Shown one piece after another: positions 1-35,819 of a DNA stretch of 35,819 bases. Source of the stretch: Acidipila sp. (GTDB lineage: Bacteria; Acidobacteriota; Terriglobia; Acidiferrales; UBA7541). Every line of letters begins with the position of its first letter. Positions within the stretch are counted from its first letter, which is position 1. Both the position numbers and the translations under genes were made by a program. The stretch spans positions 1 through 35,819 of the forward strand of contig JAAFGT010000039.1 in the NCBI GenBank assembly GCA_010365215.1, given 5' to 3'. The notes under the pieces were generated by a model. The model worked only from the letters and a program-made list of their open reading frames with translations. It did no database searches and was not told the DNA's origin.

Positions 1-1917
1 CGTGGTGGTGCCAAGATCTTCCTGCGATTCAGCAAGGTGCTCAACAACGGAGGCGTTGGTTTCGTCGCGCGCTTCGGTGCGCGCCTTGAGGCTCTGCCGC
101 TTGGTCTGTTTCTCAAGCTGCGCGCGCAGCTCGCGATCCTTGACCGCTTCGACTACGCGCGCGATCTGCTGCTCGTAGTTTTTCAAGGTCAGGTTAAATT
201 TCGTCTCCAGCTCCGCGAGCCGCTTGCGCTGGCGCTCGACCCAATCGGTGCGCAGCGCCAGCCGCTCCGCGCCGAGACGCTCAAACTCCGCCGCGGATTG
301 CCGCTTGAGGTCTTCCATCTGATCGCGGCTGCGGTGCAGATAGGCAATCAATTCGCCAGCTTCGCGAACGTTGGGGTCCATCTCTTTTTTTGCGCGTGCG
401 ATCGCCGTGGCGGGCATGCCGAGCCTTTCGGCGATGGCGATGCCGCAGGAAACGCCGGGCACTCCAGTCAACAGGCGATAAGTGGGCCGCAGGTTCTCGC
501 CGTCAAACTCCATCGCGGAATTCAGCACGCCCGGCGTGGTGGAGGCATAGGCTTTCAGACGGTCGTGATGCGTGGTGGCCAGGATCAGGCAGCCGCGTTC
601 GCGAAACTCCTCGAGCAGCGCCACGGCCAGCGCAGCACCTTCTTCGGGCGCCGTGCCCGTGCCCATTTCGTCCACCAGCACCAGCGACTGCGGCGTTGCC
701 GTTTCCAGCATGACGCGCAGGTTGAGCATGTGCGCGGAAAAAGTGGAGAGGTCGGCGGCAATGGACTGTTCGTCGCCAATATCGGCGAGCACATGATCCA
801 CCAGCGGCAGCTCCGCGCGCTCCGCCGCCACCGGAATGCCCGACTGTGCGGCGAGGATGGCGAGGCCGACCGTCTTAAGCGCCACGGTTTTTCCGCCGGT
901 GTTGGGCCCGCTCACCACCAGCACGGTGTCAGGGCCGCCCAGCTCGAGCGAAAGCGGCACCACCGCGCGCTCCTGCTTGCGCAGTTTGTCTTCGAGCGCG
1001 GGGTGGCGCGCAGCGTCGAGGCGCAGCCGCGCGCCATCGATAAACACCGGCGTGGTGCACTGGAATTCGCGTGCGAAGCGTGCGCGGGCGAACAGCGAAT
1101 CCACCAGCGCAATCGTCTCCGTGGCCGCCGCCAGCGCCGGGTGCTCGCCGCGCAGGCGCGAAGTAAGCTCGTCGAGTATGCGCACGATTTCCGCGGCCTC
1201 ATCTTCAGCGAGCTGCACCAGGTGGTTATTGCTGTCCACGGTTTCCAGCGGCTCGACGAACACCGTTTGGCCCGTCGAGCTGGCCCCGTGAACGACTCCG
1301 GGCACGTTGCGGCGCTCCGCCGCGCGCACCGGAATCACAAACCGGTCGTTGCGCAGGGTGACGTAGTCCTCGCCAGGCTCTTCGCCGCGCGCGCGAATGA
1401 TCCGCTTCAGATCTTGCCGCAGTTTCTCGCGGGTCTTGCCGATCGTGCCGCGGATGCGCTTCAGCTCCGGCGATGCGTCGTCGCTGATCTCTGCATTCGG
1501 CAGAATCGCGCGGCGAATCGCTTTCGACAAGCCGGAGAGGTCGGGCAGCGCGGCAGCGCGTTCCGAGAGGCGCGGGTGTTTTGCGGTTTCGTGGCGAAGC
1601 GACAGCTTCAGTGCGCCCGCCGTCTCGACGAGTGAGGCCGCGTCGAGCAACTGCACCGGCGCGAGCACGTGTCCCGGCACACTCAGGCGTTCGAGCCACG
1701 GCTCCGGGTCGGCCAACGCTCCGAAGCCCATCTCTCCGCCGGCACGCAGATGGGCTACGGCTTCTTCAATTAAAACAAACGCCGCTTCGAGCGCCGCGCG
1801 ACCAGTGGAGAAGGCGAGCGCCTCCACGGCGCGGCGGCCGGGCTCGCAAGTGGTGTAGCGCCGCACAATTTCGCGCAGCCGCTCAAACTCCAGAATGTCT
1901 TCGACAGTTCTCGACAC
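1..1917 (-). CDS. mutS2: MutS2 family DNA-binding ATPase (3' end cut by window edge)
   Basis: First 639 codons of MutS2, a MutS paralogue that binds branched DNA or stalled/collided ribosomes, depending on the species. The N-terminus (VEDILEFERLREIV) matches the family opening. The Walker A loop GPNTGGKT lies near residues 336-343, followed by the MutS signature segment (VLVDEMGTGTAPEEG) and ATTHH. A long charged helical region follows, and the frame is still open at position 1, so the C-terminal Smr domain, if present, lies outside the window. The start is GTG at 1917, chosen because GAGGAATAA sits directly upstream as a ribosome-binding site and the family N-terminus begins a few residues later. 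Family assignment is certain; the cellular role is not decided by sequence. Confidence 0.95.
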   Translation of the reverse strand, partial: MSRTVEDILEFERLREIVRRYTTCEPGRRAVEALAFSTGRAALEAAFVLIEEAVAHLRAGGEMGFGALADPEPWLERLSVPGHVLAPVQLLDAASLVETAGALKLSLRHETAKHPRLSERAAALPDLSGLSKAIRRAILPNAEISDDASPELKRIRGTIGKTREKLRQDLKRIIRARGEEPGEDYVTLRNDRFVIPVRAAERRNVPGVVHGASSTGQTVFVEPLETVDSNNHLVQLAEDEAAEIVRILDELTSRLRGEHPALAAATETIALVDSLFARARFAREFQCTTPVFIDGARLRLDAARHPALEDKLRKQERAVVPLSLELGGPDTVLVVSGPNTGGKTVALKTVGLAILAAQSGIPVAAERAELPLVDHVLADIGDEQSIAADLSTFSAHMLNLRVMLETATPQSLVLVDEMGTGTAPEEGAALAVALLEEFRERGCLILATTHHDRLKAYASTTPGVLNSAMEFDGENLRPTYRLLTGVPGVSCGIAIAERLGMPATAIARAKKEMDPNVREAGELIAYLHRSRDQMEDLKRQSAAEFERLGAERLALRTDWVERQRKRLAELETKFNLTLKNYEQQIARVVEAVKDRELRAQLEKQTKRQSLKARTEARDETNASVVEHLAESQEDLGTTT

Positions 1918-2461
1918 TTATTCCTCGCGAGCTCACTAAACAATTGCTTAGGCAGCTCCCCTTATAAATTCGTGAGGAGCGCAGCCCGGCCTGAAAGTTT
2001 CTCAGGGAGACAAGGCGCGTCCGATTGTCGCACTTTTCCCGGCAGCTCACGCACCCTGCCGTTTTTAGAGATCTGTTTTTAGGACTTGGAGCGGCACGAG
2101 CCGAAGGATAGGGATTGGTGGTTACCACTCAAAAAGACAGGGCCCAATAAAAAGGGGGCCTGCGACGGCCCCAAAAAAATTCACCCCACTGAGCCGAAAA
2201 CTTGCTCGTATGTAACCCCGGGAATCAGAGACTGTTACCTGTTATGGAGCAACCTCCATGCCAACCTAGCGCTTCACTTCGATAATTGTAACTTCCAAGC
2301 CCTGAACGAATTAGACGTCGAAGAAGTCTGGCGAGAATGTAGCTCGCTGTCATTCTACGTTTTCTCACACCACCCGGCCGGGATATATACGTTGTTTGGG
2401 ATACTGCTGCGTCCGGCGCTTGCAATGAAGTCCGGCATTTTAACTGGGTGGCTTAGCTGTG
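1918..2461. other. Gene-free stretch between mutS2 and the anti-sigma gene
   Basis: No convincing coding region was found in about 540 bases. Open frames here (for example plus 2086-2472) have no recognisable protein features. The stretch holds a minus-strand terminator hairpin at about 2146-2172, an 11-bp palindrome GTGGTTACCAC at 2118-2128, and on the minus strand a small perfect hairpin ATGGAG-GTTG-CTCCAT near 2244-2259. About 290 bases separate the anti-sigma stop from the terminator, so this may be a long 3' untranslated region or an independent small RNA. I did not recognise a 6S, SRP, tmRNA or RNase P signature. Confidence 0.5.
2146..2172 (-). terminator. Rho-independent terminator
   Basis: On the minus strand a 6-bp stem GGGGCC / GGCCCC with a 6-nt loop is followed by CTTTTTATT. 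The T-run is present only on the minus-strand side, so it should stop transcription arriving from the sigma/anti-sigma operon (or from a small RNA between 2173 and 2461). Confidence 0.65.
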
Positions 2462-3685
2462 TTAGCGCGTAATTAGGACGCGCGCACGCCGCCACGCCAG
2501 TCGCGCCGGCCAGAAAAGCAGCAGCGTCCACAATGCCAGCCAAGGCGCCACGCCGAGCACGAAAACCAGGAAAGAGATCGAGCTTTCGATGGCTTCGCGG
2601 AAGCCCTCGATTAAGGCATTTCCCAGCCGCGTGCCGGCAGATGGGTGGGGCTGGTCGAGGGCGGCTTTGTATTCCTCACTAAGCTTCAATTGCAACGTGG
2701 CATAACGCACCTGGTGTTCCAGATTTTTACGCTGCGCGTCCATCTGCTCAATTTCACCGCGCACCCGGGCGATCTCCCGCTCCACCTCGAGCACGTCAAC
2801 CACTTTGCCGGTGCGCTCACGCAGCACCTGGATCAGGCGCTGCTCAGTCTCGCGGGAGTTTTTCAGACGCGCGGTCAGGTCGACATATTGCCGCGTAACT
2901 TCTTCGGCGGTTTGCGATTCCTGCTCCACGCGGCCTAGCTTTTTCAGCTCGGCGAGCGCGGCGTCTAATTCGCCGCCCGGCAATTGGAGGGTGGCAGTCA
3001 AGAAACGCCCGGCATTTTGCGGCGTTTCCACCGAAAGATTGGCCGCGTACCCCCGATGCACGCGTAGAAGCGCTTCCATCGCCGCGCGCCCCTGTTCGAA
3101 CTCTTTCACCACGACCGCGAGGGTTGCATTACGCACGACCATGGGTCCAGGCACCCCTTCCAATTGGTCCGCAACGGTAGTCGCAAGCTGCTCTTTTCGA
3201 GCAGGCTGAGTTACAAGTTTGTCGAGTCCTGTCACCCGCTGATTTGCAATGTTGCGCGGCCCTACCTCGGGCTCCGAGAGTCCTGTCACCCTCTGATCTG
3301 CGATGTTGCGCGACCGCAAGAAGTTCGGGACGGCAATTGCGAACAGCAGTAGTAATGCAGCGCAAGCGGACAGCCCCCAGATCATCCTGTGGAAGCGCAG
3401 TTTCTGGGACCACGGCGCAAAAACCGTCTTGGCATTCACCGGCTCCCGGCGTCTCAGCTCCGCCTGCGCTGCCGCGCCAACACCGTCCGCCAGCCGGCCG
3501 GGCGACGCTTCCACTTGCCAGGCCAGCATCTGCTTGGAGACGCTACGCATATCGCTGGCGATGGCGCGGCATTCCGTACACTGCTCGAGGTGCATGGCAG
3601 CGGCGGCGGCGCGCTCGAGCGTGAGCTCGCCATCGAGATAAGCCATCACTTCTTCGGGTTCAAATGGATGCGTTGAGCGAGTCAT
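2462..3685 (-). CDS. Anti-sigma factor: zinc-finger (ZAS) domain, TM segment, DUF4349 domain
   Basis: Membrane protein of 407 residues, likely the anti-sigma partner of the ECF sigma factor just upstream. Residues 1-60 form a zf-HC2/ZAS domain with HxxxCxxC at His32, Cys36 and Cys39. A transmembrane helix spans roughly residues 96-120. Residues about 175-335 match the DUF4349 type: a beta-rich half followed by a coiled coil around ETEQRLIQVLRERTGKVVDVLEVEREIA. A second hydrophobic segment lies at about 370-395, near the C-terminus. The ATG at 3685 is preferred over an upstream TTG because AGGAAAATTAT precedes it. A segment after the first TM is duplicated (RNIADQRVTGL and RNIANQRVTGL). Sigma binding by the N-terminal domain is inferred from family and context. 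Confidence 0.85.
   Translation of the reverse strand: MTRSTHPFEPEEVMAYLDGELTLERAAAAAMHLEQCTECRAIASDMRSVSKQMLAWQVEASPGRLADGVGAAAQAELRRREPVNAKTVFAPWSQKLRFHRMIWGLSACAALLLLFAIAVPNFLRSRNIADQRVTGLSEPEVGPRNIANQRVTGLDKLVTQPARKEQLATTVADQLEGVPGPMVVRNATLAVVVKEFEQGRAAMEALLRVHRGYAANLSVETPQNAGRFLTATLQLPGGELDAALAELKKLGRVEQESQTAEEVTRQYVDLTARLKNSRETEQRLIQVLRERTGKVVDVLEVEREIARVRGEIEQMDAQRKNLEHQVRYATLQLKLSEEYKAALDQPHPSAGTRLGNALIEGFREAIESSISFLVFVLGVAPWLALWTLLLFWPARLAWRRARVLITR
3224..3312. repeat. 35-bp direct repeat inside the anti-sigma gene
   Basis: Two copies at 3224-3258 and 3278-3312 differ at three positions by eye. The 54-bp offset keeps the frame and produces the duplicated RNIA(D/N)QRVTGL peptide in the extracytoplasmic linker after the TM helix. 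Confidence 0.85.
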
Positions 3686-3708
3686 ATAATTTTCCTTGGA
3701 GTTTCCCC

Positions 3709-4257
3709 TCAAGCCTGCGGACGCGGCGTGAGCAGCACATCGCGCAAAGCCATGCGCGCGCGGAAAAGGCGCGAGCGCACGGTGTTCACCGGCACGCGCA
3801 TTACCGCGGCAATTTCTTCGTAGCTCAATTGCTCGTATTCACGCAGCAGCAGAATTTCGCGCTCCTGCGCGTCGAGGCGTTCCACGGCATCGCGCACAAC
3901 CAGACCGGCATCCGGGTCGGCAAAGGTCGCGGGATCGGGCATCTCATTCGCGTCCTGGCCGTCACGCGACGAGCCAGAGATATCGGAACGGCGCCCGGAC
4001 TTTCGCCGTTCCGCCCAAACCATTTTTACGGCGATGCCATAAAGATAGGTGCGGAAGAGCGCTCGCGGCTCATAACGTTGCGACGATTTGAGGACTGCCA
4101 GGAACACTTCCTGCGCCAGCTCTTCGGCTCGCGGAGGGTCCTGCAACCGCCGGCGGAAAAAGCCGTAAATTGGCTCGCGGTAGCGCCGGAACAGTTCAGT
4201 GAATGCTTCGCCCGAGCCTTGCTGGAACTGGAGCATCAGCGCTTCGTCACTGGTCAT
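3709..4257 (-). CDS. ECF-family RNA polymerase sigma factor
   Basis: Sigma-70 family protein of 182 residues, the usual size for the extracytoplasmic function group. Region 2 covers about residues 20-95 (AFTELFRRYREPIYGFFRRRL, then the AEELAQEVFLAVL core-binding helix). Region 4 covers about 125-175, with a helix-turn-helix (LSYEEIAAVMRVPVNTVRSRLFRAR). Its stop codon lies 23 bases upstream of the anti-sigma ATG, so the two are co-transcribed as a sigma/anti-sigma pair. No good Shine-Dalgarno is visible before the ATG at 4257. Target genes cannot be deduced. A GGGAACTTTT element upstream could be an autoregulated ECF -35. Confidence 0.93.
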   Translation of the reverse strand: MTSDEALMLQFQQGSGEAFTELFRRYREPIYGFFRRRLQDPPRAEELAQEVFLAVLKSSQRYEPRALFRTYLYGIAVKMVWAERRKSGRRSDISGSSRDGQDANEMPDPATFADPDAGLVVRDAVERLDAQEREILLLREYEQLSYEEIAAVMRVPVNTVRSRLFRARMALRDVLLTPRPQA

Positions 4258-4555
4258 ATGAGTAATGCCCGTATTTCAATCGCACGTTTCAAATATTTCA
4301 CTTGAGGGATGTCACTCGCCGGCCGTGGCCGGTTGGATATTCGGGCGCGGCACGATTCTCTCACTACCGGTAATGTCGCGAGAGGCGGAAAAGTTCCCGT
4401 GATGAAAAAAAGACGCATAGAACAACGAGGGGGAGCGGAACAACTGTTTGTGCACTACCTACCACCGCCGCCATCAGCACAGCTCGGAATGGGGCTTCGG
4501 GTGGGAGAGTTAGGAACCGCAATTCACCGCAACCGAGCCGCAGCCGCAGTTGGAA
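4258..4555 (-). promoter_or_regulatory. Upstream region of the sigma operon with possible ECF -35 and inverted repeat
   Basis: No gene seen in this 298-base gap. Reading the minus strand, GGGAACTTTT (4389-4398) resembles the -35 of ECF-type promoters; the matching -10 is unclear. Between it and the sigma start lies a perfect inverted repeat CCGGCC-GT-GGCCGG at 4319-4332 with no T-run after it, so an operator or mRNA hairpin is more likely than a terminator. Assignment is tentative. Confidence 0.3.
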
Positions 4556-5950
4556 CTAGAAGGCGCCGATGGCGGCGCGAATGGCGGCGGCAATGGATTC
4601 GGTAAAGCGCTCCACGTCGTCCTGCTGTTCGGCTTCGACCATTACGCGCGCCAGCGATTCGGTGCCGGAATAGCGCAGCACGATCCGCCCGCGGTTGCCG
4701 AGCGTGCGGTTGGCTTCGGCCAGCGCCCAGGCCACGCCAGGCAGCCCTTCGAGCGGCGGCTTTTCCTTGACCCGCACATTGAGAATTTTCTGCGGGTAGA
4801 CGGAGAGGCCCGAGGTAAGCATCTCGAGCGGCCCCTTCATGGAGACCAAGCTAGCGATGATCAGCGCCGTGAGCAGCCCATCACCGGTGACCGAATCGTC
4901 GAGAAAAATAACGTGGCCGGACTGTTCGCCGCCAAGATTGGCTCCCAGGCGCAGCATTTCTTCGAGCACGTAACGGTCGCCCACCGCGGCGCGCACCAGG
5001 CGAATACCTTCGCTGGCCAGCACGCGCTCCAGGCCAAGATTGCTCATGGTGGTGCCAACGACTACATCGCCCTTGAGCGTGCCCGCGGCCTTCATGTGCC
5101 GTGCCGCAGCCAGCATCACGCCGTCGCCATCCACGATGCGGCCCATGCCCGACGAAAAAATGGCGCGATCGGCGTCGCCGTCGAAAGCCACGCCGAGCGC
5201 GGCATGCGAATCCACTACCTGCTTGCGAAGACTCTCGGGATAGAGCGAGCCGCAATCCACGTTGATGTTGCGCCCGTCAGGCTCGGCGTTGATGGCCATC
5301 ACCTGCGCGCCAAGCGAGCGAAAGAGCTGCGGGCCCAACGCGCTGGCCGCGCCATTGGCGCAGTCCAACACCAGCTTCATGCCTTCCAGCTTTGCGCCGG
5401 GCAGCGCGAAGCCGCGCAGCCACGCCAGATATTGTTCGTCGAGCGAAGTATCAGCTTCGAGCGCGACACGCTGAGCAACTTTCCGAGCAACTTCGGGAGC
5501 AACTTCGGGAGAGCTCCCGGGGGCTGCTCCCGTGGCCGCGCGGCGCGCCACGATTTCGCGCTCCAGCTCGAGCTCCACTTCGTCGGAAAATTTCGTTCCG
5601 CTTCCGGAGAAAAGCTTGACGCCGTTATCGGTGAAGGGATTATGCGAGGCGGAGATAACCACGCCCGCGGAAAATCCTTTCAGCCGAACCAGGCAGGCCA
5701 CGCCCGGCGTGGAGATGACTCCGGCGAAGGCGATTTCCGCGCCGGCCGCTGCGGCGCCGCACGCAATCTGCTGCGCCAGCTGGGGGCTGGAGAGGCGCGG
5801 ATCCATACCAATCAGAATGCGCGGGCGCGGCTGTTTCTTGCGCAGGTGCGAGCCCAGCGCCTCGCCAATAGCGATGAGCGTGGCCTCGTCCAGCGGAGCC
5901 ACGCCAGGGGTGCCGCGAATTCCATCAGTTCCAAACAGGTGTCTAGCCAT
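4556..5950 (-). CDS. glmM: Phosphoglucosamine mutase
   Basis: Converts glucosamine-6-phosphate to glucosamine-1-phosphate on the way to UDP-GlcNAc and peptidoglycan. The 464-residue protein opens with the GlmM signature (M)ARHLFGTDGIRG. The phosphoserine loop VISASHNP has active Ser102, the metal loop FDGDADR lies at about 256-262, and the phosphate-binding loop RYSGTES is near the C-terminus. The ATG at 5950 fits the family start; an upstream TTG adds only seven residues. A 4-residue repeat (PEVA-type) from a 12-bp DNA repeat lengthens a linker near residues 147-160. It is the last gene of cdaA-cdaR-glmM, a conserved arrangement in which CdaA activity is tuned by CdaR and GlmM. Confidence 0.97.
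   Translation of the reverse strand: MARHLFGTDGIRGTPGVAPLDEATLIAIGEALGSHLRKKQPRPRILIGMDPRLSSPQLAQQIACGAAAAGAEIAFAGVISTPGVACLVRLKGFSAGVVISASHNPFTDNGVKLFSGSGTKFSDEVELELEREIVARRAATGAAPGSSPEVAPEVARKVAQRVALEADTSLDEQYLAWLRGFALPGAKLEGMKLVLDCANGAASALGPQLFRSLGAQVMAINAEPDGRNINVDCGSLYPESLRKQVVDSHAALGVAFDGDADRAIFSSGMGRIVDGDGVMLAAARHMKAAGTLKGDVVVGTTMSNLGLERVLASEGIRLVRAAVGDRYVLEEMLRLGANLGGEQSGHVIFLDDSVTGDGLLTALIIASLVSMKGPLEMLTSGLSVYPQKILNVRVKEKPPLEGLPGVAWALAEANRTLGNRGRIVLRYSGTESLARVMVEAEQQDDVERFTESIAAAIRAAIGAF
5475..5510. repeat. 12-bp tandem repeat (3 copies) inside glmM
   Basis: Units at 5475-5486, 5487-5498 and 5499-5510 (GCAACTTCGGGA type; the first is diverged). The period is a multiple of three, giving an in-frame 4-residue repeat in a GlmM linker between domains 1 and 2. 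Confidence 0.8.
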
Positions 5951-5962
5951 AAGCGTGCCGAC

Positions 5963-6004
5963 GTGTAGCAATAAAGGTGTAGCAATAAGCGTGTAGCATT
6001 AAAC
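5963..6004. repeat. 14-bp tandem repeat (3 copies) in the glmM leader
   Basis: Units GTGTAGCAATAAAG, GTGTAGCAATAAGC and GTGTAGCATTAAAC lie end to end, followed by a degenerate GTGCCGCAAT unit. They occupy most of the gap between cdaR and glmM, ending about 12 bases before the glmM ATG. The period is not a multiple of three, which fits non-coding DNA. Confidence 0.85.
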
Positions 6005-6046
6005 GTGCCGCAATGCGGGTAAAATAACACTCCAGTTTAGCACACG

Positions 6047-6442
6047 CTAATGAGGCTCCTGGCGGGGCGACAATTGCAGATGAATTTCCGAAGGCGTAAC
6101 GCGCACCACTTCCGATCCGGGAGGCGTATCGATGGCAGCGGCCGTCAGAAACACTACCTTCTCCCCGGCGGCGCCTCCTTTTAAATCCACACTGACGGCA
6201 AGATCTGCCGGCGTCAACTGGCGCAGCACAGCGGAACGCCCGCGAACGCGCACGCGCACAACGGTGGGAATCTCTCCAGTGATTTCAAGATTTTCGGGAA
6301 TATTGCGAAATTCCAGCGGCACCAGATACCCGATTTCGACGAAAGGCTCCGCGCGATAGGTGGACCACACCAGAAAAGCGAGCACCAGCGCGAGAGATTT
6401 CAGAGCTAAATCGCGTTGGAGAAAATTGCGCAGCGCTTTCAT
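6047..6442 (-). CDS. cdaR: YbbR-domain protein, regulator of diadenylate cyclase
   Basis: Protein of 131 residues with an N-terminal membrane anchor (about residues 13-28, LALKSLALVLAFLVWSTY) followed by a single YbbR domain (VPLEFRNIPENLEI...VRVRGR...LTPADLAVSVDL). YbbR/CdaR proteins are extracytoplasmic modulators of CdaA. Firmicute CdaR has several YbbR repeats, so this is a short version. It lies 36 bases after cdaA and about 100 bases before glmM on the same strand. Confidence 0.85.
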   Translation of the reverse strand: MKALRNFLQRDLALKSLALVLAFLVWSTYRAEPFVEIGYLVPLEFRNIPENLEITGEIPTVVRVRVRGRSAVLRQLTPADLAVSVDLKGGAAGEKVVFLTAAAIDTPPGSEVVRVTPSEIHLQLSPRQEPH

Positions 6443-6478
6443 GTCCCCTCAGACGGTTTTTTTGATTCGCAACTCAAG

Positions 6479-7333
6479 TTACTCCAGAGCCGCCAGCGGT
6501 GAACGGAAACCTTTCACCATATCGGCAAGGCGCGCGGCAAGCTGCTCGGGCGTCAGGTTGGCTTCGAGCTTGCCTTCATGCGCCAGGGCAATCGCGCCGG
6601 TCTGCTCGGAGACAACCACAGCCAGCGCGTCGCTTTCTTCGGTGATACCGATGGCCGCGCGGTGACGCGTGCCGAGCTGGCTGGAGAGTCCCGCGCTGAG
6701 CGCCAGCGGCAGGAAGCAGGCCGCTGCAGCAACGCGACTGCCGCTGATAATTATGGCGCCATCGTGCAGCGGCGATTCCGGCAGGAAGATGGCCAGCAGC
6801 AGGTCGTAGCTGAGCGCAGCGTCCAGCGGCACGCCGCTTTCAATGTAGGTGCGCAGGCCGGTATCGCGCTCGATCACGATCAGCGCGCCGATGCGGCTCT
6901 GCACGAAGTAGCGCACGGCCAGCACGATATCGTCGGCAGCGCCGCCCACATGCGGCGAGGCAAAGCGCTTCCACAGCGGGCCCAGGCCCGCCCGCGCCAG
7001 GCCGCGGCGGATCTCCGGCTGGAAAAGAATCAGCAAGGCCACGGCGAAGTAGGTGAAAAGCGTGGCCAGCAGCCACTCGGTCATTTCCAGGCGCGCCCAG
7101 CGCACCACGCGGTAGAAAATCAGCAGCAGCACCATGGCCGCGGCAATTTGCACGGCGCTGGTGCCGCGCAGCAGCGTCAGCACGTAGTAGATGGCCACCG
7201 CGATCAGCAGGATATCCACGGCCGCGCGCCAGTCCATCCGCGCCGCCGCTTGCCACGGAAACGCAGCCACTACGGCGAAGTCCGCCGTGCCGTTCACCGT
7301 GCTGTTCATTGCTCTGTTCATTGCGCTGTTCAT
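6479..7333 (-). CDS. cdaA: Diadenylate cyclase (c-di-AMP synthase), CdaA type
   Basis: Makes cyclic di-AMP from two ATP. Three hydrophobic helices (WRAAVDILLIAVAIYYVL, AAAMVLLLIFYRVV, WLLATLFTYFAVALLILF) precede the DAC domain. Both catalytic motifs are intact: DGA in SPLHDGAIII (residues about 191-193 with this start) and RHR in GTRHRAAIG (about 223-225). Start choice is uncertain because the N-terminus consists of a 4-residue repeat from a 12-bp DNA repeat with several ATG/GTG options between 7297 and 7345, plus a TTG at 7384; an ATG at 7237 would give the core family length. First gene of cdaA-cdaR-glmM, divergent from the AI-2E transporter gene. Confidence 0.93.
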   Translation of the reverse strand: MNSAMNRAMNSTVNGTADFAVVAAFPWQAAARMDWRAAVDILLIAVAIYYVLTLLRGTSAVQIAAAMVLLLIFYRVVRWARLEMTEWLLATLFTYFAVALLILFQPEIRRGLARAGLGPLWKRFASPHVGGAADDIVLAVRYFVQSRIGALIVIERDTGLRTYIESGVPLDAALSYDLLLAIFLPESPLHDGAIIISGSRVAAAACFLPLALSAGLSSQLGTRHRAAIGITEESDALAVVVSEQTGAIALAHEGKLEANLTPEQLAARLADMVKGFRSPLAALE

Positions 7334-7348
7334 GGCGCTATTCACTGT
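7289..7348. repeat. 12-bp tandem repeat (5 copies) at the cdaA start
   Basis: Five end-to-end 12-bp units (GCTGTTCATTGC type) at 7289, 7301, 7313, 7325 and 7337; the outer two are more diverged. Read on the minus strand they encode NSAM/NRAM/NSTV units and supply several alternative start codons for cdaA. Confidence 0.85.
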
Positions 7349-7468
7349 GCAGCGTAAGGTAGCCCAGCGCTCCTCTGGGAGCAAGCTTACGAGCAGCGCC
7401 GCCAGGGCACGCGATTATGTTATCGTTGCCGTGCCTTATCGCAACTATCTGGCAGGGAATTCCCGATT

Positions 7469-8557
7469 ATGGTCACGCCGGCTCAGAATTTAACGGAGCG
7501 CCCGCACTTCACCGGGCGCAGCAACGCCAGCCAGCGCATTATTGCCGCCGGTATCGTTCTGGTGTTCCTCTACTACGCGGCGAGCGTGCTCACCACCATG
7601 GTGCTGTCGATTTTATTGGCCTACTTTCTGGATCCGGTAGTGGAATTTCTGGAAAACATGGGGTTGCCGCGCGCGCTTGGTTCTCTGCTGGTGGTGCTCT
7701 TAATGGTCGCGCTGATCGCCGGCGCGCTCACCGCGGTGTGGTACAAAGTAGAAAGTTTCGTTGCCGACTGGCCAAAATATAGCGTCAAGCTTCGCAGCGC
7801 CTCCCAGGTGGTGGAAAAACGCCTTGAGTCGTTCGAGCAGGGCGTAAGCACGATCTCGCCGGAAGAGCCGGAGGCGCCCGGAGCGGGTCGTACCAACGTA
7901 CGCCTGGAAAATGCACATCCCGTGCGCGGCTACCTGCTGCAGGGACTGGGCTCTATCTACAACGCGCTGATTGCCGCGACCTTCGTTCCCTTCCTGGTTT
8001 TTTTCATGCTGGCCGCCAAGCGCGACGTGTGGCACGCCACGCTACAGCTGTTTCCCTCCACGCAGCGTACCCAGGTTAAGCAGACGCTGGAAGAGGTGGG
8101 CTCCGTGCTGCGCGGCTACGTGATGGGCAACGCCTTCATCGCCGTGATTCTGGCCATTGCCTGCGGCATATTTTTCTGGGTGATGGGTCTCGATTATCCC
8201 GTGCTGATCGGCAGCATTTCGGGGGTATTGAATCTGGTGCCTTACTTTGGAACCGTGCTGGCCTCGGTCCCGCCGCTGGTGCTGGGTATCACCAAGTGGA
8301 ACAGCTTCCTGCCCTTCGGCACGGTGGTTCTGGTGATGGTGCTCTTTCACGTGTTTGCGCTCAACGTGCTTTTTCCGGCGCTGGTGGGCCGCCGCGTGCA
8401 GCTCAACGCATTGGCGGTGACGCTGGCCCTGCTTTTCTGGGGCTGGCTGTGGGGCGCGATGGGACTGCTGCTGGGCATTCCCATCACGGCAAGCCTGAAA
8501 GTGATTTGCGATCACGTCGAAGGATGGGAGCCGGTGGGCCGCTGGCTCAGCGCCTAG
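7469..8557 (+). CDS. AI-2E family transporter (UPF0118/PerM type)
   Basis: Integral membrane protein of 362 residues with the family layout: two to three N-terminal helices (about residues 24-90, with AYFLDPVVEFLENMGLPRALG), a hydrophilic stretch (about 95-150), then a helix-rich C-terminal half containing the typical GVLNLVPYFGTVLASVPPLVLG segment and a terminal GIPITASLKVICDHVE. Family members export varied substrates (AI-2, Na+/H+ exchange, other small molecules), so the substrate cannot be named. AGGGA lies 11 bases before the ATG. The stop overlaps the thiE stop on the other strand through a shared CTAG. Confidence 0.88.
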   Translation: MVTPAQNLTERPHFTGRSNASQRIIAAGIVLVFLYYAASVLTTMVLSILLAYFLDPVVEFLENMGLPRALGSLLVVLLMVALIAGALTAVWYKVESFVADWPKYSVKLRSASQVVEKRLESFEQGVSTISPEEPEAPGAGRTNVRLENAHPVRGYLLQGLGSIYNALIAATFVPFLVFFMLAAKRDVWHATLQLFPSTQRTQVKQTLEEVGSVLRGYVMGNAFIAVILAIACGIFFWVMGLDYPVLIGSISGVLNLVPYFGTVLASVPPLVLGITKWNSFLPFGTVVLVMVLFHVFALNVLFPALVGRRVQLNALAVTLALLFWGWLWGAMGLLLGIPITASLKVICDHVEGWEPVGRWLSA

Positions 8558-9300
8558 AATTTCAGGCGGATAACCAGCGCGGCCAGATCTGCGGCTTCTT
8601 GAAACAGACGAATTGCGGCAATGCCTGCGGCGCCCGCGCGATGGCACTCTTCTGAATTTTCCAAAGTGATCCCGCCAATGGCCAGCACGAGCACGCGCGC
8701 GCGGTCGCAGATCTCAGCGAGTTTTGCGATTCCCTGCGGCGTGCCGTATTCCGCCTTCGACGGCGTTGCGAATACCGGGCCAAAGAAAACATAACTGGCG
8801 CCGGCAGCCTGGGCGTCGAGCACCGACTCCAGCGAATGACAGGAGCGCCCCACCAGAAAATCCGCGGGCGCGTTACCCGACCGGCACCACTGCACCACAT
8901 CTTTCACCGGCAGCGAATTTTCACGCAGATGAACGCCAGCCGCACCGGCCGCGAGGGCTGCGTCCAGGCGGTCGTTGACCACGATGCGGCATCGCGGCGC
9001 GGCCGCCGCCGCGTTTTGGACCGCGCCGCGCACGGCGTGGTGAACCAAAGCGCGCAGCTCGCGTCCGCCGAGATCTTTTTCGCGGATCTGAATCCACTCT
9101 ACACCCGCGCGTGCGGCGCCGGCGATGCGCTCGAGCAAAGTGGCTACGGGGTTTTCCGGCGACGGAGCAAACGCGTGCCGGTCGGTCACGTAACATAAAG
9201 TTCGCGGGGGAATTTGCAGGGGAGCTGGCGGGGAAACCTGCGGGTACGTTTGCCCGCGTAGCAGCGGAGGAACCGGCGGTGGCGAATCAGATTGCGGCAT
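8554..9300 (-). CDS. thiE: Thiamine-phosphate synthase (ThiE/TenI family)
   Basis: TIM-barrel enzyme joining the HMP and thiazole moieties of thiamine. Motifs in order: LCYVTDRHAF, IQIREKDL, IVVNDRLDAALAAGAAGVHL, VGRSCHS, YVFFGPVFATPSK and LAIGGI. These are the ThiE pyrophosphate and substrate-binding segments. The protein is 248 residues from ATG 9300, which overlaps the end of the upstream small gene by 14 bases. The first 30 or so residues are a Pro-rich extension not found in the catalytic core. TenI-like proteins share the fold, but FGPVFATPSK with IREKD supports true ThiE. No other thi genes are in the window. Confidence 0.9.
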   Translation of the reverse strand: MPQSDSPPPVPPLLRGQTYPQVSPPAPLQIPPRTLCYVTDRHAFAPSPENPVATLLERIAGAARAGVEWIQIREKDLGGRELRALVHHAVRGAVQNAAAAAPRCRIVVNDRLDAALAAGAAGVHLRENSLPVKDVVQWCRSGNAPADFLVGRSCHSLESVLDAQAAGASYVFFGPVFATPSKAEYGTPQGIAKLAEICDRARVLVLAIGGITLENSEECHRAGAAGIAAIRLFQEAADLAALVIRLKF

Positions 9301-9526
9301 CAGCGTCGTGACGGCGAAGCAGGGCGCTGGCAGCGATGGCGATATCGAGCAGTCCAAGCCCGGTCACGGCACCGCGCAGGTAAGGGCTGAGCAGAAAGGG
9401 AATCAGCGCGGGGTAGCGATCCAGAAAGAAATTTTGATCCCAGAAATGTGTCCATGGCAGAGAGACCAGCAGCACACCCGATTCCAGGCAGATGAGGCCG
9501 AACAGGATGCGGGAGATGCGATTCAT
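9287..9526 (-). CDS. Small membrane protein, unknown function
   Basis: A 79-residue protein with two hydrophobic segments (about residues 6-26, ILFGLICLESGVLLVSLPW, and about 50-70, LRGAVTGLGLLDIAIAASALL) separated by an aromatic loop (THFWDQNFFLDRYPALIPF). It lies 15 bases downstream of the TPR gene and overlaps thiE by 14 bases, suggesting co-transcription and translational coupling. I do not recognise a family. Coding support comes from the tight packing and the membrane-protein composition. Confidence 0.7.
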   Translation of the reverse strand: MNRISRILFGLICLESGVLLVSLPWTHFWDQNFFLDRYPALIPFLLSPYLRGAVTGLGLLDIAIAASALLRRHDADAAI

Positions 9527-9541
9527 CGGCGGCGGGAAAGC

Positions 9542-12163
9542 CTAGCGCCGCTTCTGCAGGCCGGCGATGCGGTCGGCAACGTCGCGGTAATCGATGTTCA
9601 TCGCATAGACCTGAGTAAAACTGTCGAGCGCCAGAGAGCCTTCTCCGGCCAGTTCCTGCGCCACACCCAAATCGTAGCGCAGCGCCAGAATCGATTCGGG
9701 ATCGAGCCCCGGCACGCGCAGAGCTTTCTCGTACCACAGCGCAGCGATCTTCGGCTCGCCCTTGGCCATAAACGCCAAACCCAAAAGCGTGTAGCACTGC
9801 ATGGAATAGCGGAACGGCCGCCCGCCCTGCACCAGCTTGGCGACCTTCTGGAATTCGGCGATGGACTCCTCGCCCAGATCCATTTCGCGATAGGCGATGC
9901 CCAGGTTGTAGTGCGTTTCGATGTCTTCCTCTTCCTCGCCCATCTCCCCCAGCTCGGCGCGGAATTCGTCGAAAACTTCGCGCAGGTGGTCTTTGGGGGC
10001 GCCGGGGATTTCCTCTCCCGCGGGCTTGACGGCCACGGGAGGCTTTGCACCAGGCGTGCCTTCAGGAGCCGGCGCGGCCGCGGGTTGCGAAGCGCCCTCG
10101 CCGAAGTCGATGGTCTCCAGCTCCCGCGCCAGATCGGCCAGAATTTCCTGCGTCGAGACCGCTCCGCCGGGCTGCGACGGAGCAGGAGTGGATAGCTCGA
10201 GATCGTACTCGGGGGCTTCTGCTGCCTGAGCATCCGAGCGCACAACGTCAAGTTTCTGTGTGTCGTCGTGTTGCGCAGCAGCGTGTTCGGTTGCGGATGC
10301 AGAGGATTCTTCGCTCGAGACCGGCACGGTCATTTCTTGCGAAGTCGAATGGGCTTCGACCGCGCCAGAACTCTTGCCGCCAATCGCGGCCCAGTCGTCC
10401 GAGATGTCCATCTCATGCATGGCCGAGGACGCTGCGGGCGCTGTGGCCTGCGCCTGCGCTGCTTCGTCTTCGCTCTGCTCCGCCGCCGGGGGCGCGGTAA
10501 CCGCGAACTCGGGCGCCGCCGCGGCGGCGGGAGCTTCTCCATCGCCTGCCAGCTCCGACGCGCGCGTAAAGCGGCGCCGCAAATCGGCGAAGCGCTCGAT
10601 GCGGTTCTGATCGCCTTTGGCCTTATAGATTTCCTCGAGTTGCGCGGCCAGCTCCGCCGTGCGCCGGTCGTTGCCCGCGCCCAGATAGAGGTCCAGCAAC
10701 TTTTCGAGCGCAGCGGGATGGCCCGGCGCGCGGCTCAAAACATTCTCCAGCAAGTCGATGGCTTTCTGCGTCAGGTTGTAGCTCGAAAAGAGGTCCACAT
10801 CGGTGAGCGCCTGCGTGATGTAGCGCTGCGTCTCTTTTTCCGAGTGCGTGGCGGACTCGCCGAGCGCCGCAGTCTCCGCGCTTTCGGTGACCACCACTTC
10901 GGCGGGAGCTTCCTCTACGGGTATTCCTTGCGAAACCGAATCACCCTGGGCCACCGGCCGCATCGGCAAGTCCGCAGCTTCCAGCGGCTCGAGCCCCAGC
11001 TTGGTGCGCACCTGGCTCAAGCGGCGCCGGTTATGCTCATTCTGCGGCTCGCGTTCCAGCAACTGGGTGAAAACTTCCTGGGCCCGCTCGAGCTCGCCGG
11101 CGGACACGGCGGTATCACCGAGCTGATCGAGCGCTTCGATCAACCGGAAGGAATCGCTCGACTCCTGGTAGAGAACCACCAGCCACTCGCGCGGCTCCAG
11201 GCGCTTGGGCAATCTCTCAGCGAGGCTGCCCAGAACCTGCGCCAGGCGATCCTTCTCTCCCGCCTCGGTCATGGGCACGCGAATCGTATCTGCCAGGCCC
11301 AGCGCCTGGTCCGGCTCGCCCGCCTCGAGCAGCGAATTAATCAGATGCAGCCCAAGTTCGAACTTCTCCGGCGAAGCCGCCAGCACCTTTTTGGCGATCT
11401 CCACAGCGCGCGCGGGATGCCCGGCCTGCTGGTAAAGCTCGAGCAGCAGCGTGGTGGTGGCCTCTCCCTGCTCTGCGTCCGGCAGGGTTTCCAGGAGTTT
11501 GGCGCCGTCCGCCGGGCGGCCCATCGCGGCCACCACGCGGGCCTTCAGCATAATCGATCGCGGATTGGCCTTATCGAGCTCAATGGCGCGGTCCAGCAGC
11601 GCCAGCGCGGCATCGTGCTCGCCTTTCTCAAACACGCGGTGCGCCGCTACCGTATAGGCATGAGCGGCTTCCGACTTCTGCCCGATGGTCTGGTAAAGCT
11701 CCGCCAGCCTCATCTGCACGCGCAGGTTGTCCGGCTCCAGATCCAGCAGCCGGCGCAGCACTTCCACCGCTTTTTCCGGATGCTTGGTGCGCAGATGCGC
11801 TTCCGCGATCTGGATGTAAATCGGCCGCGCCTCGCTCATCACTCCCTGTTGCACGTACAGCTCGGAGAGCCGCTCGAGCGGAGCCAGCGCATCGGGGGAC
11901 AGCTTGGCAATCTTTTTGTAGATGGCGATGGCCTTGGTAATGAATCCTTCTTCCAGAAAGACCTGCGCCAGCTTTTCGAAATAAGAAGTAGCCTGCGCCG
12001 AGTCGCCCTGGCGCACGTAGAGATCCCCAACCGTCATCAGGGTCACCTGATCGTTGGGCTCCATCTTCAGGATTTGCTGGTACTCGCCTATGGCCTGGGG
12101 GACTTTTCCCTGGGCGAGGAGTTTATGCGCGGACTCGACATGTTTAATTTTATTGAAGGCCAT
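9542..12163 (-). CDS. Large tetratricopeptide-repeat protein
   Basis: An 873-residue protein made of at least ten TPR-like helix pairs. The N-terminal array (about residues 8-400) starts AHKLLAQGKVPQAIGEYQQILKMEPND. A low-complexity acidic Ala/Pro/Glu-rich linker (about 570-725) follows, then a C-terminal TPR block (DIETHYNLGIAYREMDLGEESIAEFQKV onward). There is no signal peptide or TM helix, so it is probably a cytoplasmic scaffold. ATG 12163 (MAFNKIKHVESAHKLL) is chosen over an upstream start because the repeat begins immediately after it and GAAGAG lies upstream. Similar TPR proteins occur with gliding or type IV pilus systems, but nothing nearby confirms that. Confidence 0.85.
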   Translation of the reverse strand: MAFNKIKHVESAHKLLAQGKVPQAIGEYQQILKMEPNDQVTLMTVGDLYVRQGDSAQATSYFEKLAQVFLEEGFITKAIAIYKKIAKLSPDALAPLERLSELYVQQGVMSEARPIYIQIAEAHLRTKHPEKAVEVLRRLLDLEPDNLRVQMRLAELYQTIGQKSEAAHAYTVAAHRVFEKGEHDAALALLDRAIELDKANPRSIMLKARVVAAMGRPADGAKLLETLPDAEQGEATTTLLLELYQQAGHPARAVEIAKKVLAASPEKFELGLHLINSLLEAGEPDQALGLADTIRVPMTEAGEKDRLAQVLGSLAERLPKRLEPREWLVVLYQESSDSFRLIEALDQLGDTAVSAGELERAQEVFTQLLEREPQNEHNRRRLSQVRTKLGLEPLEAADLPMRPVAQGDSVSQGIPVEEAPAEVVVTESAETAALGESATHSEKETQRYITQALTDVDLFSSYNLTQKAIDLLENVLSRAPGHPAALEKLLDLYLGAGNDRRTAELAAQLEEIYKAKGDQNRIERFADLRRRFTRASELAGDGEAPAAAAAPEFAVTAPPAAEQSEDEAAQAQATAPAASSAMHEMDISDDWAAIGGKSSGAVEAHSTSQEMTVPVSSEESSASATEHAAAQHDDTQKLDVVRSDAQAAEAPEYDLELSTPAPSQPGGAVSTQEILADLARELETIDFGEGASQPAAAPAPEGTPGAKPPVAVKPAGEEIPGAPKDHLREVFDEFRAELGEMGEEEEDIETHYNLGIAYREMDLGEESIAEFQKVAKLVQGGRPFRYSMQCYTLLGLAFMAKGEPKIAALWYEKALRVPGLDPESILALRYDLGVAQELAGEGSLALDSFTQVYAMNIDYRDVADRIAGLQKRR

Positions 12164-12328
12164 GAACGACTCTTCGCTTCTTTTCCGTGGCACTCTGCCG
12201 GGGAGCACCCCAGATGGTGCATCGAAAGTCCCGGGCAGCGAAATTCCCATGCGGCCAAAATCCCGCGTAACGGGAATGAGCTGATGAAACCTGATAGTAC
12301 TCAGCGCGGCGTGCCGGCAAGCTCCGCT

Positions 12329-12358
12329 ACGCTAGCACACGGCAAAAAGCCACGTCAA
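12329..12358 (-). promoter_or_regulatory. Possible sigma-70 promoter for the TPR gene
   Basis: On the minus strand TTGACG (12353-12358), an 18-base spacer and TAGCGT (12329-12334). It lies about 165 bases upstream of the TPR ATG in the otherwise empty 12164-12425 gap. The -35 is good and the -10 weak. Confidence 0.4.
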
Positions 12359-12425
12359 CGCTGTCGGCTCGATAGATGTCGTGGGCGTCAGCGTGAGCGC
12401 CGGTGTGAATAAAAGAGCGAAATCC

Positions 12426-13115
12426 TTAAGGGCTGCTGGCCTCGGCCGATACTGCCGAGGCTTCGGGCTCCAGCGGCAGCGGTTGCTGGCTGGCGTGCAC
12501 CCCCCAGCAGTTGGATTCCCGTACCGGCGCGTAGGAATACCGGTGATGGGGCGTGGGCCCGTGCACGCGGAGCGCCTCGAGATGCTCCGGAGTCCCATAA
12601 CCCTTGTTCGTGGCCAAATTATATTGCGGATAGATAGTGTGCCACTCGTCAAGCACACGGTCGCGCTCCACCTTTGCGATGATCGATGCCGCGGCGATAG
12701 AGAACGACCGGGCATCGCCGTGGATTAATGACATCTGTTCCACCTGAACTTCCAACGATATCGCGTCCAGCAGCAGATAATCGGGCGCCACGGCGAGCTT
12801 GCCGATCGCCTGCACCATCGCCTGGCGGCTGGCCTGCAGGATGTTCCACGCGTCGATCCGTCCGGACTCCACCTGGCCTACCGCCCAGGTGCAAGCGCGC
12901 TCGCGGATACGTTCGGAAAGCTCCGCTCGCCGCGCGGGGCACAGCTTCTTCGAATCATCCAGGCCGGGAATTCGCTTGGCAGGATCGAGAATCACCGCAG
13001 CAGCCGTCACCGGCCCGAATAGCGAGCCGCGGCCCACTTCGTCAACGCCGGCAATGCGCTGCCAACCCTGCCGACGCGCAAGACGTTCATATCTTGAAGA
13101 ACACATCCGGTACAT
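12426..13115 (-). CDS. rnhB: Ribonuclease HII
   Basis: Degrades RNA in RNA-DNA hybrids and nicks at misincorporated ribonucleotides. It carries IAGVDEVGRGSLFGPV (active Asp-Glu and the GRG substrate motif), LDDSKKL, the third acidic residue in YLLLDAI, and the late motif SIAAASIIAKVERDR...YPQYNLATNKGYGTPEHLEAL. It has 229 residues from ATG 13115; ATG 13106 and TTG 13136 are alternatives, and none has a clear ribosome-binding site. A Pro/Ala/Ser-rich tail of about 20 residues follows the catalytic domain. It is downstream of rplS on the same strand, as in many genomes, but separated by a strong terminator, so it likely has its own promoter or depends on readthrough. Confidence 0.95.
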   Translation of the reverse strand: MYRMCSSRYERLARRQGWQRIAGVDEVGRGSLFGPVTAAAVILDPAKRIPGLDDSKKLCPARRAELSERIRERACTWAVGQVESGRIDAWNILQASRQAMVQAIGKLAVAPDYLLLDAISLEVQVEQMSLIHGDARSFSIAAASIIAKVERDRVLDEWHTIYPQYNLATNKGYGTPEHLEALRVHGPTPHHRYSYAPVRESNCWGVHASQQPLPLEPEASAVSAEASSP

Positions 13116-13191
13116 TGTTTGCGGATGGTAACACAAGGAGAGGAAAGGAAAACGCGCGTTGCACGGAGTGTTGCCTGGCGAGGCACGTCAC

Positions 13192-13219
13192 GCGGCGGCC
13201 TGGCTGCGGCGGCCTGGCG
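13192..13219. repeat. 14-bp tandem duplication upstream of rnhB
   Basis: Two consecutive copies of GCGGCGGCCTGGC(T/G), differing only at the last base, between the rplS terminator and the rnhB start. Non-coding. Confidence 0.75.
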
Positions 13220-13225
13220 TTATAC

Positions 13226-13257
13226 AAAAAAAGGCCCGCGCAGGCGGGCCTTTTTTT
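13226..13257. terminator. Bidirectional rho-independent terminator after rplS
   Basis: A7-GGCCCGC-GCAG-GCGGGCC-T7: a 7-bp GC stem extended by A/T pairs, tetraloop GCAG, with T-runs on both strands. It sits 37 bases beyond the rplS stop. Confidence 0.95.
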
Positions 13258-13294
13258 GAAATTCAAAACATAAGATTCGAAACGGCGCGGCCGG

Positions 13295-13684
13295 TTATTC
13301 CGCGGCGGGTGTGGACGGCAATTCTACGCGGCCTTCGCGCTTGATTCGCGCGGCCTTGCCTTTGAGGCCCCGCAGGTAATAAAGCTTGGCGCGGCGCACG
13401 TGTCCGCGGCGGATCAGCTCCACCTGCGCGATGGTCGGCGAATGCACCGGGAAAATGCGCTCCACGCCGATGCCGAAACTCACCCGGCGGACGGTAAAAG
13501 TGGCCGAAGCCAGGCGGCCGCGGCGCGCGATCACCACGCCCTCAAAGGGCTGGATGCGCTCCTTTTCCTTGTCGCCATCGGACTCGCGCAACTTAACGTG
13601 CACACGTATGGTATCTCCGGGCTTGAACTCGGGGATGCCGCTGCGCAATTGTGTCGCCTGTACTTTATCCACGGTCAGATTCAT
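13295..13684 (-). CDS. rplS: 50S ribosomal protein L19
   Basis: A 129-residue L19 at the 30S-50S interface. Characteristic segments are [49 protein letters not shown] and [25 protein letters not shown]. The ATG at 13684 gives the usual start. It has its own strong promoter upstream and the strong terminator downstream, so it can be expressed independently of the ffh-trmD genes that precede it. Confidence 0.98.
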
Positions 13685-13742
13685 AAGGGAAGTCCCTGGC
13701 AGACCCGCTTGGGTGGGGCCGGCGCTTCAAAGGCAAACTTAA

Positions 13743-13771
13743 AGTATAGCGAAAACGGTGTTTGCTGCCAA
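13743..13771 (-). promoter_or_regulatory. Sigma-70 promoter of rplS
   Basis: On the minus strand TTGGCA (13766-13771), a 17-base spacer and TATACT (13743-13748): near-consensus, about 60 bases upstream of the rplS ATG and downstream of the HAD gene. Confidence 0.75.
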
Positions 13772-13814
13772 CTAGAAAACTGCCGCGCAGGCGCACAGGC
13801 GATGTTTGCGGTTG

Positions 13815-14504
13815 CTACGTCTTGCCGCCCGCAGCTAGAAGTTGTGCGGCAGAGTAATTCACCAAATCTCCGATACGTTCCAGGCTGATGTCAGCCGCGG
13901 GATATTCTTTGGCGTTTTTGGGGTCCAGCGCGTAGTGACCCTGGCGCACGAAAACGGTGGTGACGCGCGATTTCCAGATCTTTTTTACGGCGCTGAGAAT
14001 ACGAATTTTGTCATCGATCAGCACATAATGCTCGGCGGGACATCGTTTCCCGGTATCCTCCAGTTCTTTTTCCTTGTGCACGTAAATGAGCACGCGGCCG
14101 GCAAACCTCTCGTAAAGCCCCGAGCGAAAGATTTTGTGCGGCTGAAACACCACGTCGCCATCAGAAAATATCGATGTCTGCCCCCACTGCTTCACGTGCT
14201 CCACGGCATCGAGCGAATTGGGATAGAGACGGTTGGCAAAAGGATACTTCAGCAAAAAGTAGGAGACCGCCACCAGATGCTGGTCGTGCGGATGGTCCAG
14301 GCGATAACGCTGCAGCGCGCCGAGATAATCCGCGTAGCCCAGCTCGGTGCGCAGCGCTTCGAAAATCTTCCAGTACCGTTGCGTGCGCTCCTCGCCGATT
14401 TCCGCAGCCAGATGCGCACCCAGATCGGCGATCACCTGGTCGTTGTTCAGCAAGGTGTTGTCCACGTCGAACAGAAAAACAGTTTTTGCAGCCGCTGCGC
14501 TCAT
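13815..14504 (-). CDS. HAD-superfamily hydrolase
   Basis: A 229-residue haloacid-dehalogenase-fold protein, probably a phosphatase. Motif I is FLFDVDNTLL (nucleophile Asp13, acid/base Asp15). Motif II is probably the Ser in TSIFSDGD, with a Lys shortly after (QPHKIF). Motif IV is YVLIDDKIRIL (DD). An alpha-helical cap-like region lies between motifs I and II (about residues 20-100). Substrate unknown. It lies between trmD and rplS, which are adjacent in most bacteria, and has its own ATG 79 bases after the trmD stop. Confidence 0.85.
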   Translation of the reverse strand: MSAAAAKTVFLFDVDNTLLNNDQVIADLGAHLAAEIGEERTQRYWKIFEALRTELGYADYLGALQRYRLDHPHDQHLVAVSYFLLKYPFANRLYPNSLDAVEHVKQWGQTSIFSDGDVVFQPHKIFRSGLYERFAGRVLIYVHKEKELEDTGKRCPAEHYVLIDDKIRILSAVKKIWKSRVTTVFVRQGHYALDPKNAKEYPAADISLERIGDLVNYSAAQLLAAGGKT

Positions 14505-14582
14505 ATCCGGTCACCGTCCCCGCTCGTGGAATTGCCGGCGCGAGTTGCGCCGATGGATGGTCCTCAACTGCCTGCTCGCTGG

Positions 14583-15437
14583 TTATGTCTCGCCGCGAAT
14601 CTCGTCAAGCAGCTTTAAGTCTTCGGGCGTCAGCGCCGCCGACGCCAGCAGCTCGGGCCGGTTGCGCAGCGTCTTGGCCAGCGCCACGCGGCGCCGCCAG
14701 CGCCGTATCTCCTGGTGATGGCCGCTGCCCAGCACCTCCGGCACTTCCCAGCCGCGAAAAATCTGCGGCCGCGTGTAGTGCGGGCAATCGAGAATGCCAT
14801 CGTCGCGATAGCGCGGCTCGCCTTCTGGGGCAGCGATATGCGCCGCGCCGTCCAACGCTCCGTTGCCTGGCAATGCCGCGCTGACCGGCTCGGCAGCGCT
14901 AAAAGATTCGCTAAACGATTCGTTAATCGAAGACGCCTCGTTGCCCAACGCGCCCGGAAGCAGCCGGGTCACCGCGTCGATAATCATCGCCGCGGGCAAC
15001 TCCCCGCCCGAAACCACAAAATCTCCCACAGAAATCTCGTCGGTGGCCAGATGTTCCGCCACACGCTCGTCCACACCCTCGTACCGTCCGCATAACAGCA
15101 CCAGGTGTTCGAGCGCCGCAAATCGCCGCGCCGTGTGCTGCCGGAAGAGCCGTCCACTCGCCGAAAGCAGCACGATGGCCGTGCCGGGTGCCAGCGATTC
15201 CCGCGGCGCGCCGAGCAGGCCTTCCACCGCCTCGAAAAGCGGCTCGGGCTTGAGCACCATTCCTTCGCCGCCGCCGAACGGCCGGTCGTCTACGGTGCGG
15301 TGCCGGTCGTGCGTGGACGCGCGCAGGTCGTGGATCTGCACCTGCGCAAGCCCCGTCTCTCGCGCTCGCCGCAGGATGCCATGATCCAGCGGCCCGGTAA
15401 AAAAGTCCGGAAAAATTGTGACGATATCGAAGCGCAT
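14583..15437 (-). CDS. trmD: tRNA (guanine37-N1)-methyltransferase
   Basis: SPOUT enzyme making m1G37 next to the anticodon to prevent +1 frameshifts. It shows [13 protein letters not shown] at the start, [12 protein letters not shown], the knot segments [15 protein letters not shown] and [32 protein letters not shown], then [29 protein letters not shown]. At 284 residues it is longer than the usual 240-260 because the flexible linker after the knot (about residues 175-215) is expanded and contains a repeat (ESFSESFS) from a 12-bp DNA duplication. ATG 15437 fits the family; an upstream start adds nine residues. Confidence 0.97.
14898..14933. repeat. 12-bp tandem repeat inside trmD
   Basis: GCTAAAAGATTC and GCTAAACGATTC are followed by a diverged third unit GTTAATCGAAGA. 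Period 12 keeps frame and enlarges the TrmD interdomain linker with SFSE-type units. Confidence 0.75.
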
Positions 15438-15470
15438 CTTGCCGGGTGAGTTTACTGCATTCAAGCAGGA

Positions 15471-16025
15471 TTAGGACTTTTCGTTGATCTCGAGAAGGCC
15501 TTCGGGAACGGCCACCTCGATCACGCGCGCCGCGGTGTCGATGCGCACGCAGATCTCTTCCGCCATGGGGATCAGCACCTCGCCCTTGGAAGTCTGCACG
15601 ACCAGGAGGGAAGCCTCGGGAAGTCCCCGGCCGGTGGTCTCGACGTCCTTGACGATTCCGAGCGGCACAGTTTCGGAGGCCCTCGCACGACGCCGCACCA
15701 CGCTGCAGCCGATCAGGTCGGAGATGTAATGGCGCCCGGAAGGCAGCTCGGCGCGCTCTTCGAAGGGCACCTGAACTTCGAATCCCGCCATGGTCTCCGC
15801 CTGCGAAATGGAATCGCATCCCACGAAGTGGAAGATGGCACGATCCTGATGCAGCCAGCAACGGCGCACGGCAATGCGGCGCGGCGCGCTCTTGCCATCC
15901 CAGAGATAAACTTCTTTCAAACGGGTAAGGCGTTCGGGAAAATCGGTGTGAATTTCTGCGGTAACTTCGCCGATGCGCCCTCGCGCTCGGATGGTGCGGG
16001 CGAGGGTGACCCATTGCTGCGGCAC
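15471..16025 (-). CDS. rimM: Ribosome maturation factor RimM
   Basis: 16S processing factor that binds S19 in the 30S head. Of 184 residues, the N-terminal RimM barrel starts VTLARTIRARGRIGEVTAEIHTDFPERL and the C-terminal PRC-barrel includes YISDLIGCSVV...PLGIVKDVETTG...LLVVQTSKGEVLIPMAEEIC. The GTG start at 16025 overlaps the khpA TAG by one base, so translation is coupled. Confidence 0.93.
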   Translation of the reverse strand: MPQQWVTLARTIRARGRIGEVTAEIHTDFPERLTRLKEVYLWDGKSAPRRIAVRRCWLHQDRAIFHFVGCDSISQAETMAGFEVQVPFEERAELPSGRHYISDLIGCSVVRRRARASETVPLGIVKDVETTGRGLPEASLLVVQTSKGEVLIPMAEEICVRIDTAARVIEVAVPEGLLEINEKS

Positions 16026-16255
16026 TACTCGATAATCTCCAGCGTGTAATGCTTATTGGCTTTCATCCCGGCCGCGCCCAGCAGCGTGCGGATGGCTTTG
16101 GCCGTGCGTCCCTGGCGGCCGATTACTTTGCCCAGGTCGCCGGGGTTGACGCGAATCTCCAGCACGGTGGCCTGCTCGCTCTCCACCGCGCGCACCTGTA
16201 CCTCGTCGGGCTTATCCACCAGCGCTTTGGCGATCGCTTCAACCAGCTCTTTCAT
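16025..16255 (-). CDS. khpA: KH-domain RNA-binding protein KhpA
   Basis: A 76-residue single KH domain with the GxxG loop in [19 protein letters not shown]. It sits in the standard place between rpsP and rimM. KhpA pairs with KhpB (encoded here at 22472-22999) in bacteria where this has been studied, and affects many mRNAs including cell-division and cell-wall genes. Confidence 0.95.
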
Positions 16256-16314
16256 TGACGCTCTCCTGCCGCAGCAGCGCGGCGGGTGAAAGGCGCACTA
16301 GGCGAGAACGTGCG

Positions 16315-16554
16315 TTAAACGATTTTTTCGCGGCGCAGAAAGCTGCGGACCGTATCGCTGGGCTGCGCGCCCTGGCCCAGCCAGTACTTGATGCGCTCGG
16401 CCACCAGCTTGATCTCCGCGGGATTCTTCAGCGGATCGTAGGTGCCTACGATCTCCACAAATCGTCCGTTGCGCGGGTTCCGCTTCTCGATCACCACCAC
16501 GCGGTAAAACGGTTTCTTTTTCTTGCCATACCTGGCTAGACGTATCGATACCAC
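16315..16554 (-). CDS. rpsP: 30S ribosomal protein S16
   Basis: A 79-residue S16 with the usual opening [20 protein letters not shown] and [12 protein letters not shown]. The GTG at 16554 is the start, supported by AGGAGGT about seven bases upstream. First ribosomal gene after ffh in this operon. Confidence 0.97.
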
Positions 16555-16632
16555 TCGAAATACCTCCTAAGGGACCTGTTATTGTAGCTTAGATTCGCGC
16601 CGAGGATGCGCTATTTGTAGGGGGCGCCGCGC

Positions 16633-18012
16633 TCAGATCTTCCCGCCGCCGGGAATTCCGCCGCCCCCGCCGAGCTTGGCGGCCAGGCTGGCGAAACCGC
16701 CGCGGCCTTTCAACTTCTCCATAGTGCCGTACTGCTTGATCATGCGCCGCATGTCCAGGTACTGCTTCAGCACCTGGTTCACTTCCTGCACGGAAGTGCC
16801 GCTGCCGCGAGCGATGCGCTTGCGCCGTTTGCCGTCGATCAGGTTGTAATCACTGCGCTCCGCCGCGGTCATCGAGTTGATGATCGCCTCCACGCGCGCA
16901 AGCTGTTTTTCATCCACCTTGGTGTCTTTGGGCAGGTTCGCGAGCGGCCCGATCTTCGGCAGCATGCCCACGATCTGCTCGATGGAGCCCATTTTCTTGA
17001 GCTGGCGAAGCTGGTCGCGAAAATCCTCGAGCGAAAAATCGTCGTGGCGCAGCTTGCGCGCCAGCTCTTCGGCCTTCTTGCGGTCGACGGTCTGCTCCAC
17101 GCGCTCGATGAGTGAGAGCACGTCGCCCATGCCCAGCACGCGGGAAATAATGCGCTCGGGATAAAACGGCTCGAGCGCGTCCACCTTCTCGCCCACGCCG
17201 ATGAACTTGATTGCCGCGCCGCTGATCTTGCGGATGGAAAGCGCCGCGCCGCCGCGGGCATCGCCGTCGAGCTTGGTAAGCACCACGCCGGAAAGGCCCA
17301 GGCGGCGGTGAAACTCTCCGGCCGAGCGCACCGCGTCCTGTCCGATCATGGCGTCGGCCACGAACAGAATTTCTACCGGCTGGAGCTCGCGCTTCAGCAT
17401 GGCCAGCTCGTTCATCAGCTCATCGTCTAAGGCCAGGCGCCCGGCCGTGTCGACGATCACCACATCGCTGGCGGAAAGCTTGGCCTCGCGCAATGCCGCG
17501 CGCGTGATGTCCAGGGGCTTGTCGATTCCCGTGGCAGGGAAACACGGCACGGCGGCGCTCTTAGCCACCTGGCTGAGCTGCTCGCGCGCTGCGGGGCGAT
17601 AAACGTCGGTGGAAACCAGCAGCGGCCGGTGGCCGTTTTTACTCAAGTAGCGGCCCAGCTTGGCCGTGGTGGTGGTTTTGCCCGAGCCCTGCAGTCCCAC
17701 CATCAGCCACACCGAGGGAGGCCGCGAGGCGAACTTTGGCTTTACCGCCTCGCCCAGCAAAGCGGCCAGCTCGTCGCGCACGATTTTCAGCACCTGTTGA
17801 TCGGGAGAGAGTTGCAGAAGAACTTCGGAGCCCAGCGCTTTGGCGCGGATGTTTTGCAACAGCTCTTCCACCACGGGGAGCGCCACGTCGCCCTCGAGCA
17901 TGGCTTCGCGGATCTCCGTCAGCGCCGCGGCGAGGTGCTCGTCGGAGAGTTTGCCCTGCCCGCGCAGATTTTTGAATGCGCGCTGAAATTTTTCGGTTAG
18001 TGTCTCAAACAT
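16633..18012 (-). CDS. ffh: Signal recognition particle protein Ffh
   Basis: SRP54 GTPase that targets nascent membrane proteins to the translocon. The N domain covers residues 1-95. The G domain has GLQGSGKTTTTAKL (G1), VDTAGRLALD (G3), TKLDGDARGGAA (G4) and VGEKVDALEPF. The M domain covers about 320-440, with the RNA-binding DGKRRKRIARGSGTSVQEVNQVLKQY. The Gly-rich tail ends IPGGGKI. Its 459 residues are typical. It heads the ffh-rpsP-khpA-rimM-trmD run. The SRP RNA gene was not found in the window. Confidence 0.98.
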   Translation of the reverse strand: MFETLTEKFQRAFKNLRGQGKLSDEHLAAALTEIREAMLEGDVALPVVEELLQNIRAKALGSEVLLQLSPDQQVLKIVRDELAALLGEAVKPKFASRPPSVWLMVGLQGSGKTTTTAKLGRYLSKNGHRPLLVSTDVYRPAAREQLSQVAKSAAVPCFPATGIDKPLDITRAALREAKLSASDVVIVDTAGRLALDDELMNELAMLKRELQPVEILFVADAMIGQDAVRSAGEFHRRLGLSGVVLTKLDGDARGGAALSIRKISGAAIKFIGVGEKVDALEPFYPERIISRVLGMGDVLSLIERVEQTVDRKKAEELARKLRHDDFSLEDFRDQLRQLKKMGSIEQIVGMLPKIGPLANLPKDTKVDEKQLARVEAIINSMTAAERSDYNLIDGKRRKRIARGSGTSVQEVNQVLKQYLDMRRMIKQYGTMEKLKGRGGFASLAAKLGGGGGIPGGGKI

Positions 18013-18173
18013 GGTTTCCGCGCCGCGCCGCCCGGCCTATCTGAACCTTCGCTGAAATGAAAATACTGCGCTGCAGTGCGCCGCATTTCACGCGACGCAA
18101 TCCTTCATTCTAGGGGCTGCAACCGGGAGCGTCAACCGACGTGCCGCGCAGGACAAGCTAGTTCCCGCTGGAT

Positions 18174-18728
18174 TTAGATACTGCCTTGGAGCCACTGGAT
18201 GGTTTTGGAGTACCAGTGGCCGTTGGAGTTTCCGTTTTTCGAAGATTCGGAGGGTTTCGACGCTCGCGGGGATTTCGAAGCTCCGGAACCGTTGGAGCGT
18301 ATCGAGAAGATCGAGCGGCCAGACGAAATGGACGGCGCTGCGGAGGTCGCAGCGGCCGGTGCAGCGTGTGAACGAAGCGCGCTGGACGAAACGGCAGGCG
18401 CCGCGGGAATGGCGGACCCCGTCGCGGCCGCCAAGGCGATGGGTGGCGCGGCCGGCAGGGGCGTCGAAACTGCCGGCGCGGGGATTGCAACCGTCGCAAC
18501 GCGCTGGCGCTCGTCTTCGCGAACGATTTTCTCGAAATCCTCCAACAGGCTGCCCGGCTGAAGCGCGCGAATGCGGCTTGCCGTGCTGACGCAATCAAAT
18601 ATGTTTGGAGAATTCCTGTGGTCCGCTTCCACGAGGCGTGCCGCGCGCTCGAGCGCCGCAGCTTCGGCTATAGCCAGCATTTCGTGTAGCTTTTTTGCGA
18701 TAGCAACTGTTTCCACTTCGACCATCAT
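18174..18728 (-). CDS. Hypothetical protein with disordered Ala/Pro/Ser-rich tail
   Basis: A 184-residue frame, not recognised. The N-terminal 75 residues look helical and amphipathic (VETVAIAKKLHEMLAIAEAAALERAARLVE by parts, then SLLEDFEKIVREDERQR). The remainder is low-complexity Ala/Pro/Ser, ending NGHWYSKTIQWLQGSI. AGAAGG lies a few bases before two adjacent ATG codons (18728 and 18725), supporting translation. It sits between trmJ and ffh on the same strand. The high-GC antisense frame is also open, so coding status rests on the start signal and the non-random N-terminus. Confidence 0.55.
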   Translation of the reverse strand: MMVEVETVAIAKKLHEMLAIAEAAALERAARLVEADHRNSPNIFDCVSTASRIRALQPGSLLEDFEKIVREDERQRVATVAIPAPAVSTPLPAAPPIALAAATGSAIPAAPAVSSSALRSHAAPAAATSAAPSISSGRSIFSIRSNGSGASKSPRASKPSESSKNGNSNGHWYSKTIQWLQGSI

Positions 18729-18882
18729 AAAACCTTCTTTACCAGCAGCTCGCAGGCTGGATTACCGGGCGATCGCCGCACACTATATGGATGCTTATAA
18801 CCCCGCTTTCGTTTCTTGAATAGCCTTTTTCAGAGGGTCCCTGGCTTCGATATCCGCTCGGGGGCTCGGGCTGCTATTCGCG

Positions 18883-19680
18883 TCATGCCTGATCTTCCCG
18901 GCGCAATTTCCACACCATCTGGCGCAACATCCCCAGCCACACCTCGGTATCGCCGGCCGGAAGATTCAGGCGACGAACCAGGCGGCGGACTTTCTCCTCG
19001 GTCACGGCGGAGGCGCGCGGTTGTATGTAGCCGCTCGCGCGCAGCGCGTCCAGCAGCATGGCCGTGAACCGCTCCACTTCTCCGGCGCCGGCGGGCTGCA
19101 CTTTTTTTGCGCCGCCATCTGAAACTTCGTGCCGCGACGCCCCGTGCCCACCCGTCTTACCGCCGCGCGCCAGCTCGTACAGGCACACCGCCACGGCCTG
19201 ACCCAGGTTCATGGAGATATTCTGCTCGCTGGTGGGAATGCGCATCAGCCAGTGGCAGTGGCTGAGTGCTTGGTTGGACAGGCCGGTTTTCTCCGAGCCA
19301 AACAGCAACGCTACGCGGCTCGCCGGCATGGCGTTGCGGGCACCTGGCTTGCCCAGCCGCTTGCGTATTAGCCGCGCGCCATCTTCCAGGTTTTTGAGCG
19401 GGTGTAGCAATTCCCGGCGGCGCACCGCCGTGGTGCCCACTACCAACGCGCAATCGGCCACCGCCTCCGCGACGCTCTGGTACTCCTCTGCCCGCGCCAG
19501 CAGCTCCCCAGCGCCAACCGCCGAACGCGCTTCGCGAAACGCAGCTTCGTACGGATTCACCACGCGCAGATGGGCGCAGCCAAAATTGCTCATGGCGCGC
19601 GCTGCCGCACCAAGGTTCAACGGGTTCCGCGTGGCCACCAGCACCACGCGCAGACCCTCGAGTTCAGCCACCTCACGCAA
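18883..19680 (-). CDS. trmJ: tRNA/rRNA 2'-O-methyltransferase, TrmJ-like SPOUT family
   Basis: A 265-residue SpoU-class enzyme. Motif 1 is VLVATRNPLNLGAAARAMSNFG, motif 2 is VALLFGSEKTGLSN and motif 3 is ISMNLGQAVAVCLYEL, the TrmJ arrangement (Cm/Um32 in tRNA). A C-terminal helical extension of about 80 residues (EVERFTAMLLDALRASGYIQP...VRRLVRRLNL) is also TrmJ-like. The start is uncertain: TTG 19680 is the longest and GTG 19671 is also possible; neither has a clear ribosome-binding site. Specificity for position 32 is a family inference. Confidence 0.88.
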   Translation of the reverse strand: MREVAELEGLRVVLVATRNPLNLGAAARAMSNFGCAHLRVVNPYEAAFREARSAVGAGELLARAEEYQSVAEAVADCALVVGTTAVRRRELLHPLKNLEDGARLIRKRLGKPGARNAMPASRVALLFGSEKTGLSNQALSHCHWLMRIPTSEQNISMNLGQAVAVCLYELARGGKTGGHGASRHEVSDGGAKKVQPAGAGEVERFTAMLLDALRASGYIQPRASAVTEEKVRRLVRRLNLPAGDTEVWLGMLRQMVWKLRREDQA

Positions 19681-19767
19681 GAATCAGATTCTACGCCACA
19701 CGCTCGATTTTCGGTGGGGGACACCGAACCCGCAAAATAGGCTGCCTGAAGCGCGGCAAGCGTTTTC

Positions 19768-19796
19768 TTGACCCCGTCCCCTGCTGCGTCTACACT
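19768..19796 (+). promoter_or_regulatory. Sigma-70 promoter of the rpmH-rnpA-yidD-yidC operon
   Basis: TTGACC (19768-19773), a 17-base spacer and TACACT (19791-19796), about 100 bases before rpmH and pointing toward it. Confidence 0.75.
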
Positions 19797-19899
19797 AGGG
19801 GTTTCGATTTGAGCCCGCGCGCGACTCCGTGGCCGCTTGTTTCAGCCGGATGCAGCCACACGCAGACGGAAGTAGCCGCACGGGCAGGGGAAGGGGTAT

Positions 19900-20040
19900 T
19901 TGCCGAAACGTACATTTCAGCCCAAGGTGCGCCGCCGCCACAAGACGCATGGTTTCCGCGCACGCATGAAATCGGTAGGCGGCCGGAAAGTGCTGGCCGC
20001 GCGTCGCCGCAAGGGACGCCATCGCCTCACGCCTGTATAA
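19900..20040 (+). CDS. rpmH: 50S ribosomal protein L34
   Basis: A 46-residue, Arg/Lys-rich L34 starting [20 protein letters not shown] after the initiator and ending GRHRLTPV, matching the whole family length. The start is TTG at 19900 with AAGGGG three bases upstream. It is short enough to be missed by gene callers. It heads the conserved rpmH-rnpA-yidD-yidC order; the usual neighbour dnaA is not present on the other side, where trmJ is found. Confidence 0.95.
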
Positions 20041-20422
20041 CCGTTATCCCCGCGAAGCCCGGCTGCTGCATAAGCCGGAGTTCGACCGGGTCTATCGCAA
20101 CGGCCGCAGGCGCACCAGCCGGCAATTCATCGTCTTTTCAATCCCGAACGGCTTGCAGCGCAGCCGCTTCGGCATGAGCATCGGCCGCGCGCTCGGCGGC
20201 GCGGTCATGCGCAATCGAATCCGCAGGCGGCTTCGCGAAATTCTGCGCCAGCATCGCCAGGAGATTTCATCCGGATGGGACATCATTCTTCACCCGCGTG
20301 GCTCGGTGGCCACGGCGGAATTCCGCGCGCTGACCGAGGAGCTTCTCGGGCTGTTGCGCGGCGCATTGATCCACGCGCCGGCGCCCGCGGCCCCGAGCGG
20401 AGCTTCGCCGGCAACGAGCTGA
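20021..20422 (+). CDS. rnpA: Ribonuclease P protein component (non-standard start)
   Basis: Protein subunit of RNase P, which trims the 5' ends of tRNAs. The frame carries [56 protein letters not shown] and GWDIILHPR, a complete RnpA. The frame is open from 19979, but the conserved N-terminus contains no ATG, GTG or TTG. The first such codon is TTG 20153, which would discard about a third of the protein, including the conserved FxxVY segment. The likely starts are ATC 20021 (AAGGGA four bases upstream) or CTG 20033. With ATC the gene overlaps the end of rpmH by 20 bases in another frame. Family certain, start unresolved. Confidence 0.9.
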
Positions 20423-20703
20423 GCACCCGCCTCTGCCTCTTGGCGGTGCGCGCTTACCAAAGCACGCTCTCTGTATTCTTCCGCGGGTCGTGCCGCTTCC
20501 AACCTTCCTGTTCGCATTATGCGCTCGAAGCGATTGAACGCCACGGCGCGCGGCGCGGCGCATGGCTGGCATTGACGCGCCTGCTTCGCTGCCAGCCTTT
20601 TGCCGCGGCCGGCTTCGACCCGGTGCCGCAGGATGGCAGCGAAAGCTCCACGCGCGCTGGTCACGGCAATTCGGAGCACGGCAAGGCGGAGCACACGTCG
20701 TGA
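20419..20703 (+). CDS. yidD: Membrane protein insertion efficiency factor YidD
   Basis: Small membrane-associated helper of YidC. The core is complete: AVRAYQSTLSVFFRGSCRFQPSCSHYALEAIERHGARRGAWLALTRLLRCQPF, including the Cys-containing segments CRFxPSCSxY and RCQPF, then GGFDPVP-like AGFDPVP. Start uncertain: CTG 20419 overlaps the rnpA stop as CTGA, TTG 20440 is the first standard codon, and ATG 20275 would overlap rnpA by about 150 bases and add an untypical N-terminus. The C-terminal tail holds a 5-residue repeat (from a 15-bp DNA duplication). The stop overlaps the yidC start as GTGA. Confidence 0.88.
   Translation: MSTRLCLLAVRAYQSTLSVFFRGSCRFQPSCSHYALEAIERHGARRGAWLALTRLLRCQPFAAAGFDPVPQDGSESSTRAGHGNSEHGKAEHTS
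20662..20691. repeat. 15-bp tandem duplication in the yidD tail
   Basis: CACGGCAATTCGGAG followed directly by CACGGCAAGGCGGAG; in frame, encoding HGNSE/HGKAE after the conserved YidD core. Confidence 0.7.
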
Positions 20704-22448
20704 AGGAACTTTCCACCGAAACACGCCTGCTGCTGGCCACCGTTCTCTCTGTCGCGGTAATCGCCGTTTGGGGTTACGTCTATAAACCGCAGGTGCCTAC
20801 GCGCTCTCCGGTCACTACGGAGTCCCGCCCGGCGGCTCAGAATCCGCCTGCAAACGGCTCCGCTACTCCCGGGAAACCTACGCCGGGCGCCGCCGTGGGC
20901 ATGTCCGCTGCCGCGCCCGAAGCGGAAACACCCGCGCAGACTGCTGCACGCGCCGCCACTGCGGAAACGACTTTTGTGGTCGAAAACGATCTTTACCGCG
21001 TGACTTTTTCCAATCGCGGCGCGGTGGTAAAAAGCTGGGAGCTCAAGAAATACACCGACGACAAGCACAAGACGCTCGACCTAGTGCATCCCGCCACGAG
21101 CGAACAGCTGGGCGGCTGGCCGCTGGCGCTGACCCTCGACGATGCGCAGGCCGAAGCTGCCGTGAACAGCGGACTTTACGAGACCTCTCCCGGCTACACC
21201 GGCGTTATCAATCCCCCCGCGAAGATCGAATTCAACTGGAGCGACGGGAAAATTGCCGTCAGCAAGCGGCTGCAGTTTGGCGCTGACTACATTGTCGACA
21301 TCGAGACCTCGGTCACCGAGGGCGGCAAGCCCGTGCCGCACGGCATCGCCTGGCGCGGCGGCTTCGGCGATAGTACCGCCTTCCACGCCGCCGACCTGGT
21401 TCGCATCGTTCACCATGCGGACGGCAAGCTCACCGATCTCGAATCAAAAAAACTCGGCGTTCCCGGCGCACCGGAGCAGCGCCAGCTCCAGAGCGGCCCG
21501 GCGGACTACGCCGGCATCGTGGATCATTTTTTCGCGGCAATTTTTCTGCCCGCGGATCACGGCCCCAATCTGCTGCTCAAACACTGGAAGCTCGAGCGCG
21601 AAACGCAACGGGACGGCAAGACGATCAAAGAGCCGGTGTCGGAGATGGCCGTGAGCACGACCAGCGCCGAACCGTTGCGCGTGCGCCTCTTCGTCGGGCC
21701 AAAAGACCATGACAGCCTCGCGGCCATGAAGCCGCCGCTCACCGACCTGGTGCAGTTCGGCTGGCTCACGGTGATTGCCAAGCCGCTGCTGGCGCTGCTC
21801 AAATGGATTCACGGCTACGTGCCGAATTGGGGCTGGGCCATCGTGCTGATGACCATCCTCATCAATGTGGTGCTCTTTCCTTTGAAGATGCAGAGCTGGC
21901 GCTCCATGCAGAAGATGCAAAAGGTGGGTCCGGAAGTCCGCCAGATCCAGGACCGCTATAAAAAATATTCCATGCGCGACCCGCGCAAAGCGGAGATGAA
22001 CCAGGAAGTCATGGCCGTTTACAAGCGCGAGGGGATCAATCCCGCCGGCGGCTGCCTGCCCATGCTCTTCCAGATGCCTATCTGGTTTTCGCTCTACCGC
22101 ATGTTGGGCGTGGTGCTGGAGCTGCGCCACGCGCCGTGGATGGCATGGATTCGCGATCTTTCCGCGCCCGATCCATATTTTATTCTGCCCGTGCTGATGG
22201 GCGTGACCATGTACGTCATGCAGAAAATGACGCCGGTGACCGCCACCGATCCCGCGCAGCAGCGCATGATGACCCTGATGCCGTTGATGTTTGGCGGCAT
22301 GTTCGTAATCTTCCCGGTAGCCAGCGGCCTGGTGCTGTATATTCTCACCAGCAATCTGGTGAATATGGCGCAGCAGTGGTATCTCAACCGTTCCGTACCC
22401 GCCACCGCGGACGACGGCGCAAACGGAAAAAAGGGGAAGAAAAAATAG
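20700..22448 (+). CDS. yidC: Membrane protein insertase YidC
   Basis: A 582-residue insertase of the Gram-negative type. TM1 is at about residues 9-27 (LLLATVLSVAVIAVWGYVY), then a Pro/Ala-rich linker, a large periplasmic beta-domain (about 90-340), and the 60-kDa inner-membrane core (about 355-565) with WGWAIVLMTILINVVLFPLKMQSWRSMQKM, the typical GGCLPMLFQMPIWFSLYRML, and ending in Lys-rich GKKGKKK, suited to ribosome contact. The GTG start at 20700 overlaps the yidD stop (GTGA). The presence of a periplasmic domain indicates a two-membrane organism. Confidence 0.97.
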   Translation: MKELSTETRLLLATVLSVAVIAVWGYVYKPQVPTRSPVTTESRPAAQNPPANGSATPGKPTPGAAVGMSAAAPEAETPAQTAARAATAETTFVVENDLYRVTFSNRGAVVKSWELKKYTDDKHKTLDLVHPATSEQLGGWPLALTLDDAQAEAAVNSGLYETSPGYTGVINPPAKIEFNWSDGKIAVSKRLQFGADYIVDIETSVTEGGKPVPHGIAWRGGFGDSTAFHAADLVRIVHHADGKLTDLESKKLGVPGAPEQRQLQSGPADYAGIVDHFFAAIFLPADHGPNLLLKHWKLERETQRDGKTIKEPVSEMAVSTTSAEPLRVRLFVGPKDHDSLAAMKPPLTDLVQFGWLTVIAKPLLALLKWIHGYVPNWGWAIVLMTILINVVLFPLKMQSWRSMQKMQKVGPEVRQIQDRYKKYSMRDPRKAEMNQEVMAVYKREGINPAGGCLPMLFQMPIWFSLYRMLGVVLELRHAPWMAWIRDLSAPDPYFILPVLMGVTMYVMQKMTPVTATDPAQQRMMTLMPLMFGGMFVIFPVASGLVLYILTSNLVNMAQQWYLNRSVPATADDGANGKKGKKK

Positions 22449-22471
22449 ACACTCCCGCGCGCTTGCCTGCC

Positions 22472-22999
22472 ATGCCTCATCGCTTTTACTCGAACGGACG
22501 CCTCGAAGTCGAGGCTCTGGTGGCCGAGCTGGAGCGCTTCTGCCAGCTGGTGGTGGCGCAGATGAAGCTTGATGTGCGCGTGCAGGTCAAGTCAACAAAG
22601 GCCGGGGCTGCCGGCACGGCAGGCGGCGGCATTCCGGAAGTGCACGTTGATTTTAGCGGCCGCGACGACGCCCTGCTGCTCGAGCACGGTGCCGAGCTGC
22701 TGCTGACCATCGAATATCTGGCGCTGCGCTGCCTGCATCTCGACCCCCAGGCCCACGACCAGGTGCACTTCGATTGCGCGGAATTCCGCGCCACGCGCCT
22801 GGCCGAATTAAAGCTCTCCGCGCAGGTCGCCGCCCAGCGCGTCCGCGAGCTGCATCAGCCCTTCCGCATGAATCCAATGTCCGCGCGCGAACGCCGCACC
22901 ATTCACCTGGCGCTGCAGGGCGAATCCGATGTCCGCACCGGAAGCGAAGGCGAAGGCGAGCGCCGCCAGGTGGTCATCTATCCCGCCGACTCGAAATAA
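22472..22999 (+). CDS. khpB: KhpB/Jag-like RNA-binding protein with R3H domain
   Basis: A 175-residue protein immediately after yidC, the usual place for jag/khpB. The C-terminal R3H domain is clear (PFRMNPMSARERRTIHLALQGESDVRTGSEGEGERRQVVIYP), and the middle (about 45-115) has a KH-like layout with VHVDFSGRDDALLLEHGAELL, a degenerate GxxG region. The N-terminal Jag domain seen in Firmicutes is absent; a short 'MPHRFYSNGRLEVEALV' segment replaces it. Probable partner of KhpA. ATG 22472 has no obvious ribosome-binding site. Confidence 0.85.
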   Translation: MPHRFYSNGRLEVEALVAELERFCQLVVAQMKLDVRVQVKSTKAGAAGTAGGGIPEVHVDFSGRDDALLLEHGAELLLTIEYLALRCLHLDPQAHDQVHFDCAEFRATRLAELKLSAQVAAQRVRELHQPFRMNPMSARERRTIHLALQGESDVRTGSEGEGERRQVVIYPADSK

Positions 23000-23061
23000 T
23001 TCTCTCTGCATTCGTGCCACCGCCCCCCCCCCGCGAGCACCACTGTGCAACTGCCAAGGGC

Positions 23062-24288
23062 TTACCGAGGCCCAGTGCGTGCCTTGCCCCGATAAAGGAC
23101 CTGTCCCGTAGACTGGTCAATCTCAACTTCGTAGGAGAACGGAAGAGTCTTTCCGGTTTGCGGCAAAAACCGCAAATCGTGGAAGCCTACGTCCCTGGTC
23201 CTGCTAACGGACTCTTGTTGGTGGAGGATTAATGGAAAGCGGAAAAACGCTAGAACAGTCTGTACGTCCGGCAACTCCAACGCCTGGCGGACAGCGGCAT
23301 CGCGCGGAGACTGCTTGTAGTCGCGAAACTGCGGGGCGTGACCCCCCATGAGACTGAAATAAGAGTGATACACCTTGTCCGGTGTGCTGATCAGCCCGGA
23401 CCAGAAAAGAAACGACGGCGGCATGGGCAGTGCGCCGATTTTCTGGACTTCGAGACCACGTTCACGCGCAAAATCCTGCACGCGCCGCAGCGCCACGGCG
23501 TGCGCACCGGCGCTCAGCCCAAGATAAATCACCGTCACAACCATTCCGCCTACGAACCACTTTCGCCGCGCGACACGGAGTCCGCGCCGCCCAATCGCCG
23601 GCGCGCCCAGTAAAATGCCCAGCACGAGCACTACCAGCGCCGCTGCCCAAATCGCGCCGGGCCAGGGAATACCGGGATTCTCAAAGCCGGCGCCGCTCGA
23701 GGCGGCGATGGCCTGAAATTTCCGATCGAGGATGACTAGCGCAGACGCCGCGACGCTTAAACCCAGCCAAAGAAACACAGTCCGTTGCAAAGCTTTTTCC
23801 GAGCGGCTGTAGATCCACGCGAGCATCAGTGGCAAGAGAAGAATTAATGTCAGGACGGGATCGACGATGAAAGTGGTGTCCCAACTTACGTAGCGCCAGC
23901 TCAGCGGACTCCATACCATCGTCCCGAACGAAGTGATCAGATCGAACAAAATGTGCAACCCGATTCCGGCGCCAAACAGCGCGGTCAGCCCTACCCAAGA
24001 CGGGCGCTCCAGCCGCCGCCAACGGCAAAACCACACCGCCAGCGTGGCCAGCAGCATGGCAAATACGGGCAGGCACACCACCGAATGCGTGACCGCTCGG
24101 TGATAGTGGATGGTGCCCAGTCCGTAAGGCTCGAACGGGTTTGCGATCAGGTCGAGGTCCGGAAAAACCGCGCCAAGCACCAGCGCAGTGCGCGCCACCC
24201 GCTGGCGTGGACTGCCAATACTATCTTTTTCGAAAATAAATGCCTGGCCTGCGACTACGCCGGTCAGTGCGTGGGTGAAAGGATCCAT
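23062..24288 (-). CDS. YdjM-type membrane-bound metal-dependent hydrolase
   Basis: A 408-residue integral membrane protein opening MDPFTHALTGVVAGQA, with the family metal-site features in order: THAL near the start, ALVLGAVFPDLDLIANPF, and HYHRAVTHSVVCLPVFAM (His and Asp residues of the YdjM/DUF457 group), then GLHILFDLITSFGTMVWSPLSWRYVSWDTTFIVDP. Several TM helices follow and a soluble C-terminal region of about 150 residues. The biochemical substrate is unknown for the family. It stands alone, convergent with khpB. Confidence 0.85.
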   Translation of the reverse strand: MDPFTHALTGVVAGQAFIFEKDSIGSPRQRVARTALVLGAVFPDLDLIANPFEPYGLGTIHYHRAVTHSVVCLPVFAMLLATLAVWFCRWRRLERPSWVGLTALFGAGIGLHILFDLITSFGTMVWSPLSWRYVSWDTTFIVDPVLTLILLLPLMLAWIYSRSEKALQRTVFLWLGLSVAASALVILDRKFQAIAASSGAGFENPGIPWPGAIWAAALVVLVLGILLGAPAIGRRGLRVARRKWFVGGMVVTVIYLGLSAGAHAVALRRVQDFARERGLEVQKIGALPMPPSFLFWSGLISTPDKVYHSYFSLMGGHAPQFRDYKQSPRDAAVRQALELPDVQTVLAFFRFPLILHQQESVSRTRDVGFHDLRFLPQTGKTLPFSYEVEIDQSTGQVLYRGKARTGPR

Positions 24289-24380
24289 CGGCGGGTCTAA
24301 ACTGCGGTGCTAAGTGTAACCAGCGCGGAAAGCCAAACACAAATGCTTTTGCCAAGCCCGGAAAGTGTTGCCCGGGGACT

Positions 24381-25457
24381 TTATTTCACACGCAGCAGCG
24401 CTGAACCTCTTTCTACCGCTCGTCCAATCACCCGCGCGCTAACCTTGCGACGCTCCAGCGCCGCGAGAGCCGCCTGCGCGGCTTCTGCGGCGATGGAAAC
24501 CAGCAGTCCGCCCGAGGTCTGCGGGTCGTAAAGCAGGTCACGAAATTCCTGCGCCACAGATTCATCAAAGCTGGTGCACGACTCCACGAATTCGCGATTG
24601 TTTTTTAATCCTTGCGAAAGAAAGCCCGCGCGCGCCGCATTAACCGCGCCGGCCATAAACTCTATCTTTCCGTATTCGATTTCGAAGCCCACGCCGCTGC
24701 CCGAGGCCATCTCGCGCGCATGCCCCAACAGTCCGAACCCGGTTACGTCGGTGACGGCGTGAACCGTTCCCACGTGTTTCCCTGACGCGCCATCTTTTCC
24801 GCTTTCCACTTCGTGCAGCGCCTCGGCAGCATCGCGGTTAAGCCGCGTCATGGACGCAACCGCCGCAGCCATGGCCTGCTCCGTCGCCTGGCTTTGCTTC
24901 AACGCGGTTGAGATCACTCCCGCGCCCAACGGCTTGGTCAATAGCAACACGTCGCCCGCGCGCGCTCCAACGTTTCTCCACACGCGATTGGGGTGGATTA
25001 CGCCGGTCACCGCGTAACCGAATTTCAACTCGTCATCGCGGATGGAATGCCCGCCGACAACGGCGCAGCGCGCCTCATTCATTTTATCCAGCCCGCCGCG
25101 CAGGATCTGCTCCAATGTTTCCGGCTCGCCGTTCTGCGGGAAGCACAGGATCGCCAGCGCCGACACCGGCCGCCCGCCCATGGCGTACACGTCGCTGATG
25201 GAATTGGCGGCGGCAATCTGCCCGAAAACAAATGGATCGTCCACGATGGGCGTTATGAAATCCACGGTCTGCACGATCGCCAGCTCGCCGCCCAGTCGAT
25301 ACACCCCGGCATCGTCGCAGGTGTCGAACCCTACGAGGACGTTCGGGTCAACTTGCCGCGGCAGGCGGCTCAGCACGGAGTCCAGAGTCCCGGGACTCAG
25401 CTTAGCCGCTCAACCCGCCGCCTTGGCTGCCGCTGTCAACTTCACAGCTTCCGCCAT
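24381..25457 (-). CDS. selD: Selenide, water dikinase (selenophosphate synthetase), probable selenoprotein
   Basis: Makes selenophosphate from selenide and ATP. The obvious frame (from GTG 25376) lacks the catalytic N-terminus. Reading through one in-frame TGA at 25412-25410 extends it to ATG 25457, which has AAGGAG eight bases upstream. The added residues read AAG-Sec-AAKLSPGTLDSVLSRLP, aligning the TGA with the catalytic Cys/Sec of SelD (Cys17 in E. coli) and keeping the essential Lys three residues later (Sec16, Lys19). Downstream motifs are DDAGVYRL, VQTVDFITPIVDDPFVFGQIAAANSISDVYAMGG, VVGGHSI, VTDVTGFGLLGHA and DPQTSGGLL. The full product has 358 residues, near family length. A SECIS-like hairpin follows the TGA. 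Confidence 0.93.
25365..25409 (-). promoter_or_regulatory. SECIS-like hairpin directly after the selD UGA
   Basis: Beginning at the base after TGA: GCGGCT pairs with AGCCGC, AGC with GCT, and GAGTCC with GGACTC, 15 pairs in all with small internal mismatches, closing a 9-nt loop CGGGACTCT. The loop begins 17 bases after the UGA and has G at its second position. Both agree with the general bacterial SECIS model (loop roughly 16-37 nt after UGA, G in the first two loop bases). Confidence 0.8.
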
Positions 25458-25488
25458 CAGGCCTCTCCTTTTATCGAGTTCTTCGCAG

Positions 25489-25508
25489 GGGCACGACCTG
25501 TCGTGCCC
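25489..25508. repeat. Dispersed 20-bp palindrome, copy 1
   Basis: GGGCACGACCTGTCGTGCCC, a nearly perfect inverted repeat between divergent selD and the permease gene. A near-identical copy lies at 33773-33792; flanks are also shared (GCAG before, GCCC after). Confidence 0.8.
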
Positions 25509-25590
25509 GCCCGTCCATCATAACGCGATGCCGCATTCTACGGTGGTCTCCGTGATGGCCCGCGCACGGGTGCGTTACAATTGTCAGAGA

Positions 25591-26808
25591 ATGCTGCTGC
25601 CGCAGGATACGCTTCGCCTGGCCATGGGCGCGCTGTGGGCCCACAAGCTGCGCACCGCCCTGACGCTGCTCGGCCTGGTGATCGGCGTCACCTCGCTGAT
25701 CCTGGTGATGACCCTGATCCAGGGCGCGAACGGCTATGTGGAATCAAAAATTGCCAATCTCGGCCCGGACATTTTTCAAGTGTCCAAGGAGCCGCTGGCC
25801 AGCAAGGACTTCAACGAAGTTTTGCGCGCCCGCCGCCACAAGGATCTCACCTCCGACGACTGGCGCGCGCTCCGCGACGCCTGCCGGCTGTGCCTGGGCG
25901 TGGGCGCAGTGGCTGAAACCAACGGTCGCGTGCGCAGCGAGGCGCAGAGCCTCTCCGACGTGGTCATACGCGGCGAGACCGCCAACATGTCGGCCATCAG
26001 CACGCTGGAAATTGCCAGCGGAAGATTCTTTTCCGAGGGCGAGCAGCGCGCCGCCGCCCCGGTAGCGGTGGTCGGCGGTGAAGTGGCCGATAAGCTTTAC
26101 GGCGCGCGCCCCGCCGTCGGCAAGACGCTGCGCGTGCTGGGCGCGGAGTTCACCGTGATCGGCGTAAATGCGCCCATCGGATCGCTGCTCGGGCAGGACC
26201 AGGATAATTTCGTGGTTGTTCCGCTGCCTACTTTCGAAAAACTTTTTGGCGGGCGCAACAGCCTGATCCTGCACGTCAAATCGCCGCTGCCGTTGCCCGC
26301 CACCGAAGATGAAGTGCGCCTGATCCTGCGCTCGCGGCGCCATCTGGCCGTCGATAGCGCGGACGATTTTTACTTTGCCACCGCCGATACCTACCTCGAT
26401 CTGTGGAAAGACATCAGCTCGGTGTTTTTTCTGGTGTTTGTGCTGATCTCGCTGGTGGCTTCGGCCGTGGGGGGCATCGTGATCATGAACATCACCCTGG
26501 TGAGCATCAGCGAACGCACGCGCGAGATTGGGCTGCGGCGTTCCGTGGGTGCCACGCAGCTGGACATCGCGCGGCAATTCCTGGCCGAAGTGATGGCGCA
26601 ATGCCTGCTCGGCGGATTGACCGGCGTTTCGCTGGGCTTCGCCATCGCCGTGGCGCTCAATCAGTTCACGCCGTTTCCCGCCGCGGTAAAGCCCTGGGTG
26701 GCGCTGGTGGGACTTGGCCTGGCTTCAGCCATCGCCCTCATCTTCGGGGTCTACCCCGCCGCCCGCGCCGCGCGCCTCGATCCGGTCGTCGCCCTGCGCG
26801 CCGACTGA
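25591..26808 (+). CDS. ABC transporter permease, MacB/FtsX family
   Basis: A 405-residue permease. TM1 follows an amphipathic start (LAMGALWAHKLRTALTLLGLVIGVTSLILVMTL). A periplasmic MacB_PCD domain covers about 45-265. Three TM helices in the FtsX domain follow (about 275-400), with the signature SISERTREIGLRRSVGATQLDIARQFLAEV and ending VYPAARAARLDPVVALRAD. Such permeases act with an ATPase and often a periplasmic adaptor; neither is adjacent here, so the substrate is unknown. ATG 25591 is chosen by family start; ATG 25555 is an alternative. The last 84 bases overlap the convergent nuclease gene. Confidence 0.9.
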   Translation: MLLPQDTLRLAMGALWAHKLRTALTLLGLVIGVTSLILVMTLIQGANGYVESKIANLGPDIFQVSKEPLASKDFNEVLRARRHKDLTSDDWRALRDACRLCLGVGAVAETNGRVRSEAQSLSDVVIRGETANMSAISTLEIASGRFFSEGEQRAAAPVAVVGGEVADKLYGARPAVGKTLRVLGAEFTVIGVNAPIGSLLGQDQDNFVVVPLPTFEKLFGGRNSLILHVKSPLPLPATEDEVRLILRSRRHLAVDSADDFYFATADTYLDLWKDISSVFFLVFVLISLVASAVGGIVIMNITLVSISERTREIGLRRSVGATQLDIARQFLAEVMAQCLLGGLTGVSLGFAIAVALNQFTPFPAAVKPWVALVGLGLASAIALIFGVYPAARAARLDPVVALRAD

Positions 26809-28026
26809 CGGAACATATTCAGTGGAGTCTTCGTTGGCGTCGTGCGCGGCGGTCACGCGCAATGTCGTCGAGGGCTCACGCAACGCGAAGGCCCCCAGTT
26901 TTTCCAGCAGCGTCAAAGGCCAAGCCTCTTCGGCAAGCACGCGGAGCAATTTTGCATTCGAAAGCGCCGCCACCTGATCCCATTTCCCTTCCTGGCGCAG
27001 AAAGTCTTCCAGACCTTTGCGTTGCGAAGTGTCTTGCGCGGGAAAAGAAATTTTCTCGCGCGTATTCACCGACACGCGCGCGGCGCTGCCCTGCAGCACG
27101 GTGGCGCTCTCTTGCTGCGCGAATGCGATAATCCGCGCGCGTAGATTTTCGATGCGCTCCTTAATGGCGTTTTCTTCCCGCTTGGCCTCCGCGTACTCAT
27201 CGGCCAGCCGCACGCCGTCGTCGGCCATGGATTCCGCCGCGGGCAGCAGCGCGACCCTCAGCACGTGCTTCCACAGCGGACAGACGCACTTGTATTCGCA
27301 CCAATGGCAAAGCTGGCTTTTGTGGGGCTCGAACTGCTTTGCAGATTCAATCTGCTCGATCAGCGAAACCGTTCGCGCGCGCAGTTGTGTGAGCTGTTCG
27401 GCAGTCCGCGAGGAGCGCAGCGTTACCCCGAAGCGCACGTAGTGCCAGTGCAGCTCCACGCGCTGCACATCGTTCCACCGCCCGGCGATGCCGATCTGGT
27501 AAAGCGCCAGCTGCCGGTCGTTATCCGCCGCGGATTGCGGGGGAAGTCTTTTCGATGTCTTGTAATCATGGATTTCGTAGGTGCCGTCGTCCCGCCGCGC
27601 GATGCGGTCGATCACCCCGCGAAGCTGATGCTTGCCCCCCTCGTCGACCGCGAACACCAGGCTTTGCTCCGTCCCCAGCGTCTGGCTCTGCTGGAACGGC
27701 CGGTTTTTCTCGTAGAATTTGCGGATGCATTCGGCGCCCGACCGGAAGTAGTCGGAGCTCGAATAACTGCTGTTTACGATTTTCACGCTGGGCGTCCATT
27801 CCTGTTCCCACATGGCGCGGTAAACGAGCAGCAATTCGTCGAGGGAGTTGAGCTTTCCGAAAGCCAGGTCGTCGTAAAGCTTCTGCAGCACTTTGTGCAC
27901 GCGCTGCCCGACGAAGGCCTCTACCGAAGTGAATTCCGGAATTTTAACGCGGTCGATGTACTTGAAGCGGTACTTCAGTTGATAGTTGCTAAAGCTGCTT
28001 AGGCTGGAATGCGAATAAATTGTCAT
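26725..28026 (-). CDS. PD-(D/E)XK (RecB/Cas4-like) nuclease with Cys cluster
   Basis: A 433-residue protein opening MTIYSHSSLSSFSNYQLKYRFKYIDR, a typical start of this nuclease group. Motifs: His44 (GQRVHKVL), Asp140 in RGVIDRI, EIHDYKT (Asp154, Lys156) and the QxxxY helix RQLALYQIGI at about 172-180. CHWCEYKCVCPLW supplies Cys240, 243, 247 and 249, likely an Fe-S or structural metal site as in AddB/Cas4. A charged helical tail of about 180 residues follows. No helicase and no CRISPR genes are nearby, so the role is probably DNA repair or unknown. The C-terminal 28 codons lie opposite the permease gene. Confidence 0.87.
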   Translation of the reverse strand: MTIYSHSSLSSFSNYQLKYRFKYIDRVKIPEFTSVEAFVGQRVHKVLQKLYDDLAFGKLNSLDELLLVYRAMWEQEWTPSVKIVNSSYSSSDYFRSGAECIRKFYEKNRPFQQSQTLGTEQSLVFAVDEGGKHQLRGVIDRIARRDDGTYEIHDYKTSKRLPPQSAADNDRQLALYQIGIAGRWNDVQRVELHWHYVRFGVTLRSSRTAEQLTQLRARTVSLIEQIESAKQFEPHKSQLCHWCEYKCVCPLWKHVLRVALLPAAESMADDGVRLADEYAEAKREENAIKERIENLRARIIAFAQQESATVLQGSAARVSVNTREKISFPAQDTSQRKGLEDFLRQEGKWDQVAALSNAKLLRVLAEEAWPLTLLEKLGAFALREPSTTLRVTAAHDANEDSTEYVPSVGAQGDDRIEARGAGGGVDPEDEGDG

Positions 28027-28084
28027 AACGTAACTTCAGATATAGCCCATGCGGACTACAAGTCAAGTGCACGGCATCTTGCTG

Positions 28085-28522
28085 CTACCGCCCGCGCGCC
28101 ATCTCACCACGCAAGGTCATGATCGTGCTCGACGCGCGCGCCACCAGCGAGCCTTTCTCGTCGGTCACGTCGCAATCGACAAGCCCAATCGTGCGCCCCT
28201 GCTTCACCAAATGTCCTACGGCCAGAAGCTTCGCGTTCCAAATCGGTTTTAGGAAATTAATCTTCATCTCGATGGTAGTGAATGTTTCGCCTTCCACCAA
28301 CGCGCTGGCATAGGCCATGCCCATGGCCGCGTCCGCGATATCGCACAGGATTCCACCGTGCAGCGAGCCCATAGGATTGCGGTGCCGTTCATCCGCGTTG
28401 AATTCGATGGTCGCTCGCCCCGGCTCGATGGCCGTCAGCCGGAAGCCAATCAGTTGCGCCACGGGAGACGGCGGCAGCTCCCCGCGCGCCTGTTTCTGCA
28501 GAGATTCGTAAATCGTGGACAC
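28085..28522 (-). CDS. PaaI-type hotdog thioesterase
   Basis: A 145-residue single hotdog domain, an acyl-CoA thioesterase. It has VAQLIGFRLTAIEPGRATIEFNADERHRNPMGSLHGGILCDIADAAMGMAYASALVEGETFTTIEMKINFLKP by parts, including the catalytic-region HGGxxxxxAD-type segment (LHGGILCDIADAAMG). The GTG at 28522 is preferred because GGGAGGAG lies just upstream; a start at 28585 would translate a 15-bp tandem repeat into an odd MPCSE repeat. Physiological substrate unknown. Confidence 0.88.
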   Translation of the reverse strand: MSTIYESLQKQARGELPPSPVAQLIGFRLTAIEPGRATIEFNADERHRNPMGSLHGGILCDIADAAMGMAYASALVEGETFTTIEMKINFLKPIWNAKLLAVGHLVKQGRTIGLVDCDVTDEKGSLVARASSTIMTLRGEMARGR

Positions 28523-28541
28523 AACTCCTCCCGGCCTTTCG

Positions 28542-28586
28542 GAACATGGCATCTCAGAACATGGCATCTCAGAACAGTGCATCACG
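28542..28586. repeat. 15-bp tandem repeat (3 copies) upstream of the thioesterase
   Basis: GAACATGGCATCTCA twice, then GAACAGTGCATCACG, ending about 20 bases before the preferred GTG start. Confidence 0.85.
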
Positions 28587-28668
28587 GAAAATTACCTTGC
28601 GGAAATAAAAGCCCCAGGGAACTTGACTAGCGGAACCCGCAAAAGAGAACACCCATCACCAAACAGCT

Positions 28669-29634
28669 TCACGGGATAAGCACAATCTTTCCCAGCGCGC
28701 CGCCCTCCATGATCGCCGTGTGCGCCTTCGCCGCATCGGCCAGAGGCATTTCACGCCCCACCACCGGACGCAGCGTGCCATTTTCCATTCCCGCAGCCAG
28801 CGCCGAGCGAATGCCGGCAGCATCTTCCGGCGGCGCGGTCAGCAGCGACATGCCGATGATGCGCGCGTCGCGGCCCATCAAGTCTCGCGGATTGATTTCC
28901 ACCGGCCCGCGGCTCCCAATCACCACCACTCGACCGTTGCGCGCCAGGATCGGCAGCACCTTGCCCAGATTTACATTGGCCAGCATTTCGAGAATGACAT
29001 TCACGCCCTGGCCTCCGGTATGCACCAGCACTTCCGCCAGGTAATCTCCGCCGCGATGATCCACAGCGAAATGCGCGCCCTGCTCGAGCACCAGTTTGCG
29101 GCCCTGCTCCGTGCCGCCGGTGCCGATCACGCGCAATCCCGCGGCGCGCGCAATCTGCACCGCGGCCACGCCCACCCCGCCGCTGGCGCCGTGCACCAGC
29201 ACCGTCTCTCCCGCTTTCGCGTGCGCCATTTGAAACAGCGCGCGGTAGGCCGTGGCATAGGGAACCCAAACCGCCGCGCCCTGCGCGAAGCTCACTTTCC
29301 CCGGCAGCGCATGCGCCTGCGCTTCACTACACAGGGCGAGTTCCGCGTATGTGCCGCTGATGCTGTCGGCGAGATACACGCGGTCCCCGGCTTTCACGCG
29401 GGTCACGCCGGTGCCAACAGATTCCACGATGCCTGCGCCGTCCATGCCCGGCGTGAACGGCAGCGCGGGCTTGCGCGCCCCGTAGGTGCCGGTGCGGATG
29501 TAAGTGTCCACAGGATTGACGCCCGCCGCCTTCACGCGCACCAGCACCTGCCCGGGTCCCGGCTTCAGGTCCGGCGTCTCTTCCAGCTTCAGCACTTCCG
29601 CACCGCCAAACTCATTCACGCGTATCGCTTTCAT
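28669..29634 (-). CDS. NAD(P)H:quinone oxidoreductase / zinc-independent MDR protein
   Basis: A 321-residue medium-chain dehydrogenase/reductase of the zeta-crystallin (Qor) type. It shows MKAIRVNEFGGAEVLKLEETP, AAGVNPVDTYIRTGTY, PFTPGMDGAGIVESVG, a Rossmann segment VLVHGASGGVGVAAVQIARAAG, and GRVVVIGSRG. The catalytic and structural zinc Cys residues of alcohol dehydrogenases are missing, as expected. Likely NADPH-dependent reduction of quinones or enones; exact substrate unknown. It stands alone between the thioesterase and the GMC gene. Confidence 0.9.
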   Translation of the reverse strand: MKAIRVNEFGGAEVLKLEETPDLKPGPGQVLVRVKAAGVNPVDTYIRTGTYGARKPALPFTPGMDGAGIVESVGTGVTRVKAGDRVYLADSISGTYAELALCSEAQAHALPGKVSFAQGAAVWVPYATAYRALFQMAHAKAGETVLVHGASGGVGVAAVQIARAAGLRVIGTGGTEQGRKLVLEQGAHFAVDHRGGDYLAEVLVHTGGQGVNVILEMLANVNLGKVLPILARNGRVVVIGSRGPVEINPRDLMGRDARIIGMSLLTAPPEDAAGIRSALAAGMENGTLRPVVGREMPLADAAKAHTAIMEGGALGKIVLIP

Positions 29635-29758
29635 CTATTTTCCCTCGGTGGCGAAGGCCTCACGCAACTGCCGGCGCAAGGCTAGATTTTTTGTTGTGAT
29701 CTCTTCGATGCCGCAAACCGCCGTACGATTTCATTTTAGATGTAGTACAGGGGCAGCT

Positions 29759-31438
29759 CTATCCTTTTCGCGTCGCCGCGCGCACCGCGCCGAGCTCGCC
29801 TCGCTTCGCCAGTGCAATCATGCGGTCCGCGGCGCGGAATGCCAGCGCTTGAATCGTCATGGTGGGCTGGCCACGCCCTCCGGTCACCAGGCTGCTGCCA
29901 TCGCACAGAAAAAGGTTAGGCACATCGTGCGTGCGATGGTCAGTATTGATCACCGAAGTCTTGGGATCATTCCCCATCCGGCAGGTCCCCAGCAGGTGCA
30001 CACCCATCTGCTGCTCCGGAAATGGTATCGGCCATACTTTGCGGGCGCCGGCGGCCCGCAGCAGTTCCAGACCGCGGTCCTGAAAAAATTTCGCGGTCTT
30101 CAGATCTTCGGGATGGTCCTTATAGGTCACACGGGGCGCCGGCAATCCCCAGGCATCTTTGACGTCCGGATCGAGCGAGATGCTGTTGGTTTCCACGGGC
30201 AGCGACGTGGTATGGCCAAACGAGTTGACGCTGCGCGTAAAATTCTGGGCGAGCTGCGCCTTAAACTCCGCTCCCCAGCGCGGCGCGTCCGGGGGAAGCC
30301 CGGCCAGCGCGAAAACGATTGGCAGCATATCGAGGCGCAAGTCTATTCCGCCGCCGCCGTATAGACCCAGTTTCGGATCGAGGCGGTAAAAATCAAACAG
30401 CACCCGTGTGACCACCGCGCTCTTGTATTCGTTTAGCGGATATTCGAACTGCCCGGAAGCCAGGCCCGCGCCATTGAACATCAGGTACTTTCCCACCAGG
30501 CCGCTGGAATTGGCCAGGCCGCCGGGAAAGCGGCTGGACTTTGAGAGCAGCAGCAGCCGCGGGGTCATCGCTCCATTGGCGCAAAGCACCACGGCATTGG
30601 CCTTCTGGAAAATTTCGCGCTTCTGCGCGTCGAAATAAATGACTCCGGTGGCGCGCCCCGCCGCGTCCGTGGAGATTTCACGCACGTAGGAATTCGCGCG
30701 AATCTCGCAGCGGCCGGTTTTCTCGGCGTCGGGAATCATGGCCGCGAGTACGCTGGACTTCGCGCCCACTTCGCAGCCGAAGCTTTCGCAATAGCCGCAA
30801 TGCACGCAGGCGTTGCGGCCGCGATAGTCGCGGGAGAGGATTGCCATCGGGGCGGGCTGCGGGTGCCAACCCAGCTTGCGCGCGCCGCGCTCGAGCAGCG
30901 CGCCGGAGGATTTAATCTCCAGCGGCGGCAGGGGATACGGTTTCGACCGCCACGGATCGAATGGCCCGGGGGCCCCGGAGACGCCAATCTCCCAATCCAC
31001 TTTGGTGTAATAGGGCTCCAGGTCGGCGTAAGTGATCGGCCAATCCGCAAGCGCCGCCCCGGCAACCGGGCCCACCGTGCTGCGCTCGAGGAAATCGATT
31101 TCGTGGAATCGCCAGAAGTTGCCGGTGAAGTGCACGCTGCTGCCCCCCACGCATCGCCCGTAGAGCAGCGCCGGCTGCACGCGCGCTTTCTCCGACTCCG
31201 TGTGGCGAAACGTGTTGGGCTCAATCTTCCAGTCGTTGGAAATCGCGCTCTGAAAAATATATTTCAGCTCGTTGTGCTGAAAATCTTTTTCGCGCACATC
31301 GGGGCCCTGCTCGAGCACCACTACGCGGAAGCCGGCGCGGGAAAGCTCGCGGGCCATTACCCCGCCGGCCGCACCCGAGCCCACGATGGCGAAATCCACC
31401 GCCTCGGAAGGACTGAACTTGGCGGTAGCAGCCCTCAT
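29759..31438 (-). CDS. GMC-family dehydrogenase, gluconate/sugar dehydrogenase large-subunit type
   Basis: A 559-residue FAD flavoprotein oxidising an alcohol or sugar. The FAD loop is IVGSGAAGGVMARELSRAGFRVVVLEQG (about residues 17-45). GRCVGGSSVHFTGNFWRF is the second GMC signature region. A four-Cys motif ACVHCGYCESFGC sits near residue 215, as in relatives that hold an Fe-S cluster. The C-terminal part carries the catalytic His in VHLLGTCRMG and the NLFLCDGSSLVTGGRGQPTMTIQALAFRAAD segment. Its ATG overlaps the small-subunit stop (ATGA). A partner cytochrome c subunit is not present, so the electron acceptor is unknown. Confidence 0.9.
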   Translation of the reverse strand: MRAATAKFSPSEAVDFAIVGSGAAGGVMARELSRAGFRVVVLEQGPDVREKDFQHNELKYIFQSAISNDWKIEPNTFRHTESEKARVQPALLYGRCVGGSSVHFTGNFWRFHEIDFLERSTVGPVAGAALADWPITYADLEPYYTKVDWEIGVSGAPGPFDPWRSKPYPLPPLEIKSSGALLERGARKLGWHPQPAPMAILSRDYRGRNACVHCGYCESFGCEVGAKSSVLAAMIPDAEKTGRCEIRANSYVREISTDAAGRATGVIYFDAQKREIFQKANAVVLCANGAMTPRLLLLSKSSRFPGGLANSSGLVGKYLMFNGAGLASGQFEYPLNEYKSAVVTRVLFDFYRLDPKLGLYGGGGIDLRLDMLPIVFALAGLPPDAPRWGAEFKAQLAQNFTRSVNSFGHTTSLPVETNSISLDPDVKDAWGLPAPRVTYKDHPEDLKTAKFFQDRGLELLRAAGARKVWPIPFPEQQMGVHLLGTCRMGNDPKTSVINTDHRTHDVPNLFLCDGSSLVTGGRGQPTMTIQALAFRAADRMIALAKRGELGAVRAATRKG

Positions 31439-32133
31439 GGTTTTTTTCCCGGGTGGGCCGCGGCGTGCTGCTCGCGGTATTGCTTGTCGTAGTAGCCGAA
31501 GGGAGGGAAGTGCGCCATGGAAGGCTTGAAGTCCAGCAGCTTCCAGCCCAGGCCATCGCGGTTGCCGCCATCTTCCGGGTTCGAGAAGAAGCCCAGTATC
31601 GTGGCGAAGCGAAACATCCCGAAAACCTGCGCGCCGTCAATTTCCGTCAACTTCCCCGCCGTCTCATTCTTTCCATTCAAAGACGCGCCGCCCTTATCCG
31701 TTTCGCCCGGCTTCATGGCCTCAAGCGTTTTTAGAACCTCCACCTGCTGTGCCGCCGGCAGCGCGGCAAAGCTTGCCGCCGCCGGGAAAAGCTGCTTGCT
31801 CACTTCCGTCACCGCGCCGAGGCCGGCGATAAACGGCTCGCGCTGATCCTGGCCAAAGGTCATCAGTCCGCGATCGAGAAAATAGACTACCCCCGCCTCG
31901 CGCGCCCCGGGGGTATCGGTGGTGGGAATAATCGCCGCGCAGATGGCTTCCACATCGGCAGCCTGCGCCGTGGTAAAGAATTCCAATTTCGGCGGCGCCA
32001 CGGAAGCTACCGCCTGCCTGGCGTGTTCGTGCGCGGCCAAAATCTCCGGCCACTGCGCGGTGAGCCACGCCGCGCTCACTCCCGTAAGCGAGCGCATCAA
32101 AAAGTCGCGGCGGGAAAATTCAGAGCTGTTCAA
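31435..32133 (-). CDS. Gluconate 2-dehydrogenase subunit 3 family protein, TAT-exported
   Basis: A 232-residue small subunit. The N-terminus is a twin-arginine signal (SRRDFLMRSLTGVSAAWLTAQW, Arg-Arg at about 8-9). The mature part carries the family segment AADVEAICAAIIPTTDTPGAREAGVVYFLDRGLM and ends in FRFATILGFFSNPEDGGNRDGLGWKLLDF. The TAT signal likely carries the folded large subunit with it to the periplasm, as known for this family. Translationally coupled to the GMC gene. Confidence 0.9.
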   Translation of the reverse strand: MNSSEFSRRDFLMRSLTGVSAAWLTAQWPEILAAHEHARQAVASVAPPKLEFFTTAQAADVEAICAAIIPTTDTPGAREAGVVYFLDRGLMTFGQDQREPFIAGLGAVTEVSKQLFPAAASFAALPAAQQVEVLKTLEAMKPGETDKGGASLNGKNETAGKLTEIDGAQVFGMFRFATILGFFSNPEDGGNRDGLGWKLLDFKPSMAHFPPFGYYDKQYREQHAAAHPGKKP

Positions 32134-32291
32134 GAAATTCTCTCCCCGGTTCGTAGCGCGAGGGTGAATCGGCCACCGGCAAAGTCAGCTTAGACGCTTC
32201 ACCAATTCTTCATTGGGAATATTCTTCCAAAGGCTGACCTGCGAGAGGATATCGTTTAGCGGGGCTTTCGCAACTGTTTTGTGATTGGGGC

Positions 32292-33635
32292 TTACGCCGT
32301 GGCCGGCGCCGCGGGTGCCTCGCGCACGCTGAGGCCGCGGGCGCGAATGGCCGCGAGCACCGCGGTCCCGTACAGCACCCCCAGGACCAGAAAAGCCAGC
32401 GTCACGCTGACGCGCTCCGCCAAAAACCCCAGCGAAAAACTCATCAGCACCTGCAGCAGCGTGGCCACCACGGAGAATGTCGATTGCGTGCGTCCCATTA
32501 GCCGCCGCGGCACCAGCGTCATGATGGAAGTCTGCGTCAGCACGCCGCCCAGCGCGCGGCACGCGCCAAACAGGGCCTGCATCGCCACCACCACAACCAG
32601 CAGCCGCGCGTAGGGAAATAGCGTGTGCCCCACGGCCAGCACAGCCAGCGCGGCGATCAGCACGGCCAACGGCGGAAATCGCCGCACCAACGCGCCCGCT
32701 AGCAGCCCGCCGGTCACGGCGCCAAAAGCCCAGCCTGCTTCCATAAATCCAAATCCGCGCGCACCCGACTTGAGCACGAATTGCGCCAGGGTTACCAGCA
32801 GCACGTTGCCGCTCAGCACGCCGGCCATCATGCAGGCATAAGTGAGTCCCAGTGCCAGCACGCGCGGCTGGCTGCGCAGATACCGCGCGCCTTCGCGGAG
32901 GTCGCGCAGAAAAATTGTGGAGAGTCCCGGCTCCACAATGTCAGGGGCCAGCGCCCGCTCGCTCACCGACGCAGCCAGAGCGGCTTCCCCGGAGCCGGCC
33001 GGTTCATCCTCGGGGTGCGCGCGCGGCGCCATGTAGCCGCGGCGCAGCCGCACCAGACAGAACGCGGCCACGAAGTAAGTCAGTGCGTCGATGGCCAGAA
33101 TTCCCGACAAACCGGCGCGCTCGTAAACAAAGCCCACCGCGGCGCCTGCGGTCATCATCCCGCCCTGCACGGCAATCAACACGGCGGAGTTTGCGCCCAC
33201 CAGCTCCTCTCGCGGGATCACCTCCTGCGCCAGGGCGTTCATGGTGGGCCAGTAGACGGCAAAGCCCACGCCAAGAAAAAATACCATCGCGTAGATGTGG
33301 CCCAGCCGGGCCATGCCCAGGTACACGAGCAGCGCCGCGGCCACCACCAGCGCGCCGCGCGCCAGGTCGAGTGCCATGCCCACGTAGCGCCGGGCGATGC
33401 GATCGATCAGAACTCCGCCGGCCAGCGGCACCACCAGCCCCGGCAGCGTCACTAGAATCGTGATAAAGCTGACGCGCAATGGCGACCCGGTCCTCTCCAG
33501 GATGTACCAGCTAACTCCCGCAAAATTCATTCCCGTTCCAAACAGCGAGATGAACATCCCCGCGAAAAGATACGGAAAGCCCGGCCGGCGCAGCAGCTTC
33601 CACCAGTTGACTCCACGTTGGAATCCGGTTTCCAT
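32292..33635 (-). CDS. MFS transporter (EntS/MdtG-like exporter group)
   Basis: A 447-residue permease with 12 predicted helices. N-terminal half: FPYLFAGMFISLFGTGMNFAGVSWYILERTGSPLRVSFI, GGVLIDRIARRYVGMALDL (MFS loop 2-3 motif) and GVGFAVYWPTMNALAQEVIPREELVGANSAV. A charged central loop (about 200-240) follows, then the second half with GALVRRFPPLAVLIAALAVL and a short Pro/Ala-rich tail. It resembles enterobactin-exporter-type MFS proteins by the QEVIPREELVGANS-like segment; substrate unknown. ATG 33635 is chosen; TTG 33650 after GAGGGGGAA is an alternative. The 158-base gap to the dehydrogenase operon shows no terminator. Confidence 0.88.
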   Translation of the reverse strand: METGFQRGVNWWKLLRRPGFPYLFAGMFISLFGTGMNFAGVSWYILERTGSPLRVSFITILVTLPGLVVPLAGGVLIDRIARRYVGMALDLARGALVVAAALLVYLGMARLGHIYAMVFFLGVGFAVYWPTMNALAQEVIPREELVGANSAVLIAVQGGMMTAGAAVGFVYERAGLSGILAIDALTYFVAAFCLVRLRRGYMAPRAHPEDEPAGSGEAALAASVSERALAPDIVEPGLSTIFLRDLREGARYLRSQPRVLALGLTYACMMAGVLSGNVLLVTLAQFVLKSGARGFGFMEAGWAFGAVTGGLLAGALVRRFPPLAVLIAALAVLAVGHTLFPYARLLVVVVAMQALFGACRALGGVLTQTSIMTLVPRRLMGRTQSTFSVVATLLQVLMSFSLGFLAERVSVTLAFLVLGVLYGTAVLAAIRARGLSVREAPAAPATA

Positions 33636-33772
33636 AAAATCGGCGAGCAATTCCCCCTCAATCGATTATGCGCCAGCCCACGCGCGCTAGCGCCACTCCA
33701 GGAATGGAAACGTTCCGCAATCGAAATGGGTGAGTGGAACGCGCAAGCAGTGGCTCTGGGCGGAATTTGCAG

Positions 33773-33792
33773 GGGCACGACATGTCGTGCCC
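33773..33792. repeat. Dispersed 20-bp palindrome, copy 2
   Basis: GGGCACGACATGTCGTGCCC, a perfect inverted repeat between the divergent MFS and DUF3052 genes; differs from the 25489 copy at one position. Confidence 0.8.
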
Positions 33793-33863
33793 GCCCCACC
33801 GCAGCGCACGGCGCTCAGATGTGCTATACAGCCCCACTGGCTCGATGCAGCAGGTGAACACCT

Positions 33864-34472
33864 ATGGGACAAGAAGCAGAGATCCGCGCGCGCATTGATG
33901 CCTCCGCCGCAAAAGGCACGGTCCTCCTGGAAACGGATTATCTGCAGTTCCGCGGAAAGTCCTCGTTGAAGATTTTTTTCAAAGACATCGAGAAAATCGA
34001 AACCAGCGACGGATGGCTGCACGTGACTCACGCCAGCGGTGCAGCGAGCTTCGAACTGGGGTCCCGCGCGGAAAAATGGGCGGAGAAAATCCGCTCGCCA
34101 AAAAGCCTGCTGGACAAGCTGGGCGTAAAGTCCGGCGCGCGGGTCGCGGTCATCGGCGTCACCGATGAGCCATTCCTGGCACAACTCCGCGAAAGAATCG
34201 GAAAACTCCTCCAGGAAAAACAGCCCAGCGATTGCGACTTGGTTTTTTACGCTGCGGAGAAGAAGACCGACCTCACGCGCCTAAGAGCTCTGGCGAAGCT
34301 CCTGAATAAAACCGGCGCGGTCTGGGTGGTCTACCCCAAGGGCCAAAAGCAGATCACCGAAAACGATTTTCTGGCCTCCGGCAAACCCGCCGGCCTGGTG
34401 GATGTAAAAGTCTGCCGCTTCTCCGCCACCCACACCGCGCTCAAATTCGTAATCCCTGTCGCCCGCCGCTAG
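33864..34472 (+). CDS. DUF3052-family protein
   Basis: A 202-residue cytoplasmic protein of unknown function. The first 70 residues (EIRARIDASAAKGTVLLETDYLQFRG...) form a small beta-rich domain. The rest matches DUF3052: LLDKLGVKSGARVAVIGVTDEPF, DLVFYAAEKK, VWVVYPKGQKQITENDF and GLVDVKVCRFSATHTALKFVIP. AGGTGA precedes the ATG by about nine bases. Followed on the same strand by a methyltransferase, 62 bases away. Confidence 0.8.
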   Translation: MGQEAEIRARIDASAAKGTVLLETDYLQFRGKSSLKIFFKDIEKIETSDGWLHVTHASGAASFELGSRAEKWAEKIRSPKSLLDKLGVKSGARVAVIGVTDEPFLAQLRERIGKLLQEKQPSDCDLVFYAAEKKTDLTRLRALAKLLNKTGAVWVVYPKGQKQITENDFLASGKPAGLVDVKVCRFSATHTALKFVIPVARR

Positions 34473-34534
34473 CGCGTAAGAATCAATTCGTCGCGGTGCC
34501 GCAAACGCGTGTCCGATGCGTGTATCATGCCGGG

Positions 34535-35819
<1,285 letters not shown>

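Follow-up and report, generated by a model that had tools for sequence, protein, structure and literature searches.

Three adjacent copies of a 14-bp sequence precede glmM on the minus strand of the window, which is the whole stretch of 35,819 nucleotides analysed here. They raise the question of what a tandem array in front of a cell-wall gene represents: a leader that varies gene expression, a set of protein-binding sites, a translational element under selection, or a minisatellite of little consequence.

The array and its neighbourhood

The genome to which the window belongs was searched in full (4.12 Mb, 91 contigs), and a sample of 369 kb from it, including the window, was used for counts; gene and start calls in this sample are longest-ORF calls and are crude. 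GlmM relatives were sought in 151 genomes, among which no other genome is from the same species or genus as the window. The closest are 68–69% identical, and the named close ones come from metagenome-assembled Acidobacteriota, Terriglobia and Candidatus Acidiferrales. By its named neighbours, the family of relatives belongs to the Acidobacteriota, Terriglobia. From its 88 members 79 were used, the other 9 being without a usable glmM 5′ end. Five order-level loci (L167–L171) are excluded from the counts of motifs, arrays, folds and start codons, and the upstream DNA of 21 further loci (of 80 GlmM relatives), partly duplicates and partly from outside the family, enters no count. The genes and repeat units are the following.

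4556–5950, minus strand: glmM, phosphoglucosamine mutase (TIGR01455, 474.6 bits, cut-off 447.55), ATG at 5950–5948, last base of the stop codon 4556
5963–6004, minus strand: three 14-bp tandem units in the probable glmM leader (Tandem Repeats Finder and unit alignment; sole site in its own genome)
6004–5991, minus strand: array unit 1, GTTTAATGCTACAC
5990–5977, minus strand: array unit 2, GCTTATTGCTACAC
5976–5963, minus strand: array unit 3, CTTTATTGCTACAC
6005–6018, minus strand: degenerate fourth unit, with 7, 9 and 9 of 14 matches to the other three units
6047–6442, minus strand: cdaR-like gene (open reading frame; tblastn relatives in the cdaA–glmM interval of 16 of the 79 family relatives)
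6479–7384, minus strand: cdaA, diadenylate cyclase, start provisional (TIGR00159, 224.7 bits, cut-off 188.8)

The name glmM, as given in the preliminary description, is borne out by the NCBIfam model TIGR01455, whose score was obtained with the ORF starting at TTG 5971. CdaA, encoded upstream of the cdaR-like gene, matches NCBIfam TIGR00159. For the cdaR-like protein NCBIfam gives no match; the name cdaR, also used previously, is supported by the position of the gene together with the tblastn relatives at the same place. In the remaining 63 of the 79 family relatives cdaA and cdaR are absent by tblastn from the fetched DNA before glmM, which has limited flanks, and the cdaA-cdaR-glmM linkage seems to be loose in the family.

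Every pair of the three units is identical at 12 of 14 positions, and the core TGCTACAC is common to all three. With this degree of identity and a degenerate fourth unit, the repeats first described at 5963–6004 are real. They end 12 nucleotides upstream of the glmM ATG (first base 5950), as had been noted, but do not fill most of the spacer, of which they occupy 42 of the 96 bases between the cdaR stop codon and the glmM ATG (5951–6046). Tandem Repeats Finder places the array at 5961–6007, with a period of 14, 3.4 copies and a score of 73, above all other rows (28 in total) in the window. Since none of 50 dinucleotide shuffles of the window reaches this score (best 71), the array exceeds what base composition gives. 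Its head-to-tail units, within the range of about 10–60 bp, partially diverged and above chance expectation, are those of an intergenic minisatellite. In the 369-kb sample 21 rows score at least 73, at 15 distinct places and with periods from 14 to 206, so that tandem arrays are common in the genome and this one is not rare for it. Among the 79 relatives, no comparable array is present in the last 150 nucleotides before glmM, where just four hits of 1.9–2.5 copies are observed. From these comparisons the array is most likely a small lineage-specific minisatellite, ordinary for this genome; as one imperfect minisatellite among many it is by itself of little import.

The regular 14-bp spacing and the core shared by all three units would also suit binding sites for a protein that regulates glmM at the level of DNA or of leader RNA. 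A likeness is provided by the TAACTGA heptamers of marine Beggiatoaceae, direct repeats that occupy the place where a ribosome-binding site is expected, in most cases with no Shine-Dalgarno sequence, and that have been proposed as protein-binding sites near start codons in the part of the work considered (PMC4679880). The same part counts 169 sets of that heptamer in the Beggiatoaceae genome, whereas the glmM array is unique here (PMC4679880). With up to three mismatches allowed, the two-unit pattern is found at no other place in its own genome, and the array thus differs from dispersed regulatory direct repeats, in which the same unit stands before many genes. This disfavours a regulon-wide binding site and leaves the protein-binding array of the preliminary description unsupported in its regulon-type version. 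In addition, the two-unit pattern occurs once in the 88 family relatives versus 10 hits of a reversed control pattern, the 79 relatives have no comparable array before glmM, and the unit is not palindromic as judged by eye. Protein binding is accordingly a distinctly improbable function of the array, though a site used solely at this place is conceivable. A dispersed repeat family was considered separately and rejected, as the two-unit pattern is confined to this place in the genome and the 11-base core of the unit occurs once more, at C20.

A promoter-like motif before glmM

The position of the array with respect to transcription was approached through the following element.

6034–6042, minus strand: extended −10 promoter-like motif TGCTAAACT, found before glmM across the family

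The motif sits four bases past the cdaR stop codon. In its broad form, TGNTANVMT, it is found within the last 130 nucleotides before glmM in 73 of the 79 relatives, as compared with a mean of 1.29 in shuffled sequences (largest of 100 shuffles 5) and none on the other strand. The stricter form TGNTANAMT is present in 62 of 79, with shuffles averaging 0.46 and not exceeding 2. Five of the six relatives without the broad motif contain NGCTACAAT, and one has neither. These five loci (L149, L151, L156, L157 and L158), all from one genus, have NGCTACAAT in place of the TG-extended motif, ending 11–13 nucleotides before the glmM start; at this distance from the ATG, transcription from it would be expected to yield a message with a very short leader or none. 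In all five order-level loci L167–L171 the motif before glmM is absent.

All 16 relatives with cdaR upstream of glmM have the broad motif, as do 57 of the 63 without. Its presence throughout the family, whether or not cdaA and cdaR are found upstream, suggests that glmM is transcribed separately from cdaA-cdaR, and we infer that TGCTAAACT is the glmM promoter. The gene order is that of the cdaA-cdaR-glmM operon of Bacillus subtilis and the dacA-ybbR-glmM operon of Staphylococcus aureus, as given in the available part of PMC3754961. Unlike these operons, the present locus has a family-conserved promoter-like motif directly before glmM, and in the fetched DNA cdaR was found ahead of glmM for no more than 16 of the 79 relatives. 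The sections of PMC3754961 at hand, from the c-di-AMP literature, contain no mention of a glmM promoter that we could find. A promoter-like glmM motif that is kept throughout a family of Acidobacteriota with mostly uncultured members is a useful by-product of the analysis.

In the 369-kb sample, the sense strand of 24.2 kb of upstream DNA contains the pattern TGNTARAMT five times, the glmM site included, and the antisense strand not at all; the 323 kb of coding DNA contain it once. Such sense-strand enrichment upstream of genes is what a general promoter element should show. Within the window the two occurrences are near chance (1.16 expected), and in the sample the occurrences of the six-base core TANAAT ahead of genes are balanced between the strands (19 sense, 17 antisense). 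Scans of 5850–6250 revealed no two-box sigma-70 promoter and no terminator.

Because the family-wide motif is situated upstream of the array, the array is probably part of the 5′ leader of the glmM transcript, and its earlier assignment to the glmM leader is supported to the extent that the motif acts as promoter. A location in a promoter, leader or gene start is shared with contingency loci, the leader in this case being deduced from the conserved motif. From the end of the motif to the ATG the distance has a median of 42 nucleotides in the 73 relatives with the motif (range 21–113). In the window it amounts to 83 nucleotides, or 41 without the three units.

Translation start, leader folding and upstream reading frames

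A start codon is found at the aligned place of ATG 5950 in all 79 family relatives (78 ATG and one GTG). No match of at least three bases to the Shine-Dalgarno consensus is present at positions −22 to −4 of glmM, which confirms the previous remark that no ribosome-binding site is visible; this is not special, however, since 15 of the 79 relatives likewise lack such a match. Matches of at least four bases precede glmM in 29 of 79 relatives, versus 21.4 expected from shuffles. In the 369-kb sample, with its crude starts, a four-base match at −20 to −5 is seen for 38% of 146 ATG genes versus 12% for a control stretch.

The predicted fold of the glmM region from −60 to +38 has an energy of −13.2 kcal/mol, compared with −23.9 kcal/mol when the array is removed. 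The corresponding folds in the family average −24.9 kcal/mol (sd 4.8) and none of the 79 is as weak as that of the window, a comparison that does not concern mRNA throughout, since in relatives position −60 is often upstream of the presumed transcript start. The difference fades near the start codon, with 7 of 79 relatives as weak for −42 to +20 and 26 of 79 for −30 to +20. Relative to its own shuffles, the leader (5920–6032) is only modestly weak (z +1.5), and 186 of 200 shuffles fold at least as well. Rfam yields no match at the gathering score in the whole window, and on this result and the weak fold relative to shuffles a known or strongly structured RNA leader was rejected.

Potential upstream starts lie within the array. 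The in-frame TTG at 5971 would give a GlmM longer by 7 residues, and an ATG in the first unit opens a short reading frame.

5943–5999, minus strand: candidate 18-codon upstream ORF from ATG 5999, whose stop codon overlaps the glmM start (ATGGCTAG)

Only 7 of the 79 relatives have a comparable overlap of an upstream ORF with the glmM start, for which reason the ORF is considered here within rival explanations. Such overlaps may perhaps arise in part from the out-of-frame stop codon that the sequence ATGGCTAR itself supplies. A similar arrangement is known from the MIRU repeats of the mycobacterial senX3-regX3 operon, which are intergenic and contain small ORFs that overlap the neighbouring stop and start codons. 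MIRU repeats differ from the glmM array by their much longer units and by their dispersal over many loci.

A fixed translational element maintained by selection would make use of these features, with the units serving as an open landing zone for ribosomes or providing initiation codons. In variants of this explanation, ribosomes that terminate on the 18-codon upstream ORF reinitiate on glmM, or GlmM is extended by seven residues from TTG 5971. The weakly folded leader, the in-frame TTG and the overlapping upstream ORF are consistent with such an element. Moreover, in Bacteroidetes low-GC, weakly folded leaders accompany the absence of Shine-Dalgarno sequences, according to the portion of PMC3155529 used here. 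However, neither the array nor the upstream ORF is conserved, a start codon aligns with ATG 5950 in every one of the 79 relatives, and no Shine-Dalgarno sequence is seen by eye ahead of the upstream start codons. An element under selection is therefore rather unlikely.

The array could alternatively act as a level- or phase-varying leader, in which slippage alters the number of units and with it the output of glmM. Its location within the probable leader would permit this, as would the upstream ORF with a stop codon overlapping the glmM start; because 14 is not divisible by 3, gain or loss of a unit would shift the frame of ATG 5999 and TTG 5985 relative to glmM. On the other hand, there are just three units, every pair of which differs at 2 of 14 positions, unlike known hypervariable arrays, and the overlapping upstream ORF is found in only 7 of 79 relatives. 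Contingency loci have near-identical units in copies enough to slip often, while here three units share 12 of 14 bases and a fourth matches them at 7–9 of 14; units so few and diverged disfavour fast copy-number switching. In addition, bacteria in which glmM has been studied cannot, or can hardly, do without it, and it is thus a poor target for an off switch. A precedent exists in the heptanucleotide array of Haemophilus influenzae hmw1A, which is similarly located between a functional promoter (P2) and the start codon, in the mRNA leader, and in which rising copy number lowers expression, as far as the part of PMC8262952 considered describes it. The hmw1A array comprises 13–24 copies of 7-bp units in the strains and constructs covered by that part, for which variation and effect were measured (PMC8262952). 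The glmM array, in contrast, has just three 14-bp units, which have diverged, and precedes a housekeeping gene; it is known here from the sequence of one genome. Taken together, a varying leader is unlikely. Should the number of units vary nonetheless, a central cell-wall gene would be tuned by repeats, an unusual situation. A combined model, in which an expansion of the start region re-frames the upstream starts by its unit number and so sets upstream-ORF termination at, or read-in to, glmM, is highly improbable; if true, such a re-framing leader would couple slippage to the supply of cell-wall precursors.

Origin of the array and other repeats

The units resemble the start region of glmM itself.

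5937–5957, minus strand: glmM start region including the ATG, resembling the array stretch 5993–5975 (alignment and shuffles)

When 5993–5975 is aligned with 5957–5937, 18 of 19 bases are matched, with one gap of 2 nucleotides. The score is attained in 3 of 5000 cases when either side is shuffled, and by 3 of the 11,895 remaining minus-strand 30-mers in the window, figures that are optimistic because the similarity was spotted by eye ahead of testing. The resemblance points to a local duplication around the glmM start codon as the likely origin of the array. Tandem copies of a promoter box were also considered and rejected, as the 8-base match of TGCTACAC to TGCTAAAC is equalled in score by 1599 of 3000 shuffles.

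Judged from the sequence, it is fairly probable that the array is a minisatellite derived from local duplication, which lengthens a weakly folded glmM leader and is near-neutral or a mild fixed modifier. Slippage would have caused a local tandem duplication around the glmM start codon, after which the units decayed. The resulting leader would be weakly folded and about 42 nucleotides longer than the ancestral one, and we propose that its length and weak folding give ribosomes easy access to the ATG without a Shine-Dalgarno sequence. The array would then probably be near-neutral or modify glmM translation mildly and in a fixed manner, rather than act as a switch, and its effect on translation is expected to be at most mild and fixed.

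A second repeat is found at the provisional start of cdaA, where a 12-bp tandem repeat (7301–7344 of the window, minus strand) is translated as MNSAMNSAMNRAMNS and provides several in-frame ATG codons at intervals of 12 nucleotides. It is not seen in the stretches before the cdaA match of 19 relatives (16 from the family and 3 from the order, two of the latter being incomplete). With the glmM-leader array, two genes of one cluster thus have start-codon repeats. Elsewhere in the same genome, at the end of contig C33 (L180, 1–420), repeats of about 36 bp contain conserved parts such as TTGGGTTTCT and GACACGCT, with variable stretches between them.
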